64,000 bases of DNA from positions 628,001-692,000 of the forward strand of contig NZ_CP005084.1 of assembly GCF_001563265.1 (NCBI RefSeq), written 5' to 3'. The position numbers and the translations under genes were made by a program. Positions 1-64,000 of the stretch are shown here, one piece after another (positions within the stretch are counted from its first letter, which is position 1; every line of letters begins with the position of its first letter). This stretch comes from Sphingobium sp. TKS. GTDB lineage: Bacteria > Pseudomonadota > Alphaproteobacteria > Sphingomonadales > Sphingomonadaceae. The notes beneath the pieces were generated by a model. That model was given only the letters and a program-made list of their open reading frames with translations. It was not told the DNA's origin and did no database searches.

Positions 1-538
1 CCGCCACGAGCGCGAGCCGCCAACCGAATGTCTGCGCGACCGCGCCACCAGCGATCGCCGCTATGGCGCCGCCCAGAGGTACCCCTATCGCTATCAGCGA
101 AAAGACGACCGCGCGGCGACCGGCATCGAACCGGTCGGAAATCATCGAGACGAGCGCCGGTGTGAAGCCCGCTTCTCCGATGCCTACGCCCATGCGGCAC
201 AGCAAGAGCTGGACATAACTTCCCGCTGCGCCGGAGAGCGCGGTCATCAGCGACCAGAGCATTGTCACCACAGCGATGATCCGTACCCGGCTGTAGCGTT
301 CGGCCAGCCGCGCCAGCGGAATGCCCAGCACGGCATAGAAGAGCGAGAAGGCCAGCCCGCCGAGCATGCCGAGTTGAAGATCGCTCAGCCGCAGATCGTG
401 GCGAATCGCCTCGCCGACCACGGCGATGATCGTGCGATCGATGAAGTTGAACATGTAAATCGCGCCCAGAAGCAGCAGAAACCATTGGTCGCGTGCGCCT
501 GACCCGCCCCTGCCCTTCATCGCCTCTCCGATTGCCAT
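1..538 (-). CDS. Spinster-type MFS transporter (partial, C-terminus off window)
   Basis: The frame runs off the left edge, leaving about 179 N-terminal residues. A first hydrophobic helix ends in FNFIDRTIIAVVGEAI, the second carries LGIPLARLAERYSR (the cytoplasmic loop 2-3 signature of the major facilitator superfamily), and a later helix has RMGVGIGEAG. This pattern is typical of the spinster-like MFS group common next to catabolic genes in sphingomonads. It should sit in the inner membrane and move a small organic molecule; the substrate is unknown. Start could be the ATG at 538 or the in-frame ATG at 520. It is divergent from the small exported protein at 665. Confidence 0.8.
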   Translation of the reverse strand, partial: MAIGEAMKGRGGSGARDQWFLLLLGAIYMFNFIDRTIIAVVGEAIRHDLRLSDLQLGMLGGLAFSLFYAVLGIPLARLAERYSRVRIIAVVTMLWSLMTALSGAAGSYVQLLLCRMGVGIGEAGFTPALVSMISDRFDAGRRAVVFSLIAIGVPLGGAIAAIAGGAVAQTFGWRLALVA

Positions 539-664
539 CCGGCTGCTTTTTTCATGCATGTAAGACAGATAGAACAGATTCTTTTCGATGTGTATTGGTT
601 TTCTCTTGAAACGATCCTTCGACTGCGCCAACAGGTCGCCATCTTCGACAAAGGATTTCAGCAT

Positions 665-937
665 ATGAAGACCATCATCATCGCGCTCACGGCTCTGGGC
701 CTGGCCGCGCCCGCCTTTGCCCAGGCGCCTGCGGTGGATCGCAACGAGGCGATCTACTCCGCCGATGGAACCAAGATCGGCAAGGTCGATCGCGTGCTGA
801 CCGCCGGCGACGGCGCCGTGAGCGCGGTGCGCGTCATCTATCGCGGAAAGTTCATCACCATCCCCGCAACCACGCTGAGCGCGGGTGAGAAGGGCGTGAC
901 GACCAGCCTGTCGAATGCCGAGCTGAAGAAACTGTGA
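665..937 (+). CDS. Small exported PRC-barrel-like protein
   Basis: Encodes 90 residues. Residues 1-19 form a signal peptide (MKTIIIAL core, ending AFA before QAPAV), so the mature protein is periplasmic. The rest has a short beta-rich stretch, DGTKIGKVDRVL followed by VSAVRVIYRGKFITIP, resembling a PRC-barrel half. I prefer the ATG at 665 over a longer frame beginning at 554, because it gives a clean signal peptide and has AAGGA about 9 bp upstream. Function is unknown; PRC-barrel proteins are often envelope or regulatory adaptors. It is followed by a strong hairpin. Confidence 0.65.
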   Translation: MKTIIIALTALGLAAPAFAQAPAVDRNEAIYSADGTKIGKVDRVLTAGDGAVSAVRVIYRGKFITIPATTLSAGEKGVTTSLSNAELKKL

Positions 938-943
938 TTTTTT

Positions 944-971
944 GCCCCACGGTCTTGCAGGACCGTGGGGC
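944..971 (+). terminator. Perfect 11-bp hairpin after the small exported protein
   Basis: Arms 944-954 (GCCCCACGGTC) and 961-971 are exact reverse complements around a 6-nt loop. The T-run lies before the hairpin on the plus strand and not after it, so it is not a canonical intrinsic terminator. Its place just after the stop codon at 937 and before the TetR gene still suggests transcription end or mRNA stabilisation. Confidence 0.5.
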
Positions 972-1007
972 ATGGACCCGTGCCGCGCCTCGGCTTAAAG
1001 CGAAGGC

Positions 1008-1637
1008 ATGAGGGCAAACCAACAACCGCTTGCACGGCTTCCCCGGCGCGGCCGACCGCCGCAATCCGAAGGGCCTGCGCTCGACCGCAGCCGGCTGGTC
1101 GCGACCTTGCTGGACATGGCCCGGTCGGGCGGAATCGAATCGCTCAATATCCGTCCGGTGGCGCAGCGTCTGGGCGTGTCCCCGCGTCTGCTCTACCATC
1201 ATGTCCGCGACAAGGAGGAGATGCTCGGCCTGCTGACCGACGAGATTCTGCGCGGCCGGATGCCCGACCTGTCGGCGCCGGATTGGGAAAGCCGCCTCCG
1301 CAGCATCGCCCGCGCGGTCCATCTGGCCTATCGCGATTTTCCGGGGTCCGCCGCCTTCATCCTGTCACGCAGCGCCAACCGGCTGGAGCAACCCAATGCG
1401 CTGGCGATCCGCCGCGCCATCTTCGAGGCGCTGGCCGAGGCAGGGCTGACACGGCCGCAAAGCGAAGAGATGCTGGTGATTTTTTCCGTCATCGTGCTGG
1501 GCAATGTCGTCGTGTCGGAAAGCCTGACCGACAATGACGAACGGCTGGCGATGCAGCGCGATGTGGTGGAAGCCGCCTTCACCCGCGCGACGGACATGCT
1601 GCTAACCGCGATCCGCGCCATCGCGGGCGCGGCCTGA
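1008..1637 (+). CDS. TetR/AcrR-family regulator
   Basis: 209 residues. After an arginine-rich start, a helix-turn-helix is seen at about residues 27-72 (LVATLLDMARSGGIESLN, then VAQRLGVSPRLLYHHVRDKEEML), the TetR N-terminal DNA-binding domain. The C-terminal half is helical and should bind a small ligand. It converges on the VOC gene ending at 1602, overlapping it by 36 bp, so the two coding ends are antisense. No adjacent target operon is obvious; it could control the MFS gene or the minus-strand operon. Confidence 0.85.
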   Translation: MRANQQPLARLPRRGRPPQSEGPALDRSRLVATLLDMARSGGIESLNIRPVAQRLGVSPRLLYHHVRDKEEMLGLLTDEILRGRMPDLSAPDWESRLRSIARAVHLAYRDFPGSAAFILSRSANRLEQPNALAIRRAIFEALAEAGLTRPQSEEMLVIFSVIVLGNVVVSESLTDNDERLAMQRDVVEAAFTRATDMLLTAIRAIAGAA

Positions 1638-2174
1638 GCCTAAGGCAAGGTCGGCGATGGATCGGACGGGGCGGCTGATCCCGTCCCACGCGCGATGGGC
1701 GGCGTGCATCCGGTCGAGCGACGCTTCCATCGCAGGCGAAAGCTCCATCAGTTCGACATAGCCGCCATTGCCTGCGCGGGTATCGAACAGCGCGAACCTT
1801 TCACCCGACGCCATCATTCCGCTGAACGCCATGGCATAGCCTTCGCCGGACAGCCGCTCCACCCCCTCGTCATAGGGAATGCGCAGCATGACATGATGAT
1901 AGCCATCGCCATGACGGTCGAGCATTTCGGTGAAGACCGAAGGCCCCTCATTCGTCTGCTGGAGCAGTTCGATCAGCAGTCCGCCGGAAAAGCCGAACGC
2001 GACCTTCATCGCCACCTGCGTCGGCGCGCCACGATAGATCTGGCCCGGCAGCACGGGCACGTCGAAAACGAAAAACGGTCCCGCCCCCATGACCCGCGTC
2101 CAGTGAGCCAATGCGCGCTCCATGTCGCGCACCACCTGACACAGTTCCAGTATCGAGCCCTTGGGCTGCATCAT
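1602..2174 (-). CDS. VOC (glyoxalase/bleomycin-resistance fold) protein
   Basis: 190 residues with a vicinal-oxygen-chelate pattern: a beta strand near the N-terminus (ILELCQVVRDMERALAHW), a glycine-rich middle, YHHVMLRIP around residue 95 and GGYVELMEL around residue 140. The position that normally holds the first metal histidine reads LCQ rather than HVG, so the metal site may be incomplete. Family members include epimerases, lyases and dioxygenases. The ATG at 2174 overlaps the stop of the upstream DUF1214-like gene (ATGA), so it is the last gene of an operon with that gene and the SDR at 3436. Confidence 0.7.
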   Translation of the reverse strand: MMQPKGSILELCQVVRDMERALAHWTRVMGAGPFFVFDVPVLPGQIYRGAPTQVAMKVAFGFSGGLLIELLQQTNEGPSVFTEMLDRHGDGYHHVMLRIPYDEGVERLSGEGYAMAFSGMMASGERFALFDTRAGNGGYVELMELSPAMEASLDRMHAAHRAWDGISRPVRSIADLALGSGRARDGADRG

Positions 2175-3439
2175 GCGTCTCCCCAGATTGCGGCATGGGT
2201 TCGCAGGCCATGCTGGCGCGCGCGATCGCGCAACTGCTGTTCTCGCAGGGCGAGATCGACCCGGGGAACGCCTGCGTCCACTTCGCGGTCGATGGCCGCC
2301 AGATCGACGACACGCACGTCGCGAATGAAGCGGGCGGGGTCGGCGCCTTCGGACACGCCCTGCCAGCGCAGCAGCACCCAGCCTTCTTCGAGGCCCGTCG
2401 TATCGATCCAGTTGGCGATGCCCGGATCGACGCCCGCCACCACATAGCTGACCGTGCAGTCTACGGCGGGCGTGACCTGCCCACTGTTGAGGCTGACCAT
2501 GCGAAGCATCGGATCTGGCGAGATCGTCCACGGGTCGGCGATCTGGATGCCGGTATAATAGCTGCCCGCCGGATCGATGGTCACTAGCAACCCCTGCCCT
2601 TCCCCCAGTGCAAAGCGCCCACCGGCCAGATAGCCCCAACCCCCGTCGCGGCCATTGGGTCCGATCAGCCGATTGGGTTCGGGATGGCCGAGAAAATCAT
2701 TTTTGAAACCCGACCAGAAGGCGACCCAGGCAGGCAGGTCGGCGATGATGGTCCGGGCAATCTCGCTCTCGCTGCGCGGGCGCCGGTCCGATGGCGGGTC
2801 GAGGCGACGGACGCTGACCTGTGCCGGCACCTGCCGCCAGTCGCGCTGACTGTCACGGGTATAGACCTGAATCCGCGCGCCCGGCTCGGTCCGCAAATGG
2901 GTCGCACCGCCTTCCTGCGGGCCGACGGTCACCGTCACCTGCCCATCGGCATCGCAGAAGGGCAGAAGTTGCTGAAGCGTCAGCGCGCCCAGATTACGGC
3001 CAAGTCCCGCATGATGCTCCGGCTCGACCTCGGCAACAATGCTGAACTGTGGCGGATCGGCGGAAAAGCGAATGTCGACGGCATAGTGCCCATCGCCATC
3101 GACCGGAATTTCACGATTGAAATTGTCAGGATTGTCGATCGCCACCGCCGCACCCGGATAGATGTGGCCGAACCAGCGCCGCGGGGCGTTGCTGATATTC
3201 CAGACGACCTTGGGATCGGCGGGATCACCATTGGCTTCGCGCATGGCGAGCCCCAGCACCCACTGATCGAGCGCACGATCCAGCCCCAGCCGTCCGTCGA
3301 GCGTAGCCGCCAGCGGATCGGCCAATAAGAGGAGGCGCGCCTCCTCGCGCGCGGCGCGGATGTCGGCCCGTTCGATCAGGCGTAGCGCCAGCCGTTCCGC
3401 CGCCGCCTGATCTTCGGTCCAGAGGGGGTTGGCGGTCAT
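2171..3439 (-). CDS. DUF1214-like protein, paralogue of the gene at 8287
   Basis: 422 residues of unknown function. It has the scheme of DUF1254/DUF1214 proteins: an NPDNFNREIPVDGDGHYAVD segment in the first half, and a C-terminal DPGIANWIDTTG motif followed by a tryptophan-rich strand (GWVLLRWQG). The same DPG-x2-NW-x-DT-x-G motif occurs in the 397-residue protein at 8287, so the two are paralogues. No signal peptide is seen. It is coupled on both sides by 4-bp ATGA overlaps to the SDR (3436) and the VOC gene (1602). A role in the same catabolic step is likely from context, but the reaction is unknown. Confidence 0.55.
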   Translation of the reverse strand: MTANPLWTEDQAAAERLALRLIERADIRAAREEARLLLLADPLAATLDGRLGLDRALDQWVLGLAMREANGDPADPKVVWNISNAPRRWFGHIYPGAAVAIDNPDNFNREIPVDGDGHYAVDIRFSADPPQFSIVAEVEPEHHAGLGRNLGALTLQQLLPFCDADGQVTVTVGPQEGGATHLRTEPGARIQVYTRDSQRDWRQVPAQVSVRRLDPPSDRRPRSESEIARTIIADLPAWVAFWSGFKNDFLGHPEPNRLIGPNGRDGGWGYLAGGRFALGEGQGLLVTIDPAGSYYTGIQIADPWTISPDPMLRMVSLNSGQVTPAVDCTVSYVVAGVDPGIANWIDTTGLEEGWVLLRWQGVSEGADPARFIRDVRVVDLAAIDREVDAGVPRVDLALREQQLRDRARQHGLRTHAAIWGDA

Positions 3440-4218
3440 GAAATGGTCCCCACCCGGCCGCCTTCGGTGAAGATGGTGCTGCCGGTCGTGTAGCTGGAGC
3501 CGTCCCCCGCCAGCAATATGGCTGCGCCTACCGCCTCGTCCGCCGCGCCGAAGCGCTTGATCGCGTTGCGCTCGGCCAGGCCCAGCCCCTTGTGAATATC
3601 GGCCTCTTGTCCGTCCGGACTCATCGATCCGACGCACAGGCAGTTGATCCGCGTGTGCGGCGCCTGCGTCTTGGCCAGCTCGCGCACCAGAAAGAGCAGC
3701 GCCGCCTTAGACACGCCATAGGCGACGGCGGGCGGGATTGGCGTGAAGCCGCCGCAGCTCTGGACTGAAATGATGCTGCCCTTGCCATGCGCCTTCATAT
3801 CGGCCTCGGTCAGTTCGGTCAGACGCCAGGTCGCCATGACATTGACGTCCATCGCCGTTTTCCAGACGTCGTCCGTGTTCGCCCAAAGCCCGCCATCAGC
3901 GGCATAGACCACGCCGGCCGCGGCATTGTTGAAAACGATATGGATCGGCCCAAAAGCCTCACGGGCGCCCGCCACCAGCCGTTCGAGATCGGCCTTCTCG
4001 CCTGCATCGGCGGCGATGGCGATCGCCCTGCCGCCGTCGGCCGCGTTGATCTCTGCGGCAATCCGGTCGAGCCGGCCCTGCGAGCGGGCGGAGAGGACCA
4101 CATTGGCGCCCAATTCGGCATAGGCCTTGGCGACATGTTCTCCCACGCCCGGCCCTACGCCGGTCAGGATGGCGGTGCGCCCGTCGAGGCGGAAACGGTC
4201 GAGAACGCTCATGCTCAT
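3436..4218 (-). CDS. Short-chain dehydrogenase/reductase (SDR)
   Basis: 260 residues. The Rossmann motif is TGVGPGVGEHVA near residue 18, followed by NNAAAG, the active-site serine in SVQSCGG and the catalytic pair in YGVSK. It should oxidise an alcohol or reduce a ketone with NAD(P)(H). Starts are possible at 4218 or 4212; the first is used here. The stop overlaps the start of the DUF1214-like gene (3439), and the gene follows the sulfotransferase by 10 bp, so all four are likely one transcript. Confidence 0.85.
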   Translation of the reverse strand: MSMSVLDRFRLDGRTAILTGVGPGVGEHVAKAYAELGANVVLSARSQGRLDRIAAEINAADGGRAIAIAADAGEKADLERLVAGAREAFGPIHIVFNNAAAGVVYAADGGLWANTDDVWKTAMDVNVMATWRLTELTEADMKAHGKGSIISVQSCGGFTPIPPAVAYGVSKAALLFLVRELAKTQAPHTRINCLCVGSMSPDGQEADIHKGLGLAERNAIKRFGAADEAVGAAILLAGDGSSYTTGSTIFTEGGRVGTIS

Positions 4219-4228
4219 ACTCCAGACA

Positions 4229-5422
4229 TCAGGGTCGCGCGCGGTCGAACAGATGGCCGTAGCGCGCATAATAGCCGGCAAGCCGCTCATGCACCTCGCC
4301 CGGATCGATGCCGAACTGTTCCGGACTATGCTTGTGCTTGCCAAGGCGGCTGGCGGCCGGATTATCTGCCAGAAAAGCGGTGATGCGGTCGCGATGCTCG
4401 TCGGTGAAGGACAGAGCGAAGCGGTCGTAGATGCGCTGCATCGCCGCCATCGGATCGGCAACGATATCGCGATGGGCGAGGTCGAGAATGCGGCCCTCGA
4501 TCGCCGGATCATTCGCCCGCGCCTCGGTCGCGCGGGCCATCGCCGCGCACCAGGTGTCGACCACCGACCGGCCGATCGCCTTCAGGTCGTCTGCGCCGCC
4601 CACGGCAGCGAGGAACCCCGCGATCATGCTCGACAACGAAGAGAAGGTCAGCACCGGATCGCGATGCGTCCACACCAGCATCGCGCCGGGATAGGCCTCC
4701 ACCAGACCGGGCAGGTCCATCAGATGCTGCGGTGATTTCAGCGTCCAGCGGCCCTTGGGTCCTTTCCACTGATATTGCTGGAGCATCCGCTTGTGGGTGC
4801 GATATTGCCCTTCCGGCACGGTATCCTGCAACCAGCGGGCGAAATCGGGAACCCCCAGTTCGGCCGGAAAATTGGTGCTGGCGAAATGCAGCATCATGCC
4901 ATGATTGCACTCTCCCGGCTGCGTGCAGTCCATCCGCTGGATATCGGCCAGTTGCGGCGCGTGTTTCAGCCAGTTTTCATAAATGGCCTGCACCTGCGCG
5001 ATGCGCGGATCGCTGTCGAAACTCGCTTCTTCCGGGGCAGGCCAGGGGATATACCATTCCCATTCGCGGGGCGCGCGAGCGGCCGGATCAAGGCAGAGCA
5101 GGTCATAGGTGATCGTCGTCCCGGTGCGCGGCAGGCCGCAGACGATCAGCGGGTCCCCCACGTCCTGCGCGACAATGTCCGGATGCTGCCTTTCGTCTTC
5201 GGCGAAGCGCAACCGGGTCGCGAGCAAACCGACAATCTTGTGATGCGCGGTCTCGCGCAGCTGGGCAGGCGGGTCCATCGCCTCGACCGCTTCGACCAGC
5301 CGGCGAAAGCCCGTCATGAAGGACAGGTCCGGTCCGAAATCGGACAGTCCGGTCGCGGCGCCCGCCTCCGCGATCAGCGCATCGACGTCGAGAGGCGAGC
5401 GCTCCGCGACAGCTCCGTTCAT
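4229..5422 (-). CDS. Sulfotransferase-family protein
   Basis: 397 residues. A P-loop-like PAPS-binding motif, GLPRTGTT, lies at about residues 96-103 and a downstream WTLKSPQHL plus VWTHRDPV segment corresponds to the 3'-phosphate-binding region of the Sulfotransfer_3 group. The family usually moves sulfate from PAPS to a hydroxyl group, cytosolically. ATG at 5422 is chosen because a longer in-frame extension adds low-complexity residues before MNGAVAERS. A second member lies at 12832. It heads an operon with SDR, DUF1214-like and VOC genes, where sulfation of an intermediate is plausible but unproven. Confidence 0.75.
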   Translation of the reverse strand: MNGAVAERSPLDVDALIAEAGAATGLSDFGPDLSFMTGFRRLVEAVEAMDPPAQLRETAHHKIVGLLATRLRFAEDERQHPDIVAQDVGDPLIVCGLPRTGTTITYDLLCLDPAARAPREWEWYIPWPAPEEASFDSDPRIAQVQAIYENWLKHAPQLADIQRMDCTQPGECNHGMMLHFASTNFPAELGVPDFARWLQDTVPEGQYRTHKRMLQQYQWKGPKGRWTLKSPQHLMDLPGLVEAYPGAMLVWTHRDPVLTFSSLSSMIAGFLAAVGGADDLKAIGRSVVDTWCAAMARATEARANDPAIEGRILDLAHRDIVADPMAAMQRIYDRFALSFTDEHRDRITAFLADNPAASRLGKHKHSPEQFGIDPGEVHERLAGYYARYGHLFDRARP

Positions 5423-5543
5423 GAATGCCCCTCGTCCGACCGCTGCCTCATGACTCGCCTCTCCACTATTATTCCACACTGTGTATTTAATAGAAGAGGC
5501 CGTGGTCAAGCAGGCAATTCACTTATGCCCGCAGCGAGCCGCG

Positions 5544-6674
5544 TCAGGCCGCCTTGTCTTCCACCGGCGTCAGATTCTTCATGAAGGCCACGAAATCCGG
5601 TCCCAGTTCGGGGATGGGCAGCCCCAGCTTTTCGGCCAGGTAAAGGGTCATGAAATTGTCGTTGAGCGATTTGTTCGTCGCAGAGATGTTGCCGATGCCG
5701 ACCTGCCGGTCGAAGGCGCCCACCGCGACCAGCGCCATGCGGAGCGCCGCGACGATGTCATAATAATTGAGATGCCCGGCCTTCTGTCCGCTTGCCGCTT
5801 CCCAGATGGCAATCGTCTCGTCCTTGCTCGGCAGGCCTTCCAGCCGGGTGATACCAAAGCGGCGGCCGAACAGATCGTCGAAATAGAGCCACCAGGCGAG
5901 GTCAAGCTCCGCCGGCCCCAGTGCCGCGAGTTCCCAGTCGATCAGCGCGTTGACGCTACCGTCGGCCGCGAACATGACGTTCGACGGCGTGGGATCGCCC
6001 CACAACACATTCACCCCCGCATCGGCAGGCATGTTGGCGCGCACATAGGCCATGGCGGCATCGACGATGGGCATCGTCCGGCCGCGCCCCGCAGCCTTGT
6101 GCCACGCCTCCAGCGCACCGACATATTGATCGAGACCCGGCCGCCCATTTTCCGGCTGGGCGAGAAATTCAAAGCCGTCGCGCCAGTCGATCGTCGCCAG
6201 GCTGGCAAAAGCGTTGATGGCATTGGTGAATGTTTGCCGCCGCTGTTCCGGGGTCATCTCGACCAGCCAGCCTTCCAGATTATAATTGGGCTTTTGCTTG
6301 GCGCATTCCCCTTCCACCTTGCCCATCACCAGGAAAGGCAGGCCGAGAATATCGGGGTCGAGATGCATGCCGATCCAGGGCGGCACGGGCAGATCGCCGC
6401 GCGCATCGAGCGCCGCCATCATCCTGCCCTGAAGCGCGAGGCTGCTGCCGAACACCACTTCCAGATCCATCGGCTGACGGCGGACCACAAGCGTCTGGCT
6501 CTGGGCACCAGCCGGATCGACATAGTCGACGTCGACAAAGAAGATGTCCGCCGAAAAGCCCGCGCCCAGCGTCACATTGAGCGGGCGAACGCGGATGTCG
6601 CGCCACTCGGGCTTTTCGCTCGCCAGCCAGTCCTGCAACTGGACGGTGATACGATCGGGAGTCAGCAATTCCAT
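5544..6674 (-). CDS. Aminoglycoside-phosphotransferase-fold kinase-like protein
   Basis: 376 residues. The Brenner-type motif is WGDPTPSNVMF (usual HGD-x4-N with the first His replaced by Trp) and the metal-binding motif is IDWELAALG. The fold is that of APH/choline kinase enzymes; close relatives are found beside acyl-CoA dehydrogenases in fatty-acid and alicyclic degradation, as in human ACAD10. It probably phosphorylates a hydroxylated intermediate. Its ATG is 2 bp after the stop of the LLM gene at 6677, so the two form an operon. Confidence 0.75.
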   Translation of the reverse strand: MELLTPDRITVQLQDWLASEKPEWRDIRVRPLNVTLGAGFSADIFFVDVDYVDPAGAQSQTLVVRRQPMDLEVVFGSSLALQGRMMAALDARGDLPVPPWIGMHLDPDILGLPFLVMGKVEGECAKQKPNYNLEGWLVEMTPEQRRQTFTNAINAFASLATIDWRDGFEFLAQPENGRPGLDQYVGALEAWHKAAGRGRTMPIVDAAMAYVRANMPADAGVNVLWGDPTPSNVMFAADGSVNALIDWELAALGPAELDLAWWLYFDDLFGRRFGITRLEGLPSKDETIAIWEAASGQKAGHLNYYDIVAALRMALVAVGAFDRQVGIGNISATNKSLNDNFMTLYLAEKLGLPIPELGPDFVAFMKNLTPVEDKAA

Positions 6675-6676
6675 GA

Positions 6677-7759
6677 TTACAGCCCCTTCGCCGCCAGCGC
6701 GCGCTTCAGTTCGGTGGTGAGCGGCCCCATATCCTTGGGCGACGAGCCGTGGAGCAGAATTTCATCGGCGCCAGCATCCAGGAACCCCATGAGCTGATCG
6801 GCGCATTGGGCCGCGGTCCCCACCGCAGCGCCCTCGTCCAGCCATTGCTGCGGAATGAGCCGACTGACGTCGACCAGCTCCTGCCGCGTATAGGCCTGAT
6901 CCGCCGGCTTGCCGTTGAGGCCTGCAATCTTGGGATGGGCGCGGATATCCTCCAGCACCTTCTTGTCCCAGCCGTTGATGTCGACGATCAGGTCGCCAAA
7001 GCCGGGCAGTTCGAAATAGGTGATGGCGCGGCCGCCGACGACGGCCTCTTCCTCGTCCTTGGGCAGGTCCGGGGCGACGATGATATTGTGATAGATGCGC
7101 ACGGACATGGGATCGCGGCCGGCCTTCTCCGCCGCGTCGCGGACGATCTTGGCGCTGTTCTTCACCCCCTGCGCCGACACGAAGGGATGCAGCAGCACGC
7201 CGTCGCAATGTTCGCCAGCGAATTCCAGGCTTTTGGGCCCGATCGCAGTGAAGATGATCGGCGGGGGCGTGCCGCAATGGCGATCGGTCAGATTGATGGC
7301 GGGGAATTTGCCCAGCACACCCTCATAATCGATCTTCTCACCCGCCCAGAGGCGCCGGCAGATCGAGATCAGATCGGCCAGCCGCTCCATGGTGATCGGC
7401 GGCGAACCCAGCATCTTCATATAGGCCGGAACCGCCCGCGCGAACATCAGGCGGAACCGCTCGCCGCTCATCGCCTGCATCATGTCGGCGACGCTGGCGG
7501 TGACGAGCGGATGGCGCATCGTCGCATATAGGGTGCCGGTGATGCGGATCTTCGACGTGGCCTCGGCCACCGCGCCCGCCAGCACCGCCGGTTCCTTCAG
7601 CGCATAGCGTTCGGATATCCACACGCAGCCAAGGCCGATGCGCTCCGCCTCTTTCGCTTCGTCGATGCCGCGGCGCGGATCATTGACCCGCCCGGGGAGG
7701 ATATAGGTGCCGAACTTGTCGAAAAGTGCCTGCGCGCCGGGTTCCACCGCTTCCGTCAT
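6677..7759 (-). CDS. LLM-class flavin/F420-dependent oxidoreductase
   Basis: 360 residues of the bacterial luciferase-like TIM barrel: EAERIGLGCVWISERY near the N-terminus, TLYATMRHPLVTASV, then RRLWAGEKIDYEG and PPIIFTAIGPKSLEFAGEHCDGV. The family uses FMN or F420 to oxidise or reduce small molecules. ATG at 7759 is preferred over 7765, because GAGAGG then has normal spacing. F420 use is plausible since F420 genes lie at 22-26 kb, but the cofactor cannot be read from sequence by eye. A palindrome at 7816-7831 lies 57 bp upstream. First gene of an operon with the kinase-like gene. Confidence 0.8.
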   Translation of the reverse strand: MTEAVEPGAQALFDKFGTYILPGRVNDPRRGIDEAKEAERIGLGCVWISERYALKEPAVLAGAVAEATSKIRITGTLYATMRHPLVTASVADMMQAMSGERFRLMFARAVPAYMKMLGSPPITMERLADLISICRRLWAGEKIDYEGVLGKFPAINLTDRHCGTPPPIIFTAIGPKSLEFAGEHCDGVLLHPFVSAQGVKNSAKIVRDAAEKAGRDPMSVRIYHNIIVAPDLPKDEEEAVVGGRAITYFELPGFGDLIVDINGWDKKVLEDIRAHPKIAGLNGKPADQAYTRQELVDVSRLIPQQWLDEGAAVGTAAQCADQLMGFLDAGADEILLHGSSPKDMGPLTTELKRALAAKGL

Positions 7760-7815
7760 TCCCATGTCCTCTCAAATATATGCCACTGCATTGCCGTTGG
7801 GAGGAGCATTGGCAA

Positions 7816-7831
7816 CCTGTCAAACGGCAGG
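7816..7831. promoter_or_regulatory. Regulon palindrome upstream of LLM/kinase operon
   Basis: CCTGTC-AAAC-GGCAGG, extended to a longer palindrome by flanking AA and TT. It lies 57-72 bp upstream of the ATG at 7759 and overlaps the end of the SnoaL gene. It matches the recurring CCTATC-N4-GATAGG pattern with central changes. Confidence 0.5.
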
Positions 7832-8275
7832 TTCGGGATGCACCTCGACATAGAGGCGCGTGAGCTTGAGCGCAGCGATTTTCCACTGTCCGTCCTGACG
7901 CACATAGCGTTCGGTATAATGGCCGAAACCGGTGATCGACTGACCGCCGGGGATCGGACATTTGCCCGGCGCCCAGACCACCCGGTCCTGCATCGCCGTG
8001 ATCATGTCCGCCTCATCGCCGCGCAGGTCGATTTCCGACGAGTGGATCTGATGCGCCGAGCATGCGTCGATGACCGCGGAACGCACCTGCTCCAATATGG
8101 CGGCGTGCCCGCTCATCGGGGGATTGCCGGTGTCCTCCTCCACATCCAACACCGCATCGGGCGTGAACAGAGAGAGGAAGCCATCCCAGTCCTTGGTGTC
8201 GAGAAAGCGGCAATAGCGCGCCTTCACATTGCGGATCGCCTCATAGTCGAGAAGTCTGGCCAGTTCGTCGCTCAT
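7820..8275 (-). CDS. SnoaL/NTF2-like protein
   Basis: 151 residues with the NTF2-like cone pattern: DYEAIRNVKARYCRFLDTKDWDGFLSLF at the N-terminus, then DAVLDVEED, a histidine-containing strand HQIHSSEIDLRGDEA, and a terminal HYTERYVRQDGQWKIAALKLTR. Members act as cyclases, isomerases or dehydratases or have no known reaction. ATG at 8275 has a GGGGGGAA ribosome site. It follows the DUF1214-like gene by 11 bp, so the two are co-transcribed. One of six SnoaL-like genes in the window. Confidence 0.8.
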   Translation of the reverse strand: MSDELARLLDYEAIRNVKARYCRFLDTKDWDGFLSLFTPDAVLDVEEDTGNPPMSGHAAILEQVRSAVIDACSAHQIHSSEIDLRGDEADMITAMQDRVVWAPGKCPIPGGQSITGFGHYTERYVRQDGQWKIAALKLTRLYVEVHPEPAV

Positions 8276-8286
8276 TGGTTCCCCCC

Positions 8287-9480
8287 TCACCAGATGATGC
8301 GCGTGTGCGCGCGGAGCGTGCGTTCGCGAAGCGCTTCGGCGCGCGCGTCCGGTGTCACCAGTACAGTGTCGGCGGGCAGATGGCTGCGCACGTCGGCGAG
8401 CTTGACCTTCTTCATCGTCGGCGTGGGCCGCTCGTCGGTGTTGAACCAGCGCCCCTGCACAGCGCCGCTGGCATAGCCCGATGTGTCAAGCCAGTTGTGA
8501 ACGCCCGGATCGTGCGCGGAAATGACCGCGCGAAAATAGCCGTCGCCATCGACCACGGCCTGCGCCGCATTGAGGCTGGACTGATTATGATACCAGTCGG
8601 TCGTCTCATAGAGTTCGTTGGTCAGGATCAGCGACCAATAGTCGACTTCCCTGGGGATCTGCACCTCAGTTATCAGCGCCTCGTCATCGGCCAGATCATA
8701 GGCGCCCTCATAATAGGACTGCCGGGCAAGGCCCGTCATCTGCGAGAAGTCGACGACCTTCAGCGTGTTGATCAGCCCCTCGTCGCGCAGTTTCTGCACC
8801 TTGTCGGGAAAGGCCAGCGCACAGACCGTCGCCGTGGCGGGAATCTCGGCAAAACGATGCGCCAGTTGCGCCAGCGTCGGGCGTCCCTTGGCGGCGTGAT
8901 CGGCATCCAGACGCACGATGCCGAAGCGCGGCTCGCGCTCGACACCCCAGTCGCAGGCGACGATCCGGACCATCAGCTTCTCGGTCGCGGGTTTTAGTTC
9001 CCACCAGTCGCCATCATAGCCGGCGGGACGCGTCGGCGAGAGGATGACATCGAAGGCCCCATCGGCACCGATATGCAGATCATTGAAATCATTGGCGTCC
9101 TGTGCGGGATGATGCTGGCCGGTGCGCAGCGTGTCCGGGCCAAGCTGAGCCAGGATCATCATCCGCGTCGTGCCGCGATCGCCCCGGATGCGATAGGTCC
9201 CGCCCTTTTCGATCAGCGCCGCCTTGTAGATCGTATCCGCATTAGGCTGAAAGATATTCTGGCAGATATTGAGTTCGGGCACGAAAATCGGGTGACTGCG
9301 ATCATGCATGATCGCGTCGTTGGTCGTCCGCAGCACGCCCGACAGCAGCAGGCGCATCGATTCCTGCATAAGCTGTGGATCGCCGCGCAGCCTTTCCGGG
9401 ATACGGTCGCGCATCAACTGGCCCAGGGGGCGAAGCTGGTCGAGCAAGTCTTCCCATTCGAAAATGCCGTTGTCGCTCAT
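8287..9480 (-). CDS. DUF1214-like protein, paralogue of the gene at 2171
   Basis: 397 residues. The N-terminal half has NIFQPNADTIYKAALIEKGGTYRI, matching the NADT-Y signature of DUF1254/DUF1214 proteins. The C-terminal half has DYWSLILTNELYETTDWY followed by SAHDPGVHNWLDTSG, the motif shared with the paralogue at 2171. No signal peptide or membrane segment is evident. ATG at 9480 is chosen over an upstream in-frame codon because GGAG sits 8 bp before it. Paired with the SnoaL gene in a two-gene operon; function unknown. Confidence 0.6.
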   Translation of the reverse strand: MSDNGIFEWEDLLDQLRPLGQLMRDRIPERLRGDPQLMQESMRLLLSGVLRTTNDAIMHDRSHPIFVPELNICQNIFQPNADTIYKAALIEKGGTYRIRGDRGTTRMMILAQLGPDTLRTGQHHPAQDANDFNDLHIGADGAFDVILSPTRPAGYDGDWWELKPATEKLMVRIVACDWGVEREPRFGIVRLDADHAAKGRPTLAQLAHRFAEIPATATVCALAFPDKVQKLRDEGLINTLKVVDFSQMTGLARQSYYEGAYDLADDEALITEVQIPREVDYWSLILTNELYETTDWYHNQSSLNAAQAVVDGDGYFRAVISAHDPGVHNWLDTSGYASGAVQGRWFNTDERPTPTMKKVKLADVRSHLPADTVLVTPDARAEALRERTLRAHTRIIW

Positions 9481-9573
9481 CTCATTCTCCACCATCTTCT
9501 TCCGGTTGACGGCCGACGCCCCGGCAGCAGAAGCCCGGCCAGGGTGGCGGACACGCCCGCGCAGATTTCCCGC

Positions 9574-10338
9574 CTAGTCTGTGGCAAGCAATTGTCTCAG
9601 CGCCGCTCGCCGCCCCGCGTCGACACCTGCCGCCTCGAAATAGCCTTCGATCCCGCCCCAGCGCGTCACGACCATATCGAGCGCCCGCGTGAGGAAATCA
9701 TCCTGCACACCGATCAACACCGCCACCATGTCGTCGGGCGGAACGAAGCCGAAGGTCTTTTGCAGATCGCGCTTGAGATGACCCGACACGCGCAGATTCT
9801 GGCCGAATATATCGGACTTGCGATAATCCTCGACAATCACGGGACGCGACACTGCGAGCAGGTCTAGGAACAGGGCGACGACGACACCGGTGCGATCCTT
9901 GCCTGCAGTGCAATGGACCAGCATCGGCGTGTCATGAGCCAGCAGCGCGTCGACCATCAGCGGCAGATGGGGCAGAAAGGCCTGCGGCATCAGGCCGTAA
10001 TTATGCGCCATCACCTCGGCGGCGCGCGCGGCGGTCGGCTCGTGACCGAGCGACATCCACATATCTTCCCCCTGCGCGCGCAGGTCCGTATTCATGTCGA
10101 GGTCGAGCATCCGGCAATCCGGGCCGCACCAGTCATGAGGCGCCGCATCCCTCTCGATCGTCGATCGGAGATCCGCCACCGAGCGAAAGCCCAGGTCCGA
10201 CAGTTCCGCATGATGATCCTCGAAAAAACTGGCCGGGCCTTCGGACCGGAACAGGATGCCGGACCGGACCTGCCCTCCGCCCGCGGTCGGCAGGCCGCCA
10301 ATGTCGCGGAAATTGAGGCGGGACAGGGCGATGGTCAT
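9574..10338 (-). CDS. PtpB-like tyrosine/serine phosphatase
   Basis: 254 residues. The CX5R phosphatase loop is HCTAGKDRTG at about residue 142, preceded by a general-acid region and by RSEGPASF near residue 32. This is the lipid/protein tyrosine phosphatase group that includes mycobacterial MptpB (PF13350). It hydrolyses phosphomonoesters, here perhaps of a small metabolite. It lies 4 bp after the VOC gene and shares an operon with it and the SDR at 10889. A phosphatase inside a catabolic operon is unusual. Confidence 0.85.
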   Translation of the reverse strand: MTIALSRLNFRDIGGLPTAGGGQVRSGILFRSEGPASFFEDHHAELSDLGFRSVADLRSTIERDAAPHDWCGPDCRMLDLDMNTDLRAQGEDMWMSLGHEPTAARAAEVMAHNYGLMPQAFLPHLPLMVDALLAHDTPMLVHCTAGKDRTGVVVALFLDLLAVSRPVIVEDYRKSDIFGQNLRVSGHLKRDLQKTFGFVPPDDMVAVLIGVQDDFLTRALDMVVTRWGGIEGYFEAAGVDAGRRAALRQLLATD

Positions 10339-10342
10339 GCAA

Positions 10343-10855
10343 TCAGTCCTTTACTGGCGGATAGGTGGGGACGACGGCGCGCATCTGCGCCAGAAGGTCG
10401 GGCGCCATCCAGACATGCTCGACATAATGGCCCAGCGTCGCGCGCTCGTCGGTATAGATATATCGCAGCACGTCGCCTAATGCGCCCTCGAACACAACCG
10501 GGTGCCGCGCCAGGTCGAGCGAGGCGACATGCGCCTCCCAGTGGGCAAGCGGTCCGTCGATCCGGGTCGCGACATGATGAAAGCGAATGGCCAGGTCATC
10601 GCCCTCGGGCAGAAAATCGCTGAACAAGGGGGCCGTGTCGCCCACCGGTTCGATCAGTTCGACCTCCACGCCGCCGACCACCGCCAGCGCGATCTTCAGC
10701 ACCGGCTTGCCGGTCGGGTCTTCGCCGGGCTGGATGTTCGACAACTCGAAGAAGCCGGGCGTGCCATAAGCGTTCTTGAGCGCGGCCATCGCCGCGTCGA
10801 GATCGTTGGTGACATAGGCGACCTGGCAATGCTGGCTGTTGGGCCGGGCGAACAT
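10343..10855 (-). CDS. VOC-fold protein
   Basis: 170 residues. The N-terminal strand SQHCQVAYVTNDLDAAM carries a histidine at residue 9, GGVEVELIEP supplies an acidic residue, FHHVATR a second histidine pair and LGHYVEHVW a final glutamate, giving a complete VOC metal set. Similar proteins are epimerases or isomerases. Located between an SDR (33 bp upstream) and the phosphatase (4 bp downstream) on one transcript. Reaction unknown. Confidence 0.75.
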   Translation of the reverse strand: MFARPNSQHCQVAYVTNDLDAAMAALKNAYGTPGFFELSNIQPGEDPTGKPVLKIALAVVGGVEVELIEPVGDTAPLFSDFLPEGDDLAIRFHHVATRIDGPLAHWEAHVASLDLARHPVVFEGALGDVLRYIYTDERATLGHYVEHVWMAPDLLAQMRAVVPTYPPVKD

Positions 10856-10888
10856 GCATATCTCCTGCTATTATCGACAGTCCGTCGG

Positions 10889-11704
10889 TCAGTTGGCGGA
10901 CATCTTCCCCCCGTCCACGACCAGCGTGTCGCCAGTGTGATAGGCCGCCATGTCGCTCGCCAGATAGACGACCGCGCCTTCCAGATCGGCCGGCTTGCCC
11001 GCTCGCCCGAGCGGCGCCTTCGCGGCGACCACGTCCGCAATCATCTTGCCAACCTCCGGGTCTGCAAATGTCATCTCGGTTTCGATGAAACCCGGTGCGA
11101 TGACATTGCAGCGCACGCCGATCGGACCGAGTTCGGCCGCCAGCGCCTTGGCGAGGGCATTGAGCGCGCCCTTGGCAATGCCATAATGGGCCATGGTCGG
11201 CACGCCCTGGAAGATCGAACCGCTGCCGCAGATGATCAGCGAGCCCCCCGGATCGCCCGCCTCGGCGCGCGCCTTCATATGCCGCGCGCCCTCCCGCAGG
11301 GTGAAGACCGCGCCATCGAGATTGACGTCGATCAGCTTGCGATAGGTGGCGACGTCCATGTCCGTGAACGGCACCCGGCTGGCGATACCGGCATTGGCGA
11401 CCACCGTGTCGACCCGGCCCATGGCATCGAGCGCGCGGGCGAAGCCGGCAACGATCGCGGGTTCGCTGGCGACATCGACCACGTCAGCGAACACCCGCAC
11501 CCCATGCGCGCGCAACGCCGCTGCCGCCTCCTCATTCCTGTCGGCGCGCCGCCCCCAGAGGATGACGTCACTGCCCGCGCGGGCGAGGCCGCGGGCAAAG
11601 CCGAACCCCAGCCCCGAATTGGCGCCCGTGATCAGCGCCACCTTGCCGCTCAGATCGAACAGGTTTTCCGGCACGTCCAATTCTCCCGTTGGCCGCTCGA
11701 ACAT
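10889..11704 (-). CDS. Short-chain dehydrogenase/reductase (SDR)
   Basis: 271 residues. Cofactor motif TGANSGLGFGFA, then VANAGIASRV, catalytic serine in ICGSGSIFQGV and YGIAK for the Tyr-Lys pair, and a C-terminal GDTLVVDGGKMSAN. An alcohol/ketone oxidoreductase using NAD(P). ATG at 11704 (MFERPTGEL) is chosen; upstream in-frame residues look like read-through of intergenic sequence. First gene of an SDR-VOC-phosphatase operon, 98 bp after the AraC gene. No recurring palindrome was found in that gap. Confidence 0.85.
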   Translation of the reverse strand: MFERPTGELDVPENLFDLSGKVALITGANSGLGFGFARGLARAGSDVILWGRRADRNEEAAAALRAHGVRVFADVVDVASEPAIVAGFARALDAMGRVDTVVANAGIASRVPFTDMDVATYRKLIDVNLDGAVFTLREGARHMKARAEAGDPGGSLIICGSGSIFQGVPTMAHYGIAKGALNALAKALAAELGPIGVRCNVIAPGFIETEMTFADPEVGKMIADVVAAKAPLGRAGKPADLEGAVVYLASDMAAYHTGDTLVVDGGKMSAN

Positions 11705-11802
11705 AGGCGGCGCTTTGACGCAACATTGCTGGCGACCGCGCCGATGGACAAGGGGGGCCAGTTTCGCGATCGCGCCAATGCCATCGCGAAACGGCCCTGC
11801 CT

Positions 11803-12681
11803 TCAATGCATCATGCCTTCACGAAACTGCCGGGGCGTCAGGCCGGTCGCCTTGCGGAAGGCGGCTGAAAAGGCGGCCGCGCTGTCGAAGCCGCAATCCC
11901 AGGCGATGACCTTGATCGCCGGGCCGGCCTGGCGCAACAATTGCTTTGCCCTGTCGATCTTGCGGTCGGCGACATAGCGGGTGAGCGTCTGCCCCGTAGC
12001 AACCTTGAACTGGCGGAAGAAATGACGGGTGGAAAGGCCGCATTCCGCCGCCAACTCGGCGACGGATGGGGGCTTACCCGGCTGCTCGATGCGATCGCCG
12101 ATGCGTTGAAGCTGGGCCCGGGACATGCCACTCCCCCGTATTCCGGTATCGCCGCCCGAAACGCGCAGATAGCGCTGTAACTCGATCGCGGCCTGAAGCC
12201 ATATCGCCTGTGTCAGCATCTCGCTGCAAAAGCCGGGCTGCGCAATCTCACCCGCAATGCGCCGGAGCGCCTCACGCACGGCGGGGCTGCGAACGTCGAG
12301 CGATGCCTGCAAGGCGTCGTTCGACAGATCCGGCTCGTCATGATCGAATCCCATCCCGTCGAAGCCGCAGCATATCGATGTCTGCTCGCCCTCGCCCCAC
12401 TCGGTATGAAGTTCGCTTCGGGCCGGGACGAACAGCACGTCACCCAGGGCGCTGGCTCTGCCCTCTCCGATCCCGCCATAGCCGCCACAGGGACGACCGG
12501 GGCGAGGAGACAGCGCGAGATCCAGAAAGCTGCGGGGCGACGAAAATATCCCGCCCTGCAGGCCACGGAAGCGATAATGGTGCAATTCCATCACCACGCC
12601 GGGCAGCGCGATCCGGCCCCGAACCGTACACTCCATGGCCGGTGTGACGGGCAGATCATAGACCTGGGAAACAGCGTTCAT
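11803..12681 (-). CDS. AraC-family transcription regulator
   Basis: 292 residues. An N-terminal sensor region is followed by a C-terminal pair of helix-turn-helix units from about residue 185: SVAELAAECGLSTRHFFRQFKVATGQTLTRYV, then IAWDCGFDSAAAFSAAFRKATGLTPRQFR, the AraC/XylS signature. It likely activates neighbours such as the SDR operon below it or the divergent sulfotransferase at 12832. Confidence 0.9.
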   Translation of the reverse strand: MNAVSQVYDLPVTPAMECTVRGRIALPGVVMELHHYRFRGLQGGIFSSPRSFLDLALSPRPGRPCGGYGGIGEGRASALGDVLFVPARSELHTEWGEGEQTSICCGFDGMGFDHDEPDLSNDALQASLDVRSPAVREALRRIAGEIAQPGFCSEMLTQAIWLQAAIELQRYLRVSGGDTGIRGSGMSRAQLQRIGDRIEQPGKPPSVAELAAECGLSTRHFFRQFKVATGQTLTRYVADRKIDRAKQLLRQAGPAIKVIAWDCGFDSAAAFSAAFRKATGLTPRQFREGMMH

Positions 12682-12774
12682 CTAAACTCTCCGAACAGTT
12701 TCGCGTGCCGCGATGCCATCCTGCGCAGCATGGCGCTTTTGCGGAGCATTTGGCGCAGTGGCGATGGCTGCGCA

Positions 12775-12790
12775 CCTTGCGGAAGAAAGG
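12775..12790. promoter_or_regulatory. Weak regulon palindrome upstream of the sulfotransferase
   Basis: CCTTGC-GGAA-GAAAGG, 42-57 bp upstream of the ATG at 12832. Outer CCT/AGG bases are kept, inner positions diverge. It is the weakest member of the series and lies in the AraC-sulfotransferase divergent region. Confidence 0.3.
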
Positions 12791-12831
12791 GTCCGTGCTT
12801 TTAGATGGCGCATCGATAAAAGGAGAGCGAC

Positions 12832-14121
12832 ATGGGCAGTCCCGCGCAGGAAGAGGCCGCGCGCCGTAACATCATTGACATTACCGACCTGCATCACCCC
12901 GTGCTGACCGATGTCCAGATGCAGGTGATGGCCGGGGCCGAAGCGGCGGCGGATCAGATCGTCCTCCAGCCGGAGGTCATTTTGACTGCGGCGCAGGCGC
13001 AGACCGGGCTGTCGGATTTCGGCGCGGACGATTTTCGCGAACGGCTGGCCGTATGGTGCCAGGCCGTGGACGAGGATGCCAACGCCTCGGCGGTCACGCG
13101 CGCCAATCTGTTCCAGATGATGATCCGCTTTGCCGCGACCCGCCTGCGGATCGAGGACATAGTGAAGCGCCACCCGGAGATATTGGACATCCAGATCGTC
13201 CGGCCGATCATCGTCGCGGGCCTTCCCCGATCGGGCACGACGCATCTCCTCGGTCTGCTGTCGGCCGACCGCCGGTTCCGCTCCCTGCCCTGGTGGGAAG
13301 CGATCGCGCCGGTTCCCGCCCCTGACGAAACCCCGACACCTGAGGATAGCAATCCCCGCTGGACCAAGGCGGAACAGGGCTGGCGGATGATGGAATCCAT
13401 CCTGCCCCATATGGCGATCATGCACGAATTTTCGCCCGATCATATCAGCGAGGATATCGAGCTTCAGGCGGTCGACTTCTCCTCCTATCTGATCGAGTGG
13501 CTCGCGCATGTGCCGCGCTGGCGCGATTATTATCTCAGCCACGACCAGTCGGGCACCTATGCCTATCTGAAGAAGGGCCTTCAGGTCCTGACATATCTGA
13601 ATGGCTCGAACCGCTGGGTCATCAAATGCCCGCAGCATATGGAGCAGTTACCCGCCCTCTATAAGACCTTTCCCGACGCCACCTTCGTCCTGACCCATCG
13701 CGATCCGGTCGGATCGATCCGGTCGCAGCTCACCATGTATAGCTATGCGGCGCGCATGTTCCGCAAGACGGTCGATATTCAGGAACCGCTTGGCTACTGG
13801 CCCGACCGTTATGAGAAGCTGCTCCGCGCCTGCGTGCGGGATCGCGACATCCTGCCCCCCGACCGGACGATCGATGTCTATTTCCACGACTGGATCAGAA
13901 ATCCCGACCCGATCCTGAAGGAAATCTATCGTATTGCCGACATCCCCCTGACCGATCAGGCGCTGGCCGATATGCACAGCTATCTGGCCGAGCATGGCGA
14001 GCAGACAAAGGGCAAGATCGTCTATGATCTGGAACGCGATTTTCATGTGACCGGCGAGGAATTGCGCCGCCCCTTCGCTTTCTATTTCGATCGTTTCCCG
14101 GTCCAGGTCGAGGTGAAATAG
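12832..14121 (+). CDS. Sulfotransferase-family protein
   Basis: 429 residues, a paralogue of the protein at 4229. The PAPS P-loop is GLPRSGTTHLL at about residues 130-137, and the later segment WVIKCPQHMEQLPALYKTFP plus FVLTHRDPVGS matches the 3'-phosphate-binding region. Expected to sulfate a hydroxyl group using PAPS in the cytoplasm. AAAGGAGAG gives a good ribosome site for the ATG at 12832. It opens the plus-strand run leading to the ferredoxin, SnoaL and Rieske genes. Confidence 0.8.
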   Translation: MGSPAQEEAARRNIIDITDLHHPVLTDVQMQVMAGAEAAADQIVLQPEVILTAAQAQTGLSDFGADDFRERLAVWCQAVDEDANASAVTRANLFQMMIRFAATRLRIEDIVKRHPEILDIQIVRPIIVAGLPRSGTTHLLGLLSADRRFRSLPWWEAIAPVPAPDETPTPEDSNPRWTKAEQGWRMMESILPHMAIMHEFSPDHISEDIELQAVDFSSYLIEWLAHVPRWRDYYLSHDQSGTYAYLKKGLQVLTYLNGSNRWVIKCPQHMEQLPALYKTFPDATFVLTHRDPVGSIRSQLTMYSYAARMFRKTVDIQEPLGYWPDRYEKLLRACVRDRDILPPDRTIDVYFHDWIRNPDPILKEIYRIADIPLTDQALADMHSYLAEHGEQTKGKIVYDLERDFHVTGEELRRPFAFYFDRFPVQVEVK

Positions 14122-14133
14122 CCAATCTCACAA

Positions 14134-14149
14134 CCTGCCTTTCGACAGG
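14134..14149. promoter_or_regulatory. Regulon palindrome upstream of ferredoxin
   Basis: CCTGCC-TTTC-GACAGG, 63-78 bp upstream of the ferredoxin ATG at 14212, in the 90-bp gap after the sulfotransferase. Five of six arm positions pair. Confidence 0.5.
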
Positions 14150-14211
14150 AGGGAAATCAGTGCGCCCTGATTAGGAGGGGGCATCGATTCCGATTCCAGC
14201 AGAGGAATGCC

Positions 14212-14529
14212 ATGCCCGAATTGAATGTCATTACCCGTGACGGCGCCCAGCAGACGATCAAGGCATCCGCCGATACGTCAGTGATGGAAGCCATCCGTGA
14301 TTCCGGTTTCGATGAGTTGCTGGCGCTATGTGGCGGCTGTTGCTCCTGCGCGACGTGCCATGTCTATGTCGACCCGGCCTTCGCTCAGTCCCTGCCCCCG
14401 GTATCGGACGATGAAAGCGATCTGCTGGATGGATCGCCGCATCGCAACGACTATTCGCGCCTGTCCTGTCAGGTCATGATGTCGGAAGCGCTTTCGGGCC
14501 TTACGATCACCATCGCGCCTGAAGACTGA
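14212..14529 (+). CDS. Adrenodoxin-type [2Fe-2S] ferredoxin
   Basis: 105 residues. The cluster ligands follow the C-x5-C-x2-C pattern in [16 protein letters not shown], with the fourth cysteine in SRLSCQVMM about 38 residues later, as in plant/vertebrate-type ferredoxins that serve P450s and Rieske oxygenases. AGAGGA lies 5 bp before the ATG. It is the likely electron donor of the Rieske pair at 15838-17864. No ferredoxin reductase is visible in the window. Confidence 0.9.
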
Positions 14530-14569
14530 GCATAACGCACCACCCCTGAATGAATGAGAGAGGACTATC

Positions 14570-15073
14570 ATGGCCTGGAAAGAAGATATTCGTGAACAGC
14601 TCGACGTGTCGGATTCGACCGTACTGACCGACAAGCAGAAGCAGATGGTCAAGCATTGGACCGACCTGCAGGAAACCCTGAATGCCGGCGACTTTGACGG
14701 CATGGATCGATTTTTCCATCCCGAATTTCGCTACGGCAACCCCAACCGGCCGGATCTGGGCACCTATGAGCAGTGGAAGACCTCGCCGGTCGCGCTCTAC
14801 AAGACCTTCTTCCCCGCCGCCTACAAGACCATCGACGCGGTCGGCAAAGGCGACGATGAAATCTGGATCTACGCGACCCATTATTGCAAGCATGTCGGCG
14901 GCCCCTATATGGGCGTGCAGCCGACCGGCAACGAGTTTCAGGTCAACTGGTTCTCGATCGTCAAGTTCAAGGACGACAAGATCATCAGCATCTTCAGCAT
15001 TTCCGACGTGCTGACCATGCTGAAGGACATCGGCGTGGTGGAAGTCCCCCAGCCTGTCGATCCCTATAAGTAA
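14570..15073 (+). CDS. SnoaL/NTF2-like protein, near-duplicate of 57542
   Basis: 167 residues. Residues from NPNRPDLGTY through GGPYMGVQPTGNE to SISDVLTMLKDI and the C-terminal VPQPVDPYK are almost the same as in the protein at 57542, marking a paralogue pair. The fold is a SnoaL-like cone as used by polyketide cyclases and ketosteroid isomerases; the catalytic residues cannot be assigned. It follows the ferredoxin by 40 bp. The role may be isomerisation or hydration, but nothing in the sequence proves this. Confidence 0.75.
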   Translation: MAWKEDIREQLDVSDSTVLTDKQKQMVKHWTDLQETLNAGDFDGMDRFFHPEFRYGNPNRPDLGTYEQWKTSPVALYKTFFPAAYKTIDAVGKGDDEIWIYATHYCKHVGGPYMGVQPTGNEFQVNWFSIVKFKDDKIISIFSISDVLTMLKDIGVVEVPQPVDPYK

Positions 15074-15105
15074 ACAGATGTGCCACTGCCCTTCTTCCGC
15101 GTCGG

Positions 15106-15771
15106 TCAGGCGACCGGAGGAAGGAGGGCGGCGAGCAGGAAGGCGGCCAGGCGATCGGCATGCTCGGCCGCATGCATATCATCCACTTCCTGCCCGGCCC
15201 CCAGCCGCTGCTGCATCGGCACGGCACAGAAATAATAGCCGACCCCCTGCACCAGCAGCGCCATCAACGCCGCCGTCGACAGGCCGTGAACCGGCCGCTG
15301 CAACCGCACCGCGTCGAGCAGACCATCGAGCCGCCGCTGGAACGGCAGCACAAAATGTTCGACGATATGGTCAAGCCGCCAGGTCGAACGGCAGCCTTCC
15401 ACATTGGTCAGCGACACGATGTCGCCATTGCTCGTCGCCCACAGGCAGAAACGCTGGATCAGATGGCGCAGCCGCACTTCCGGATCGGCCGGCTCGTCAA
15501 AAGCGGCTTCGACGAAGGGCGAGGCCTGCGCCATGCGCCAGTCGACCGCGCGTATCCACAGATCCTCCTTCCGGCCGAACCGGACATTCAGGAGATTGTG
15601 GCTGACCCCAAGCCGCTTCGACAGATCGCGCAGCGTCGTTCCCTCATAACCGCGCTCCGCGAAGGTTGAGAAAGCCAGGCCCAACAGCTTGTCCTCATCC
15701 ACGGCCTGGGCGGCATTGAGGGCGGGACGGCCGCGGGTGCGCTGGGGACGATCGAGCATCTGCAGATTCAT
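15106..15771 (-). CDS. TetR-family regulator of the Rieske genes
   Basis: 221 residues. N-terminal HTH at about residues 30-70: LAFSTFAERGYEGTTLRDLSKRLGVSHNLLNVRFGRKEDLW. The C-terminal domain is the ligand-binding helical part. It is transcribed divergently from the Rieske gene at 15838 with only 66 bp between them, so it is likely an autorepressor that also represses the Rieske pair through an inverted repeat there. Confidence 0.85.
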   Translation of the reverse strand: MNLQMLDRPQRTRGRPALNAAQAVDEDKLLGLAFSTFAERGYEGTTLRDLSKRLGVSHNLLNVRFGRKEDLWIRAVDWRMAQASPFVEAAFDEPADPEVRLRHLIQRFCLWATSNGDIVSLTNVEGCRSTWRLDHIVEHFVLPFQRRLDGLLDAVRLQRPVHGLSTAALMALLVQGVGYYFCAVPMQQRLGAGQEVDDMHAAEHADRLAAFLLAALLPPVA

Positions 15772-15784
15772 AGTGAAAAGACGT

Positions 15785-15801
15785 TGACATATAAATTGTC
15801 A
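15785..15801. promoter_or_regulatory. Candidate TetR operator/promoter for the Rieske pair
   Basis: TGACA-N7-TGTCA inverted repeat, 14 bp upstream of the TetR start and overlapping TTGACA at 15784-15789, a possible minus-35 box with TTTAAT at 15810-15815 as a loose minus-10. Binding here would block both divergent promoters. Confidence 0.4.
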
Positions 15802-15837
15802 TCCGTCAATTTAATCGAAAGGAGAGTGGATAGCGCT

Positions 15838-16776
15838 ATGAGTCTCGATTCTGATCTTTGGTGGGCTGTCGCACGGTCCGAGGAAGTGACCTCCGAAAAG
15901 CCGCTGTCCGTCGATATCGGTGATCAGCCGGTCGTGCTGTGGCGCGACAATCACGGTATCGCCCGCGCGCTGGAGGATCGCTGTCCCCATCGTCGCGCCC
16001 CGCTATCGCTGGGCTGCATCCGCGACAATGGCTGGATCCAGTGCGGCTACCATGGCTGGAGCTATGACGGCGAGTCGGGACGCCTGAAGGAAATCCCGAA
16101 CATGAAGGACCAGCAGAAATTCCCGCCGATCTACAAGGCCAATGCCTTTGGCGTCAGCGAGCAGGCGGGCTTCGTGCGGGTCTGCCTCAATCCCAAGGCG
16201 GAAGCGCCGCTCAGCGCCGATCCCAAATACAGCTATATCGGCACGGTCAACGTCAGTTGCAGCCATCAGGAATATCTGAATGCGCTTTATGACGATCCGA
16301 GCCTCGTCATCGCGATCCGCGGTGTCCGCTTCAGCCCCTATCTGATGTCGGAACTGCATGAGGAAGGCGGGATGCTGGTGATGGAGCGCAATTGCCAGTG
16401 GCACCCGCTGCATTGGCCGTCGCATTTCGTGGCCGAATTTCCGCTTACCCTGCTGACGCGCACCCATCCGCTGACTGGCGAGACGCAGTTGACGCTGCGC
16501 GACGACCAATTCAACGATCTGCTCCACGCCGTTCTTTCGCCCGTCCCCTCGGCGCGGGGGGTGACAGCCGTCCGCTGGCGGGCCGAACTGGGCGTTCGCC
16601 ATCCGGGCGTGCGCGGCGCGGTGCTGCGCGGGATCAACCCGCTGTCGGTGCTCGCATCGGTCGACGGATCGAAACTGCGTGCCACCAAGCCCACCGTCTC
16701 GCTGCATGGCGAGGATCTGCGCAAGGCAATGCTGGAAAGCGCCCCCGCGACCCATGATCAGACCGTAGCGGCCTGA
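15838..16776 (+). CDS. Rieske-oxygenase-like protein with intact Rieske but degenerate iron site
   Basis: 312 residues. The Rieske motif is complete: C49-x-H51 in DRCPHRRAPLSLG and C69-x2-H72 in IQCGYHGWSYDG, spacing 17. The vanillate-demethylase-type catalytic domain should then show D-x2-H-x4-H after an Asn; here the equivalent stretch is NALYDDPSLVIAI (about 148-160), with neither histidine. It therefore can hold a [2Fe-2S] cluster but probably no mononuclear iron. ATG at 15838 is preferred; an in-frame TTG at 15784 lies within the promoter. The next gene encodes the complementary half. See findings. Confidence 0.8.
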   Translation: MSLDSDLWWAVARSEEVTSEKPLSVDIGDQPVVLWRDNHGIARALEDRCPHRRAPLSLGCIRDNGWIQCGYHGWSYDGESGRLKEIPNMKDQQKFPPIYKANAFGVSEQAGFVRVCLNPKAEAPLSADPKYSYIGTVNVSCSHQEYLNALYDDPSLVIAIRGVRFSPYLMSELHEEGGMLVMERNCQWHPLHWPSHFVAEFPLTLLTRTHPLTGETQLTLRDDQFNDLLHAVLSPVPSARGVTAVRWRAELGVRHPGVRGAVLRGINPLSVLASVDGSKLRATKPTVSLHGEDLRKAMLESAPATHDQTVAA

Positions 16777-16790
16777 AGGAGGATTTGAAG

Positions 16791-17864
16791 ATGCTCGAAA
16801 CCGCCGATCGTCCCGTTTCGCACGACGACAATTCCGCCGCGCCATCAGGTGGCAACCCGATCGCCCTGAACGCCATCAACCGCTGGGTGCCGCATAATCT
16901 CGTGATGCGCGACAGCTGGTTTCCGGTGGCGCATGATTATTCCGTGACGGGGAAGCCCGTCCGCCGCGCCATCTATTCGCACCCCATCTTCCTGTGGCGC
17001 GACAATGGCGTCGCCGTCGCCAGCGAATTCCATCCCAATGAGCGGATCGCACGCGACAAGAGCGAATTTACCGACGCACGCGGCCGGTATCCGGTGATGG
17101 AACATTATGGCGTGGTCTGGGTGTGGTTCGGCAACCCGCTGGCGGCAGACCCGGCCCATCTCCCCAGCCTGCCCTTCCTCCCTCCCAAGGGTGGCCTGCC
17201 GCGGCACATGACCGCGACCGTCCGCTTTGAGAGCGCCGCGCCGATCAGCCTGGAAAATCTGATCGACCTTACCCATGCCGACTTCCTGCATGCCGACGTC
17301 GTCGGCGACGAACGGTCGGACAGCGAAACCGTGGAAACCTTCTACGACAGCGAGACCGTCACCATGGTCCGCACCTGCGTCAACAAGTCGGTCGCCCCGG
17401 TGATGAAATTCTTCAGCGGCATCAAGCAGCCGACCCAGAATGTGCGGCAGGTGATCCGCATCTATCTGCGCTCTCACTGCGCCATCGCCTATGGCCGGTT
17501 CAGCCCCGGTGACGATGTGCCGCTGTTCCACCCCTGCACGCCCGAAACGCGGGACCGCACGCGGATGGAAATGGTCATGAACACCTCCAACGCGGGCCTG
17601 ATGTTCCGCCATGTCATGCCCAAGGCGGGTTACAAGGTGTCGCGGCAGGACAGCTACATGACCTCGCCGCAAAGCCCGCGCTATATGCGCCATACCGACC
17701 GCAAGGACCTGCACAGCAAGTTCGACCAGGCCGGGCAGCGCTATCGCATGGCGATGATGGAACTTGCCGACCGGCAGGCGAAGGGCGACTTCGCCTATCG
17801 CGACAATGTCAGCGCCGATTGCAGCGACATCATCGGCCTGCGCAAGGAACTGTTCCAGTTCTGA
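16791..17864 (+). CDS. Rieske-oxygenase-like catalytic protein lacking the Rieske cluster
   Basis: 357 residues. The catalytic iron motif is present: N156, D159-x2-H162-x4-H167 in LENLIDLTHADFLHADVVGDE. The N-terminal region aligns in layout with a Rieske domain (IFLWRDNGVAVASEF, then VVWVWFGNP), yet the four cluster ligands are absent: where CPHR and CxxH should be it reads FHPNERIARDKSEFTD. Thus it has the mononuclear iron and no electron-entry cluster. AAGGAGG lies 7 bp before the ATG and 14 bp separate it from the Rieske-bearing partner. Likely an obligate hetero-oligomer. Confidence 0.8.
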   Translation: MLETADRPVSHDDNSAAPSGGNPIALNAINRWVPHNLVMRDSWFPVAHDYSVTGKPVRRAIYSHPIFLWRDNGVAVASEFHPNERIARDKSEFTDARGRYPVMEHYGVVWVWFGNPLAADPAHLPSLPFLPPKGGLPRHMTATVRFESAAPISLENLIDLTHADFLHADVVGDERSDSETVETFYDSETVTMVRTCVNKSVAPVMKFFSGIKQPTQNVRQVIRIYLRSHCAIAYGRFSPGDDVPLFHPCTPETRDRTRMEMVMNTSNAGLMFRHVMPKAGYKVSRQDSYMTSPQSPRYMRHTDRKDLHSKFDQAGQRYRMAMMELADRQAKGDFAYRDNVSADCSDIIGLRKELFQF

Positions 17865-17882
17865 TCTGATCTCTCCCCATGG

Positions 17883-17910
17883 GCGGACGGCAGCGTCCGC
17901 TCCTTTTTTC
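17883..17910 (+). terminator. Intrinsic terminator after the Rieske pair
   Basis: Arms 17883-17889 (GCGGACG) and 17894-17900 with a GCAG loop, followed by TCCTTTTTTC. A normal rho-independent layout between the Rieske gene stop and the LLM start at 17927; it may attenuate rather than block, since the LLM gene lies 17 bp further on. Confidence 0.7.
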
Positions 17911-17926
17911 CTTTTCCGGAGTCGCC

Positions 17927-19009
17927 ATGTCCAAGCTCGTCAATGCCGTCGGCGGTGAACGCCGCTGGTGGGCCGTCATGCCCACCCTGCCTGCCCCCGC
18001 CATGGCGGGTATCGGCCAGCAGATGGAACAGGCGGGCTTCGAGGGCTGCTTTTCGCTGCAAATTTACGGCCCGCCCTTCGTTCCGATGGCTGCGACCGCC
18101 GCGCTGACGAGCAGCCTGAAGGTCGGCACCGGCGTCGCTATTGCCGGGACGCGCAGTCCGGTGGAAACCGCCTACGCGGCGATGGACGTCGATCGCATTT
18201 CCAATGGCCGCTTCGTGCTGGGGCTGGGCTCCAGCATCAAGAGCTGCGTCACGGGCATGTATGGCGAACCCGAACGCAAGCTGCTGTCCCACCTGCGCGA
18301 AAGCGTCAAGGTGATCCGCTATGTCATCGCCAACGCGCATAAGGGGCTCGATCCGATCGAGGGGGAATATTTCTCCGCCGATTTTGAGGAAATGATGCTG
18401 ACCGCGCCCCCGGTGCGGGAAGAGATTCCGATCTGGATCGCGGCGCTACAGGACAAGATGACTGCGCTTGCGCTGGAAATCGGCGACGGTCTGATGGTCC
18501 ATGCCCTCTGGTCCGCGGCCTATACCAGGAGCCGACTGCCTTTCATCAACGAGAAGCTGGCCCAATATGGCCGCAGGCGCGAAGATATCGAAATCAACGC
18601 CTGGCCTTGGATCGCGGTCAATGATGACAAGCAGAAGGCGATCGACGACAGCCGCGCCACCGTCGCGGCCTATTCCGGATACAAGGAATATGAGCCCTTC
18701 TTCGAGGCGATCGGCTTTGGCGATCAGGCGCGCGCCTGCCAGTTGAGCCTGGGTGAGCATGGCGACATCGCCAAGGTCATCGGCAATGTGTCCGATGCGA
18801 TGGTCGAAGCCTTCGTGACCTGCGGGCCGGTGGACGAAGTTCTCGAAAAAATCGAGCCGTTCTGGGATGTGGTGGACTCGCTCTGCCCGATGACGCCCTA
18901 TCGGGATCTGACCATGGACCAGCTGACCGACTATAATGCGGGTCTTTTCAAGCTGGTGGCGACGGCTCGGGCGCGGGCCGGCATGGTTGCCGAACCGGCG
19001 TACAGCTAG
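17927..19009 (+). CDS. LLM-class flavin/F420-dependent oxidoreductase
   Basis: 360 residues with luciferase-like signatures: EQAGFEGCFSLQIYG, LKVGTGVAIAGTRSPVETA, then DRISNGRFVLGLGSS and PPVREEIPIWIAALQDKMTALALEIGDG. The subgroup resembles the mycobacterial Rv-type F420 enzymes, though FMN remains possible. ATG at 17927 (MSKLVNAVG) is chosen over the longer frame from 17879, which would sit in the terminator. It lies downstream of the terminator after the Rieske pair. Confidence 0.75.
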   Translation: MSKLVNAVGGERRWWAVMPTLPAPAMAGIGQQMEQAGFEGCFSLQIYGPPFVPMAATAALTSSLKVGTGVAIAGTRSPVETAYAAMDVDRISNGRFVLGLGSSIKSCVTGMYGEPERKLLSHLRESVKVIRYVIANAHKGLDPIEGEYFSADFEEMMLTAPPVREEIPIWIAALQDKMTALALEIGDGLMVHALWSAAYTRSRLPFINEKLAQYGRRREDIEINAWPWIAVNDDKQKAIDDSRATVAAYSGYKEYEPFFEAIGFGDQARACQLSLGEHGDIAKVIGNVSDAMVEAFVTCGPVDEVLEKIEPFWDVVDSLCPMTPYRDLTMDQLTDYNAGLFKLVATARARAGMVAEPAYS

Positions 19010-19106
19010 AGCGCGCTGCGTTAAATTCGGCGCAGGTCGCGCGCTCTAAGTTTCTGTTGTCGCATCGTTTATGCGGAAAACCGGTTTCCACTTTTCCGCA
19101 CGATGC
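19008..19106. repeat. Double-hairpin REP-like intergenic element
   Basis: First hairpin: 9-bp arms 19008-19016 (AGAGCGCGC) and 19039-19047, with an inner TGCG/CGCA pair. Second: GCATCG with TGCGGAAAA at 19062-19080 pairs with TTTTCCGCA and CGATGC at 19092-19106. The loop reads CCGGTTTCCAC, part of an AACCGGTTTCCACTTTT-type sequence that I recognise as a common dispersed repeat in alphaproteobacterial intergenic regions. Confidence 0.65.
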
Positions 19107-19131
19107 TTTAAGGTTGATCTCAGTAGTTGCT

Positions 19132-19178
19132 ACGGCAGGAGCCGGGGCCAAGGATAACCTTGACCCGGCTCCTGCCGT
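19132..19178. terminator. Bidirectional 15-bp hairpin between convergent genes
   Basis: Arms 19132-19146 (ACGGCAGGAGCCGGG) and 19164-19178 are perfect complements, with an inner CAAGG-ATAA-CCTTG stem. It separates the LLM gene (plus) from the KstD-like gene (minus), which ends at 19192. Confidence 0.75.
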
Positions 19179-19191
19179 CCCCCCCAAAGAA

Positions 19192-20847
19192 TCAGGCCGG
19201 CACCAGTGACTCGGCCATGGCTTTGCCGGCGATGAACCCTGTCACCATGGCCGGGCCGACATTGCAGCCATGCGCCGGCGATTTGCCGCGCCAGATGGAA
19301 TTGGCATCAAGCCCGGCCGCAAACAGTCCTGCTACCGGCGCGCCATCTGTTCCGATCACGCGGCATTGCGCGTCGATCTTGAGGCCCACCGTCGTGGACC
19401 CGTCGCCCGGATAGATTTGGATGGCATAGAAGGGTGCCTTTTCCACCCGACCAAGACACGGGTTGGGCTGATGCCTGGGATCGCCGATCTCGATATCGAT
19501 CTGCGTGTCGCCCTTGCCGAAATCCAGATCCTTGCCGGTCTCGGCATAGCGGTTCATTTTCGCGACCGTCGCCACCAGCCCGTCGGCGTCCACACCGATC
19601 TTGTCCGCCAGTTCGCGCAGGCTGGGCGCCGCTGTGACATAGCCCGCCGCGATCAGTTTCTTGAGACCGCCGCCGCCGGGATACACCATGCCCATGCCAT
19701 ATTTCTTGATGAACGCGGCATCCCCGATGATGTGGGCGGGCACGGTGCCGCTCTTGTGCATGGCCTCGACAAAGTGGACGGACGCCTCATTCCCGAAACG
19801 CTCGCCCTTGGCATCGACCGCGATGCAGCCGGGCTTCGACATGTCGATCAGATGCGCGTAGCGCGCGACATAGCCGTCCGGCCGCGTCATCTTGGAAACC
19901 ACGGCCCAGACGGCATTGACCAGATTGTCGCCGTCCAGCGACGCCCCGGCATCCAGCCCCATATTCATCCCGTCACCGGTATTTTCATAAGGCAGGATCG
20001 AGATATGCTCCTCGGCATAGGGGATATAGGCCTTGCGCAACTGCTCACTGGCCGAAAAACCGCCGGACGCCAGCAGGACGCCAACCCTTGCTTCGATGTC
20101 CTCGCCGCCGACGCGCACGCCGGTCACGCGGCCGGCCTTCACCAGCAGCCGATCGACAGCGGCGTCCTTGCGGAGCGTGACGCCAGCATCGATGGCCGAC
20201 CGGATCAGCCGCGCCGCCAGCGCATTGCCCATGGTCAGCCGCGTACCGCGCGGATAGCGGCGCACCTTGTCCAGGCCGAATTTCGCGGCCAGCTTGCCGA
20301 AATGGAACAGCGACCTGGGCGACGGCATTTCGGCCAGATAAGGAAGGTCGAACAGATCGATCATGAAGCCGCCCGGCGCGTTGAACTCCTCGCGTGCCGG
20401 ACGAAGCTCGGCGAAGTGATCGCCCAGTTTCTTGCCGTCATATTCCTGCGGCGAAAGCAGTCGGCCATGATCGGCGGCGCCGCCGACTTCAGGGTACCAG
20501 TCACTGCTGGGCGGCGAGAGAAGGAAATGAACCTCGCTGTTCTTGTCCAGCCATTCCACCATTTCCGGACCGGCGTCGAGATAGGCGTCGATCAGCGCGG
20601 GATTGGCCGTCGGTCCGATCACGTCCAGCACATATTGGCGCGCCACGGCGCGGCTGTCCTCGACACCGGCGGCCTTGGCCTGCGGGCTGTCGGGAATCCA
20701 GATGCCGCCGCCCGAAACCGATGTCGTGCCGCCGAAATGTTCGGCCTTTTCAAGCACGAGGACCGACAGCCCGGCGGACGCGGCCCTGATCGCCGCAGTC
20801 ATGCCCGCAGCGCCCGATCCCACCACCACAACATCATATTGGGCCAT
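19192..20847 (-). CDS. KstD-like FAD-dependent dehydrogenase
   Basis: 551 residues. FAD-binding motif VVVVGSGAAGMTAAIRAASAG at residues 5-25, then FGGTTSVSGGGIWIPDS, a strand typical of 3-ketosteroid delta1-dehydrogenases, and a C-terminal APFYAIQIYPGDGSTT, AAGLDANSIW and CNVGPAMVTGFIAGK. These match the FAD_binding_2 family including KstD and fumarate-reductase-like enzymes; KstD introduces a C1-C2 double bond in 3-ketosteroids. GGGAGGA supports the ATG at 20847. A related enzyme using another cyclic ketone is possible. It has a palindrome 56 bp upstream. Confidence 0.7.
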   Translation of the reverse strand: MAQYDVVVVGSGAAGMTAAIRAASAGLSVLVLEKAEHFGGTTSVSGGGIWIPDSPQAKAAGVEDSRAVARQYVLDVIGPTANPALIDAYLDAGPEMVEWLDKNSEVHFLLSPPSSDWYPEVGGAADHGRLLSPQEYDGKKLGDHFAELRPAREEFNAPGGFMIDLFDLPYLAEMPSPRSLFHFGKLAAKFGLDKVRRYPRGTRLTMGNALAARLIRSAIDAGVTLRKDAAVDRLLVKAGRVTGVRVGGEDIEARVGVLLASGGFSASEQLRKAYIPYAEEHISILPYENTGDGMNMGLDAGASLDGDNLVNAVWAVVSKMTRPDGYVARYAHLIDMSKPGCIAVDAKGERFGNEASVHFVEAMHKSGTVPAHIIGDAAFIKKYGMGMVYPGGGGLKKLIAAGYVTAAPSLRELADKIGVDADGLVATVAKMNRYAETGKDLDFGKGDTQIDIEIGDPRHQPNPCLGRVEKAPFYAIQIYPGDGSTTVGLKIDAQCRVIGTDGAPVAGLFAAGLDANSIWRGKSPAHGCNVGPAMVTGFIAGKAMAESLVPA

Positions 20848-20902
20848 CAAGTCCTCCCGATCAGTCTTGCGATGTCCATGAGGAAAAGCGCGCCAGCTCG
20901 CG

Positions 20903-20918
20903 CCTTTCCCCCGGCAGG
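20903..20918. promoter_or_regulatory. Regulon palindrome upstream of KstD-like gene
   Basis: CCTTTC-CCCC-GGCAGG, 56-71 bp upstream of the ATG at 20847, in the 73-bp gap between it and the LLM gene end at 20921. Confidence 0.45.
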
Positions 20919-20920
20919 TT

Positions 20921-21841
20921 TCAGATTTTGGGCATGATTTCCTCGGCCACCCACTGGAGCCGCTCAAGATATTCGGTCAGCCCGGATATGCCCGGCGGCA
21001 GCGGAACGATGGTTTCATTGACCCCCAGTTCCTTCAGCCAGCCCACCTGATCGATGACCTTTTGCGCGTCCCGCGTCCCGGGCGCGCGCGGGTCATCCAT
21101 GATCTCATGATGCGCGCCGACATTGAGCATTTCGAGCGCAAAGAACATGTCGATCGGCCGTCCGTCATATTCAGGCTGCGAACGGATGAAGTCGAGGCAT
21201 TCCGGGAATTTTTCCGGCGGGGTGCGGAAGGGCGACCAGCCGTCGCCGAATTTCGCCACGCGCCTGAGCACCGGTTCGGCATCGCCCCCGAACCAGATCG
21301 GCAGACGCGGTTGCTGCACCGGCTTGGGCGCGAACCCGACATTTCTGAACCGGACGAACTCGCCCTCGAATTCGGGCTTTTCCGATGTCCACAGTTCCAT
21401 GATCGCGGCGACATATTCATCGGCCATGCGCCCGCGCTGGTGGAAATCCACACCCAGCATGTCGAACTCTTCCTTCAGCCAGCCGACCCCGAACAAGGCC
21501 GTGGCCCGGCCGCCGCTCAGCCAGTCGAGCGTCGACCAGGCCTTGGCATGAACGATCGGGCTTTGCAGAGGCAGGATCGACACCGAGGAACTGAGCTTCA
21601 TGTTCCTGGTACGACCGGCGAGGAAGGCGAGTGCAACCGTCCCATGAACATAATGGTCGCCCGACAGCGCTATATGTTCCTGTGGGATGATGAAATGTTC
21701 GCCCAGCATGCATTTGTGGAAACCAAGTCGATCGGCCGTCGCCACCGCCTGTCCGATGTCATCTCCGGTCAAAGCATATTCCCAGGGCTGCGTCATCGCG
21801 GCGACGTGCATGCTGTTGGGAACGCCGATGTTGAGCTTCAT
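20921..21841 (-). CDS. LLM-class F420-dependent oxidoreductase, Rv2161c-like
   Basis: 306 residues. Motifs HKCMLGEHFIIPQEHIAL, SILPLQSPIVHAKAWSTLDWLSGGRATALFGVGWLKEEF and VDFHQRGRMADEYVAAIMELW, ending in LPIWFGGDAEPVLRRVAKFGDGWSP. These are the marks of the TIGR03619 group of predicted F420 enzymes. It reduces or oxidises a small substrate with F420 or FMN. ATG at 21841 (MKLNIGVPN) is used, because 47 further residues upstream look like promoter region. A perfect palindrome lies 56 bp upstream. Confidence 0.8.
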   Translation of the reverse strand: MKLNIGVPNSMHVAAMTQPWEYALTGDDIGQAVATADRLGFHKCMLGEHFIIPQEHIALSGDHYVHGTVALAFLAGRTRNMKLSSSVSILPLQSPIVHAKAWSTLDWLSGGRATALFGVGWLKEEFDMLGVDFHQRGRMADEYVAAIMELWTSEKPEFEGEFVRFRNVGFAPKPVQQPRLPIWFGGDAEPVLRRVAKFGDGWSPFRTPPEKFPECLDFIRSQPEYDGRPIDMFFALEMLNVGAHHEIMDDPRAPGTRDAQKVIDQVGWLKELGVNETIVPLPPGISGLTEYLERLQWVAEEIMPKI

Positions 21842-21896
21842 GATGATCCTCCCATATTCTCCGGGCGAAAGGATAGACGGGGCGGGGTGCGCGGCA

Positions 21897-21912
21897 CCTT
21901 CCCGCCGGAAGG
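21897..21912. promoter_or_regulatory. Regulon palindrome upstream of LLM gene
   Basis: CCTTCC-CGCC-GGAAGG, perfect arms, 56-71 bp upstream of the ATG at 21841. It lies in the 213-bp gap between this LLM gene and the F420-reductase gene, the longest intergenic stretch in the region; nothing else was recognised there. Confidence 0.5.
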
Positions 21913-22054
21913 GGAAGCCGCCCTGAAATCTGTGCCCGACGATTTTCGGCACGGCAAAATGCCCTTCCCCCATCCTCACCATCAGCCGTGCCCTGTCCGA
22001 AGAGAGGGTCAGGGCTTTCGATGGGCGGATTCCTTCGAACCCGTCAAGGCAGCG

Positions 22055-22711
22055 TCACGCCTCCAGCGGCACGAGTTCGCCCGTGATGCGAATGCCCGCG
22101 CCGTCGACCTTATAAGTCTTGTTCATGAAGATCAGGATCGACGTCAGCGCTTCGGCAGCGGCGGAATTGACGAGCGCACCACCATGCAGCCCCCGCAACC
22201 CCATGGCATCAGCCAGTGCCACAACGCGCGCCCGGGCATCCTTGTCATCGCCAAATACCAGCACGTCGCACCCGACATCGACATCCTTCGCCAGCTTGTG
22301 CGCGGCGACATTGTGGAAAGCGGAGACCAGCGTGACATCCTGTCCCAGCACGTCCTGCGCCTTCTGGGCGGCGGAGCCTTCATCCGGCAACTGGACGCGC
22401 ATCACCTTGGGCGGAACGAGCGGGACAGTCGTGTCCACGACCAGCTTGCCCGCGACATGGGGGGCAATGTCGCGAAGCGTCGCCTCCTGTGCGGCAAAGG
22501 GCACCGTCACGATGACAATGTCCGCTTCCGCCGCGACATCCGCATTGGCGCCCCCGCGCAGACCGTGCCCCAGTTCCGAGGCTGCCTTTTCCGCACTTTC
22601 GGCTTTTCGCGATCCGATCGTCACGGGATAACCGGCACGCGCCAGCCGCCAGGCGATCGCAGCGCCCAGATTGCCGGTGCCGCCGACGACGGCAATGGCA
22701 GGAAATGTCAT
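22055..22711 (-). CDS. npdG: NADPH:coenzyme F420 reductase
   Basis: 218 residues. The NADPH site is IAVVGGTGNLGAAIAWRLARAGYPVTIGSRK at the N-terminus, followed by IVIVTVPFAAQE, VVDTTVPLVPPK and LVSAFHNVAAHKL, and a C-terminal helix VNSAAAEALTSILIFMN. These are the marks of F420H2:NADP oxidoreductase (Fno/NpdG), which recharges F420 for F420-dependent enzymes. The ATG at 22711 overlaps the SDR stop at 22708 (ATGA). It is the last gene of the FO-synthase operon. Confidence 0.85.
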   Translation of the reverse strand: MTFPAIAVVGGTGNLGAAIAWRLARAGYPVTIGSRKAESAEKAASELGHGLRGGANADVAAEADIVIVTVPFAAQEATLRDIAPHVAGKLVVDTTVPLVPPKVMRVQLPDEGSAAQKAQDVLGQDVTLVSAFHNVAAHKLAKDVDVGCDVLVFGDDKDARARVVALADAMGLRGLHGGALVNSAAAEALTSILIFMNKTYKVDGAGIRITGELVPLEA

Positions 22712-23538
22712 AGAATGTCCTTCGATTGGTTGGCGGTAAAGCGCATCATGTCTGCAAATACCGCGGAATGGGACGTGAACCCGCCGTCGGCGACAATCGA
22801 AGCGCCGGTGATGTAGCGGGATTGATCGGATGCCAGAAACGCGACTACCTCTGCAATATCCTCCGGCCGACCGAGATAGTCGACCATATTATGCTCCCGC
22901 ATCAGCGCCTGTGCCTCCGGCGGCATGTTGCGGTCCAGAGCCTCCGTCATCACCAGCCCGACAACGACGACATTGGACCGGATGCCCTGCTTTCCATATT
23001 GCGTGGCGATATAGCGGGACAGGCTGAGCAGGCCGGCCTTGGTCGTGCCATAAGCGGGAAAGTCGAGATCCCCGGCGAGGCCCTTGCCCGATCCGGTAAA
23101 GACGACCGAACCGCCGCCCGCAGCGATCATGCGCGGGATGGCATGTTTTGCGGTGAGCATCGCCCCGCGAAGGTTGACCGCAAAGGCACGGTCCCAGAAG
23201 TCGGCATCCATATCTGCGATCAGCCCATCACCGGCCAACATACCGGTCTGCGCTGCATTGGCGTGCAGGATGTCGAGCCTGCCGAAACGATCCACGACCT
23301 GGGCGATGCCGTTCGCCACCGTCTCCTCGTCGGTGACATCCATGATGAGGGCGATCGCCTCTCCGCCAGTTGCCTCGACCCGCGCGACGGCTTCATCGAG
23401 CGGCGCAGCCTCCGGCCCTGCCACGGCGATCTTCGCCCCACGGCCCGCCAGCATGAGCGCGGTGGCCAGACCGATGCCGGTTCCTCCGCCGGTGACAATC
23501 GCAACCTTGTCCTTCACCGGATATTGCAGGTCGGTCAT
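22708..23538 (-). CDS. Short-chain dehydrogenase/reductase (SDR)
   Basis: 276 residues. Cofactor motif VTGGGTGIGLATALMLAGRGA, LHANAAQTG, serine in VVFTGSGKGLA and catalytic YGTTK, ending in GASIVADGGFT. An alcohol dehydrogenase of the classical type. It overlaps both FbiC (stop at 23535 with its ATG at 23538) and NpdG by 4 bp, so it is translationally coupled to F420 cofactor genes. Its substrate is presumably an alcohol or ketone of the same pathway. Confidence 0.85.
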   Translation of the reverse strand: MTDLQYPVKDKVAIVTGGGTGIGLATALMLAGRGAKIAVAGPEAAPLDEAVARVEATGGEAIALIMDVTDEETVANGIAQVVDRFGRLDILHANAAQTGMLAGDGLIADMDADFWDRAFAVNLRGAMLTAKHAIPRMIAAGGGSVVFTGSGKGLAGDLDFPAYGTTKAGLLSLSRYIATQYGKQGIRSNVVVVGLVMTEALDRNMPPEAQALMREHNMVDYLGRPEDIAEVVAFLASDQSRYITGASIVADGGFTSHSAVFADMMRFTANQSKDIL

Positions 23539-25874
23539 AGCGTCTCCGATAAGGCAAGGGGCCGTGGCGGCACCGGTTGATAAAGTGTCGTGCGCTGGCG
23601 GACAGGCCGTCCCACCGAGGCCGCCAGAGCCTGCATTTCCTTAGGCCCGAATTCCTGCCCATTGACGCCACCGGCAGCCCGGGTAATCGATTCATCCATC
23701 AGCGTGCCACCCATGTCATTGGCGCCTGCATTCAGGATCGCCGCGGCCCCTTCCGGTCCCATCTTCACCCAGGACACCTGGATATTGGGGATCACCGGAT
23801 GCAGCACGATGCGCGCCACCGCGTGCATCAACACGGCCTCCCGATAGCTTGGCCCGGACCGTGCCAGCCCCTTGCGCCAGATCGGCGATTCCATATGCAC
23901 GAACGGCAGCGGCACGAATTCGGTGAAGCCGCCCGTCTCCTCCTGCAACCCGCGGATGCGGAGCAGATGGCGCGCCCAATGGCGATATTCCTCGACATGG
24001 CCGAACATGATCGTCGCCGTGCTGCGCAGGCCCACCCCATGCGCCACGCGCATCACCTCGATCCACTCATCCGCCGTCACCTTGTCAGGGCAGATGATGG
24101 CGCGAACTTCGGGATCCAGTATCTCCGCCGCCGTGCCGGGTAGCGTGGACAGCCCCGCTTCCCTCAGCCGTGCCAGATAATCCTCCAGCGGCAGACCGAG
24201 CGTGCGCGCACCGTGCGTCACCTCCAGCGGCGAAAAGGCATGGATATGAATATCGGGCGCGGCCTCACGCACTGCCTTCAGGACATCAAGATAGGTGTGA
24301 CCGTCATAATCGGGATGAATCCCGCCCTGAAGGCAGACTTCGGTCGCGCCGCGATCCCAGGCTTCGGCCGCGCGGCGTCCGATCTCCTCCATGTCGAGCC
24401 TGTAGGCCGGACCGCGCATGGCCTTGGTGCTGCCCTTCGAGAAGGCGCAGAAACCACATTTGTAGAGGCAGATATTGGTATAGTTGATGTTGCGGTTGAC
24501 CGCATAGGTCAGCATGTCGCCCACGGCCTGCCGCCTCAACCGATCGGCCTGGTTGACGATGGCGGTGAAATCATCCTGCTCGGCATCGAACAGGGTGACA
24601 ATGTCCGCTTCGCTCAGCCGCTCACCCTCCTCCGCCGCGGCAAGGATGGAGAGGACCGATCGGGAGGCCAGAACGGGCTCCACGGCCATGATGTCGGGCG
24701 CGGGATCGCCATGCCCTGCGGACCAGTCGTCGACCTTGGGCAATCCCCGCCCGTCGATGGCACGCAGGATCTGGGTGGCGATGGCTGGCGCTACCCAATC
24801 CCGCGCGGCGAGCGCATGACGCGGACCGATGGCGAGCCGCTGCATCAATATGCGGCCCGCGGCTTTGGTGGCGTCCTCCAATATCTCCAGATGCGGCCAG
24901 GGCGCCTCCGGGTTTACATGGTCCGGCGTCACGGGCGACACCCCGCCCCAATCATTGACGCCGGCCCGGATCAGCGGCGCCAGATCGACGCGATCGTGGA
25001 GATTGGGCGGTGCCTGGATCGTCATCTCAGGCCCCAGGATGATCCGCGCGGCGGCGATGCCCCAAAGATGATCGTCAAGCGACGGTTCGGCATGATCCGC
25101 CATCCGCGTTCCCGGCTTTGCGCGGAAATTCTGGATGATGACTTCCTGAACATGGCCGTAGCGGCGATGCAGATCGCGAATGGCGACCAGCGCTTCCACC
25201 TGCTCATCGCGGGTTTCGCCGATGCCGATCAGCAGGCCGGTCGTGAATGGCACGCGCGCCCGTCCGGCCTCCTCGATGGCGGCCAATCGCAGGGCCGGCT
25301 CCTTGTCGGGCGAACCGAAATGCGGGCCGCCGCGTGCGCACAGCCGGTCGGAACTGCTTTCCAGCATGATGCCCATGGAAGCGGAATGCGGCCTCAACAG
25401 CGCATAGTCGGCGCTGTCCATCAGACCGGGATTGAGATGAGGCAGCAAGCCCGTCTCGCGGAACACCAGTTCCGCCATTTCGGCAAGATAGGACAGGGTC
25501 GAGTCATGCCCAAGCCCCGCGAGAGCCTCACGCGCAGCGGCATAGCGGGCCTCCGGCCTATCGCCGAGCGTGAAAAGGGCTTCCCGGCATCCGGCCGCCG
25601 CCCCCGCGCGGGCAATGGCCAGAACCTCGTCTCTGCTGAGATAGGCATCACCGGCGCGGGCCGGCGTGGTGGCGAAGGTGCAATAATGGCAGACGTCGCG
25701 GCACAATTTGGTGAGGGGGATGAAGACCTTGCGCGAATAGGTCACGCGACGGCCATGCGCTGCGACCGTCATCGCCTCCGCTGCCTCCATCATGTCCGCA
25801 AGGGACGGGGATCGCAGCACCGCCGCAATCCCGGCCGCTTCGTCTTCGCTCAGATGCAGTAGATCCAGTGTCAC
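23535..25874 (-). CDS. fbiC: FO synthase, fused CofG-CofH (FbiC)
   Basis: 779 residues, two radical SAM domains. The CofG half has C58-x3-C62-x2-C65 in LCRDVCHYCTF; the CofH half has C469-x3-C473-x2-C476 in ICLYKCGFC. Together these make the 5-deazaflavin FO, the core of F420, from tyrosine and 5-amino-6-ribitylaminouracil. The start is GTG at 25874, overlapping the LLM stop as GTGA; no in-frame ATG is nearer. CofC, CofD and CofE homologues were not seen in the window. Length matches known FbiC fusions, though such fusions were first known from actinobacteria. Confidence 0.95.
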   Translation of the reverse strand: MTLDLLHLSEDEAAGIAAVLRSPSLADMMEAAEAMTVAAHGRRVTYSRKVFIPLTKLCRDVCHYCTFATTPARAGDAYLSRDEVLAIARAGAAAGCREALFTLGDRPEARYAAAREALAGLGHDSTLSYLAEMAELVFRETGLLPHLNPGLMDSADYALLRPHSASMGIMLESSSDRLCARGGPHFGSPDKEPALRLAAIEEAGRARVPFTTGLLIGIGETRDEQVEALVAIRDLHRRYGHVQEVIIQNFRAKPGTRMADHAEPSLDDHLWGIAAARIILGPEMTIQAPPNLHDRVDLAPLIRAGVNDWGGVSPVTPDHVNPEAPWPHLEILEDATKAAGRILMQRLAIGPRHALAARDWVAPAIATQILRAIDGRGLPKVDDWSAGHGDPAPDIMAVEPVLASRSVLSILAAAEEGERLSEADIVTLFDAEQDDFTAIVNQADRLRRQAVGDMLTYAVNRNINYTNICLYKCGFCAFSKGSTKAMRGPAYRLDMEEIGRRAAEAWDRGATEVCLQGGIHPDYDGHTYLDVLKAVREAAPDIHIHAFSPLEVTHGARTLGLPLEDYLARLREAGLSTLPGTAAEILDPEVRAIICPDKVTADEWIEVMRVAHGVGLRSTATIMFGHVEEYRHWARHLLRIRGLQEETGGFTEFVPLPFVHMESPIWRKGLARSGPSYREAVLMHAVARIVLHPVIPNIQVSWVKMGPEGAAAILNAGANDMGGTLMDESITRAAGGVNGQEFGPKEMQALAASVGRPVRQRTTLYQPVPPRPLALSETL

Positions 25875-26878
25875 ATCGCACTCCTCGCCAGGGCAAGCCC
25901 GCGAATGGTTTCTAGCGGCGCCGCATGTCCGGGCAAGGCCGCGATGAAGGTCGAGACGCCCATCGCCTCAAGTTGCCGCAGCATGTCCGTGGCCGCGTCG
26001 ACGGGTCCTGCCAACGTATCGAAATCCGCCAGAAACCCGGTCAGCCCCAATTCTTCCATCAAGGCCACATTCCTGCCGCCGACGACCACATGTTCGGTCG
26101 GGTCATAGCGCGCGTGCAGTTCATCGATCTTGCCGCGAAACTGCGTCGGGACACGCGCCAGCGTTTCGGGCGTGCGGAAGGCCATGCCGTTGACGACGAT
26201 GAACGCCTTGAGATCGTCAATGGCTTGGTCCCGGCTGGGACGGATCGAGGCGAAGGAAACGACCCAAATATCGATCGACAAAGGGTCCCGCCCCGCCGCC
26301 TGCGCCGCTGCCCGGACCGTATCGATCCGGTCCTTCAGCGCGTCGAGATGGCGTTCACCCGCGAACAATATGACGCCATCGGCTTGCTCGCCCGCCAGAG
26401 CCAGCGCCTTGGGACCGAAGGCGGAATAATAGATCGGAATCGGCCGGGCAAAACGGAGCGGCTTGATCTCCGCTCCGTTCAGCTCCGCCGGCCGTCCGGC
26501 AAACAGGTCCCGAAGCGCCGCCAGTTCCGCCCGTATTTCCTTTTGCGTGGCGGGCGGCCGCCCGATGGCCAGAACCGTGCTGCCGCCCGTCGCCAGGCCC
26601 AATGCCACGCGCCCGCCGGAAAGATCGTCGATCGTGCTGAGCGCGGAAGCCGTTACCAGCGGATGCCGCATGAAGGGCGATGTGACAAGCGGCGCCAAAG
26701 TCGCTTTCGGGGCGTCCAGTGCAGCGAGGGTAAGCGACACATAGAGTTCGTGCCAACCCGCTGGCGAATCGCCCACAGTGATCAGCTCGAAACCGAGATC
26801 GGCAGCAAGACGGACTTCTTCGCGAAATCCGTCCAGCCTGTCCCCCCACATGCTGCATATGCCGAGCTTCATGGCCAT
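25871..26878 (-). CDS. LLM-class F420-dependent oxidoreductase
   Basis: 335 residues. LAADLGFELITVGDSPAGWHELYVSL, APLVTSPFMRHPLVTASALSTIDDLSGGRVALGLATGGSTV, and PIPIYYSAFGPKALALAGEQADGVIL are typical of Mer-like LLM enzymes. Because it begins an operon containing FO synthase and F420 reductase, F420 is the likely cofactor here. The stop at 25871 overlaps the GTG start of FbiC. Start at 26878 or 26872; both are ATG. It is the most upstream gene, with a palindrome 41 bp ahead. Confidence 0.85.
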   Translation of the reverse strand: MAMKLGICSMWGDRLDGFREEVRLAADLGFELITVGDSPAGWHELYVSLTLAALDAPKATLAPLVTSPFMRHPLVTASALSTIDDLSGGRVALGLATGGSTVLAIGRPPATQKEIRAELAALRDLFAGRPAELNGAEIKPLRFARPIPIYYSAFGPKALALAGEQADGVILFAGERHLDALKDRIDTVRAAAQAAGRDPLSIDIWVVSFASIRPSRDQAIDDLKAFIVVNGMAFRTPETLARVPTQFRGKIDELHARYDPTEHVVVGGRNVALMEELGLTGFLADFDTLAGPVDAATDMLRQLEAMGVSTFIAALPGHAAPLETIRGLALARSAM

Positions 26879-26918
26879 CCTCTCGGGAACTTCCTACGCC
26901 CTGCCGCCTCGGCGCAAA

Positions 26919-26934
26919 CCTGTCCTTGTAGAGG
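26919..26934. promoter_or_regulatory. Partial regulon palindrome upstream of the F420 operon
   Basis: CCTGTC-CTTG-TAGAGG, 41-56 bp upstream of the LLM ATG. The right arm deviates in its first base. Confidence 0.4.
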
Positions 26935-26977
26935 GGGAAGGCGGACGGATCGCTCACCCTCCCCCCTCACAGGCGTT

Positions 26978-29359
26978 TTAGAATGTATATTTGGCCGTGA
27001 CGCCCCAGGTCCGCGGATCGCCCGCATAGACCGAACTGGTGGGGAAGGACGGCAGAAGAACGCTGGAGGCCGAGAAATATTTCTCGTTGAAGAGGTTCTT
27101 CACATAGACGCCCAGATCAAGGCCCGTGCCCCCGATCCCGCGCCAGTCCAGCCGTGCATTGGCCAACTGGTAACCCGGCAGCTTTTCGCCGTTCTGACCG
27201 CCGAAATCGTCGGTCATGAACAGGTCGGCGTTGAGCACGACATCGCCGTCAGCCGGACGGATCGGCAGGGTCCAACTGACGCTGGCCGTGCCGGAAAAGC
27301 TGGGCGAATATTTGTTGATCTGGCCCTCGCCCAGCACGATCGTCGAAGGCAGCCCCGCTGGAACGGTCAGGCTTTCCACCTTCACATTGGTATAGGCGGC
27401 GTTGAAACCGACGGTGAGGCTCCGCACGGGGCTGATCGATGCTTCCAGTTCCACGCCCCAAATCCGCAGATCCGCGACATTGGCGGCCAAAGACCCGTTG
27501 GTCGGCGAATCCGGGGTGCCATTCGGAACGGTCGTCTGCGTGTTCAGGAACTGAAGGGCATTTTTATATTTGCTGTAATAGGCGGCGATATTGAGGCGCC
27601 CGCGTGCCGATCCGACATGATAATCATATTTGGAACCGATCTCGACGTCGGTGATCTTTTCCTCTCCCGTTTTCTGGAAAGGACGAAGATCCGCGCACAC
27701 GCCTCCGGTCGCGACGCAGGCCGGGTTTGTGCCGCCCGTGGTAAAGGGCGTTTCGAACAGCGGCGTGTTCACATTGGCGCCCCGATAGCCGCGCCGCGAC
27801 ACGATATAGAGTAGCCAGTCCGGCGTCGCCTTGTAATCGAGCCCGATGGTCCAGCTCGGCTCCTGCCCCTTGTTGGATACCGTGCCGACGCCGTCGGCCA
27901 GACCTAGGGCGGCGGTGTTGAGGCAAGTGGCTTCATCGACATAATTCGTGCCGATGGTGCCACCGCAGGCCGATACCTTGTCCCAGCTGTAACGCGCGCC
28001 CAGATTGAGCTTCAGCTTGTCGGTAAATTCATAACCGATCTGGCCATAGACCGCCCAGTTCTTGTTGCGAACATGCGCCGTCACCGCCGGAGCAGGGACG
28101 CCACCAACGGAAAATGCCGTGAACTGCGACCCGCTGGGACCGTCCGGCTTGTCATTATTGTAAAATGCGCCAACGATGAAATTGAACGAACCAAAGTCGC
28201 CCAGCAACTGGGTTTCATTCGTCAGATACTGCCGATCCAGCACGGATGACGCTGTGAACAGGGTGAACGGCACGGCCGAAGGCGCGGGAGACGGTAGACC
28301 CGTGGGTATCTGCAGCAGCGGCAGGCCGCCGGTGTTGATCAGCTGATAACTGTAATTCTTGCGATAGCCGAAAATGTTGCGCAGCGTCAGATCGCCAAAG
28401 CTGAAAGACGTATCATTGGTGATAGACGTGGTCTTGCGATAGGCCGCACCGCCGTTGATGCCGCCATCGAACGATCCGCGACGATTGGCCTTCTGCGCCT
28501 GCAGCGCCGCCTGCACCTGCGGCTCGACTACCCCCAGCCCCAGCGCGGCGAAGGGGTAATTCTCACGCAGCAGATAAAGGCCGCCGGCCAGTTCATCGCC
28601 CTTGAAATATTCATAGATGGTCGTGCTCTTGAGGCCCTCGACCGGCTCGACCAGCAGCGACAGGCGGAAGGCGTCCTGATGGATATTGTCGAAGCCCGGG
28701 CCACCGTCGAAGGCGATCCTGCGCGGGTCCTGCCGGCGGATCTGGCCCGCCGCGCGGAAGGCGATCTTATCCTCGATGATCGGGATATTCACCGCGCCTT
28801 CCAGCTCGCGATAATCGAAGCGGCCGTAAGTGCCCTCCACATAGCCTTCGAACGCGTAACTCGGCTTCTGACTGCCGATCACGACCGCCCCGCCCAACGT
28901 GTTACGGCCGAACAGCGTCCCCTGCGGCCCCTTGAGCACCTGAATGCTGCCGATATCATAGGTCGGCACGTTCGACCCGACGGACGGCAAGGGGGTGTCG
29001 TTGAGATAGATGACGACGCCCGGCGTCACTTCGCCCAGCGGCAACTGGCCAATGCCCCGCAGGGTCAGGGCGACGTTATCTTTGCCCCCTTCGGATGAGA
29101 AGGTGAAACCCGGCGCGATCGTCTTCACGTCGCTGACCGTCTGAACGGTGCTGCGTTCCAGCGCCTCCGAAGAGAAGGCGGAAATGGAGACGGACACATC
29201 TTGCAGCCGCTCTTCCCGGCGACGGGCTGTGACAACTATGTCACCCGCATTCGCGCTTTCCGCCTGCGGTTCGGCCGAGGTTACGGGCTGAGCCCATGAG
29301 GGGAAAACAACAGCCGCGGCGCTCGCAACCAATGCCAATTTCAGAGCAGCCAATCGCAT
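26978..29359 (-). CDS. TonB-dependent outer-membrane receptor
   Basis: 793 residues. Signal peptide MRLAALKLALVASAAAVVFPSWA, a TonB-box-like region with DIVVTARRREERLQDVSVS, a plug domain (about 50-170: TVSDVKTIAPGFT, LRGIGQLPLGEVTPGVVIY, VLKGPQGTLFGRNTLGGAV) and a beta barrel ending in WGVTAKYTF with the terminal phenylalanine. It should import a large hydrophobic substrate across the outer membrane, powered by TonB. AAGGAGAG precedes the ATG at 29359. A perfect palindrome lies 95 bp upstream, and its position beside the regulator suggests that it takes up the pathway substrate. Confidence 0.9.
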   Translation of the reverse strand: MRLAALKLALVASAAAVVFPSWAQPVTSAEPQAESANAGDIVVTARRREERLQDVSVSISAFSSEALERSTVQTVSDVKTIAPGFTFSSEGGKDNVALTLRGIGQLPLGEVTPGVVIYLNDTPLPSVGSNVPTYDIGSIQVLKGPQGTLFGRNTLGGAVVIGSQKPSYAFEGYVEGTYGRFDYRELEGAVNIPIIEDKIAFRAAGQIRRQDPRRIAFDGGPGFDNIHQDAFRLSLLVEPVEGLKSTTIYEYFKGDELAGGLYLLRENYPFAALGLGVVEPQVQAALQAQKANRRGSFDGGINGGAAYRKTTSITNDTSFSFGDLTLRNIFGYRKNYSYQLINTGGLPLLQIPTGLPSPAPSAVPFTLFTASSVLDRQYLTNETQLLGDFGSFNFIVGAFYNNDKPDGPSGSQFTAFSVGGVPAPAVTAHVRNKNWAVYGQIGYEFTDKLKLNLGARYSWDKVSACGGTIGTNYVDEATCLNTAALGLADGVGTVSNKGQEPSWTIGLDYKATPDWLLYIVSRRGYRGANVNTPLFETPFTTGGTNPACVATGGVCADLRPFQKTGEEKITDVEIGSKYDYHVGSARGRLNIAAYYSKYKNALQFLNTQTTVPNGTPDSPTNGSLAANVADLRIWGVELEASISPVRSLTVGFNAAYTNVKVESLTVPAGLPSTIVLGEGQINKYSPSFSGTASVSWTLPIRPADGDVVLNADLFMTDDFGGQNGEKLPGYQLANARLDWRGIGGTGLDLGVYVKNLFNEKYFSASSVLLPSFPTSSVYAGDPRTWGVTAKYTF

Positions 29360-29453
29360 AAAAATCCTCTCCTTGAACCAGTTATCGCTGCCACCTGCGC
29401 GCGGCGCAAGCGTGATGACCTGCGGCAAATTCAGCGTTCAGCCTCATTAACCA

Positions 29454-29469
29454 CCTATCGCCGGATAGG
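29454..29469. promoter_or_regulatory. Perfect CCTATC-N4-GATAGG palindrome before TonB receptor
   Basis: CCTATC-GCCG-GATAGG, 95-110 bp upstream of the receptor ATG at 29359, in the 190-bp gap before the racemase-like gene. Both arms match exactly. Confidence 0.6.
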
Positions 29470-29549
29470 ATTTGCGCCAATCCAGAACAAACGGCTCAGA
29501 TGTTGTATTTGCGCCGCACCGATGCGCTATGCATGGCTGCGATGGCAGA

Positions 29550-30644
29550 TCAGGACCAGGCTGCGATCAGGTCGGCGACCGGCACGGCCGAAGGCTCGCA
29601 GATGCCGCCCGCATTGAGGGACAATCTCGGCGCGGGCGCTGGCTGGGCCATGCCGTTCCGCCGCACAAAAGTCCCACGCGCCGCATTATGCGCATGCCGG
29701 GGCGCTTCCTCCATCGACAGGACGGGCGTGACGCAGGCATCGCCGGCCGCAAACAGGGCAGCCCATTCGTCGCGGCTTTTCGTCAGGAACACCGTGGCAA
29801 AGTCCGCCTGCATCGCGGGCCAGCCTTCCCGATCATTCTGGTCATAGTGCCGATCGGAAAGACCCAGTCCTTCCACCATCTGGGCAAAGAATTTCGGTTC
29901 CAGACATCCCACCGCGACATGCCGCCCATCGGCACATTCATAACAGCGATAAAAGGGTGCCGCGCCGTCCAGCAGATTGGAGCCGGGCGCATCTTCCCAC
30001 AAACCCTTGGGCTGCCACGCATAGAAAAGGCTCATCAACGACGCGACGCCGTCGGTGATGCAGGCATCGACGACCTGCCCCTGCCCCGTCCGTTGCGCCG
30101 CAAGCAGCGCGCTCAACAGGCCGAAGATCAGGAACATCGCACCGCCGCCATAATCGCCCACCAGATTGAGCGGCACCGGCGGCGTCCCCTGCCGCTCACC
30201 CATGGCGTGGAGAGCGCCGGTGATCGACAGATAATTGATGTCATGGCCCGCCCGCAGCGCGAGCGGCCCGGATTGCCCCCAACCCGTCATCCGTCCGAAC
30301 ACGAACCGCGGATTGCGCGCCAGGCAGACATCGGGACCGACCCCAAGGCGTTCCATGACGCCGGGCCTGTATCCCTCGATCAACCCGTCCGCCCGCTCGA
30401 TCAATGCCAGCAGCTGTTCGCGATCCGCGTCCCGCTTGAGATCGAGATAGGCCACCGCCCGGCTGCGATGCAGGATATCGCCCCCCACATCGTCCCAGTC
30501 CCCCACCCCCGCCGATGGCGGCCGGGCTATGCGGACGATCTCGGCGCCCATATCGGCCAACAGCATCGCCGCGAGCGGCACGGGGCCGATCGCGTCGATC
30601 TCCAGCAGGCGAATACCGGCCAGCGGCCCGCTTTTTTCCGCCAT
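29550..30644 (-). CDS. Alpha-methylacyl-CoA racemase-like family III CoA-transferase
   Basis: 364 residues. The CaiB/BaiF fold carries the racemase catalytic set: H134 in RAGHDINYLS, D164 in LNLVGDYGGG and E249 in VAVGCLEPKFF, which match the His-Asp-Glu of mycobacterial MCR and human AMACR. It should invert the alpha-methyl centre of 2-methylacyl-CoA esters, as in steroid side-chain and pristanate breakdown. The ATG shares one base with the BKACE stop (TGATG). A CoA-transferase role cannot be excluded, but the racemase residues favour epimerisation. Confidence 0.75.
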   Translation of the reverse strand: MAEKSGPLAGIRLLEIDAIGPVPLAAMLLADMGAEIVRIARPPSAGVGDWDDVGGDILHRSRAVAYLDLKRDADREQLLALIERADGLIEGYRPGVMERLGVGPDVCLARNPRFVFGRMTGWGQSGPLALRAGHDINYLSITGALHAMGERQGTPPVPLNLVGDYGGGAMFLIFGLLSALLAAQRTGQGQVVDACITDGVASLMSLFYAWQPKGLWEDAPGSNLLDGAAPFYRCYECADGRHVAVGCLEPKFFAQMVEGLGLSDRHYDQNDREGWPAMQADFATVFLTKSRDEWAALFAAGDACVTPVLSMEEAPRHAHNAARGTFVRRNGMAQPAPAPRLSLNAGGICEPSAVPVADLIAAWS

Positions 30645-31573
30645 CAGATATTCGTCCGGTCCGCGCCCTTGAGGTCGAGCATGGCGCGCGCCTCATCAGG
30701 CGTGGCGATTTCAAGACCCATGCCTTCGACGATCTGCCGTGCGGTCTTCACCTGCTCCGCGTTGGTTTCAGCGAGCCGGCCCGGACCGCCCCACAGCGAA
30801 TCCTCCAGACCGATGCGAACATTGCCGCCCATGGATGCCGCCATGGCGATAATGCTCATCTGGCGCGCGCCAGCCCCCAGCACGGACCATTCATATTGGT
30901 CGCCGAACAGCCGGTCGGCCGTCCGCTTCATGTGCATGATATCGTCGGGATGGCTGCCGATGCCGCCCAATATGCCGAAGCAGGTCTGGATGAACAGCGG
31001 CGCCTTTACGAGACCGCGGTCGAGAAAATATTTCAGATTGTAAAGATGGCTGGTGTCATAGCATTCGAATTCAAACCGCGTGCCCAGTGGTGACAAAGTT
31101 GTCAGAAGATATTCGATATCAGCATAGGTATTCTTGAACACCAGGTCGCGCGACGCTTCGAGCGCTGCCGGTTCCCAGTCATGCTTGAACGATTTGTAGC
31201 GATCCAGCATCGGGAACAAACCAAAGCCCATCGTGCCCATATTGAGGCTGGCAACTTCAGGAGCGAAAGTCTGGGCGGGACGAATACGTTCCTGCACCGT
31301 CATGGAGGGGTGCCCCCCCGTGGTCAGGTTCAGCACCGCGTCCGTGCGCTGCTTGATGACCTTGAGGAAGGGTTCGAACAGATCGGGATTCTGGTCCGGC
31401 CGCCCATCGACAGGATTGCGCGCATGCAAATGGATGATGGCCGCGCCCGCCTCCGCCGCGCCGACCGCCGATTCCGCAATCTCCTCCGCAGTCACGGGCA
31501 AATAGGGCGACATGGAGGGCGTGTGGATTGCGCCTGTAATCGCGCAGCTGATGATGACCTTGCGTTTTGCCAT
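30644..31573 (-). CDS. BKACE (DUF849) beta-keto acid cleavage enzyme
   Basis: 309 residues. Zinc site H48 and H50 in AAIIHLHARNP, with a glutamate in NVRIGLEDSLWGG and a substrate-side VLNLTTGGHPSMTVQ. The family cleaves beta-keto acids with acetyl-CoA to give acetoacetate and a CoA ester; substrates vary widely. Cytoplasmic. It lies 1 base apart from the racemase-like gene on one transcript and has a palindrome 54 bp upstream. In this setting it may thiolyse a keto acid derived from a ring. Confidence 0.85.
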   Translation of the reverse strand: MAKRKVIISCAITGAIHTPSMSPYLPVTAEEIAESAVGAAEAGAAIIHLHARNPVDGRPDQNPDLFEPFLKVIKQRTDAVLNLTTGGHPSMTVQERIRPAQTFAPEVASLNMGTMGFGLFPMLDRYKSFKHDWEPAALEASRDLVFKNTYADIEYLLTTLSPLGTRFEFECYDTSHLYNLKYFLDRGLVKAPLFIQTCFGILGGIGSHPDDIMHMKRTADRLFGDQYEWSVLGAGARQMSIIAMAASMGGNVRIGLEDSLWGGPGRLAETNAEQVKTARQIVEGMGLEIATPDEARAMLDLKGADRTNI

Positions 31574-31593
31574 GATATTTCCTTTCGCGCAGA

Positions 31594-31626
31594 TTGCGCG
31601 GTTCGCAGGTTGCGCGAACGGCGCAA
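31594..31626. repeat. 13-nt inverted repeat upstream of BKACE
   Basis: TTGCGCGGTTCGC at 31594-31606 pairs with 31614-31626 with one mismatch (loop about 7 nt). It lies 21-53 bp upstream of the BKACE ATG on the minus strand, where it could form an RNA hairpin in the 5' leader or be a DNA-binding site. Confidence 0.4.
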
Positions 31627-31642
31627 TCTATCCTTCGATAGG
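31627..31642. promoter_or_regulatory. Regulon palindrome upstream of BKACE/racemase operon
   Basis: TCTATC-CTTC-GATAGG, 54-69 bp upstream of the BKACE ATG at 31573 and just before the end of the LuxR-type gene at 31657. The arms differ from perfect only in the first base. Confidence 0.55.
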
Positions 31643-31656
31643 AAGCCGCGCGCGCT

Positions 31657-34338
31657 TCAGGGCAAAATACCCAGTTGCCGCGCCCTCAGAACCGCCTGCG
31701 GCCGGCGCCGCACGCCCAGCTTGTCATATATTTGCTGCATATACCATTTGACCGTGCCTTCGGTCAGACCCAGGCGGTCGCCGATTTCCCGGTTACGCAA
31801 GCCACCGCTCACCATCGTCAAAATGTCGACCTCGCGGTTGGCGAGGCGCCCGGTCAGACCGAAATCATCCTCCTCGTCCTCATCCGCTTCGATCTGCGGT
31901 CCTCTGCGCAATAGCGACACGAGGCGAACGGCGAAGCGATCGGCGGGCGTTTCCAGTTCCGGACCCTGCGAATAGGCTTCGATGATGAGAGACGCGATCA
32001 CCTCGCCCTCATCGATGAAGACCCGCACCCATCCGGCAGGTTCGGCCATTTCGACGGCGGCGCGAACAGCCCTTCGCGCCTCGGACCGATTGCCCTGAAG
32101 CACGGCGATTTCCGCCAACAGCAGTTCGAAGATCACGGCCGAACGCACCGCCCCCGCGCGCTTGACGAATTCGAGCCAGCGATGGGCTACCTTGCGCGCC
32201 CGTCCAAGCCGGTGACGTTGCATCTCGATCCGGAGCCAGGCGATCGCGATGCTTTCGTTGCGCCGCGTCGGGTGCAAGGTCGGAATGGGTTCGCCGTCCA
32301 GCTGCGGATCGCCCGCCAGAAAATGCTGCTCGGCCTCCTCAATCTGCCCCGCCTTGATCAGCAGCCGCACTTCCTCTGCCACGATGAAGGAGCGCAGGCG
32401 ATCAAGTCCACATTCGATCGCCACGAGATGGGCGTCGTTGAGCGTCGAAAGCGCTCCGGGCAAATCGCCCCGTGCCGCCCGCAAACGCGCGCTGACCAGA
32501 TAGCCGGACGCCATCTGATCGGAAAATCCCCATTGCCGCACGACCGGCAGATACTGCTCCGCCAGATCCGCCGCCTGTTCAAGATCGCCTGCATCGTAAA
32601 GCAACTCGGCCAACGGCAAGGCAGGAAGCGCAGCCAGGCCGGAACCCGGACCATGGATCTCAACCGCAAGCGCAAAGGCTTCTTCCAGAAACCGTTGGGC
32701 AAAGGGGGTCTTGCCCTGCGCCATCATGGTGGGCGCGACTGAGGCCTTCAGCGCGATGGACGCAAAAGCCGATCCGGGGCGCGAGAGGGCGCGGCTGGTT
32801 TCCGCCTCAAGCTTGAGCATGTCCTGAAAATGATAAAGTTCCCGCCGCGCCGACATGAGCTGCGCCAGCAAGGTGCAGCTGAGGTAGGCGTGACTGTCGG
32901 CCAGTTCGGCGAGCAGCGGCTCGGAGTCCGCCTCGACCCTGACCATGTCGTCGCGCGCCGCCGCCAGCATCACGAAGCGATGGCGGATCAGCAGGTCAAG
33001 CTGCTCGATTTCATGTGCGGGCAGGGACTGCGCCTCGCGCCGGGCTTCACAGGCCTGCCTCGCGGCGGAAATCAGTCTGTCCGCCGAAGAAAATGCCAGT
33101 TGGCGGATACGTCTCCACGCCAGCGCCAGCAGCAGGTTGGGACGTTCGGCCAGGATCGGCCAGGGCAGTTCCGCGCCCAGTTCGTCGATGCGATACAGAT
33201 ATCCCGAATAGGTCAGTCCTTCGGCCAGACGATCCAGCTGGTCGGCGAGAAACGCCTTATCGCCGCTCAGCCGCGCATGTTCGATCGCCATGATAAGCTG
33301 CCCATTTTCCGCAAAATGGTCGCTCGCCCGTCGATGCATGACGGCGGCACGGCCAGGCGCGCGTTCCATGAGCCTGCCGAGGACCATTTCACGAAACAGC
33401 CGGTGATAGGAATAGCGGCTATGTTCCTGATCGATGGCATGCAGAAACAGACCTTCGCGGAAGACATGGTCCAGCATCGCCCGGGAATTTTCATCCTCCA
33501 TTACTGCCGCGCAGGCGGATGGGGTCAGTTCGTCGAGTATCGAGGTGTCGACCAGAAAGCGACGGACATCGTCCGGCTGCAGGCTCAATACTTCATCATG
33601 AAAATATTCGGCGAATTCCGGCCGGAGGCCCGTCAATCGAAGATTTCCAGCGCCTTCGCCGGCACGACGATAGAGGTCGCATGCGATCACAATACCGGAA
33701 ACCCAGCCCTGTGTATCACCCACTATGTCCTGTAGATCGCGCGAATCCACCGGCGTTCCGATCGACCGGGTGACCAGCTCGGTCGCTTCGGTCAAAGTGA
33801 AGGACAGGTCAGCGACCCCCACTTCGACCAGAAATCCGAGCGCGCGCATGCGCGCCAGCGACAGTCCGACCGTCCCACGCGCGGCAATGATGATGGTGAG
33901 CGCATCCCGCGCGCTGGACGACAATTGCGCCACAAATTCAAGGATCGGTTTGGCCAGCAACTGCGCGTCATCAATGATGATGACGGGTCGCACATCCCCC
34001 ATCATCGCGATGATGGACAGCCAGCTTTCATCGGATGCATTACTTTTCAGGTCTTCCCACGGCAGGCCCGCGACGATCCCGGCGGCCTTCAATGCCTGGA
34101 GAAACGACTGCTTGCTTCCTAATCCCGCCCGCGCCGCCAGCCAGAGAACGGGACGCCCCCGGGCCTTGAGTTCATCCGCCCAGAACAGCATGGCCGTTGT
34201 CTTCCCGCTTCCGGCGGGGGCGGACACCGCCGTCATGCGCGACTGAGCCACTTTGTCGGTCAACGCCACCAGCGCGGCGCGCCGGATTGGGCTATGCGTC
34301 GACCGGGGCGGCAAGATGGTTGTCGGCACAACGGTCAT
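31657..34338 (-). CDS. Large LuxR-family (LAL/MalT-like) ATPase regulator
   Basis: 893 residues. Walker A SAPAGSGKTTAM at 39-50, Walker B VRPVIIIDDAQ near 117-126, a TPR-like helical middle, and a C-terminal LuxR helix-turn-helix LANREVDILTMVSGGLRNREIGDRLGLTEGTVKWYMQQIYDKLGVRRR at about 830-880. MalT-type proteins oligomerise with ATP and an inducer and activate transcription from repeated operators. It has no acyl-homoserine-lactone domain. Central location, and the perfect CCTATC palindrome between it and the divergent MDR gene, make it the best candidate for the regulon protein. Confidence 0.85.
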   Translation of the reverse strand: MTVVPTTILPPRSTHSPIRRAALVALTDKVAQSRMTAVSAPAGSGKTTAMLFWADELKARGRPVLWLAARAGLGSKQSFLQALKAAGIVAGLPWEDLKSNASDESWLSIIAMMGDVRPVIIIDDAQLLAKPILEFVAQLSSSARDALTIIIAARGTVGLSLARMRALGFLVEVGVADLSFTLTEATELVTRSIGTPVDSRDLQDIVGDTQGWVSGIVIACDLYRRAGEGAGNLRLTGLRPEFAEYFHDEVLSLQPDDVRRFLVDTSILDELTPSACAAVMEDENSRAMLDHVFREGLFLHAIDQEHSRYSYHRLFREMVLGRLMERAPGRAAVMHRRASDHFAENGQLIMAIEHARLSGDKAFLADQLDRLAEGLTYSGYLYRIDELGAELPWPILAERPNLLLALAWRRIRQLAFSSADRLISAARQACEARREAQSLPAHEIEQLDLLIRHRFVMLAAARDDMVRVEADSEPLLAELADSHAYLSCTLLAQLMSARRELYHFQDMLKLEAETSRALSRPGSAFASIALKASVAPTMMAQGKTPFAQRFLEEAFALAVEIHGPGSGLAALPALPLAELLYDAGDLEQAADLAEQYLPVVRQWGFSDQMASGYLVSARLRAARGDLPGALSTLNDAHLVAIECGLDRLRSFIVAEEVRLLIKAGQIEEAEQHFLAGDPQLDGEPIPTLHPTRRNESIAIAWLRIEMQRHRLGRARKVAHRWLEFVKRAGAVRSAVIFELLLAEIAVLQGNRSEARRAVRAAVEMAEPAGWVRVFIDEGEVIASLIIEAYSQGPELETPADRFAVRLVSLLRRGPQIEADEDEEDDFGLTGRLANREVDILTMVSGGLRNREIGDRLGLTEGTVKWYMQQIYDKLGVRRRPQAVLRARQLGILP

Positions 34339-34430
34339 GCTGTTCTCTCCTGAGCACGCGCCTTCGCACGATTCGTTTTATTGTGTGAAATATATTCTGA
34401 GCGATGAATCTATAAACGCAATCCCTTTTT

Positions 34431-34446
34431 CCTATCCACAGATAGG
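34431..34446. promoter_or_regulatory. Perfect CCTATC-N4-GATAGG palindrome in LuxR/MDR divergent region
   Basis: CCTATC-CACA-GATAGG, 93-108 bp upstream of the LuxR-type ATG (34338) and 115-130 bp upstream of the MDR ATG (34561). The surrounding 222-bp region holds no gene; an AT-rich TGAAATATATT stretch at 34386-34396 may be promoter core sequence. Confidence 0.6.
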
Positions 34447-34560
34447 TTCCCAATGAGCCGGAAAAATGTCCAGCTTCGGAACGGAAAAGCCGGGGCCGTC
34501 ACGCAAGGGTTGTTGCCACGCAGCTCGCGGCGCCAGGCAGGATATTAGGAAAGGTTGACC

Positions 34561-35562
34561 ATGAAGGCCCTTTATCTCGAACGGACCGACGGCCCTGAAT
34601 CCGTTGCGGTGACGGAAGTCGAAACGCCGGTGCCCGGTCCGGGAGAGGTGCGCGTCGCACTGCGGGCGGCGTCGATCAACCATCGCGAACTGTTCATCAC
34701 GCATGGTCAATATCCCGGCATGACTGTGCCGATCACGCTGGGCTGCGATGGCGCGGGCGTCGTCGACATGATCGGTGAGGGCGTGACCGGCGTCAGCGAA
34801 GGCGATGAGGTCGTTCTGTATCCCGCGCGCAACTGGGGGCCGAACCGCCATGCGCCGGCCGCCGATTTCGGCCTGCTCGGCATGCCCTTTGCCGGCACGA
34901 TCGCTGAATATATCTGCGTGCCGGTCGACAATCTGGCGCCCAAGCCCGCCTTCATGAGCTTCGAGGAAGCCGGGGCCATGCCCCTGACGGCGTTGACATC
35001 CTGGCGCGCGCTGATGTTCAAGGGCCGGCTGGAGGCGGGGGAAACCTTGCTCATCAGCGGCGTGGGCGGCGGCGTTGCGACATTCGGCCTTGCCTTCGCC
35101 GTCGCCAAGGGCGCCAATGTCTATGTCACCGGCGAAAATCAGGACGTGATCGATCGGGCCGTGGCGATGGGGGCCAAGGGCGGCCTGCTCTACACCGATC
35201 CCGACTGGCGCAAGCAGGTCGGCAAGCTGACCGGCGGCATCGATGTGGTGCTGGACGGTGCGCCCTCGCCCAGCTTCGCCAATTATGTCCGCGCCATCAA
35301 TCCGGGCGCGCGCATCGTCATCTATGGTTCGACCGCCGGCAATGAGATCAAGTTCAACGCGACCGACATCTTCCTGAAGAGCGCCAGCATCGTCGGCAGC
35401 CAGGTCGGCGACCCGCAGGACTTCAAGGACATGCTCGCCTTTGCCGAGCGATATGAAATCAAGCCGGTGATCGAGGCGACCTATCCGCTCGCACAGGCGA
35501 AGGAAGCGCTTCTGCATCTGCGCGACCAGCATAAGTTCGGCAAAGTCGTGGTGACGATGTGA
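34561..35562 (+). CDS. MDR-type (quinone oxidoreductase-like) dehydrogenase
   Basis: 333 residues. N-terminal INHRELFITHGQYPGM, LGCDGAGVVDMIGEGVTGV, and the NAD(P) site ISGVGGGVATFGLAFAVAKGANVYVTG. A medium-chain reductase/alcohol dehydrogenase fold without an evident structural zinc cysteine set, so likely an NADPH-dependent enone or alcohol oxidoreductase. ATG at 34561 is preferred over TTG at 34555. Its stop overlaps the GTG of the next SDR (GTGA). Confidence 0.8.
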   Translation: MKALYLERTDGPESVAVTEVETPVPGPGEVRVALRAASINHRELFITHGQYPGMTVPITLGCDGAGVVDMIGEGVTGVSEGDEVVLYPARNWGPNRHAPAADFGLLGMPFAGTIAEYICVPVDNLAPKPAFMSFEEAGAMPLTALTSWRALMFKGRLEAGETLLISGVGGGVATFGLAFAVAKGANVYVTGENQDVIDRAVAMGAKGGLLYTDPDWRKQVGKLTGGIDVVLDGAPSPSFANYVRAINPGARIVIYGSTAGNEIKFNATDIFLKSASIVGSQVGDPQDFKDMLAFAERYEIKPVIEATYPLAQAKEALLHLRDQHKFGKVVVTM

Positions 35563-36335
35563 GCGATCTGTTCAGCCTGACCGGCAAGAAGGCGCTGGTC
35601 ACCGGCGGCGCACAGGGGCTGGGCCGCATGATCGCCGAAGGTCTGCTGCGGGCCGGGGCGACGGTCGCGATCACATCGCGCAAGGCCGACATCTGCGAAG
35701 AGGCCGCCCGGGAAATGGCGGCGCTGGGACCGTGCATCCCCCTCCCCGCAGACCTGTCGACACCCGAGGCGGCGGTCGATCTCGTCGCCCGTTATCGCGA
35801 TGCGGTCGGCGCGTGCCACATATTGGTCAATAATGCGGGCAAGACCTGGGGCGGGCCGATCGACAGCTTCCCCGACAAGGCCTGGCCCGGCGTGATGGCC
35901 GTGAATGTCCAGACGCCCTTCACCATGATCCGGGAACTGCTGCCTGAACTGGGCGCTGTCGGGACGCTGGGCGATCCGGCGCGGGTGATCAACATCGGTT
36001 CGGTCGCGGGCATGAAGACGGAGCGGCTCAGCGCATACAGCTATGCCGCGAGCAAGGCCGCGGTCCATATGATGACGCGCGATCTGGCGGGCGATCTGGC
36101 GGAACGCAACATCACCGTCAATGCGGTCATTCCCGGCTTCTTCCCAACCAAGATGACGGCGCATATGCGGGACGAGGATCAGGTCGATCCTGCCCTGCTG
36201 GCGCATATTCCGCTCAAACGTCTGGGTTCGCCGGACGATATTGCCGGCATCGTCATTTTCCTGTGTTCGCGCGCGGGCGCCTATGTCACCGGCGCCCAGA
36301 TTCCGGTCGACGGCGGGGTGGTCGGCTGCGGTTGA
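35559..36335 (+). CDS. Short-chain dehydrogenase/reductase (SDR)
   Basis: 258 residues from a GTG start. TGGAQGLGRMIAEGLLRAG, NNAGKTWGGPI, catalytic serine in NIGSVAGMKTERLS and YAASK, and C-terminal GAQIPVDGGV. Classical NAD(P)-dependent alcohol/ketone oxidoreductase. The GTG overlaps the MDR stop, so translation is coupled; the SnoaL gene follows by 53 bp. The three genes are probably one transcript starting from the LuxR/MDR region. Confidence 0.85.
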   Translation: MSDLFSLTGKKALVTGGAQGLGRMIAEGLLRAGATVAITSRKADICEEAAREMAALGPCIPLPADLSTPEAAVDLVARYRDAVGACHILVNNAGKTWGGPIDSFPDKAWPGVMAVNVQTPFTMIRELLPELGAVGTLGDPARVINIGSVAGMKTERLSAYSYAASKAAVHMMTRDLAGDLAERNITVNAVIPGFFPTKMTAHMRDEDQVDPALLAHIPLKRLGSPDDIAGIVIFLCSRAGAYVTGAQIPVDGGVVGCG

Positions 36336-36388
36336 AAGGAACCAAAGATCACGACCACCCTCGCGGTCGGTAAAGAAGGGTATTTGCC

Positions 36389-36895
36389 ATGACGATCGAC
36401 CTCCCCATGCTGGCGGATCGCCTCGCGATCGAGGAATGCATCTACCGCTACGCCCATCTGGTCGATTCGATGCAATATCATCGCATCGCGGAGGAAATAT
36501 TCACGGAAGATGGCTCGATCGACTTCGGCAGCGCGCGATCCGTAGGGCGCGAAGCCATCCATGCCCAGTGCATGGGCTATCAGGGCGCAATGATGGGCTG
36601 TTCGCATAATATCACCAATCTGGTGATCGAAGTGCAGGGCGACGAAGCCCGCGCGGCCAGCCGCGTCATGGCCTGGCAGTGGTTCGCGATCCCCGGCGCC
36701 GATCCCCTGCGCCCGACAGACCTTCTGGCGGTGGGCGGCTATGAGGACAGGCTGCGGCGCACGGCCGAGGGATGGCGGATATATGAGCGACGGGGCATCA
36801 ATTTCGGCACCGGCATCGGGGCGGGATCAGTGCCCGATCCGATGCGTCCCATCTTCGAAGGCATGCAGGGCCGAACGCCGAGCTGGCCCGCCTGA
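36389..36895 (+). CDS. SnoaL/NTF2-like protein
   Basis: 168 residues. LADRLAIEECIYRYAHLVDSMQYHRI is the typical first helices of SnoaL_4 proteins, followed by DGSIDFGSARSVGREAIHAQCM and YEDRLRRTAEGWRIYERRG. AAGAAGG is a weak ribosome site before ATG 36389. Likely a small-molecule cyclase or isomerase-type fold; no catalytic residues assigned. End of the MDR-SDR-SnoaL operon, followed by a hairpin shared with the convergent SDR. Confidence 0.75.
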   Translation: MTIDLPMLADRLAIEECIYRYAHLVDSMQYHRIAEEIFTEDGSIDFGSARSVGREAIHAQCMGYQGAMMGCSHNITNLVIEVQGDEARAASRVMAWQWFAIPGADPLRPTDLLAVGGYEDRLRRTAEGWRIYERRGINFGTGIGAGSVPDPMRPIFEGMQGRTPSWPA

Positions 36896-36899
36896 ACAA

Positions 36900-36921
36900 G
36901 GGCGGGCGCAAGGGCCCGCCC
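36900..36921. terminator. Hairpin between convergent SnoaL and SDR genes
   Basis: GGGCGGGC (36900-36907) and its complement (36914-36921) around GCAAGG. It sits in the 35-bp gap between the two converging genes and could end transcription both ways, although no U-run follows. Confidence 0.5.
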
Positions 36922-36930
36922 CGCTTCCAC

Positions 36931-37758
36931 TCAGAGTTTCCAGCCCCCGCCCGCGACAATCACCTCGCCCGTGATATAATCCGCTTCGGGCAGGCACAGC
37001 AGGTAAACGGCCCCGGCCGCTTCTTCCGGTGTTCCGGCACGGCCCAGCGGGATGCCCTTTTCCATGGCTTCCAATATTTCGTCGCTGACGCCGGCCTTGA
37101 TGTCCCGGCCCTTGACGTTGATGGTCGAGCTGCCCGCCTCGCCGGCGGTCATGCGGGTCATGATGGCGCCGAAAGCCACGGCATTGACGGTGACATTGTA
37201 CCGCCCCCATTCCTTCATCACCGTCTTGGTGAGGCCGACAATCCCCGCCTTGCCCGCCGCATAGCCCGACTGCCCGGCATTGCCGCCAAGCCCGGCGACA
37301 GAGGATATATTGATGACCGTCCGGCGCTTGGCCCGGCCGTGCTCCGCAATCTCGTTCTTCGCCGCGGCGGCGATCACCGGCTGCGCGGCGCGCAAAATGC
37401 GGAATGGGGCATTGAGATGCACGTCGAGCATGGCCATCCACTGCTCGTCGCTCGTCTTCTGAAGCACGGAATCCCACGCATATCCCGCATTGTTCACGAT
37501 GATGTCGATCGTTCCGAAATGCGCGATCGCCGTTCCAACAAATTTGTCGCCGAAATCGGCTTCCGTCACATCGCCCACGCACACCACGGTGCGGACGCCC
37601 AGGCTTTCGATTTCGCTTGCCGTTGCCTTCGCCACATCCTCGTCCAGGTCGTTCACCACGACATGAGCCCCGGCGCTTGCAAGTTTCAGCGCAATGGCCT
37701 TGCCAATGCCACGCCCAGAGCCGGAAACCAGTGCAATCTTACCGTCCAATATCTTCAC
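36931..37758 (-). CDS. Short-chain dehydrogenase/reductase, 3-hydroxyacyl-CoA type
   Basis: 275 residues. GSGRGIGKAIALKLASAG, NNAGYAWDSVL, NISSVAGLGGNAGQSGYAAGK and GEVIVAGGGWKL. The insertion around AKNEIAEHGRAKRRTV and the paired MaoC-type hydratase upstream recall the two halves of peroxisomal MFE-2, where the SDR oxidises (3R)-hydroxyacyl-CoA. Start is GTG at 37758, overlapping the MaoC stop (GTGA). Alternatively a FabG-like enzyme. Fifth and last gene of the operon that starts with thiolase. Confidence 0.8.
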   Translation of the reverse strand: MKILDGKIALVSGSGRGIGKAIALKLASAGAHVVVNDLDEDVAKATASEIESLGVRTVVCVGDVTEADFGDKFVGTAIAHFGTIDIIVNNAGYAWDSVLQKTSDEQWMAMLDVHLNAPFRILRAAQPVIAAAAKNEIAEHGRAKRRTVINISSVAGLGGNAGQSGYAAGKAGIVGLTKTVMKEWGRYNVTVNAVAFGAIMTRMTAGEAGSSTINVKGRDIKAGVSDEILEAMEKGIPLGRAGTPEEAAGAVYLLCLPEADYITGEVIVAGGGWKL

Positions 37759-38633
37759 TTCAATGCGTCCCGTTCTTCCTTGAAACCACCGATGCGCGCA
37801 TGTCCGCCATCGATCACAATCCTGTTCCTGTCGGGCACGCTCGCCCGGAACGATATTTCGTCGCCGTGGCGCCAGACCTCCGTCCGGACCGTTTCCCCCG
37901 GCCAGACCGGCGCGGTAAACCGGACCCGCATTTCGGTCAATGAAGCCGGATCGCCGTCACAGCACAGATGGGTCAATGCGCGGCCGACCAGCCCCATGGT
38001 GGCAAGCCCATGCAATATCGGCCGATCGAAACCGGCCGCCTGCGCCGTGCCCTGATCAATATGCAGAGGATTGCGATCGCCGGTCAGGCGATACAGCATT
38101 GCCTGATTGGACGCCGTCGGCAGGTCGAGGAACGCGTCCGCTGGCCGCTCCGGCATGACGACCGGCTCCGACCCGTCAAGATTGCGCGCGCCGCCAAAAC
38201 CACCTGCATCCCGCAAGACCCACACTTCCTCCATTTCGGCGATCAGCCGGTCGGTGGGCGTGGTGAGCACGCGTTTCGCCCGCACAAGCGCGGGCTTGCC
38301 CACCCCCTTGTCTGCGAGACCGATAATCTCGATCCGGCCATTGACCAGTTGCCCCAGTTCGAGTGGACAAAACAGTTTCAGCGTCTGCTCGCCATGCAGA
38401 ATGCGCGGCCAGTCCCAGCCAAGTTCCGGCGCCATGGGCCAGAATCCGGGTGTCCCCAGAACCAGCGCCATGGTCGGCAACACGGCCAGATCACGCTCGA
38501 AGATCAGATGCTGCTCGGCTATGGCTCCGAGCCCCGCGCCGACCCCCAGCGCATAGAGGATCGCCCCGCGCGGATCGCAGACATCCTGTGCTTCGGGCAC
38601 CCGGAAACGGCGCAATTGTTCGACGTTCAGCAT
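37755..38633 (-). CDS. MaoC-family (R)-specific enoyl-CoA hydratase, MFE-2 hydratase-2 type
   Basis: 292 residues, two hot-dog folds. The hydratase-2 signature is in the second one: YRLTGDRNPLHIDQGTAQAAGF followed by PILHGLATMGLVGRAL, with the Asp and His expected for catalysis. It hydrates 2-enoyl-CoA to (3R)-hydroxyacyl-CoA. Paired with the downstream SDR by a 4-bp overlap, giving an MFE-2-like hydratase plus dehydrogenase as separate chains, as used in steroid and branched side-chain beta-oxidation. Follows the acyl-CoA dehydrogenase by 23 bp. Confidence 0.85.
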   Translation of the reverse strand: MLNVEQLRRFRVPEAQDVCDPRGAILYALGVGAGLGAIAEQHLIFERDLAVLPTMALVLGTPGFWPMAPELGWDWPRILHGEQTLKLFCPLELGQLVNGRIEIIGLADKGVGKPALVRAKRVLTTPTDRLIAEMEEVWVLRDAGGFGGARNLDGSEPVVMPERPADAFLDLPTASNQAMLYRLTGDRNPLHIDQGTAQAAGFDRPILHGLATMGLVGRALTHLCCDGDPASLTEMRVRFTAPVWPGETVRTEVWRHGDEISFRASVPDRNRIVIDGGHARIGGFKEERDALK

Positions 38634-38656
38634 CCGACTTATCCCCGGTTCAGCCG

Positions 38657-39814
38657 TCAGGACAGCTTGCGCTCGTCAAGCCCCAGCCCACGACCGATGA
38701 TTTCGCGCATGATTTCCGAAGTGCCGGCAAAAATGCGACTGATGCGTGCGTCGGTATACATGCGGGAAATGCGATATTCCTCCATATAGCCCGCGCCGCC
38801 GTGCAGCTGAACACACTCGTCCATCACCCGGCCTTCCAGTTCGCTCGCCAGCAGCTTGGCCGAAGATGCGTCCTCCGCCGTCAGCTCCCCGGCATTGAGC
38901 AGCAGCACACACTGGTCGACATAGGTCTGGATCGCGTCCAGTTCGGCCCGCATCGACGCCATCTTGAACCGGTTGTTCTGAAAGGCCCCGATCGGCTTTC
39001 CGAACGCCTTGCGCTCCTTCACATAATCCAGCGTGATGTCGAAGGCTGTCTGCGCAGTCGCCATGAATCCGATCGCGGCCACCAGCCGTTCCTGCGCAAG
39101 AAAGCGCGCCAGATATTTGAAGCCCTGCGTCGGATCGCCCAGCACATTCTCCTTGGGCACCTTGACGTCGTTGAAGAAAAGCTCCGCGGTGTCCTGCGCC
39201 TTCATGCCCATCTTGGCGAGCTTGCGGCCGCGCTCGAACCCTTCCATGCCGCGCTCGACGACGAAGAGGCCGAGGCCGTGACGGCTGTTCGGGTCGGTCC
39301 GCGCGGCAACGATCACCAGATCGCTGAGGATGCCGTTGGAGATATAGGTCTTCGCGCCATTGAGCAGCCAATGATCGCCCTTGTCGATTGCGTTGCTGCG
39401 CATGCCCGCAAGGTCGCTGCCGGTCGACGGTTCGGTCATCGCGACGGCGAGGATCTTCTCGCCGCTGACGATGCCGGGCATCCAGCGGTCCTTCTGCTCC
39501 TCGGTTCCCAGCTTGGCGATATAGGGCGCGACCAGATCATTATGGAGATTGATGTAGAAGCCTATGTCGCCATGGCGCATATTCTCCTCGATGATGATCT
39601 GTTCGAAGCGGAAATCGTCGATACCCGCCCCCCCATATTTCTCATCCGCCCAGGTGCACAGCAGCCCCTGCTCGCCGGCCTTCAGGAACAGCTCCCGATC
39701 GACCATGCCCTGTTCACGGAAGCGTTCGGCATGGGCGCCGACTTCGGCGCTCATGAACTTGACGACGCTGTCACGGAATTGCTCATGTTCCGGCTCGAAA
39801 ATCAGGCGTCTCAT
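38657..39814 (-). CDS. Acyl-CoA dehydrogenase
   Basis: 385 residues. FAD/substrate motifs ILAVAMTEPSTGSDLAGMRS, ISNGILSDLVIVAARTD, ERKAFGKPIGAFQ, and the C-terminal CVQLHGGAGYMEEYRISRMYTDARISRIFAGTSEIMREII, which carries the catalytic glutamate region. Forms the 2,3-double bond in acyl-CoA esters. ATG at 39814 overlaps the FadJ-like stop (39811) as ATGA. One of two acyl-CoA dehydrogenases in the window, the other at 52175. Confidence 0.9.
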   Translation of the reverse strand: MRRLIFEPEHEQFRDSVVKFMSAEVGAHAERFREQGMVDRELFLKAGEQGLLCTWADEKYGGAGIDDFRFEQIIIEENMRHGDIGFYINLHNDLVAPYIAKLGTEEQKDRWMPGIVSGEKILAVAMTEPSTGSDLAGMRSNAIDKGDHWLLNGAKTYISNGILSDLVIVAARTDPNSRHGLGLFVVERGMEGFERGRKLAKMGMKAQDTAELFFNDVKVPKENVLGDPTQGFKYLARFLAQERLVAAIGFMATAQTAFDITLDYVKERKAFGKPIGAFQNNRFKMASMRAELDAIQTYVDQCVLLLNAGELTAEDASSAKLLASELEGRVMDECVQLHGGAGYMEEYRISRMYTDARISRIFAGTSEIMREIIGRGLGLDERKLS

Positions 39815-41979
39815 GCCGGGATCGGCTCCTTGGCCGTCGCGCCCTTGGCGGACGCATAAAAGGGTTCGGCTTTCGCCGCCTTGTCGCGCAGCCATGCCGA
39901 CGGCAGGAAGCGCGGGCCATAGAGCTGGGCGAGACGGTCGGATTCCTTGACGAAGGCTTCGATCCCCACCGTATCGATGTAACTGATCGTGCCGCCGGTC
40001 CAGCTCGGGAAACCCCAACCATAAATGGCGCCCAGGTCGGCATCCTGCGGCGTCTCCAGCACATTTTCCTCAAGACAGCGCGCCGTTTCCATTGCCTGGG
40101 CGTAGAGGTAGCGCGTCTTGAGCTCCTCGACATCCCAGCCGTCCTTGACCGGGAAATGTTCGGCCAGCCCCTTCCAGAGATGCTTCTTGCCGCCCTCGGG
40201 ATAGTCGTAAAAGGCGCCGCCGGTCTTGCGCCCCGACCGACCGATCTCGTCCTTCATCCGGCGCATCACGGGGACGCCCGCCGGCGGCGTATATTTCTCA
40301 CCTTCCTCGGCGATCGCCTGATCCACGATCTTGAGCGGCAGATCGAGGGTAAGTTCGTCCAGCAGCGCCAGCGGGCCGACCGGCATTCCGACCGCCTTGG
40401 CGGCATTTTCGATCACCGCCGGCGGCACGCCTTCCGCCAGCATGGCTGCGCCTTCGTGGATCAGCATCTGGAAGACGCGGCTCGTGTAGAAGCCACGGCT
40501 GTCATTGACGACGATCGGCGTCTTGCGCAGCTGCGCGATGAAGTCGAGCCCCTTGGCCAGCGTTTCCTTGCTGGTCTGCTTGCCCATGATGACTTCGACC
40601 AGACCCATGCGGTCGACCGGCGAGAAGAAGTGCAGACCGATGAACTGGTCGGGGCTCCGCGACGCCTGGGCGAGCTGCGAGATCGGCAGGGTCGAGGTGT
40701 TGGACGCGAAAATGGCCTGCGTCGGCAGCACCGCTTCAGCCTTCTTCGTGGTTTCGGCCTTGATCGCCGTATCCTCGAACACGGCTTCGACCACCATGTC
40801 GCAGCCATCGAGCAGCGCGAAATCGTCGGTCGGGGTGATGCGGGCGAGAACGGCGTCCGCCTTGTCCTGCGTCAGCTTGCCCTTTTCGACCAGCTTGCCC
40901 AGCACCTTGGCCGAATAGTCCTTGCCCTTCTGCGCCGTCGGGACGTCGCGGTCGATCAGCACGACCTCGATGCCCGCATTGGCCGACACGAACGCTATGC
41001 CTGCCCCCATCATGCCCGCGCCCAGCACGCCAATCTTCCTGGCTTCGAACTTGGGGAAGCCTTCAGGGCGACGCGCGCCCTTTTCGGCCGCCTGCTTCGA
41101 AATGAAAGTGGTGCGGATGATGTTGCGTGCGACCGGATCGGTCAGCAGCTTGGCGAAATATTTGCCCTCGACCGCGAGCGCCTTGTCGAAGGGCAGTTGC
41201 ATTCCGTGGAACACCGAGTTCAGGATCGCGGCCGGCGCGGGTTGGTTATAACCCACCTTGGCGAGACCGCCGGTATACATCATGTATGCGCCGGAATCCT
41301 CGGGCACGGTCAGGCCCTTTTTCTGCGGCGGCGTCCACCCCTTGACGTCCCAGGGCTTGACCGGATCCGGGCCGGTGGCGAGCCAGCTCTTGGCCGTGTC
41401 GATCAGCCTGTCGGCGGGGACAATCTCATCCACGATCTTGAGCTTGAGCGCTTCCTGCGGACCGACCGAGCGCCCCGACAGCAGCAGGTCGAGCGCGGTC
41501 TTCATGCCCGCGATGATGCCGAGCCGCACCGTACCGCCCGATCCGGGCAGCAGGCCGACATTGACTTCGGGCAGGCCGACCTGCGCCTTGGCATCATCCA
41601 CCAGGATGCGGCGGTGGCAAGCCAACGCCAGCTCGAACCCACCGCCCAGCGACAGGCCGTTGATCGCCGCCACCCAGGGCTTGCCTGATTGCTCGATGGC
41701 GCGGTGCATGTCGGTCGCGCGCTTTGAAAAGGCATAGGCTTCCTGCGGCGTCAGCGTGCCGAACCCGTTCACCAGTTGCTTGAGGTCCGCACCGGCCATG
41801 AACGTCTTCTTGCCGGACGTCAGGATGACGCCCTTGATGCTGTCGTCCTCGGCAATCTGCTTGGTCGCCGCTTCCATGTCGGCGATGAAAGCATCGTTGA
41901 CGACGTTCATCGAGCCTTCGGCGTCGAGGGTCAGGATCGCAAAGCCGTCCTCGGCCTTTTCCAGTCGCATAGTCTTCAT
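39811..41979 (-). CDS. Bifunctional enoyl-CoA hydratase/3-hydroxyacyl-CoA dehydrogenase (FadJ-like)
   Basis: 722 residues. The crotonase half has FMAGADLKQLVNG and VGLPEVNVGLLPGSGGTVRLG; the dehydrogenase half has IGVLGAGMMGAGIAFVSANAG, GLHFFSPVDRMGLVEVI and a C-terminal helical domain (YGWGFPSWTGG). Together they turn enoyl-CoA into 3-ketoacyl-CoA through the (3S) alcohol. Similar to FadJ/FadB without strong evidence for either; no symbol is given. It shares the operon with thiolase (34 bp downstream of it) and the acyl-CoA dehydrogenase. The operon also holds the (3R) route, so both stereochemistries are served. Confidence 0.9.
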   Translation of the reverse strand: MKTMRLEKAEDGFAILTLDAEGSMNVVNDAFIADMEAATKQIAEDDSIKGVILTSGKKTFMAGADLKQLVNGFGTLTPQEAYAFSKRATDMHRAIEQSGKPWVAAINGLSLGGGFELALACHRRILVDDAKAQVGLPEVNVGLLPGSGGTVRLGIIAGMKTALDLLLSGRSVGPQEALKLKIVDEIVPADRLIDTAKSWLATGPDPVKPWDVKGWTPPQKKGLTVPEDSGAYMMYTGGLAKVGYNQPAPAAILNSVFHGMQLPFDKALAVEGKYFAKLLTDPVARNIIRTTFISKQAAEKGARRPEGFPKFEARKIGVLGAGMMGAGIAFVSANAGIEVVLIDRDVPTAQKGKDYSAKVLGKLVEKGKLTQDKADAVLARITPTDDFALLDGCDMVVEAVFEDTAIKAETTKKAEAVLPTQAIFASNTSTLPISQLAQASRSPDQFIGLHFFSPVDRMGLVEVIMGKQTSKETLAKGLDFIAQLRKTPIVVNDSRGFYTSRVFQMLIHEGAAMLAEGVPPAVIENAAKAVGMPVGPLALLDELTLDLPLKIVDQAIAEEGEKYTPPAGVPVMRRMKDEIGRSGRKTGGAFYDYPEGGKKHLWKGLAEHFPVKDGWDVEELKTRYLYAQAMETARCLEENVLETPQDADLGAIYGWGFPSWTGGTISYIDTVGIEAFVKESDRLAQLYGPRFLPSAWLRDKAAKAEPFYASAKGATAKEPIPA

Positions 41980-42012
41980 GGGATGTCCCGCTCTATAGTT
42001 TGGTGTGCGCGC

Positions 42013-43215
42013 TCAGACGCGCTCGATGATGGCAGCCGTGCCGAGGCCGTTGGCCGCGCACAGGGTGATGAGGCCGGTTTCCGCGTTCCGCCGCTCCAGC
42101 TCGTCCAGCACGGTGCCCAGAATCATGGCGCCGGTCGCGCCCAGCGGATGGCCCATCGCGATTGCACCGCCATTGACGTTGATCTTGTCGTCGGGGACGT
42201 TCAGTTCCCGCTGGAAGCGCATGACGACACTGGCGAAGGCTTCATTCAGCTCCCACAGGTCGATGTCCTTCTCGGTCATGCCGGCCGCCTTGAGCGCCTT
42301 GCGCGACACCGCCCCCGGCGCCGTCAGCATGATCGTCGGCTCCGACCCGATATTGGCGTAGGAACGGATGCGACCACGCGGCTTGAGCCCAGCCTTTTCC
42401 CCAAATTCCTTCGACCCGACGAGAACCAGGCCCGCGCCGTCGACGATGCCCGAGCTGTTGCCGCCATGGTGGACATAGTTCAGATCTTCGATTTCGGGAT
42501 ATTTGGCCTTCGCCACCGCCTCGAACCCGGCCTTGCCGAACCCTTCGAAGGCGGGCTTGAGCTTGGCAAGGCTTTCCACCGTGGTGCCGGGGCGCATATG
42601 CTCGTCATGGTCGAGCACGACTTCGCCCAGCACATCCTTGACCGGCACGATCGAGTTTTTGAAAAAGCCGTTTTCCCACGCATGGGCGGCCTTGCGCTGG
42701 CTCTCGACGGCGAAATTGTCGACATCCTCGCGCGTGTAGCCATCGAGCGTCGCGATCAGGTCCGCGCCGATGCCCTGGGGCGCATAATAATTGCTGAAGG
42801 CAACCGACGGATCGGACGTCCACGCTCCCGAGTCATAGCCCATGACAGTGCGGCTCATCGACTCGACGCCGCCGCCGATACCCGCCTGGATCATGCCGGA
42901 ATGCACCTGCGCCGCGATCAGGCTGACCGCATCGAGACCGGTTGCACAGAAGCGATGGATCTGCTGCCCCGCGACGGTCTGGGCATAGCCTGCCTGCAAC
43001 ACCGCCGCGCGGGCCAGCACCCCGCCCTGCTCGCCGACCGGCTGGGCCATGCCGATGATCACATCGTCGAGCAGCCCGGTGTCGAGATCGTTGCGGCTCT
43101 GAAGCGCCTTCAACAGCTGCGTCGCCATTTCGACCGAGGTGATCTCATGCAGCGCGCCATCAGGGCGGCCCTTGCCGCGGGGCGTCCGTACATGATCGTA
43201 GACATAGGCTTCCAT
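42013..43215 (-). CDS. Thiolase (acetyl-CoA C-acyltransferase)
   Basis: 400 residues. Nucleophile C90 in HRFCATGLDAV, then NVNGGAIAMGHPLGATGA with the catalytic histidine and LCAANGLGTAAII with the second cysteine. It releases acetyl-CoA or propionyl-CoA from a 3-ketoacyl-CoA. ATG at 43215 (MEAYVYDHV) is chosen; the 20-residue upstream extension looks like leader. First gene of the beta-oxidation operon; a palindrome at 43283 lies 68 bp upstream. Confidence 0.9.
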   Translation of the reverse strand: MEAYVYDHVRTPRGKGRPDGALHEITSVEMATQLLKALQSRNDLDTGLLDDVIIGMAQPVGEQGGVLARAAVLQAGYAQTVAGQQIHRFCATGLDAVSLIAAQVHSGMIQAGIGGGVESMSRTVMGYDSGAWTSDPSVAFSNYYAPQGIGADLIATLDGYTREDVDNFAVESQRKAAHAWENGFFKNSIVPVKDVLGEVVLDHDEHMRPGTTVESLAKLKPAFEGFGKAGFEAVAKAKYPEIEDLNYVHHGGNSSGIVDGAGLVLVGSKEFGEKAGLKPRGRIRSYANIGSEPTIMLTAPGAVSRKALKAAGMTEKDIDLWELNEAFASVVMRFQRELNVPDDKINVNGGAIAMGHPLGATGAMILGTVLDELERRNAETGLITLCAANGLGTAAIIERV

Positions 43216-43282
43216 CGTGAATTCCCGACCAGTGATGCAAAAATCTCTGCACCTGCTCTTGGAGCCGGAAGACAAAGCTGCA

Positions 43283-43298
43283 CCTATCCAACGAAAGG
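43283..43298. promoter_or_regulatory. Regulon palindrome between thiolase and acyl-CoA ligase
   Basis: CCTATC-CAAC-GAAAGG. It lies 68-83 bp upstream of the thiolase ATG and 72-87 bp upstream of the ligase GTG, so could serve both divergent operons. One arm is exact. Confidence 0.55.
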
Positions 43299-43369
43299 CG
43301 CAGACAGGAGCGATGGCTGCAATCTGATCGTCATCGACAGCTGACCGGCATTTTTAGGAGCGGACATCC

Positions 43370-45040
43370 GTGGTCACACAAGGCGAAGATTGCGCCCCAT
43401 TCCGTATCTCTGCAACCACCCTGGGCGATCTGCTTCTCAAAGGATGGGACAAGGCGCCCGACAAGGAAGCATTGGTTTTTCCGGGGGAACGCAAGACATA
43501 TGACGATGTCGTACAAAGCGTCCTAAGACGCGCGCGCGGGCTGAAGGCGCTCGGCATCCAGCGCGGCGACCATGTCGGCATCCTGCTGCCGTCGAGCATC
43601 GAATTTGTCGAAACGCTGTTCGCCAATGCGATGTGCGGCGCCGTCTCCGTGCTGATGAACGCGCGCTACAAGGCGCCCGAAATGGCCTATGTCGCGGAAA
43701 ATGCCGATCTGGCCGCGATCATCACCAATGACATGGTCAGCGAGCATATCGATTTCGGCCACCGGCTGGTGGAGGCCTTCCCCGACCTGCCCGATGCCAC
43801 CGACCCTGCCGCCCTGACGCTCGCCGGCGCGCCTCTGCTCAGGCGGATCGTCATGCTGGGCGGGCGTTCGGTCCCCGGCTTCATCGATCAGGCAACCTTC
43901 GACGCGGCGGTGCAACAGGTGGACGAGGCCGATATCCACGCCTCCCGCCTGACCGTCAGAGTCCGCGATACCGCGATGATCCTTTATACGTCGGGCACCT
44001 CGGCCAATCCCAAGGGGTGCCTGCTCAGCCACGAGGCCGTCACCCGGGAGGCATCGAATCTCGCCCGCTATCGCTGGTCCTTCCAGCCCGACGAGCGCGC
44101 CTGGTCGCCGCTGCCGCTGTTCCATATCGCCGCGATGCTGTGCATGCTCGGCGCGATCGACGTGGGGGGCACGTTCATCGGCCAGCCGCATTTCGATGCC
44201 GGAGAGAGTCTCAGGCAGATCGAGGAAGAAGGCGTGACGATGATGTTCCTGCCCTTCGTCACCTTCCATCAGGCCATGATCACCCATCCCGATTGGACCA
44301 GGACCGACATGTCGTCGGTGCGCCTGCAAAACAGCTGCTTCGCCTTCATGCCGGATCGCGTGGGTCAGGCCTATCGGGAGAAGGCGCCCAACATGCTTCA
44401 GGTCGGGACCATGGGCATGACCGAGGCGGCCGGCATCGTCACCACCGGCGGCTATACGATGGACCCGGAAATGGGCTTCAGGAAGCTCGGCTTCCCCCTG
44501 GCCGGTATAGAGATGAAGATCGTCGATCCCGAGACCGGCGAGGAAAAGGGCGTGGACGAGCGCGGCGAAATTCTCATTCGCGGCTACAATCTGTTCGACG
44601 GCTATTACAAGGATCCTGAAAAGACGGCGCAGGCGCTGGACGCCGACGGCTGGTATCACAGCGCCGACATCGGCTCGATCGACGAACATGGCCATGTCAT
44701 GTTCCACGGCCGGTTCAAGGATATGTTGAAAGTGGGCGGGGAAAATGTTGCCGCGGCCGAAGTCGAGGCGGTGCTGGCGACCCATCCGGCGGTCCGTCTG
44801 GCGCAGGTGGTCGGGCTGCCGGACGAGCGGCTGGCGGAAATCCCCGCCGCCTATGTCGAACGCGAAGGCGATGTCGAAGTCGAGGCGGAGGAACTCATCA
44901 CCTATACCCGCCAGCGCCTCGCTTCCTTCAAGGTCCCGCGCCATATACGTTTCATCGACGAATGGCCGATGTCGGCATCGAAGATCCAAAAGTTCAAACT
45001 GCGCGGTGCGTTGATGGACGAACTGGGCCTGAAGGACTGA
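43370..45040 (+). CDS. AMP-forming acyl-CoA synthetase/ligase
   Basis: 556 residues. A3 motif ILYTSGTSANPKGCLLSH, GTMGMTEAAGIVTTGG, then GWYHSADIGSIDEHGHVMFHGRFKDMLKVGGENV and C-terminal SASKIQKFKLR with the adenylating lysine. Activates a carboxylic acid to its CoA thioester, probably a large hydrophobic one, in the cytoplasm. The start is GTG at 43370 with TAGGAG about 10 bp upstream. Followed by the SDR at 45084 after 43 bp, so these formed one operon before the insertion sequence broke the SDR. Confidence 0.9.
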   Translation: MVTQGEDCAPFRISATTLGDLLLKGWDKAPDKEALVFPGERKTYDDVVQSVLRRARGLKALGIQRGDHVGILLPSSIEFVETLFANAMCGAVSVLMNARYKAPEMAYVAENADLAAIITNDMVSEHIDFGHRLVEAFPDLPDATDPAALTLAGAPLLRRIVMLGGRSVPGFIDQATFDAAVQQVDEADIHASRLTVRVRDTAMILYTSGTSANPKGCLLSHEAVTREASNLARYRWSFQPDERAWSPLPLFHIAAMLCMLGAIDVGGTFIGQPHFDAGESLRQIEEEGVTMMFLPFVTFHQAMITHPDWTRTDMSSVRLQNSCFAFMPDRVGQAYREKAPNMLQVGTMGMTEAAGIVTTGGYTMDPEMGFRKLGFPLAGIEMKIVDPETGEEKGVDERGEILIRGYNLFDGYYKDPEKTAQALDADGWYHSADIGSIDEHGHVMFHGRFKDMLKVGGENVAAAEVEAVLATHPAVRLAQVVGLPDERLAEIPAAYVEREGDVEVEAEELITYTRQRLASFKVPRHIRFIDEWPMSASKIQKFKLRGALMDELGLKD

Positions 45041-45635
45041 AACACTGCGCATCGACGCCATGGATCTATGTAGGGAGAGTGACATGCGGGTGATCATTAC
45101 GGGTGCTGCAAGCGGCATCGGCAGGGCCTGCGCCGAACTGCTGGCGGCCGGGTCCGTGATACCGGGCGAACATCAGATGCTGCTCGCGGATCGCGATGCG
45201 GCCAATCTGCAGGTCGTGGCCGATGCGGTCGGCCCCGCCGCTGCGACCTGCGTGGTCGATCTCGCCGAACCGGATTGCGGCGACAGGATCGTGGCTGCCG
45301 CGCTCACCCATATGGACGGGATCGACGCCGTCATCAGCAATGCTGGCGTCATCATGGGCGGCGCACTGGCCGAACTGCCGATCAGCGATTTCGACCGCAT
45401 CTTCGCCATCAACACCCGCTCGTCCTGGCTGCTGGGAAAGGCTGCCCATCCGCATCTCAAAGAAAGCAGGGGCGCCTTCGTCGCGACTGCATCCATGTCG
45501 GCCACCCAGCCCACGCCCGCGCTCGGCTTCTATTCCTCCAGCAAAGCCGCGCTGCTGATGATGATCCGTCAGCTCAGCATCGAATGGGGTCCGGACGGCA
45601 TCCGGTGCAATACGGTGTCGCCCGGCCCCACTTAC

Positions 45636-47092
45636 CAGGCCGTTGACGAAGTCGGCGGTGGCTGATTCAGTGCGGCAGTGGGATTGTCTGGCGGGTTAGC
45701 GGCGATGGCGATGGGGCGTGATAGCGAGGTCCAGTCCGATTTGATCGTGACGTGGGCGGAGATACCGCGTTCACCGGGGCATGTTTTCTACGACAAGCTC
45801 CAGAAGCTGCTGGCCGAGGCGGGCTTCGATGGCTTTGTCGAGAAGACGTGCAAGCCCTATTATGCGCCGCGGATGGGAGCCCCGTCGCTGCCGCCGGGCC
45901 GCTATTTCCGCATGCTGCTGATCGGCTATTTCGAGGGCATCGACAGCGAACGCGGGATTGTCTGGCGCTGTTCGGATTCGCTGTCGCTGCGGGAGTTCCT
46001 GCGACTGTCGAGCCGCGACAAGGTCCCTGATCATAGCTGGTTGTCGAAGACGCGGAGCCGCCTGCCGCACGAGGTACATGACCAGATCTTCGGCTGGGTA
46101 CTGGCCCTCGTCGCCGGGCACGATCTGGTGAAAGGCGAGCGGATCGGCGTCGATGGCTCGACCATGGAGGCGAACGCCGCGCTGCGTACCATCGTGCGGC
46201 GTGACAATGGCGAGACCTACCGCGAGATGCTGGTGCGCATGGCGCAAGAGAGCGGCATCGACACGCCGACGATCGACGACCTTGTCCGGCTCGATCGCAA
46301 ACGCAAGGGCAAGAAGCTGTCGAATGCGGACTGGGCGAGCAAGACCGATCCCGACGCGAAGGTCGCGCGGATGAAGAACGGCTCGACGCGTCTGGCCTAC
46401 AAGCCCGAACACGCGGTCGATCTCGACACGGGTGTTATCGTGGCAGCGCCGATCCACCCGGCCGACAAGGGCGACACGACAACGCTCGACGCCACGCTGG
46501 AGACGGCAGCACGCAACCTCGCCGACATTGGCCTGGCGCCGACGTCCGGGGATCCCTGCGATCTTGTGACCGATAAAGGCTATCATTCGCGCGAGCTCCT
46601 CAAGGGTCTCGACGGCGACATCTGGAAGACGCGCATCGCCGAGCCGGCACCGCCGAATGGATATCTGCGCTGGCACGGCGACGAGGCTGCCCAGAAGGCC
46701 GTCTACGCCAATCGGTCTCGCCTGAAATCCGCCGTCGGACGCAAGGCGATGCGCAAGCGTGGTGAGATGGTCGAGCGTAGCTTTGCCCACGTCCTGGATC
46801 GCGGCGGCATGCGCCGCGCGTGGCTGCGCGGGCGCGAGAATGTTCACAAGCGTTATTTGATCCACGTCGCCGGGTTCAATCTTGGCATTCTCATGCGCGC
46901 CCTGTTCGGTTGCGGCACTCCGAGGGGCGCCAGGGGCGCATCCAAGGCATTCTTGTTCGTAGTTCAGACCGATGTTGCGCTCGTCATCGCCCTCGTCGCC
47001 GAGTTCGACGGAGAAAGGGCCATGCTCCTCATCGTTTTTACCCCTGAAGGCGCTGACAGACCCGGCTGAAAACCGACTTCGTCACCGCGCTG
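45636..47092. mobile_element. Insertion sequence, IS1182/IS5-like, 1457 bp with TTAC target duplication
   Basis: Terminal inverted repeats: CAGGCCGTTGACGAAGTCGG at the left (45636-45655) and CAGCGCGGTGACGAAGTCGG at the right as reverse complement; 17 of 20 positions match. Flanks carry the direct repeat TTAC at 45632-45635 and 47093-47096. One transposase spans almost all of it. The 4-bp duplication is typical of several DDE families, so the IS1182-like label is from the transposase sequence. Confidence 0.85.
45705..47069 (+). CDS. DDE transposase, IS1182/IS5-like
   Basis: 454 residues. The N-terminal part PSLPPGRYFRMLLIGYFEGIDSERGIVWRCSDSLSLREFL matches the transposase N-terminal domain of IS5/IS1182-type elements. 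The acidic residues fall in GVDGSTMEANAALR, LVTDKGYHSREL and KRGEMVERSFAHV. ATG at 45705 is chosen; an upstream in-frame start exists within the inverted-repeat region. Cuts and pastes the element, and appears intact, so it may still be active. Confidence 0.85.
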   Translation: MAMGRDSEVQSDLIVTWAEIPRSPGHVFYDKLQKLLAEAGFDGFVEKTCKPYYAPRMGAPSLPPGRYFRMLLIGYFEGIDSERGIVWRCSDSLSLREFLRLSSRDKVPDHSWLSKTRSRLPHEVHDQIFGWVLALVAGHDLVKGERIGVDGSTMEANAALRTIVRRDNGETYREMLVRMAQESGIDTPTIDDLVRLDRKRKGKKLSNADWASKTDPDAKVARMKNGSTRLAYKPEHAVDLDTGVIVAAPIHPADKGDTTTLDATLETAARNLADIGLAPTSGDPCDLVTDKGYHSRELLKGLDGDIWKTRIAEPAPPNGYLRWHGDEAAQKAVYANRSRLKSAVGRKAMRKRGEMVERSFAHVLDRGGMRRAWLRGRENVHKRYLIHVAGFNLGILMRALFGCGTPRGARGASKAFLFVVQTDVALVIALVAEFDGERAMLLIVFTPEGADRPG

Positions 47093-47334
47093 TTACACGC
47101 CGATGACCGCTGCGGGATATAAGGACCAGTCGCGGCGCGACCAGCGGGAAGCCAATATCCCCCTGCGCAAATTAGGCGTGGCCGAGGATGTCGCTCAGGC
47201 GATCCTGTTTCTGATCGGCCCTCATGCTGGCCATATCAGCGGCGTCGACCTGCTGGTCGATGGCGGCATGAGCAATATGCTGATGCCTGCCAGCGGCGGT
47301 GGGACCGGTCAGAACAGGCAGAGCTGAAATGGGA

Positions 47335-48045
47335 TCAAAGGGCCTGATCCGCGACGACAGCCAGTTCGGCATGGGTTCCGCTCTGGCCATTTTGCGGGTC
47401 GATAAGCATCCGCGCGGTAGCCATCAGATGGTCCGTCAGCAGCGCCACGGCGCGGTCGGCGTCCCGCGCAAGCGCCGCGTCGACGATCTGCGCATGTTCG
47501 TGAACCAGGTCCCGGTCACGATGGGCCAGAGGCACGGTGAGATAGCGGTAACGTTCCGACTGGGCATAGAGCCAGTCGCGCATTTTGAGCAGCCATGGAC
47601 TGTCGCACGCAGCGACCAGGGCGTGGTGAAAGGCCGCATGCGCGTCGGCATAATCTTCGTTCAGACGGGCCGCCTCCTGCGGGTCGCGCGTCGGGGTCTT
47701 GCTCAGCCTATGGGCCGCGCTGACGATGGAAGTTTCCCAGTCCAGGCCACCTTTCTCGATGGCGCGCCTGAGGCATTGTCCCTCAATGTCGCTGCGGACC
47801 CTGACCAGATCGGTCAGATCGCTGATCGATATCGGCGTCACCCGGAATCCCCGGGCATCGTCCTGCGTCACAAAGCCTTCGGACGTCAGCCGGGACAGGG
47901 CTTCACGAACAGCCCCAAGGCTGAAGCCCTGGGTTTCGGTGATATCCTTGATGTTGATCTTCGCGCCGGGCACCAGCCGGCAGGTCAGAAGATCGTCGCG
48001 CAACTGCCGGTAGGCGCGTTCGGTCAGGCTCAGCTTCTTCGTCAT
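47335..48045 (-). CDS. GntR-family (FCD) regulator
   Basis: 236 residues. Winged helix-turn-helix at 5-70 (LTERAYRQLRDDLLTCRLVPGAKINIKDI, SLGAVREALSRLTSEGFV), then the FCD effector domain with a run of histidines (DAHAAFHHALVAACDSPWLLKM, HEHAQIVDAALARDADRAV) usual for metal or acid ligands. Divergent from the FAH gene at 48175 across 129 bp containing a perfect palindrome, so it likely represses the ring-cleavage operon. ATG at 48045 is used; a 28-residue extension from 48129 is judged non-coding. Confidence 0.85.
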   Translation of the reverse strand: MTKKLSLTERAYRQLRDDLLTCRLVPGAKINIKDITETQGFSLGAVREALSRLTSEGFVTQDDARGFRVTPISISDLTDLVRVRSDIEGQCLRRAIEKGGLDWETSIVSAAHRLSKTPTRDPQEAARLNEDYADAHAAFHHALVAACDSPWLLKMRDWLYAQSERYRYLTVPLAHRDRDLVHEHAQIVDAALARDADRAVALLTDHLMATARMLIDPQNGQSGTHAELAVVADQAL

Positions 48046-48104
48046 CGAATGAACTATATCAGCTTCGCTACCTGTGGCAATTCGATTGAATGTATTTTGT
48101 AACT

Positions 48105-48118
48105 TGAAATATATTTCA
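48105..48118. promoter_or_regulatory. Perfect 14-bp palindrome TGAAATATATTTCA, candidate GntR operator
   Basis: Seven bases read identically on both strands, located 57-70 bp upstream of the FAH ATG at 48175 and 60-73 bp upstream of the GntR ATG at 48045. GntR-family sites are often AT-rich palindromes between divergent genes. Confidence 0.5.
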
Positions 48119-48174
48119 CCATGACCCATGCCATCGGCTCAGCGGTTTGAAAAAGATTCTCAGGAGGTTTGAAT

Positions 48175-49026
48175 ATGCGGTTGGCCAAGGTGACAAGGAA
48201 TGGCGCGGTGGGTCTGGCAGTGGACACGGGCGCGGGCGTCAAGGCGCTGTTCGGTGACGCTGCGCTCTATGATCTGGACGCGCTGATCGCCAGCGGCGGC
48301 AGTGCCCTGACGGACGCTGGCGCCAAAGTCAGCGGCGAGGGCGAAGATGTGAAGGTGGAAGACCTCATCTTCCTACCGCCGCTGGTCAAGGCGCCGAAAA
48401 TTCTCTGCCTGGGTCTCAATTACAAGGATCACGCGGCCGAAGGCGGCTTTGACGTGCCGGAATTTCCGACCGTGTTTGGCCGATTCAATTCGAGCCTCAT
48501 CGGACATGGCGCGCCGATCATCAAGCCGGCCTGCTCCGATCAGCTCGATTATGAAGCGGAAATGGTCGCGGTCGTCGGCAAGGGCGGGAAGAATATCAGC
48601 AAGGACGACGCGCTGTCGCATATCGTCGCCTATTCGGTGTTCAACGACGGTTCTGTCCGCGACTATCAGCTCAAGACGCCGCAGTGGACGGTCGGCAAGA
48701 ATTTCGACGATACCGGCGCCTTCGGCCCCTGGCTGGTCACGGCCGATGAACTGCCGGCGGGCGGCGCCGGTCTCAAGATCGAAACCCGCCTGAACGGTCA
48801 GGTGGTGCAGAGCGCGAACACCTCCGACATGGTGTTCGACGTGGTCGACACGGTCGCCCTGCTCTCCACCTGCTTCACGCTGGAGGCGGGCGACGTTCTG
48901 GTGATGGGAACGCCGTCGGGCATCGGTCTTGCCCGCAATCCTCCGCTGTTCATGAAGGATGGCGATGTGTGCGAAGTGGAAATCGAGAAGATCGGCCTGC
49001 TTGTGAACCCCATCAAAGCAGCCTGA
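48175..49026 (+). CDS. FAH-family hydrolase/isomerase
   Basis: 283 residues. Motifs KILCLGLNYKDHAAE, LDYEAEMVAVVGKGGKNIS with the metal acidic residues, VFNDGSVRDYQ, and GDVLVMGTPSGIGLAR. The family includes fumarylpyruvate and acylpyruvate hydrolases and hydroxymuconate decarboxylases acting after aromatic ring cleavage. AGGAGG lies 7 bp ahead of the ATG at 48175. First gene of the GntR-controlled operon. Confidence 0.85.
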   Translation: MRLAKVTRNGAVGLAVDTGAGVKALFGDAALYDLDALIASGGSALTDAGAKVSGEGEDVKVEDLIFLPPLVKAPKILCLGLNYKDHAAEGGFDVPEFPTVFGRFNSSLIGHGAPIIKPACSDQLDYEAEMVAVVGKGGKNISKDDALSHIVAYSVFNDGSVRDYQLKTPQWTVGKNFDDTGAFGPWLVTADELPAGGAGLKIETRLNGQVVQSANTSDMVFDVVDTVALLSTCFTLEAGDVLVMGTPSGIGLARNPPLFMKDGDVCEVEIEKIGLLVNPIKAA

Positions 49027-49080
49027 ACGAAAGGCCGGGTGCCGTCCCATGTCGGCGCCCGGCCAGCCAAGGAGGGAAGG

Positions 49081-50037
49081 ATGAACCAGAAAAGCCCGTC
49101 GGGACGCCGCGCCAATGTTTTGGGCGTCCATTCCATCGATCATTTCGCGGTCGAAGTGCCCGATCTGGAGGCAGCGCGGACATTCTACACGCTCTTCGGG
49201 CTTGAAGTCCGGGACAGAAATGGCACGCTGGAATTATATGCAGCCGGCAATCCGCATCGTTGGGGCGTGCTGAGCCAGAGCGGCGACACCAAGCGCCTGC
49301 GCTATCTGAGCTTCGGCATCTATCCCGATGAGATGGAAGCGTTCGCCGCCCATCTCGACAGTTGCGGCGTCACCCGCATCGACGCGCCCAAAGGCGCCGA
49401 AACCGGCGGCATCTGGTTCGCGGGCTTTGATGGCCTGCCCACCAATGTCCGCGCCGCCGACAAGGCGACGCCATCGGAAAAAAGCCATTTCACCTTCACC
49501 AGCGCGGCGCCCGGCCAATCCGGCGCCATTCCCAACAGCAAGGCGCCGAAGGTCCACCCCCGCCGCCTTTCGCATTTCGCGATCTTCACGACCGACGTGA
49601 ATGCCGCGATCGATTTCTATGAAAAAACGCTGGGCCTGCGCCTGTCGGACAAGAGCGAACCGGCCGTCGCCTTCCTGCATGGCGTCCATGGCAGCGACCA
49701 TCACCTGCTTGCCCTCGTCCTTTCCGATCGGCGGGGCATGCATCACAATAGCTGGGACGTCGGGTCTGTGATGGAAGTGGGGTTGGGCGGCGCGACCATG
49801 GCGCGGGCGGGCTATGGTCCCAATTGGGGCGTCGGCCAGCATGTGCTGGGCGCCAATTATTTCTATTATGTGCGCGATCCGTGGGGCAGTTTCAGCGAAT
49901 ATTCGGCCGATATCGATTTCATCCCGCATGATGTCGACTGGCCGGCCGCCAATCATGCGCCGGAGGATAGCATGTTCCTGTGGGGGCCGGACCCATTCCC
50001 CGAATTCATCCAGAACACAGAACCGGCGGAGGCCTGA
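49081..50037 (+). CDS. Type I extradiol ring-cleavage dioxygenase (two-domain VOC)
   Basis: 318 residues, two VOC domains. Iron ligands fit H165 in RRLSHFAIFTTD, H221 or H222 in RGMHHNSWDVGS and E273 in GSFSEYSAD. H254 and Y263 in GVGQHVLGANYFYYVRDP match the catalytic residues of BphC-type enzymes, and H208 in SDHHLLAL may be the third. It opens catechol-type rings next to a hydroxyl. ATG at 49081 has a strong site GGAGGGAAGG. The substrate could be a steroid-like catechol, but this is not shown. Confidence 0.85.
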   Translation: MNQKSPSGRRANVLGVHSIDHFAVEVPDLEAARTFYTLFGLEVRDRNGTLELYAAGNPHRWGVLSQSGDTKRLRYLSFGIYPDEMEAFAAHLDSCGVTRIDAPKGAETGGIWFAGFDGLPTNVRAADKATPSEKSHFTFTSAAPGQSGAIPNSKAPKVHPRRLSHFAIFTTDVNAAIDFYEKTLGLRLSDKSEPAVAFLHGVHGSDHHLLALVLSDRRGMHHNSWDVGSVMEVGLGGATMARAGYGPNWGVGQHVLGANYFYYVRDPWGSFSEYSADIDFIPHDVDWPAANHAPEDSMFLWGPDPFPEFIQNTEPAEA

Positions 50038-50042
50038 TCGTC

Positions 50043-50783
50043 ATGACCACATTCCTACTTCTCCATGGCGGCGGCATGGGCGGCTGGACATGGAAATATG
50101 TCCGCGAACTGCTGGAGGCCAGGGGACACAAGGTCTACACCCCGACATTCACCGGCTTTGGCGAGCGCGAACATCTGATCGGCCGCGATGTCGGCAATGC
50201 GACCCATGTGCGCGACATCGTCAATGTCTTCAAATATAAGGATCTGCGCGACGTTGTGCTGGTGGCGCACAGCTATGCCGGAACCGTCGCGCCCGGCGTC
50301 ATTGCCGAGGTGGGCGACCGCATCGCCAGGATCATCTATCTCGACGCCATCGTGCCCCGGTCGGGGGAACGGATCGCGTCCCTCATGGGCTATGTTCCCG
50401 AAGATCAGCTCGCCGCGCTGGATGCGATGCTCGAAGCGGGCGAAGGCCCGATCGGTTCGGGCGTGCATGACATGCAGCGCGCGGCCGCCAAGGACCATCC
50501 GCATCTCATGGACCCGGCGCGGGAGAAATGGCTGCTCGACAATCTGTCGGACCAGCCGATGAAGGCAACCGCCTGTGTCATCCCCGTGGGTGCCGAGACG
50601 ATCACCCAGCCCGTCGACTATATCGCGGCGGCCGTCACGGTGATGACCGCCATGCACGACCGGGCGCGCGAACTGGGCTGGACCATCCATGACCATCCAG
50701 GCGATCACGCCCTGCTGGTGGGCGATCCGGAGGGTACGACCGACCTCATTCTGAAGATTGCCGCCGCGGGAGCAAAAGCATGA
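50043..50783 (+). CDS. Alpha/beta hydrolase
   Basis: 246 residues. Oxyanion region HGGGMGGWTWKYV, nucleophile S in VLVAHSYAGTVA, and acid/His in the C-terminal HDHPGDHALLVGDPEGT. A carboxylesterase or C-C hydrolase fold. Starts 5 bp after the dioxygenase stop and its stop overlaps the SDR ATG. By context it may cleave the ring-fission product or a lactone, but the family is broad. Confidence 0.75.
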   Translation: MTTFLLLHGGGMGGWTWKYVRELLEARGHKVYTPTFTGFGEREHLIGRDVGNATHVRDIVNVFKYKDLRDVVLVAHSYAGTVAPGVIAEVGDRIARIIYLDAIVPRSGERIASLMGYVPEDQLAALDAMLEAGEGPIGSGVHDMQRAAAKDHPHLMDPAREKWLLDNLSDQPMKATACVIPVGAETITQPVDYIAAAVTVMTAMHDRARELGWTIHDHPGDHALLVGDPEGTTDLILKIAAAGAKA

Positions 50784-51556
50784 ATGCGGCCGAACTGTTC
50801 TCGGTAAAGGACCGCGTCGCCATCGTCACGGGCGGGTCGACCGGCATCGGCCGCCATATCGCAACCGGCTTTGCCGCTGCGGGCGCCAAGGTCTATATCT
50901 GCGCCCGGACGGAGGCCAAGGTGATGGCGGCCGCGGCGGAGATTGCGGCCACGACGGGCGGCCACTGCACCGGCCTCGTCGCCGACCTGTCGACGCTCGT
51001 CGGGATAGAGGCTCTGGTCGCGGCGGTGTCCGCGCGGGAGCAGGCCGTACACGCCCTCGTGAACAATGCAGGGACCATGGCGGACGCGCCCATCGACGAA
51101 TATGGCGAGGGCGAATGGGACCCGGTCATCGACCTGAACCTGAAGGCACCCTTCTTCACCCTCCAGAAATTCCTGCCCCTGCTCCGCGCGGGCGGCACGG
51201 CGGACCGCCCCGCATCGATCATCAACATCGGGTCGGTCGGCGCGCTCAAGGTGGGGCCCAAGGAAAATTACGCCTATCAGGCCTCGAAAAGTGCCATCCA
51301 CTGGATGGCCAAGAGCCTCGCCAAGCGGCTTGGCCGCGACAATATCACCGCCAATGTGATCGCGCCCGGATTCTTCGAATCCGAGATGACGGTCATCACC
51401 TCCGACGAGATGCGCAGGATGGTGGAATCGATGGTCCCCCGCGGCCGCGTCGGCACGCCGGAGGATCTGGCGGGGGCAGCCATCTATCTCGCCTCGCGCG
51501 CGGGCGCCTATGTCACCGGATCGGTCATTCCGGTCGAGGGAGGATTGTCGATCTGA
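50780..51556 (+). CDS. Short-chain dehydrogenase/reductase (SDR)
   Basis: 258 residues. TGGSTGIGRHIATGFAAAG, NNAGTMADAP, NIGSVGALKVGPKENY and YQASK with the catalytic Tyr-Lys, ending with GSVIPVEGGLS. Classical NAD(P) alcohol/ketone oxidoreductase. Overlaps the hydrolase by ATGA and is 1 bp before the FMN reductase. Operon member; substrate unknown. Confidence 0.85.
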   Translation: MNAAELFSVKDRVAIVTGGSTGIGRHIATGFAAAGAKVYICARTEAKVMAAAAEIAATTGGHCTGLVADLSTLVGIEALVAAVSAREQAVHALVNNAGTMADAPIDEYGEGEWDPVIDLNLKAPFFTLQKFLPLLRAGGTADRPASIINIGSVGALKVGPKENYAYQASKSAIHWMAKSLAKRLGRDNITANVIAPGFFESEMTVITSDEMRRMVESMVPRGRVGTPEDLAGAAIYLASRAGAYVTGSVIPVEGGLSI

Positions 51557-51557
51557 T

Positions 51558-52112
51558 ATGACCCAGCTTCATGTCGTCGCCATTGGCGGCACCATGCGCG
51601 CCTATTCCTCCACCGAGCGGGCGCTTCGCAAGGCGCTTGCCATCGCAGAGGAACGCGGCGCGCGCACGACGCTGCTGGCCGGGGAGGATATCGACTTCCC
51701 GTCTTACGCGCCTGAAAATCCGGACCGTTCGGATGCGGCGCGACGCTATGTCGACGTCCTGCGGTCGGCGGATGCCGTCATCATCGGCTCACCGGGTTAT
51801 CATGGCGCGATCTCCGGCTTCGTGAAGAATGCGCTCGATTATGTCGAGGATATGAGCCGCGACGAGCGCTGCTATTTCGACGGCCTTCCCGTAGGCTGCG
51901 TGGCAACGGCGGCCGGCTGGCAGGCAGCGGTCGCCACGCTCCAGCAACTGCGGGTGATCACCCACGCGCTTAGGGGCTGGCCGACGCCGCTGGGCATCGC
52001 CATCAATACCATCGGCGGTGAAGGCGACCCGATCGAAAACGCGCCTATCCCCGATCAGTTGGGGATGATGGTGGGCCAGCTGTTCAGTTTCTGCCGACGG
52101 CCCGCCCTATAG
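51558..52112 (+). CDS. NADPH-dependent FMN reductase
   Basis: 184 residues. Flavodoxin-like fold with IGGTMRAYSSTERALRKAL, SADAVIIGSPGYHGAISGFVKNALDYVEDM and GLPVGCVATAAGWQA. It makes reduced FMN or flavin for partner oxygenases such as LLM enzymes or Old Yellow Enzyme. ATG at 51558 follows the SDR stop by 1 bp. The stop overlaps the next palindrome, so this is the end of the GntR operon. Confidence 0.8.
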   Translation: MTQLHVVAIGGTMRAYSSTERALRKALAIAEERGARTTLLAGEDIDFPSYAPENPDRSDAARRYVDVLRSADAVIIGSPGYHGAISGFVKNALDYVEDMSRDERCYFDGLPVGCVATAAGWQAAVATLQQLRVITHALRGWPTPLGIAINTIGGEGDPIENAPIPDQLGMMVGQLFSFCRRPAL

Positions 52113-52121
52113 TTGGATAGG
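52106..52121. promoter_or_regulatory. Regulon palindrome upstream of the second acyl-CoA dehydrogenase operon
   Basis: CCTATA-GTTG-GATAGG, 54-69 bp upstream of the ATG at 52175 and overlapping the FMN reductase stop. The right arm is exact, the left differs at its last base. Confidence 0.5.
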
Positions 52122-52174
52122 TTCGCAACGCGTCCGACAGGCGCTTAGTCGTAGGGCCACTAACGGGAACGACG

Positions 52175-53338
52175 ATGGATTTTTCACTCACCGAGGAACA
52201 GCAGGCGTTCAGGGACATTGTCCGCCGCTGGGTCGATGCGGAAGCGCCCAAGGACTGGATGCGCGCGCTGGAAGCCGACGAAGAAAATTATCCCTACGCG
52301 CTGTGGGACAAGATCGCCGAGCAGGGATTTTTCGGGATAGGCATTCCGGAGGAATATGACGGGCTGGGCGGCGACGTCATGATGCAGATGATCTTCGCCC
52401 GCGAATTTGCGCGAACGGCCGGTGGCCTGCTGTGGGTCTGGGGCCTCACCTCCTTCGGCGGCGCGAAGACGATCGGCGCGGTCGGCACGGAGGAGCAGAA
52501 AAATCGCTGGCTGCGTCCCATGGCACAGGGCAAGCTGCGCGTCTCGCTGTCGATGACCGAGCCCGATGGCGGCACCGATGTTCTGGGCGCGATGAAAACC
52601 CATGCCGAAAAGGTCGAGGGCGGCTGGAAGCTGAACGGCGCCAAGATGTGGACGACCGGCGCCAAGGCCGCCGACAGGCTGCTCGTCCTCGCCCGCACCG
52701 ACAAAAATGTCGAGAAGAAGCATCATGGCCTTACCATGTTCTTCGTCGACGCCAAATCGCCCGGCATCACCGCCTCGCTCCTGCCCAAGCTCGGCATGCG
52801 CGCCATGGGCTCGTGCGAGGTCCATTATGAGGATGTCTTCGTCCCCGACGAGGACGTGCTGGGTGAACCCGGGCAGGCCTGGTACGCGATGCTGCCCACG
52901 CTCAACAATGAGCGGATCATGGTCGGCGCGCAGTGTCTGGGCGCGATCGACGGGGTACTGGAAGACGCGCTGGAATATATGCTGCAACGCAAGGCGTTCG
53001 GCGGCATTATCGGCCGCTTCCAGATTTTGCAGCATTATGTCGCGGACATCGCGACCTGGCAGAAGCTCACCGAATTGCTGCTCTACAATGTCGCCTGGAT
53101 GCAGAGCAACGGCATGCCATGCGGAACCGAGGCGAACATGCTCAAGATGGTCGCCACGGAAAATGCCGTGAAGGCTGCGGACCTCGGCATCCAGATATTG
53201 GGCGGCATGGGTTATTCGGCGGAAACCGACATGCAGCGTTACTGGCGCGATCACCGCATCCTGCGGATGACCCCGATCAGCAACGAAATGGTGCGCAACA
53301 CGATTGCCGAAAGCCTCGGCCTGCCGCGTTCTTTCTAA
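52175..53338 (+). CDS. Acyl-CoA dehydrogenase
   Basis: 387 residues. LRVSLSMTEPDGGTDVLG, GAKMWTTGAKAADRLLVLART, QRKAFGGIIGRFQILQHYVA and a C-terminal GGMGYSAETDMQRYWRDHRILRMTPISNEMVRNTIAE with the catalytic glutamate. Dehydrogenates an acyl-CoA at C2-C3. Distinct from the enzyme at 38657. First gene of an operon with a MaoC pair, VOC, hydrolase and SDR; a palindrome lies 54 bp upstream. Confidence 0.9.
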   Translation: MDFSLTEEQQAFRDIVRRWVDAEAPKDWMRALEADEENYPYALWDKIAEQGFFGIGIPEEYDGLGGDVMMQMIFAREFARTAGGLLWVWGLTSFGGAKTIGAVGTEEQKNRWLRPMAQGKLRVSLSMTEPDGGTDVLGAMKTHAEKVEGGWKLNGAKMWTTGAKAADRLLVLARTDKNVEKKHHGLTMFFVDAKSPGITASLLPKLGMRAMGSCEVHYEDVFVPDEDVLGEPGQAWYAMLPTLNNERIMVGAQCLGAIDGVLEDALEYMLQRKAFGGIIGRFQILQHYVADIATWQKLTELLLYNVAWMQSNGMPCGTEANMLKMVATENAVKAADLGIQILGGMGYSAETDMQRYWRDHRILRMTPISNEMVRNTIAESLGLPRSF

Positions 53339-53348
53339 GGGACCCGCC

Positions 53349-53807
53349 ATGAGCGATCTTGACGATCTTCCACCCGCACCCGACGCCGACGGCACATCGC
53401 TGGACGGCACCAGGGTCTTTACCATCACGGCTGAGGAAAATGCCGCCCTGTGCCGCTCGACCGGGATCGAGCCGGCCGGGGACGGAAGCGCGCATCCGAT
53501 CTATTATTATATCGCCACCCAGGTCGCGATGGGCAAGACGGTGGCCGGCGTGTGCGAAGCGTGCGAATTCGATGTCGAGGATGGCCCGATGATGGGCAGC
53601 AGCGGCGTGCGGTTCTATGCGCCGCTGAAGGTCGGCGAAAGCTACAGAGTGACGGGAGAGATTCTCAGCCTCGTCCGTAAGCGCAGCCGCAAGCTCGGCG
53701 TCATGGATGTGATGACCTATCGCCTGCGCCTGCACCTGCTCGATGGAACGCAGGTGCTGGAAACCGATAATGTGTGGGTTCTGCCCCGCAAGGAGTTCGC
53801 CGCATGA
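53349..53807 (+). CDS. MaoC-like hot-dog protein, N-terminal type (ChsH1/FAS1-dehydratase-like)
   Basis: 152 residues. One hot-dog fold with ITAEENAALCRSTGIEPAG and HPIYYYIATQVAMG, then GSSGVRFYAPLKVGESYRVTGEILSLVRKRSRKLGVMDVMTYRLRL. No catalytic Asp/His motif is seen; such chains pair with a second catalytic MaoC chain. It overlaps the following MaoC gene as ATGA, so a heteromeric hydratase is probable, as with the steroid enzymes ChsH1/ChsH2. Confidence 0.7.
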   Translation: MSDLDDLPPAPDADGTSLDGTRVFTITAEENAALCRSTGIEPAGDGSAHPIYYYIATQVAMGKTVAGVCEACEFDVEDGPMMGSSGVRFYAPLKVGESYRVTGEILSLVRKRSRKLGVMDVMTYRLRLHLLDGTQVLETDNVWVLPRKEFAA

Positions 53808-54193
53808 GCTACGCCATCGGAGATGCGCTGCCGCCCTTCACGATCGAGAGCGTCAGCCCGCAAGCCATGAAGCAGTGGGCCGTGTTTCTCGCCGATCCCA
53901 ACCCCATCCATCTCGATGTCGAGGTGGTGAAGGCGAAGGGGCTGGGTGACCGGGTCATCAACCAGGGTCCGATCAACGTCGCCTATATGATGAACATGCT
54001 GATGCGCGCCTTCCCCGGCGGACGGATCAAGGCGATGGATTCGCGCTTTCTGGACAATGTCTATGGCGGCGACCGGGCGGTGGTGACGGGCAGGGTCGCG
54101 GCGATCGAAGGCAATGTCGTCACCTGCGAATTCTCGCTGGATGTGGATGGCCGGGGCACGGTCAATTCCGGCACGGCCACGGTGGAATTATAA
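53804..54193 (+). CDS. MaoC-family catalytic hydratase subunit
   Basis: 129 residues. The motif FLADPNPIHLDVEVVKAKGLGDRVINQGPINVAYM carries the NPIH and Asp of (R)-specific enoyl-CoA hydratases. With the partner just upstream, it likely hydrates an enoyl-CoA made by the acyl-CoA dehydrogenase. The stop is 18 bp before the VOC gene. Confidence 0.8.
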   Translation: MSYAIGDALPPFTIESVSPQAMKQWAVFLADPNPIHLDVEVVKAKGLGDRVINQGPINVAYMMNMLMRAFPGGRIKAMDSRFLDNVYGGDRAVVTGRVAAIEGNVVTCEFSLDVDGRGTVNSGTATVEL

Positions 54194-54211
54194 GAGATGA
54201 GGAGAAAGTAA

Positions 54212-54766
54212 ATGCCTAGCGGACCTTTTGCCCATGTATGCATGGTCGTCAGCAATCTGGAAAAGGCGATCGAAGACTGGACCAAAATCCTGCGCGTGCT
54301 CGATCCGGCATCGCTGGAAGAACGTCTTGTCAAATATGATGAATTTTCCAGCGGTGCCGATGCGGGCATGAAGTGGGCGACGTTCGTCAACAATGGCGGC
54401 ACGGAAATCCAGTTCATTCAGCCGGCCCCCGGCACGCCCATGGGCGATCGCCTCGAAAAGGTCGGCGAGCATGTCCATCATCTTTGCTATGCCACCGACG
54501 ACGTGCCGGGCGCGATGGAGAAATTGCGCGCCGAAGGGCTGCACCTGCCCGGCGGCGGTCAGACCTTCAACGATCCGGACATGACATGGCAGAAGTGGAG
54601 CTGGGTCGGCCATAAGAGTACCCATGGCTGCCTGATCGAGGTCGCCTCGCCCTATGAGAGCCGCAACGACGGCAAGTGGCACCACGCGCCGGGCAAATTC
54701 GCCTATAAGGGCCCCGGCGAACACCCGTCTTTCGCGGAAATGGTGCCGCCGGTGGCCGCCGGGTAA
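54212..54766 (+). CDS. VOC-fold protein, methylmalonyl-CoA epimerase-like
   Basis: 184 residues. FAHVCMVVSNLEKAIEDWTK carries His8, EIQFIQP an acidic residue, VGEHVHHLCYATDDV a second histidine, and HGCLIEVASPYES the last glutamate. This matches epimerases that move a proton alpha to a thioester. Residues toward the end extend the usual length. ATG at 54212 follows AGGAGA. It is one of four VOC genes in the window. Confidence 0.75.
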   Translation: MPSGPFAHVCMVVSNLEKAIEDWTKILRVLDPASLEERLVKYDEFSSGADAGMKWATFVNNGGTEIQFIQPAPGTPMGDRLEKVGEHVHHLCYATDDVPGAMEKLRAEGLHLPGGGQTFNDPDMTWQKWSWVGHKSTHGCLIEVASPYESRNDGKWHHAPGKFAYKGPGEHPSFAEMVPPVAAG

Positions 54767-55621
54767 ATGCATGGCTCCGGCATGACGCCCCCCACACAGA
54801 TAAGCCTGCCGGGTGACGGGCTGGAGATGGTCGCGGACGCCTATGGCGACCCGGCCGCTCCGCCTGTCTGCTTCTTCCATGGCGGCGGCCAAAGCCGTCG
54901 TTCCTGGGCGGGTTCGGCCCGGCGAGTGGCGCAAGCCGGCTATTATGGCCTGACCTTCGATCTGCGGGGCCATGGCGACAGTGGCTGGGCCAGCGACGGC
55001 GACTATCTGCTGGAAGCTTATGGCCGCGATGTCGAAGCCATCATCCATGCCCTCGGCAGGCCGATCGCCCTGGTGGGGGCTTCGCGCGGCGGGCAATCGG
55101 CGCTGGTGGGCGGGTCGCGCCACGCCGATCTGGTGCGCCTCATCATGCTGGCCGACGTCGCGCCCTATATGGTCGATACGGGGGTGGAGGACATTCGCGG
55201 CTTCTTCCGCGCCAGCGATTCCGGTTTCGCGTCGCTGGAGGAAGCGGCCGATGCGCTGCACGCCCATCTTGGCCAGCCCCGCCTGCCAGACGTTTCCGGC
55301 CTCGCCAAATCGATGCGCGAGGAAGATGGACGCCTGTTCTGGCACTGGGACCCGCGCACGACGGCGCCGGAATTTCTTCATCCCCCCTCGGAAGGGGAAG
55401 CGCTCATTGCCGCGGCCCGGCGCGTAAAATCACCGCTTGTCCTTGTGAAGGCGGAACTGAGCGAGATCGTTTCGGACGAGAGCGTCAGGCAGTTTCGGGC
55501 ACTGGCCCCGCAACTGGAGATCGAGATCGCCCATGGTGTCGGCCACATGTTCACCGGCGACCGCAATGATGCCTTTGCCGATCGCCTGCTCCACCATCTG
55601 GCTCATCATTTGCCGTTATGA
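54767..55621 (+). CDS. Alpha/beta hydrolase
   Basis: 284 residues. Oxyanion strand PPVCFFHGGGQSRRSWAGSA, nucleophile S in LVGASRGGQSALVGG, acid/His in the C-terminal HGVGHMFTGD. Fold of carboxylesterases and C-C hydrolases. Its ATG follows the VOC stop directly (TAAATG). In context a thioester or ring-opened acyl product may be hydrolysed; not resolved. Confidence 0.75.
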   Translation: MHGSGMTPPTQISLPGDGLEMVADAYGDPAAPPVCFFHGGGQSRRSWAGSARRVAQAGYYGLTFDLRGHGDSGWASDGDYLLEAYGRDVEAIIHALGRPIALVGASRGGQSALVGGSRHADLVRLIMLADVAPYMVDTGVEDIRGFFRASDSGFASLEEAADALHAHLGQPRLPDVSGLAKSMREEDGRLFWHWDPRTTAPEFLHPPSEGEALIAAARRVKSPLVLVKAELSEIVSDESVRQFRALAPQLEIEIAHGVGHMFTGDRNDAFADRLLHHLAHHLPL

Positions 55622-56373
55622 TGAAGGGCGCGGCCTTCGTCGTCGGTGGCACCGGCGGCCTTGGCAGCGCGATCTGCCGACGGCTGTCGACCGAATGGGA
55701 TCATCTAACCATCGGCTACCGGTCCAGCCGTGAAAAGGCGCTGGCGGTCGCGGCGTCTCTGCCCAATAGTTCTTGTGAGACGCTGTCCGTTACCTGCGAT
55801 CTTTCCGATCGCGCCTCGATAGAGACCGGCATTCGCGAGACGGTCGAGCAATTCGGCGCCATCGGCACGATGGTCTTCGCCAGCGGGGTCGAAATAGCCC
55901 AGCCCTTCGTCAGCCAGATCAGCGAAGACCAATGGCGCGAAGTCATCGAGATCGAACTGGTCGGCTTCACCCGCATCGTATCCGCCACGCTTCCTCATTT
56001 CCGCGCTCAAGGCTTCGGCAATTTCGTTACCGTCGTTTCGGTCGCGAACTACTGCTTCCCACCCGGCGACGCCCTCTCCTCCGTACCCAAGGCGGGGATG
56101 GAAGCCCTGGGCCGCGCGATCGCCAAGGAGGAAGGCCGCTACGGCATCAGGGCGAATATGGTCGCTCCGGGAATCATCGATGCCGGCTTGGGCGCCGACT
56201 TCCTGAGATCGCTTTATTCGCCTGAAATCTGGGAAGCACAGCGCAAACGCATTGCCCTGCAACGCTTCGGCAGCGGCGAGGATATCGCCGAAGCCGTGGC
56301 CTTTCTGGCCTCGGAAAGGGCGCAATATATGACCGGCCAGACCTTGATCGTCGATGGGGGCTTCAGCCTCTAA
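55618..56373 (+). CDS. SDR-fold protein with atypical active site
   Basis: 251 residues. The N-terminal GGTGGLGSAICRRLST keeps a TGG-x3-G-type cofactor site, followed by FASGVEIAQ and VVSVANYCFPPG. At the usual YxxxK position the sequence reads SSVPK, so the tyrosine is lost while a lysine remains. C-terminal GQTLIVDGGFS is normal. It may have a different acid-base or be a non-catalytic subunit. Overlaps the hydrolase as ATGA. Confidence 0.7.
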   Translation: MMKGAAFVVGGTGGLGSAICRRLSTEWDHLTIGYRSSREKALAVAASLPNSSCETLSVTCDLSDRASIETGIRETVEQFGAIGTMVFASGVEIAQPFVSQISEDQWREVIEIELVGFTRIVSATLPHFRAQGFGNFVTVVSVANYCFPPGDALSSVPKAGMEALGRAIAKEEGRYGIRANMVAPGIIDAGLGADFLRSLYSPEIWEAQRKRIALQRFGSGEDIAEAVAFLASERAQYMTGQTLIVDGGFSL

Positions 56374-56395
56374 AAGTCGGCGGTAAGGGTTCCGC

Positions 56396-57454
56396 TCAGC
56401 CCAGCAGGCGCTGCGCCGCCACGCCATCGCCCCAATTATGGATGCGCTCCCAGAAGCGGACGCGGGTGGGCGCGAAATTGTGCATATGCGCCATGCGGGG
56501 ACACACGAAGAGTTGAATGTCTTCCGCGCTCTTATAGGCTCTGGGTTCGGCTAAAGGGTCTGGCACGACATCGCGTTCGCCCATGGCGATCAGCACAGGC
56601 ACGCGTATGGCGGCCGCTTCCAGCGCCACCGCGCCCGGCGCGACCATATATACACCGCATGGGGGCGTGGTCGCCGAACGCCATTCGGGCAGCGGATCGA
56701 CCAGCCCTGCGGACGCCATCATGTCGAGCGTGACGATGTCCGCAGGTTCATCATCATGGTGAAAAGACCATTGAAAGGGATGCTCACCTGCCCGTGCCGC
56801 CGCCTGAAGCGCCTCGGCGTCGCCCAGCGTCACGCCCGGCGCTTGCGCCAGCGCGGCCGCGTTCAGGACATGCGGCGCGTCGAGCGATGAGCGGCGCGAA
56901 ATCCAGGGCCATGCGGCCGGAGGCTGTCCCGGCCGGGTCGGCACGACGGTATGGATGCCGCTATAGCCCAGCACGCCGATGCCGTGAAATGTGTCGTGAT
57001 TGCCCTGCGCCACGATGGTGAAGCATCCGCCCATCGATTGGCCTATGCCAAGGCATGTGGCATCGACGACCGGGGGCAGCCCATCGACGAGGGTGCCCGC
57101 TTCCAGCCGTCTCATGACCTGCCGCACCATGGCGTCGTTGGCCGCCGAGACATTATCGAGATTGAGGGCATTGCCTTCGGCGATGGTCGACTCGCCAAAT
57201 CCCAGATGGTCGCAGGTGACGAAAATCCATCCGCGGTCGCAATGGAAACCCGCCTGTCCGCCGCCGGACCCATCCGGCATGTCGAAACTGAAATAGCGTC
57301 GGCAATAGCCCCCGCCGGGGAAGGCGAAGCAAACGGTCATGCGGTTGGTCAGTGTCGCAAGGTCCGGCAGATGGACCGTGACCGCCATGTGCGCCGCCAT
57401 GCCGAGGTCCACTGCATCGCTGACATCGATCCTGAGGTCGACAGACCGCTTCAT
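56396..57454 (-). CDS. Alpha/beta hydrolase-fold protein
   Basis: 352 residues. A glycine-rich FAFPGGGYCRRYFSF oxyanion-like loop, TCDHLGFGEST, nucleophile motif GQSMGGCFT, and a late histidine in RMAHMHNFAPTR. Unknown substrate. The region 57455-57541 to the next gene holds a strong hairpin at 57502. It converges on the SDR-like gene and is preceded by the SnoaL gene at 57542. Confidence 0.65.
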   Translation of the reverse strand: MKRSVDLRIDVSDAVDLGMAAHMAVTVHLPDLATLTNRMTVCFAFPGGGYCRRYFSFDMPDGSGGGQAGFHCDRGWIFVTCDHLGFGESTIAEGNALNLDNVSAANDAMVRQVMRRLEAGTLVDGLPPVVDATCLGIGQSMGGCFTIVAQGNHDTFHGIGVLGYSGIHTVVPTRPGQPPAAWPWISRRSSLDAPHVLNAAALAQAPGVTLGDAEALQAAARAGEHPFQWSFHHDDEPADIVTLDMMASAGLVDPLPEWRSATTPPCGVYMVAPGAVALEAAAIRVPVLIAMGERDVVPDPLAEPRAYKSAEDIQLFVCPRMAHMHNFAPTRVRFWERIHNWGDGVAAQRLLG

Positions 57455-57501
57455 GCCCTTATCTTCCCTTTCCGGCCGAATTCCAGACCAGCCCCCTTCA
57501 T

Positions 57502-57532
57502 CGATCCGGCGCGCCCTCGCCGCGCCGGATCG
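57502..57532 (-). terminator. Perfect 12-bp hairpin after SnoaL gene
   Basis: Arms 57502-57513 (CGATCCGGCGCG) and 57521-57532 around a 7-nt loop, just downstream of the minus-strand SnoaL gene end at 57542. No U-run follows. Confidence 0.55.
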
Positions 57533-57541
57533 GCCTGTTGG

Positions 57542-58066
57542 TCACTTATAGGGATCGACGGGCTGGGGAACGTCGATGACTTCCAGATCCTTCAGCATCG
57601 TCAGCACGTCGGAGATCGAATAGATGTGATCGATCTTGTCGCCGCGGAATCGCAGCCACGAGAACCACAGCACGTTCAACTCGTTCCCGGTCGGCTGGAC
57701 ACCCATATAGGGACCGCCGGTATGCTTGCCATGATGGTGACAAAGGACGCAGATCTCGTCCTCGCCGCGGCCCCAGGCCTTCAGCGTGCGATAGATGCTG
57801 GGCGGAAAAGTCGTGTAGAGGCCCTGCGGCGAGGTCTTCCAGACATGATAGGTTCCCAGGTCAGGCCGGTTGGGATTGTCATAGGTCATGCTGTCGGTGT
57901 TGAAAAACTGGTCCATGCCGTCCCAGTCGCCGCGGTTGATGACCTCGTGCAGGTCCATCCAGTGATTGACCATGTACGCCTGCCGCTCGGTCAGCCCGGC
58001 GGTGATTTCTGCCCGCTTCTCCTTCGACAGGACGAAATCGGCTTCCGTGAACGGGGCGAGGCCCAT
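57542..58066 (-). CDS. SnoaL/NTF2-like protein, near-duplicate of 14570
   Basis: 174 residues. Shares NPNRPDLGTY, KTSPQGLYTTF, GGPYMGVQPTGNEL and SISDVLTMLKDLEVIDVPQPVDPYK with the protein at 14570, so a recent paralogue in this island. ATG at 58066 has AAGGAG ahead. Divergent from the SnoaL gene at 58222. The family is linked to cyclase/isomerase-type folds; the reaction is unknown. Confidence 0.75.
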   Translation of the reverse strand: MGLAPFTEADFVLSKEKRAEITAGLTERQAYMVNHWMDLHEVINRGDWDGMDQFFNTDSMTYDNPNRPDLGTYHVWKTSPQGLYTTFPPSIYRTLKAWGRGEDEICVLCHHHGKHTGGPYMGVQPTGNELNVLWFSWLRFRGDKIDHIYSISDVLTMLKDLEVIDVPQPVDPYK

Positions 58067-58148
58067 AATAGTCTCCTTGATTAAAAAACGGTCCACGGGA
58101 TCGATCCCGGGAGTGACGTTTCATTCCCCTTAGCCGCCGCGCTCGGCA

Positions 58149-58164
58149 CCTACCCAATGGAAGG
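58149..58164. promoter_or_regulatory. Regulon palindrome between divergent SnoaL genes
   Basis: CCTACC-CAAT-GGAAGG, 83-98 bp upstream of the SnoaL ATG at 58066 and 58-73 bp upstream of the one at 58222. Confidence 0.4.
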
Positions 58165-58221
58165 CGGCGCGCCTTCCGCACTGTGTCAGCAGCCATTCTA
58201 TAGAATGAAGGAGGAGAGGCC

Positions 58222-58677
58222 ATGACACTGACCCTGCAGGAAATGTCGGACAGGTTCGAGATTCAGGATCTGATCGTGGGCTATTGCTACGCGGTGGATA
58301 CACGCGACTGGGACGCACTGGACCGCTATTTCACCGAAGACGCCGTGATCGACTATTCGGAAATGGTGGGCGTCGTCGGGGGCCTTGCGGAGATAAAGTC
58401 CTTCCTGGCGGAAAGTCTGACGCTGATCCTCGCCTTTCAGCATGCCGTGTCCACCACCCAATATCAGATCGCGGGCGACCGGGCGAAGACCAAAACCGCC
58501 TGCTATAATCCGATGACGGTCAGCAACGGCGAAACGGCCGATACGCTGGTCTTCGGCCTCTGGTACCATCATGATTTCGTCCGCACCGGGCAAGGCTGGA
58601 AGATCAGCCGACTCTATGAGCAGAAGTGCTACCGGATCAATGTACCGGACTGGCTTGCGGCACAATTGCCTGCCTGA
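58222..58677 (+). CDS. SnoaL/NTF2-like protein
   Basis: 151 residues. MSDRFEIQDLIVGYCYAVDTRDWDALDRYFTEDAVIDYSE is the typical SnoaL-4 N-terminus, with HHDFVRTGQGWKISRLYEQ at the end. AGGAGGAGAGG supports ATG 58222. Followed by the PQQ dehydrogenase after 43 bp on the same strand. Confidence 0.8.
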   Translation: MTLTLQEMSDRFEIQDLIVGYCYAVDTRDWDALDRYFTEDAVIDYSEMVGVVGGLAEIKSFLAESLTLILAFQHAVSTTQYQIAGDRAKTKTACYNPMTVSNGETADTLVFGLWYHHDFVRTGQGWKISRLYEQKCYRINVPDWLAAQLPA

Positions 58678-58720
58678 TTCTCCCCTCACAGCTTTTGCCG
58701 GATTCCAAGGGGGGAGCCTG

Positions 58721-61060
58721 ATGCGCCGCTTTCTGAACATGATTTTCATCCTGTCGATGCTTCTTGCCGGCCTGTCGCTGCTGTGGCTGGGGGGACGGCT
58801 CGCCCTGCTCGGCGGGTCAAGCTGGTATTGTGTGTCCGGCCTCATGATGGTGAGTGCGGCCTGTCTCGGCTGGCGCCGTTCGCCCCTCTCGGTCACCCTC
58901 TATTGGGCCTTTCTCGCGGCCAATCTCTGCTGGTCGCTTTGGGAGGTCGGACTGGACGGCTGGGCTCTTGCGCCCCGGCTGGCCATGCCGGTCGCCATGG
59001 GCCTCTACATGTTCACCCCCTATTACCGGCGGCATGTCGGCCTTGACCGCCCCCTGCCCGGCGCACGCATGCTGTGGCCCGGTCTTCTGCTGCTCCTCGT
59101 CGGCGCGATCGGCGCCGCCTTCTGGGCGGATCGTTCGCCGCCGGCGGGCAGCGCTCTGTGGGGCGCGGGACCGGCCCGCGCCGCCGATGGCGACTGGGTG
59201 GCCTATGGCAACGACCGGGGCGGATCGCGCTATTCGCCGCTGGCGCAGATCACGCCCGCCAATGTCGGCCATCTGGAAAGGGCATGGACGTACCACACCG
59301 GCAAACTCACCGATGGCAAGCAAGGCACGGCCTTTCAGGTCAATCCGCTCAAGGTGGGCAATCGCCTGTTCCTGTGTGCGGGCAATAATGATGTGATCGC
59401 GCTCGATCCGGAAACGGGGCGACAATTATGGCGGCACCGGCCCAAGACCGATCTCGCGGGTGTCTATGGCCTCGTCTGCCGCGGCGTCACCTATTATCGC
59501 ATCCCGCAGGCCCATGGCTATTGCGCCGAGCGCATCTACACCGCGACGCTCGACGCCCGGCTGATCGCGCTCGATGCGGTGACCGGCGGACTTTGCCCCG
59601 GATTCGGACAGGGCGGTCAGGTGGATCTGAAGGCGGGACTGGGAACGGTCGACAAGGGCTATTATTTCGTCACCTCGCCCCCCGCCCTCGTGCGCGGCCG
59701 CCTCGTTCTGGGCGGCTGGGTGATGGATGGTCAGAAAATCAGGGAGCCTTCCGGCGTCATCCGGGCGTTCGATGCCGTCACGGGCGCTTTTTCCTGGGCC
59801 TTCGACATCGGTCGCCCCGACGATCACGGGCTGCCGCCGCGCGGCGGCGTCTTTACGCCGGGCACGCCCAATAGCTGGGCGCCCATGAGCTCGGACGAAG
59901 CGCTGGGCCTCGTCTATGTGCCGACAGGGAATGCAACGCCCGATTATTTCGGCGGGCATCGCACCGTCAATGATGACCTCTATTCCAGTGCCGTGCTGGC
60001 GCTGGACGCGGAGAGCGGGGCGGTGCGCTGGTCCTTCCAGACGACCCATCATGACCTGTGGGACTATGATGTGCCCGCCCAGCCCACGCTGGTCGATCTT
60101 CCCGGCGGCGTGCGCGGCCTGCTCCAGCCGACCAAGCGCGGGGAGATATTCTTCCTCGACCGGGCGACCGGCAAGCCGCTGTTGCCGGTCGAGGAACGCC
60201 CAGTCCCGCAGGGCGCCGTTCCCGGCGAACGCCTGTCGAAGACCCAGCCCTATTCGGTCGGCATGCCCAGTTTCGGCGGGCCGCGTCCGGCGGAAAAGAG
60301 CATGTGGGGTCTGACGCCGATCGATCAGGCGATGTGCCGCATCCGCTTCCGCCAGGCCCGCTTCGACGGGGACATGACCCCGCTGTCGACTGAGCATCCC
60401 ACCCTCACCTGGCCCGGCTATCTCGGCGGGATCGACTGGGGTGGGGTATCGGTCGATCCCCGGCGCGGGTTGATGATCGTGAACAACAACCAGGTCGGCA
60501 ATTACAATCGCCTGATCCCCAGAGCCGTCGCGGACCGACAGGGCATCAGGCCGATGAACGCCGCCCATATGAGCGATGTCGGTGGGCCGGTCGCCCAGAT
60601 GGGCGTGGCCTATGCCGCCCATATCGCGCCCTTCCTCTCCCCGCTCGCCATTCCGTGCCAGCAGCCCCCCTATGGCCGCATCAACGCGGTGGACCTCAAG
60701 ACCGGAAAACTGGTCTGGAGCAGGATATTCGGCACCTCGCGCGACAGCGGCCCGCTGGCCCTGCCAACGTTCGTGCCGATTCCCATGGGCGTGCCCAATA
60801 TCGGCGGGTCGGTGGCTACCGCGAGCGGCGTCACCTTCATCGGCGCGACGCAGGAGCATATGTTCCGCGCCTATGAGACGACGACCGGCCGGCTGCTCTG
60901 GAAGGCGCGACTGCCCGCCGGCGGCAATGCCTCTCCCACCACCTACTGGTCGAACGCGAGCGGACGCCAGTTCGTGGTGATCGCGGCGGGCGGACATGGC
61001 GCAATGCTGTCAGGTGCGGGCGACGCGTTGATCGCCTACGCACTGCCCAACCGGAAATAG
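58721..61060 (+). CDS. Membrane-bound PQQ-dependent dehydrogenase (glucose/quinate type)
   Basis: 779 residues. About five hydrophobic segments in residues 1-140 anchor it in the inner membrane, then a large periplasmic beta propeller with W-motif-like GNDRGGSRYSPLAQITPANVGHLERAW, APMSSDEALGLVYVPTGNATPDYFGGHR, HHDLWDYDVPAQPTL and GGNASPTTYWSNASGRQFVVI. It oxidises an alcohol or sugar acid and passes electrons to ubiquinone. GGGGGGAG precedes ATG 58721. No PQQ biosynthesis gene is seen here. Substrate not known. Confidence 0.85.
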   Translation: MRRFLNMIFILSMLLAGLSLLWLGGRLALLGGSSWYCVSGLMMVSAACLGWRRSPLSVTLYWAFLAANLCWSLWEVGLDGWALAPRLAMPVAMGLYMFTPYYRRHVGLDRPLPGARMLWPGLLLLLVGAIGAAFWADRSPPAGSALWGAGPARAADGDWVAYGNDRGGSRYSPLAQITPANVGHLERAWTYHTGKLTDGKQGTAFQVNPLKVGNRLFLCAGNNDVIALDPETGRQLWRHRPKTDLAGVYGLVCRGVTYYRIPQAHGYCAERIYTATLDARLIALDAVTGGLCPGFGQGGQVDLKAGLGTVDKGYYFVTSPPALVRGRLVLGGWVMDGQKIREPSGVIRAFDAVTGAFSWAFDIGRPDDHGLPPRGGVFTPGTPNSWAPMSSDEALGLVYVPTGNATPDYFGGHRTVNDDLYSSAVLALDAESGAVRWSFQTTHHDLWDYDVPAQPTLVDLPGGVRGLLQPTKRGEIFFLDRATGKPLLPVEERPVPQGAVPGERLSKTQPYSVGMPSFGGPRPAEKSMWGLTPIDQAMCRIRFRQARFDGDMTPLSTEHPTLTWPGYLGGIDWGGVSVDPRRGLMIVNNNQVGNYNRLIPRAVADRQGIRPMNAAHMSDVGGPVAQMGVAYAAHIAPFLSPLAIPCQQPPYGRINAVDLKTGKLVWSRIFGTSRDSGPLALPTFVPIPMGVPNIGGSVATASGVTFIGATQEHMFRAYETTTGRLLWKARLPAGGNASPTTYWSNASGRQFVVIAAGGHGAMLSGAGDALIAYALPNRK

Positions 61061-61124
61061 AGGCGGCCGCCCGTTGGTGGCTGGGCCTGCCGAGGCTATA
61101 AATCGCCGGAAGATGACAGTCGAT

Positions 61125-61140
61125 CCTATCCTTTGGCGGG
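61125..61140. promoter_or_regulatory. Partial regulon palindrome upstream of SnoaL/MDR operon
   Basis: CCTATC-CTTT-GGCGGG, 55-70 bp upstream of the ATG at 61195. The left arm is exact, the right is degenerate. It lies in the 134-bp gap after the PQQ dehydrogenase. Confidence 0.4.
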
Positions 61141-61194
61141 CAAGTTTAGCCGGCGCCTCTTTATGTTTTCAGCCGAAACTAGGGGAGGATGAAC

Positions 61195-61638
61195 ATGCCC
61201 GCACATGGCAGTCTGGTGAGACGCTTGCCCGTCGGCGCCGATGATGAACGTGCGATCGAACATGTGTTGCTGCGCTACGCCACCGGCATCGACACGCGTG
61301 ACTGGCCGCTGTTCCGGACCTGCTTCGCGCAGGATTGCGAGGCCGATTACGGCAGTTTCGGGCATTGGCGCGGCCCGCGCGAAATCGCCGAATATATGGC
61401 CGACGCCCACCGCCATATGGGGCCGACGCTGCACCGGATCACCAATATCGTGATAGAGAAGCGCAACGATGAGGTGCACGCGCGCAGCTATGTCGATGCG
61501 CTCCTGCCGGAGGCGACCCAAGGCGGCGTGACCCATCGCGCGGCGGGCTATTATGAGGATTGCCTGGTCCGCACCTCGGACGGATGGAAGATTTCCCGCC
61601 GGAAATTCACCATGGTCAAAGCGGGGCTGGATGGCTGA
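61195..61638 (+). CDS. SnoaL/NTF2-like protein
   Basis: 147 residues. DERAIEHVLLRYATGIDTRDWPLFRTCFAQDCEADYGSFG is the SnoaL_4 signature; DCLVRTSDGWKISRRKFTMV ends it. ATG at 61195 has AGGGGAG at normal spacing; an in-frame ATG at 61189 lies too close to the site. It overlaps the MDR gene (61631) by 8 bp, so the two are coupled. Confidence 0.75.
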   Translation: MPAHGSLVRRLPVGADDERAIEHVLLRYATGIDTRDWPLFRTCFAQDCEADYGSFGHWRGPREIAEYMADAHRHMGPTLHRITNIVIEKRNDEVHARSYVDALLPEATQGGVTHRAAGYYEDCLVRTSDGWKISRRKFTMVKAGLDG

Positions 61639-62632
61639 TCTCAACCGCCAGGTCCTGTTGACCTCCCGCCCGTCGGGAATCGCGCAGGCGGAAAATTTCG
61701 CGATCCGGCAGGCGCCGGTCGAACCGCCTGCGCCGGGTCAGATTCTGGTGCGCAATCACTATCTTTCGATCGAACCGGCGATGCGCGGCTGGATCGCCGA
61801 TGCGGGCAACTATGCCGCGCCCGTCGCCATCGGTTCGGTCATGCGCAGCCTTGCCGTGGGCGAGGTCGTGGCCTCCGCGCATCCCGACTATGCGGTGGGA
61901 GAGCATGTGTCCGGCTGGTTCGGCTGGCAGGACTATGCCTGCCTCGCAGCCGATCAGGTCGTCCAGCGCACCACCGCGCCGGAGATGCGGGCATCGCTCG
62001 GCATTCTGGGCATCAACGGCATGACGGCCTATCTGGCCCTTACCCTGATCGGCCAGCCGCGCGCGGGTGAGACCATCGCGGTATCCACGGCGGCCGGCGC
62101 GGTCGGTTCGGCCGTCGGCCAGATCGCCCGCATCCTTGGCTGCCGCACGATCGGCATCGCGGGCGGGCCGGTCAAGGCGCGACGCTGCGTGGATGAGTAT
62201 GGCTATGACTGCGCCATCGATTATCGCGCCGGGAACATAAGCGCGGCGATCGCCGAGCATGCGCCCAAGGGTATCGACATTTATTTCGACAATGTCGCCG
62301 GGGCGATCAGCGACTCGGTTCTGCCGCATCTGGCACAGCGCGGGCGCGTCATTGTGTGCGGAACGGCATCGATCGACCGCTGGGAGCCATGGCCCACCGG
62401 GCCGCGCGTCGAACGCCATCTTCTGGTCAAACGCGCCCGTATGGAAGGCTTCGTCATCTTCGACCATGCCGATCGCTATGCCGAAGCGACAGCGCAATTG
62501 CGGACATGGATCGCGCAGGGCCGGCTCACATGGCGCGAGGATATATTGGACGGCATAGAATCCTGCCCCGACGCGCTCGCTGGTCTCTATCGCGGCGAAA
62601 ATGACGGCAAGAGGCTGATCCGTCTTATCTGA
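61631..62632 (+). CDS. NADP-dependent MDR reductase, prostaglandin-reductase/CurA-like
   Basis: 333 residues. STAAGAVGSAVGQIARILGCRTIGIAGG matches the NADPH site of the leukotriene B4 dehydrogenase group; other marks are NHYLSIEPAMRGWI and GINGMTAYLALTLIG. It should reduce the C=C of alpha,beta-unsaturated ketones. Translationally coupled to the SnoaL gene, with the SDR 22 bp downstream. Confidence 0.8.
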   Translation: MADLNRQVLLTSRPSGIAQAENFAIRQAPVEPPAPGQILVRNHYLSIEPAMRGWIADAGNYAAPVAIGSVMRSLAVGEVVASAHPDYAVGEHVSGWFGWQDYACLAADQVVQRTTAPEMRASLGILGINGMTAYLALTLIGQPRAGETIAVSTAAGAVGSAVGQIARILGCRTIGIAGGPVKARRCVDEYGYDCAIDYRAGNISAAIAEHAPKGIDIYFDNVAGAISDSVLPHLAQRGRVIVCGTASIDRWEPWPTGPRVERHLLVKRARMEGFVIFDHADRYAEATAQLRTWIAQGRLTWREDILDGIESCPDALAGLYRGENDGKRLIRLI

Positions 62633-62654
62633 TCTGAAAAGAGGAAGTCACGTC

Positions 62655-63380
62655 ATGGATCATCTGGAAGGGCAGATTGCCATCGTCACCGGCGCATCGT
62701 CGGGCATCGGCGCGGCCAGCGCCCGCACGCTTGCGGCAGCGGGCGCGACCCTGGTGCTGGTCGCCCGCCGCGCCGACCGCCTCACCGAACTGGCAGAGGA
62801 ACTGGGCCGCGGCAGCACGGCCTTTGCCGCCGACATGGCGGACCCGGACGCGCCGCAAAGGCTGCACGATTTCGTCCTCGACCGCTTCGATCGGGCCGAC
62901 ATATTGGTCAACAATGCCGCCATGTTGCACGCCGCGCCGATCGACGCGTTCGACCTCGATCAGTTGCGCCCGATGATCGCGATCAACTATGAAGCGGTGG
63001 TGCGCGCCAGCACCCTTTTCGCGCGGACGATGAAGGCGGCCGGCAGGGGCCAGATCATCAACATATCCAGCATCGGCGCGAACATCACCGCCCCCGGTGT
63101 GGGTGTCTATGGCGGCCTCAAGCGCGCGCTGGAGGCGTTTACCGACTGCCTGCGGGTCGAACTCGCCGGGTCGGGCGTCAAGGTCGGCATTGTCGCGCCC
63201 GGCACGACCAGCACCGAGATTTTCGAGGATATGAAGGCCAGGGGGCAACCGTCCTGGGACAGCTTCATCCCGCCGATGCTGCCCAGCGACATCGCCGACG
63301 CCGTCGCGGTCATCGCGCAGCAGTCCGAACGCACCAACATCGCCCGCATCCAGGTCTATGCCGCAGCGGACAGCCATTGA
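62655..63380 (+). CDS. Short-chain dehydrogenase/reductase (SDR)
   Basis: 241 residues. TGASSGIGAASARTLAAAG, NNAAMLHAAPID, NISSIGANITAPG and YGGLK hold the NAD(P) and active sites. A classical oxidoreductase acting on an alcohol or ketone. It ends the SnoaL-MDR-SDR operon, 30 bp before the convergent Old Yellow Enzyme gene, with a small hairpin between. Confidence 0.85.
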   Translation: MDHLEGQIAIVTGASSGIGAASARTLAAAGATLVLVARRADRLTELAEELGRGSTAFAADMADPDAPQRLHDFVLDRFDRADILVNNAAMLHAAPIDAFDLDQLRPMIAINYEAVVRASTLFARTMKAAGRGQIINISSIGANITAPGVGVYGGLKRALEAFTDCLRVELAGSGVKVGIVAPGTTSTEIFEDMKARGQPSWDSFIPPMLPSDIADAVAVIAQQSERTNIARIQVYAAADSH

Positions 63381-63393
63381 CGCCCCGGCCGGA

Positions 63394-63408
63394 GCCGGAG
63401 TGTCCGGC
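63394..63408. terminator. Small hairpin between convergent genes
   Basis: GCCGGA (63394-63399), loop GTG, TCCGGC (63403-63408). Short and without a U-run; weak evidence. Confidence 0.3.
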
Positions 63409-63410
63409 GA

Positions 63411-64000
63411 TCAGTCCAGCGTGGCGTAGGCGTCCAGCCGGAACGGATTGACGTCGCCGCCATTGCGCATCTTGGCCACCCATTGGGCATCCATCAGCAG
63501 CGCGCGGCCGACCGCGATCAGGTCGAATTCGCCGCGCACCATCCTGTCGGCCACCAGCGCCAGATTGTCGGTCATGACGGTCGGCTGCGCGAAGGAGGAT
63601 TGCAAATCCTTGCTAAGGCCCACCCCGCCGACCGCGATGGTCGGTTTACCGGTCAGTTTCCTGACCCAACCCGCCAGCCCCATGTCGGAGCCTTCGAAGG
63701 CCGGTGCCGTGAAGATGCGCGTGCTCGCGTCGAATATGTCGACCCCCGCCTCGACCAGGGGAGCCAGCATCGCTTCCAGCTCGCCGGGCGTTTCTGCATT
63801 GCGTGCCTCATAATCCTGAAGCTTCCACTGGGAGAAGCGGAAAATGACCGGAAAATCGGGCGCGGTCGCGGCCCGGATCGCCCGCACCAGCTCGACCGCG
63901 AAGCGCGCGCGCTCGGCAATCCCGCCGCCCCAGCGATCTTCCCGCATATTGGTATGACGCCACAGGAAACTGTCGATCAGATAGCCATGCGCCCCATGCA
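63411..64000 (-). CDS. Old Yellow Enzyme-family NADH:flavin oxidoreductase (partial)
   Basis: The N-terminal part lies outside the window. Visible are HGYLIDSFLWRHTN, then REDRWGGGIAERARF, VIFRFSQWK and TIAVGGVGL with DLIAVGRALLMDAQWVAK, the OYE TIM-barrel signatures for FMN binding and active site. OYE enzymes reduce activated C=C bonds with FMN. About 196 C-terminal residues are visible. It could serve cyclic enone intermediates in this cluster. Confidence 0.85.
   Translation of the reverse strand, partial: HGAHGYLIDSFLWRHTNMREDRWGGGIAERARFAVELVRAIRAATAPDFPVIFRFSQWKLQDYEARNAETPGELEAMLAPLVEAGVDIFDASTRIFTAPAFEGSDMGLAGWVRKLTGKPTIAVGGVGLSKDLQSSFAQPTVMTDNLALVADRMVRGEFDLIAVGRALLMDAQWVAKMRNGGDVNPFRLDAYATLD

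Follow-up and report, generated by a model that had tools for sequence, protein, structure and literature searches.

Two adjacent genes of Sphingobium sp. TKS encode alpha-like Rieske oxygenase chains with complementary metal sites: protein A bears a Rieske cluster and a catalytic domain without an iron site, and protein B bears the iron site and a Rieske domain that has lost its cluster loops. We consider it likely that A and B together form an obligate hetero-oligomeric terminal Rieske oxygenase, in which the cluster of A feeds the iron of B and neither chain acts alone. Complementary site loss, a predicted shared fold, pairing across genomes, a single clade for each chain, and purifying selection were observed.

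Metal sites of the two chains

Both genes lie on the forward strand of the window, the whole 64,000-nucleotide stretch that was analysed. The gene for protein A (312 aa) occupies 15838..16776, with its ATG at 15838, and that for protein B occupies 16791..17864. The gap of 14 bases between them (16777..16790, +) contains an AAGGAGG ribosome-binding site ahead of the ATG at 16791. We placed the start of B at this ATG (357 aa), whose Met is conserved among relatives; the ORF list starts it at a TTG two codons upstream (359 aa). Residues of B are numbered here from the TTG, and D161, H164, and H169 are the same ligands as D159, H162, and H167 counted from the ATG.

A scan of named genomes with a B profile yielded 79 loci (best 80 of 266 relatives). 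Adding the window and six further stretches gave 86 A's and 88 B rows, the latter stemming from 87 genes because one gene is split over two rows. That gene (L057:8968-10077) is the frameshifted B of a pair in a Paraburkholderia metagenome bin, read as two frames, and may reflect an assembly error. For comparison we used 30 ordinary oxygenases, comprising 21 frames from other pair-carrying genomes, four from the phylum run described below, and five picked from the host. A search with the A profile supplied these controls, and we retained those with the cluster motif and more than 290 aa, a filter that dropped no row. Because they were found through their Rieske part and kept for the cluster motif, their iron site provides a free test. 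At the same alignment columns, all 30 had the iron ligands, with D as the bridging residue in 28 and E in 2, and all 30 had the cluster ligands.

Protein A matched the Rieske family (PF00355, E 4.5e-26), with no VanA_C match and neither an FMN, NAD, nor plant-type ferredoxin domain in Pfam at E up to 1. Its cluster ligands C49 (codon at 15982), H51 (15988), C69 (16042), and H72 (16051) are encoded within 15982..16053 (+). All four were present in 121/121 sequences (the window plus 120 listed of 399 relatives). Among the locus A's, C49, C69, and H72 occurred in 86/86 and H51 in 85/86, the remaining residue being an X that stems from an N in the assembly. Two residues after the metal-binding H51 is R53 (15994-15996, +), which is specific to A (86/86 A's vs 1/30 ordinary oxygenases). 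The iron site is represented by a degenerate helix (residues 143-160; 16264..16317, +) that is shortened in the predicted structure, with D152 (16291-16293) as the sole retained residue of the site. Both hhalign and the helix register of the models align D152 with the bridging D161 of B. No iron motif was found at the iron site (152-160) in any of the 86 A's, and the interval from 152 to 165 held no His in 56 of them and one in the other 30, never more. Searching whole sequences for a D-x2-H-x3/4-H pattern returned nothing in 83/86. The three hits, at residues 135-143 (L032, L038) and 167-174 (L058), were off-site and taken as chance. Since D152 (85/86) and, mostly, D276 (82/86) are retained, the catalytic domain of A may still have some role.

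Protein B showed the reverse pattern. It matched VanA_C (PF19112, E 5.9e-32, 111.8 vs a gathering cut-off of 23.5) and had no Rieske match. Its iron site (17253..17291, +) comprises E157, N158, the bridging D161, H164, the B-specific D166, and H169, each in 87/88 rows with a gap in the other. The third iron ligand, the distal Asp D289 (17649..17651, +), was likewise found in 87/88 rows, the other being a gap, and is D in 30/30 ordinary oxygenases. E157, N158, D161, H164, and H169 occurred in 121/121 B's (the window plus 120 listed of 240 relatives), and D289 had a frequency of 1.00. D166, two residues after the metal-binding H164, was present in 87/87 B genes vs 1/30 ordinary oxygenases. The remnant of the Rieske domain lies between anchors W71 and E106 (16995..17102, +), where the cluster loops have been deleted. 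The interval between these anchors measured 31-40 residues in B (median 37, n=87), as against 73-74 in A (n=86) and 70 in a single ordinary oxygenase from the host genome, leaving B short of about 37 residues that bear the cluster loops. No B (0/87) had a cluster motif at the cluster site. A cluster pattern in one of the 88 rows (L082) includes the W71 anchor instead of the deleted loops, and was taken as chance.

The initial annotation had read A as retaining C49, H51, C69, and H72 without an iron site, and B as retaining the D-H-H triad without cluster ligands; these residues and coordinates were all borne out, and D289 can be added to its description of B. It had described the iron site of A as replaced. 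Substitutions are indeed present, and deletions are also involved, in the loops of B and the shortened helix of A. Judged by what defines a single-chain alpha subunit, A is without the iron site, B is without the cluster, and A and B together have both.

We also inspected the other Rieske frames of the host genome, where 21 matches comprised A, 14 frames with both motifs, four of ferredoxin size, and two others, L128 and L129. L128 has the cluster alone. L129 (G000 contig C5, 41967-42074) is a 364 aa oxygenase-like frame that has the second half of the cluster motif (C-N-Y-H) and an iron motif and, as read, is without the first C-x-H; the gene may be decayed or truncated, or it may encode a further oxygenase that lacks a cluster. 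A further host frame, L132 (G000 contig C8, 14345-14830), encodes a VanA_C piece of 206 aa with no Rieske domain and may be an ordinary oxygenase that has been truncated. Given L129 and L132, site loss is rare yet not wholly confined to A and B. Host frames L006 and L007 were considered as lacking an iron site, and proved ordinary, with a short-spaced D-x2-H-x3-H motif. These two frames (G000 contig C1), which lie at separate sites in the host genome, agree in length and scores and may stem from a duplication. The same motif was seen in the five inspected members of a candidate second split family (L199-L206, eight oxygenases of other genomes), all eight of which have aligned ligands and were classed as ordinary.

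Pairing, fold, and phylogeny

A lay directly upstream of B in 78 of the 79 loci, counts that are not independent because near-copies are included and a few pairs were entered twice; the remaining locus, L050, begins at a contig end. We then considered 39 whole genomes taken from these loci, and hence chosen as B carriers. Their 48 B matches (48/48) adjoined 48/48 strong A matches (at least 181 bits), one to one, with one of these A matches (G810, C10) spanning the profile only in part. A further 64 A matches in the 39 genomes scored at most 116.2 bits, mainly over the Rieske part, and 20 inspected stretches, holding 21 of these weaker matches, encoded ordinary oxygenases.

In unselected samples, each counted with the host genome included, A and B occurred in the same 3/149 genomes of the family and the same 5/346 genomes of the order. 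A phylum sample, searched with A only, had full-length A in 1/398 genomes (the host itself) and matches to the Rieske part in four others. Scoring in the runs on the order and the phylum was capped at 5 or 6 candidates for each genome, so weak paralogues may have escaped notice. A lone A or a lone B was found neither in the 39 B-carrying genomes nor in the unselected family and order samples, nor a lone A in the phylum sample. As the inspected loci come from the best 80 of 266 B relatives, a lone B may exist among the 186 remoter ones. We also looked for the two outcomes it had named as arguing against a complementary pair, intact versions of the missing ligands and full-site orthologues of either chain occurring alone, and found neither. 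Several candidates for lone genes were rejected. Coordinates showed that six apparently lone A's were overlapping reading frames with B directly adjoining, and eight apparently lone B's comprised six overlapping frames, L050 at its contig start, and the second piece of the frameshifted L057 B.

By record names, the pair is present in alpha-, beta-, and gammaproteobacteria. Some genomes carry several pairs (L193-L196), so that paralogues multiply as pairs: a Porticoccaceae bin (G813, the genome of L058) has four, and a gammaproteobacterial bin (G819, the genome of L065) has three.

Structural models of A and B both predicted the Rieske-oxygenase alpha fold, a Rieske domain and a helix-grip catalytic domain, with dicamba monooxygenase nearest along their length. 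The predicted folds agree with the earlier suggestion that both chains derive from alpha subunits. A direct comparison of A with B by hhalign gave a match across 139 columns at 94% probability. A quick tree of 70 rows placed A in one clade and B in another, each with 100% SH-aLRT, and their inner groups largely corresponded; A, B, and ordinary rows met in an open fork with long branches. As each chain forms one clade, a single split event is probable. Across 78 loci, the pairwise distances among A's correlated with those among B's (r 0.967). Both genes are under purifying selection, with dN/dS between the window and five relatives of 0.07-0.14 for A and 0.05-0.07 for B. Read from these sequences, the pair is most likely an old family, descended from a single split that alpha-, beta-, and gammaproteobacteria have retained.

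Genes near the pair

Neighbouring genes were counted from calls made by our own script in flanks of up to 9 kb around 41 close-clade and 38 remote pairs. An adrenodoxin-type 2Fe-2S ferredoxin is encoded upstream of A at 14212..14529 (+) (PF00111, E 1.5e-8; best solved relative 3lxf, E 8.1e-39). The initial annotation had placed it just upstream; it is upstream, with a SnoaL-like gene and a TetR gene in between. The TetR-type regulator, at 15106..15771 (-) (PF00440, E 3.3e-10), is divergent, as had been described. In the examined flanks, the ferredoxin was present at 23/41 close-clade and 4/38 remote pairs, and a TetR gene at 23/41 and 1/38, respectively. This ferredoxin is a plausible electron donor to A. 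With a ferredoxin near only 4 of the 38 remote loci, the donor gene is not always linked to the pair.

The window also encodes a flavoprotein like 3-ketosteroid dehydrogenase, scoring below the cut-off of its model, and an SDR whose best model, also below cut-off, is a hydroxysteroid dehydrogenase. Several F420-type LLM oxidoreductases are found in the neighbourhood. In Pseudomonas vancouverensis (L079:2834-16777), genes for an SDR, a long CoA-transferase of CaiB type, an acyl-CoA dehydrogenase, and a kinase-like protein of APH type come after the pair. A Massilia pair is adjoined by DUF1302, DUF1329, and MMPL genes. Genes of these last three families have been linked to alicyclic or steroid-like compounds. 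Our guess is that the neighbours point to an alicyclic or steroid-like substrate, a hydrophobic alicyclic compound. No characterised pathway matched the gene neighbourhood of the pair in our substrate search, and passages of a paper on Sphingobium Chol11 (PMC8540908) hold no description of the pair.

Other genes nearby were recorded as observations in their own right. An NADPH-F420 reductase, NpdG (22055-22711, -; 182 bits vs a cut-off of 149.8), and a bifunctional CofGH (23535-25874, -; 1147 bits vs a cut-off of 1018) are encoded near the pair, and CofGH was present in the examined flanks of 13/41 close-clade pairs. In its main text, a 2021 review of F420 (PMC8498797) uses none of the terms sphingomonad, Sphingobium, or Novosphingobium. 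Two proteins of the Sulfotransfer_3 family are encoded near the pair, at 12832-14121 (+) and 4229-5509 (-); the former gene was found in the examined flanks of 28/41 close-clade pairs. In P. vancouverensis, a MarR/EmrAB-like efflux set lies upstream of the pair (L079).

A proposed two-chain oxygenase and its alternatives

From the complementary sites and the pairing we infer a physical complex, an electron path, catalysis, and a substrate. A and B would be two divergent alpha subunits of one oxygenase. The ferredoxin would reduce the [2Fe-2S] cluster of A, whose Rieske domain would dock onto the catalytic domain of B in the head-to-tail manner of adjacent subunits in ordinary Rieske oxygenases. 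Electrons would then cross via the bridging D161 of B to the mononuclear iron held by H164, H169, and D289, where O2 and the substrate, perhaps hydrophobic, would react. According to a 2025 review (PMC12445004), the distance between cluster and iron is about 12 A between subunits and about 45 A within one, and a conserved Asp links the iron to the Rieske cluster of the neighbouring subunit. With A giving the cluster and B giving the iron and the bridging Asp, one such contact per A-B pair would yield a working enzyme. A charge pair is expected of a dedicated contact between A and B, and we propose, on the basis of sequence, that R53 of A and D166 of B form a heteromer-specific salt bridge.

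The same review states that structurally characterised Rieske oxygenases consistently form C3-symmetric oligomers (PMC12445004). Alternation of two chain types is impossible in a three-membered head-to-tail ring, which makes the split pair striking and means that its assembly would have to differ from the usual homotrimer. Candidate stoichiometries include an AB dimer, an AB2 or A2B trimer, an even-numbered ring, and a trimer of dimers. One tentative possibility, to which we give somewhat less than even weight, is a one-way heteromer. Here the contact between the cluster of A and the iron of B would be locked by R53-D166, and the reverse contact would have been dismantled on both sides, by deletion of the cluster loops in B and shortening of the iron-site helix in A. 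The enzyme would thus have left the C3 ring of known Rieske oxygenases and would work as an AB dimer or a different asymmetric assembly, each iron being served by a single electron-transfer interface.

Other explanations assign A a looser role. B could form an iron-site homo-oligomer to which A, a diffusing Rieske-type carrier, makes transient contact, its dead catalytic domain a mere dock. Rieske-type ferredoxins exist, the Rieske domain is the best-conserved part of A, and NdmC is fed by the Rieske domain of another protein (PMC4408171). However, the alpha-subunit fold of A, with its conserved catalytic-domain residues, and the purifying selection on A in five comparisons are more than a carrier needs, and a stable complex better matches the 1:1 adjacent gene order, so we regard a diffusing carrier as unlikely. 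There is very little likelihood that A is a pseudoenzyme serving in regulation or as a scaffold, with B receiving electrons from another Rieske protein. The host does have 20 Rieske matches besides A, but the cluster ligands of A are invariant, which a scaffold would not need, and scanning the 79 loci with the A profile returned just one further Rieske-type frame besides A (L082).

Co-inheritance of the pair also fits two proteins working in sequence. B might be a mononuclear iron protein with non-oxygenase chemistry, consistent with the lack of its own cluster, and A might have a separate redox role in the same pathway, consistent with the redox pathway genes that co-occur with the pair. Such a non-oxygenase role for B is highly improbable given that all 87 B genes retain the bridging D161, the known role of which, according to the review cited above, is to link the iron to a neighbouring cluster (PMC12445004). 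Sequencing error or decaying pseudogenes might be suggested by the one relative with a frameshifted B (L057, in a metagenome bin). The same architecture recurs in 78/79 loci and among the listed relatives (120 for each chain), and dN/dS is 0.05-0.14; we therefore considered an artefact or pseudogene, the least credible of these explanations, to be ruled out by the conserved ligands, the pairing across loci, and dN/dS.

With a hetero-oligomeric oxygenase as the preferred reading, we compared the pair with known systems. By analogy, its closest precedent is the two-chain chlorophyllide a oxygenase of the alga Micromonas pusilla (MpCAO), with the NdmCDE system a weaker one. Work by Kunugi et al. 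in 2013 reportedly found the cluster on one MpCAO chain and the iron on the other. As described in PMC9615114, MpCAO consists of two chains, was earlier suggested to be a heterodimer, and is active in vitro, and the authors consider an architecture like a trimer of dimers likely. The likeness is of a Rieske oxygenase in two polypeptides, with one metal site per chain in the A-B pair as judged from its residues. The two systems, likened here by description, differ in that MpCAO is eukaryotic and biosynthetic, whereas A and B are bacterial and dicamba-monooxygenase-like, with catabolic-looking gene neighbourhoods.

The initial annotation had offered NdmC as a partial precedent and missed the closer Micromonas enzyme. 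The comparison holds insofar as the caffeine N7-demethylase NdmCDE has a catalytic chain without a cluster and a cluster on another protein. In NdmCDE, however, the Rieske domain is fused to a reductase and the GST-like NdmE is required (PMC4408171), whereas A is without a reductase domain, and no GST family was found among the Pfam-scanned genes (10 in L079 and 17 in the window, with A and B among the latter). NdmA/NdmB resembles the pair in having two different alpha chains per complex, an alpha3 alpha'3 heterohexamer (PMC12445004). The nearest solved folds and sequences to A and B are DdmC (dicamba O-demethylase), the guaiacol O-demethylase 7qwt, and SxtT/GxtA, in which, unlike the pair, both metal sites belong to a single chain; the review gives the assembly of DMO, SxtT, and GxtA as an alpha3 trimer (PMC12445004). 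None of the records listed from an open-access library described a bacterial pair of this kind, and one may be in print elsewhere.

In ordinary Rieske oxygenases, electron routes between and within chains are hard to separate because each chain bears both metals. A natural pair with one metal per chain would make the direction, stoichiometry, and gating of electron transfer directly testable, as each metal can be mutated, labelled, or removed separately. Current annotation, under the names 'Rieske (2Fe-2S) protein' and 'aromatic ring-hydroxylating dioxygenase subunit alpha', treats A and B as two unrelated proteins. Recognising them as a pair defines a widespread bacterial oxygenase family, one that may correspond, in bacteria, to the two-chain chlorophyllide a oxygenase of algae.
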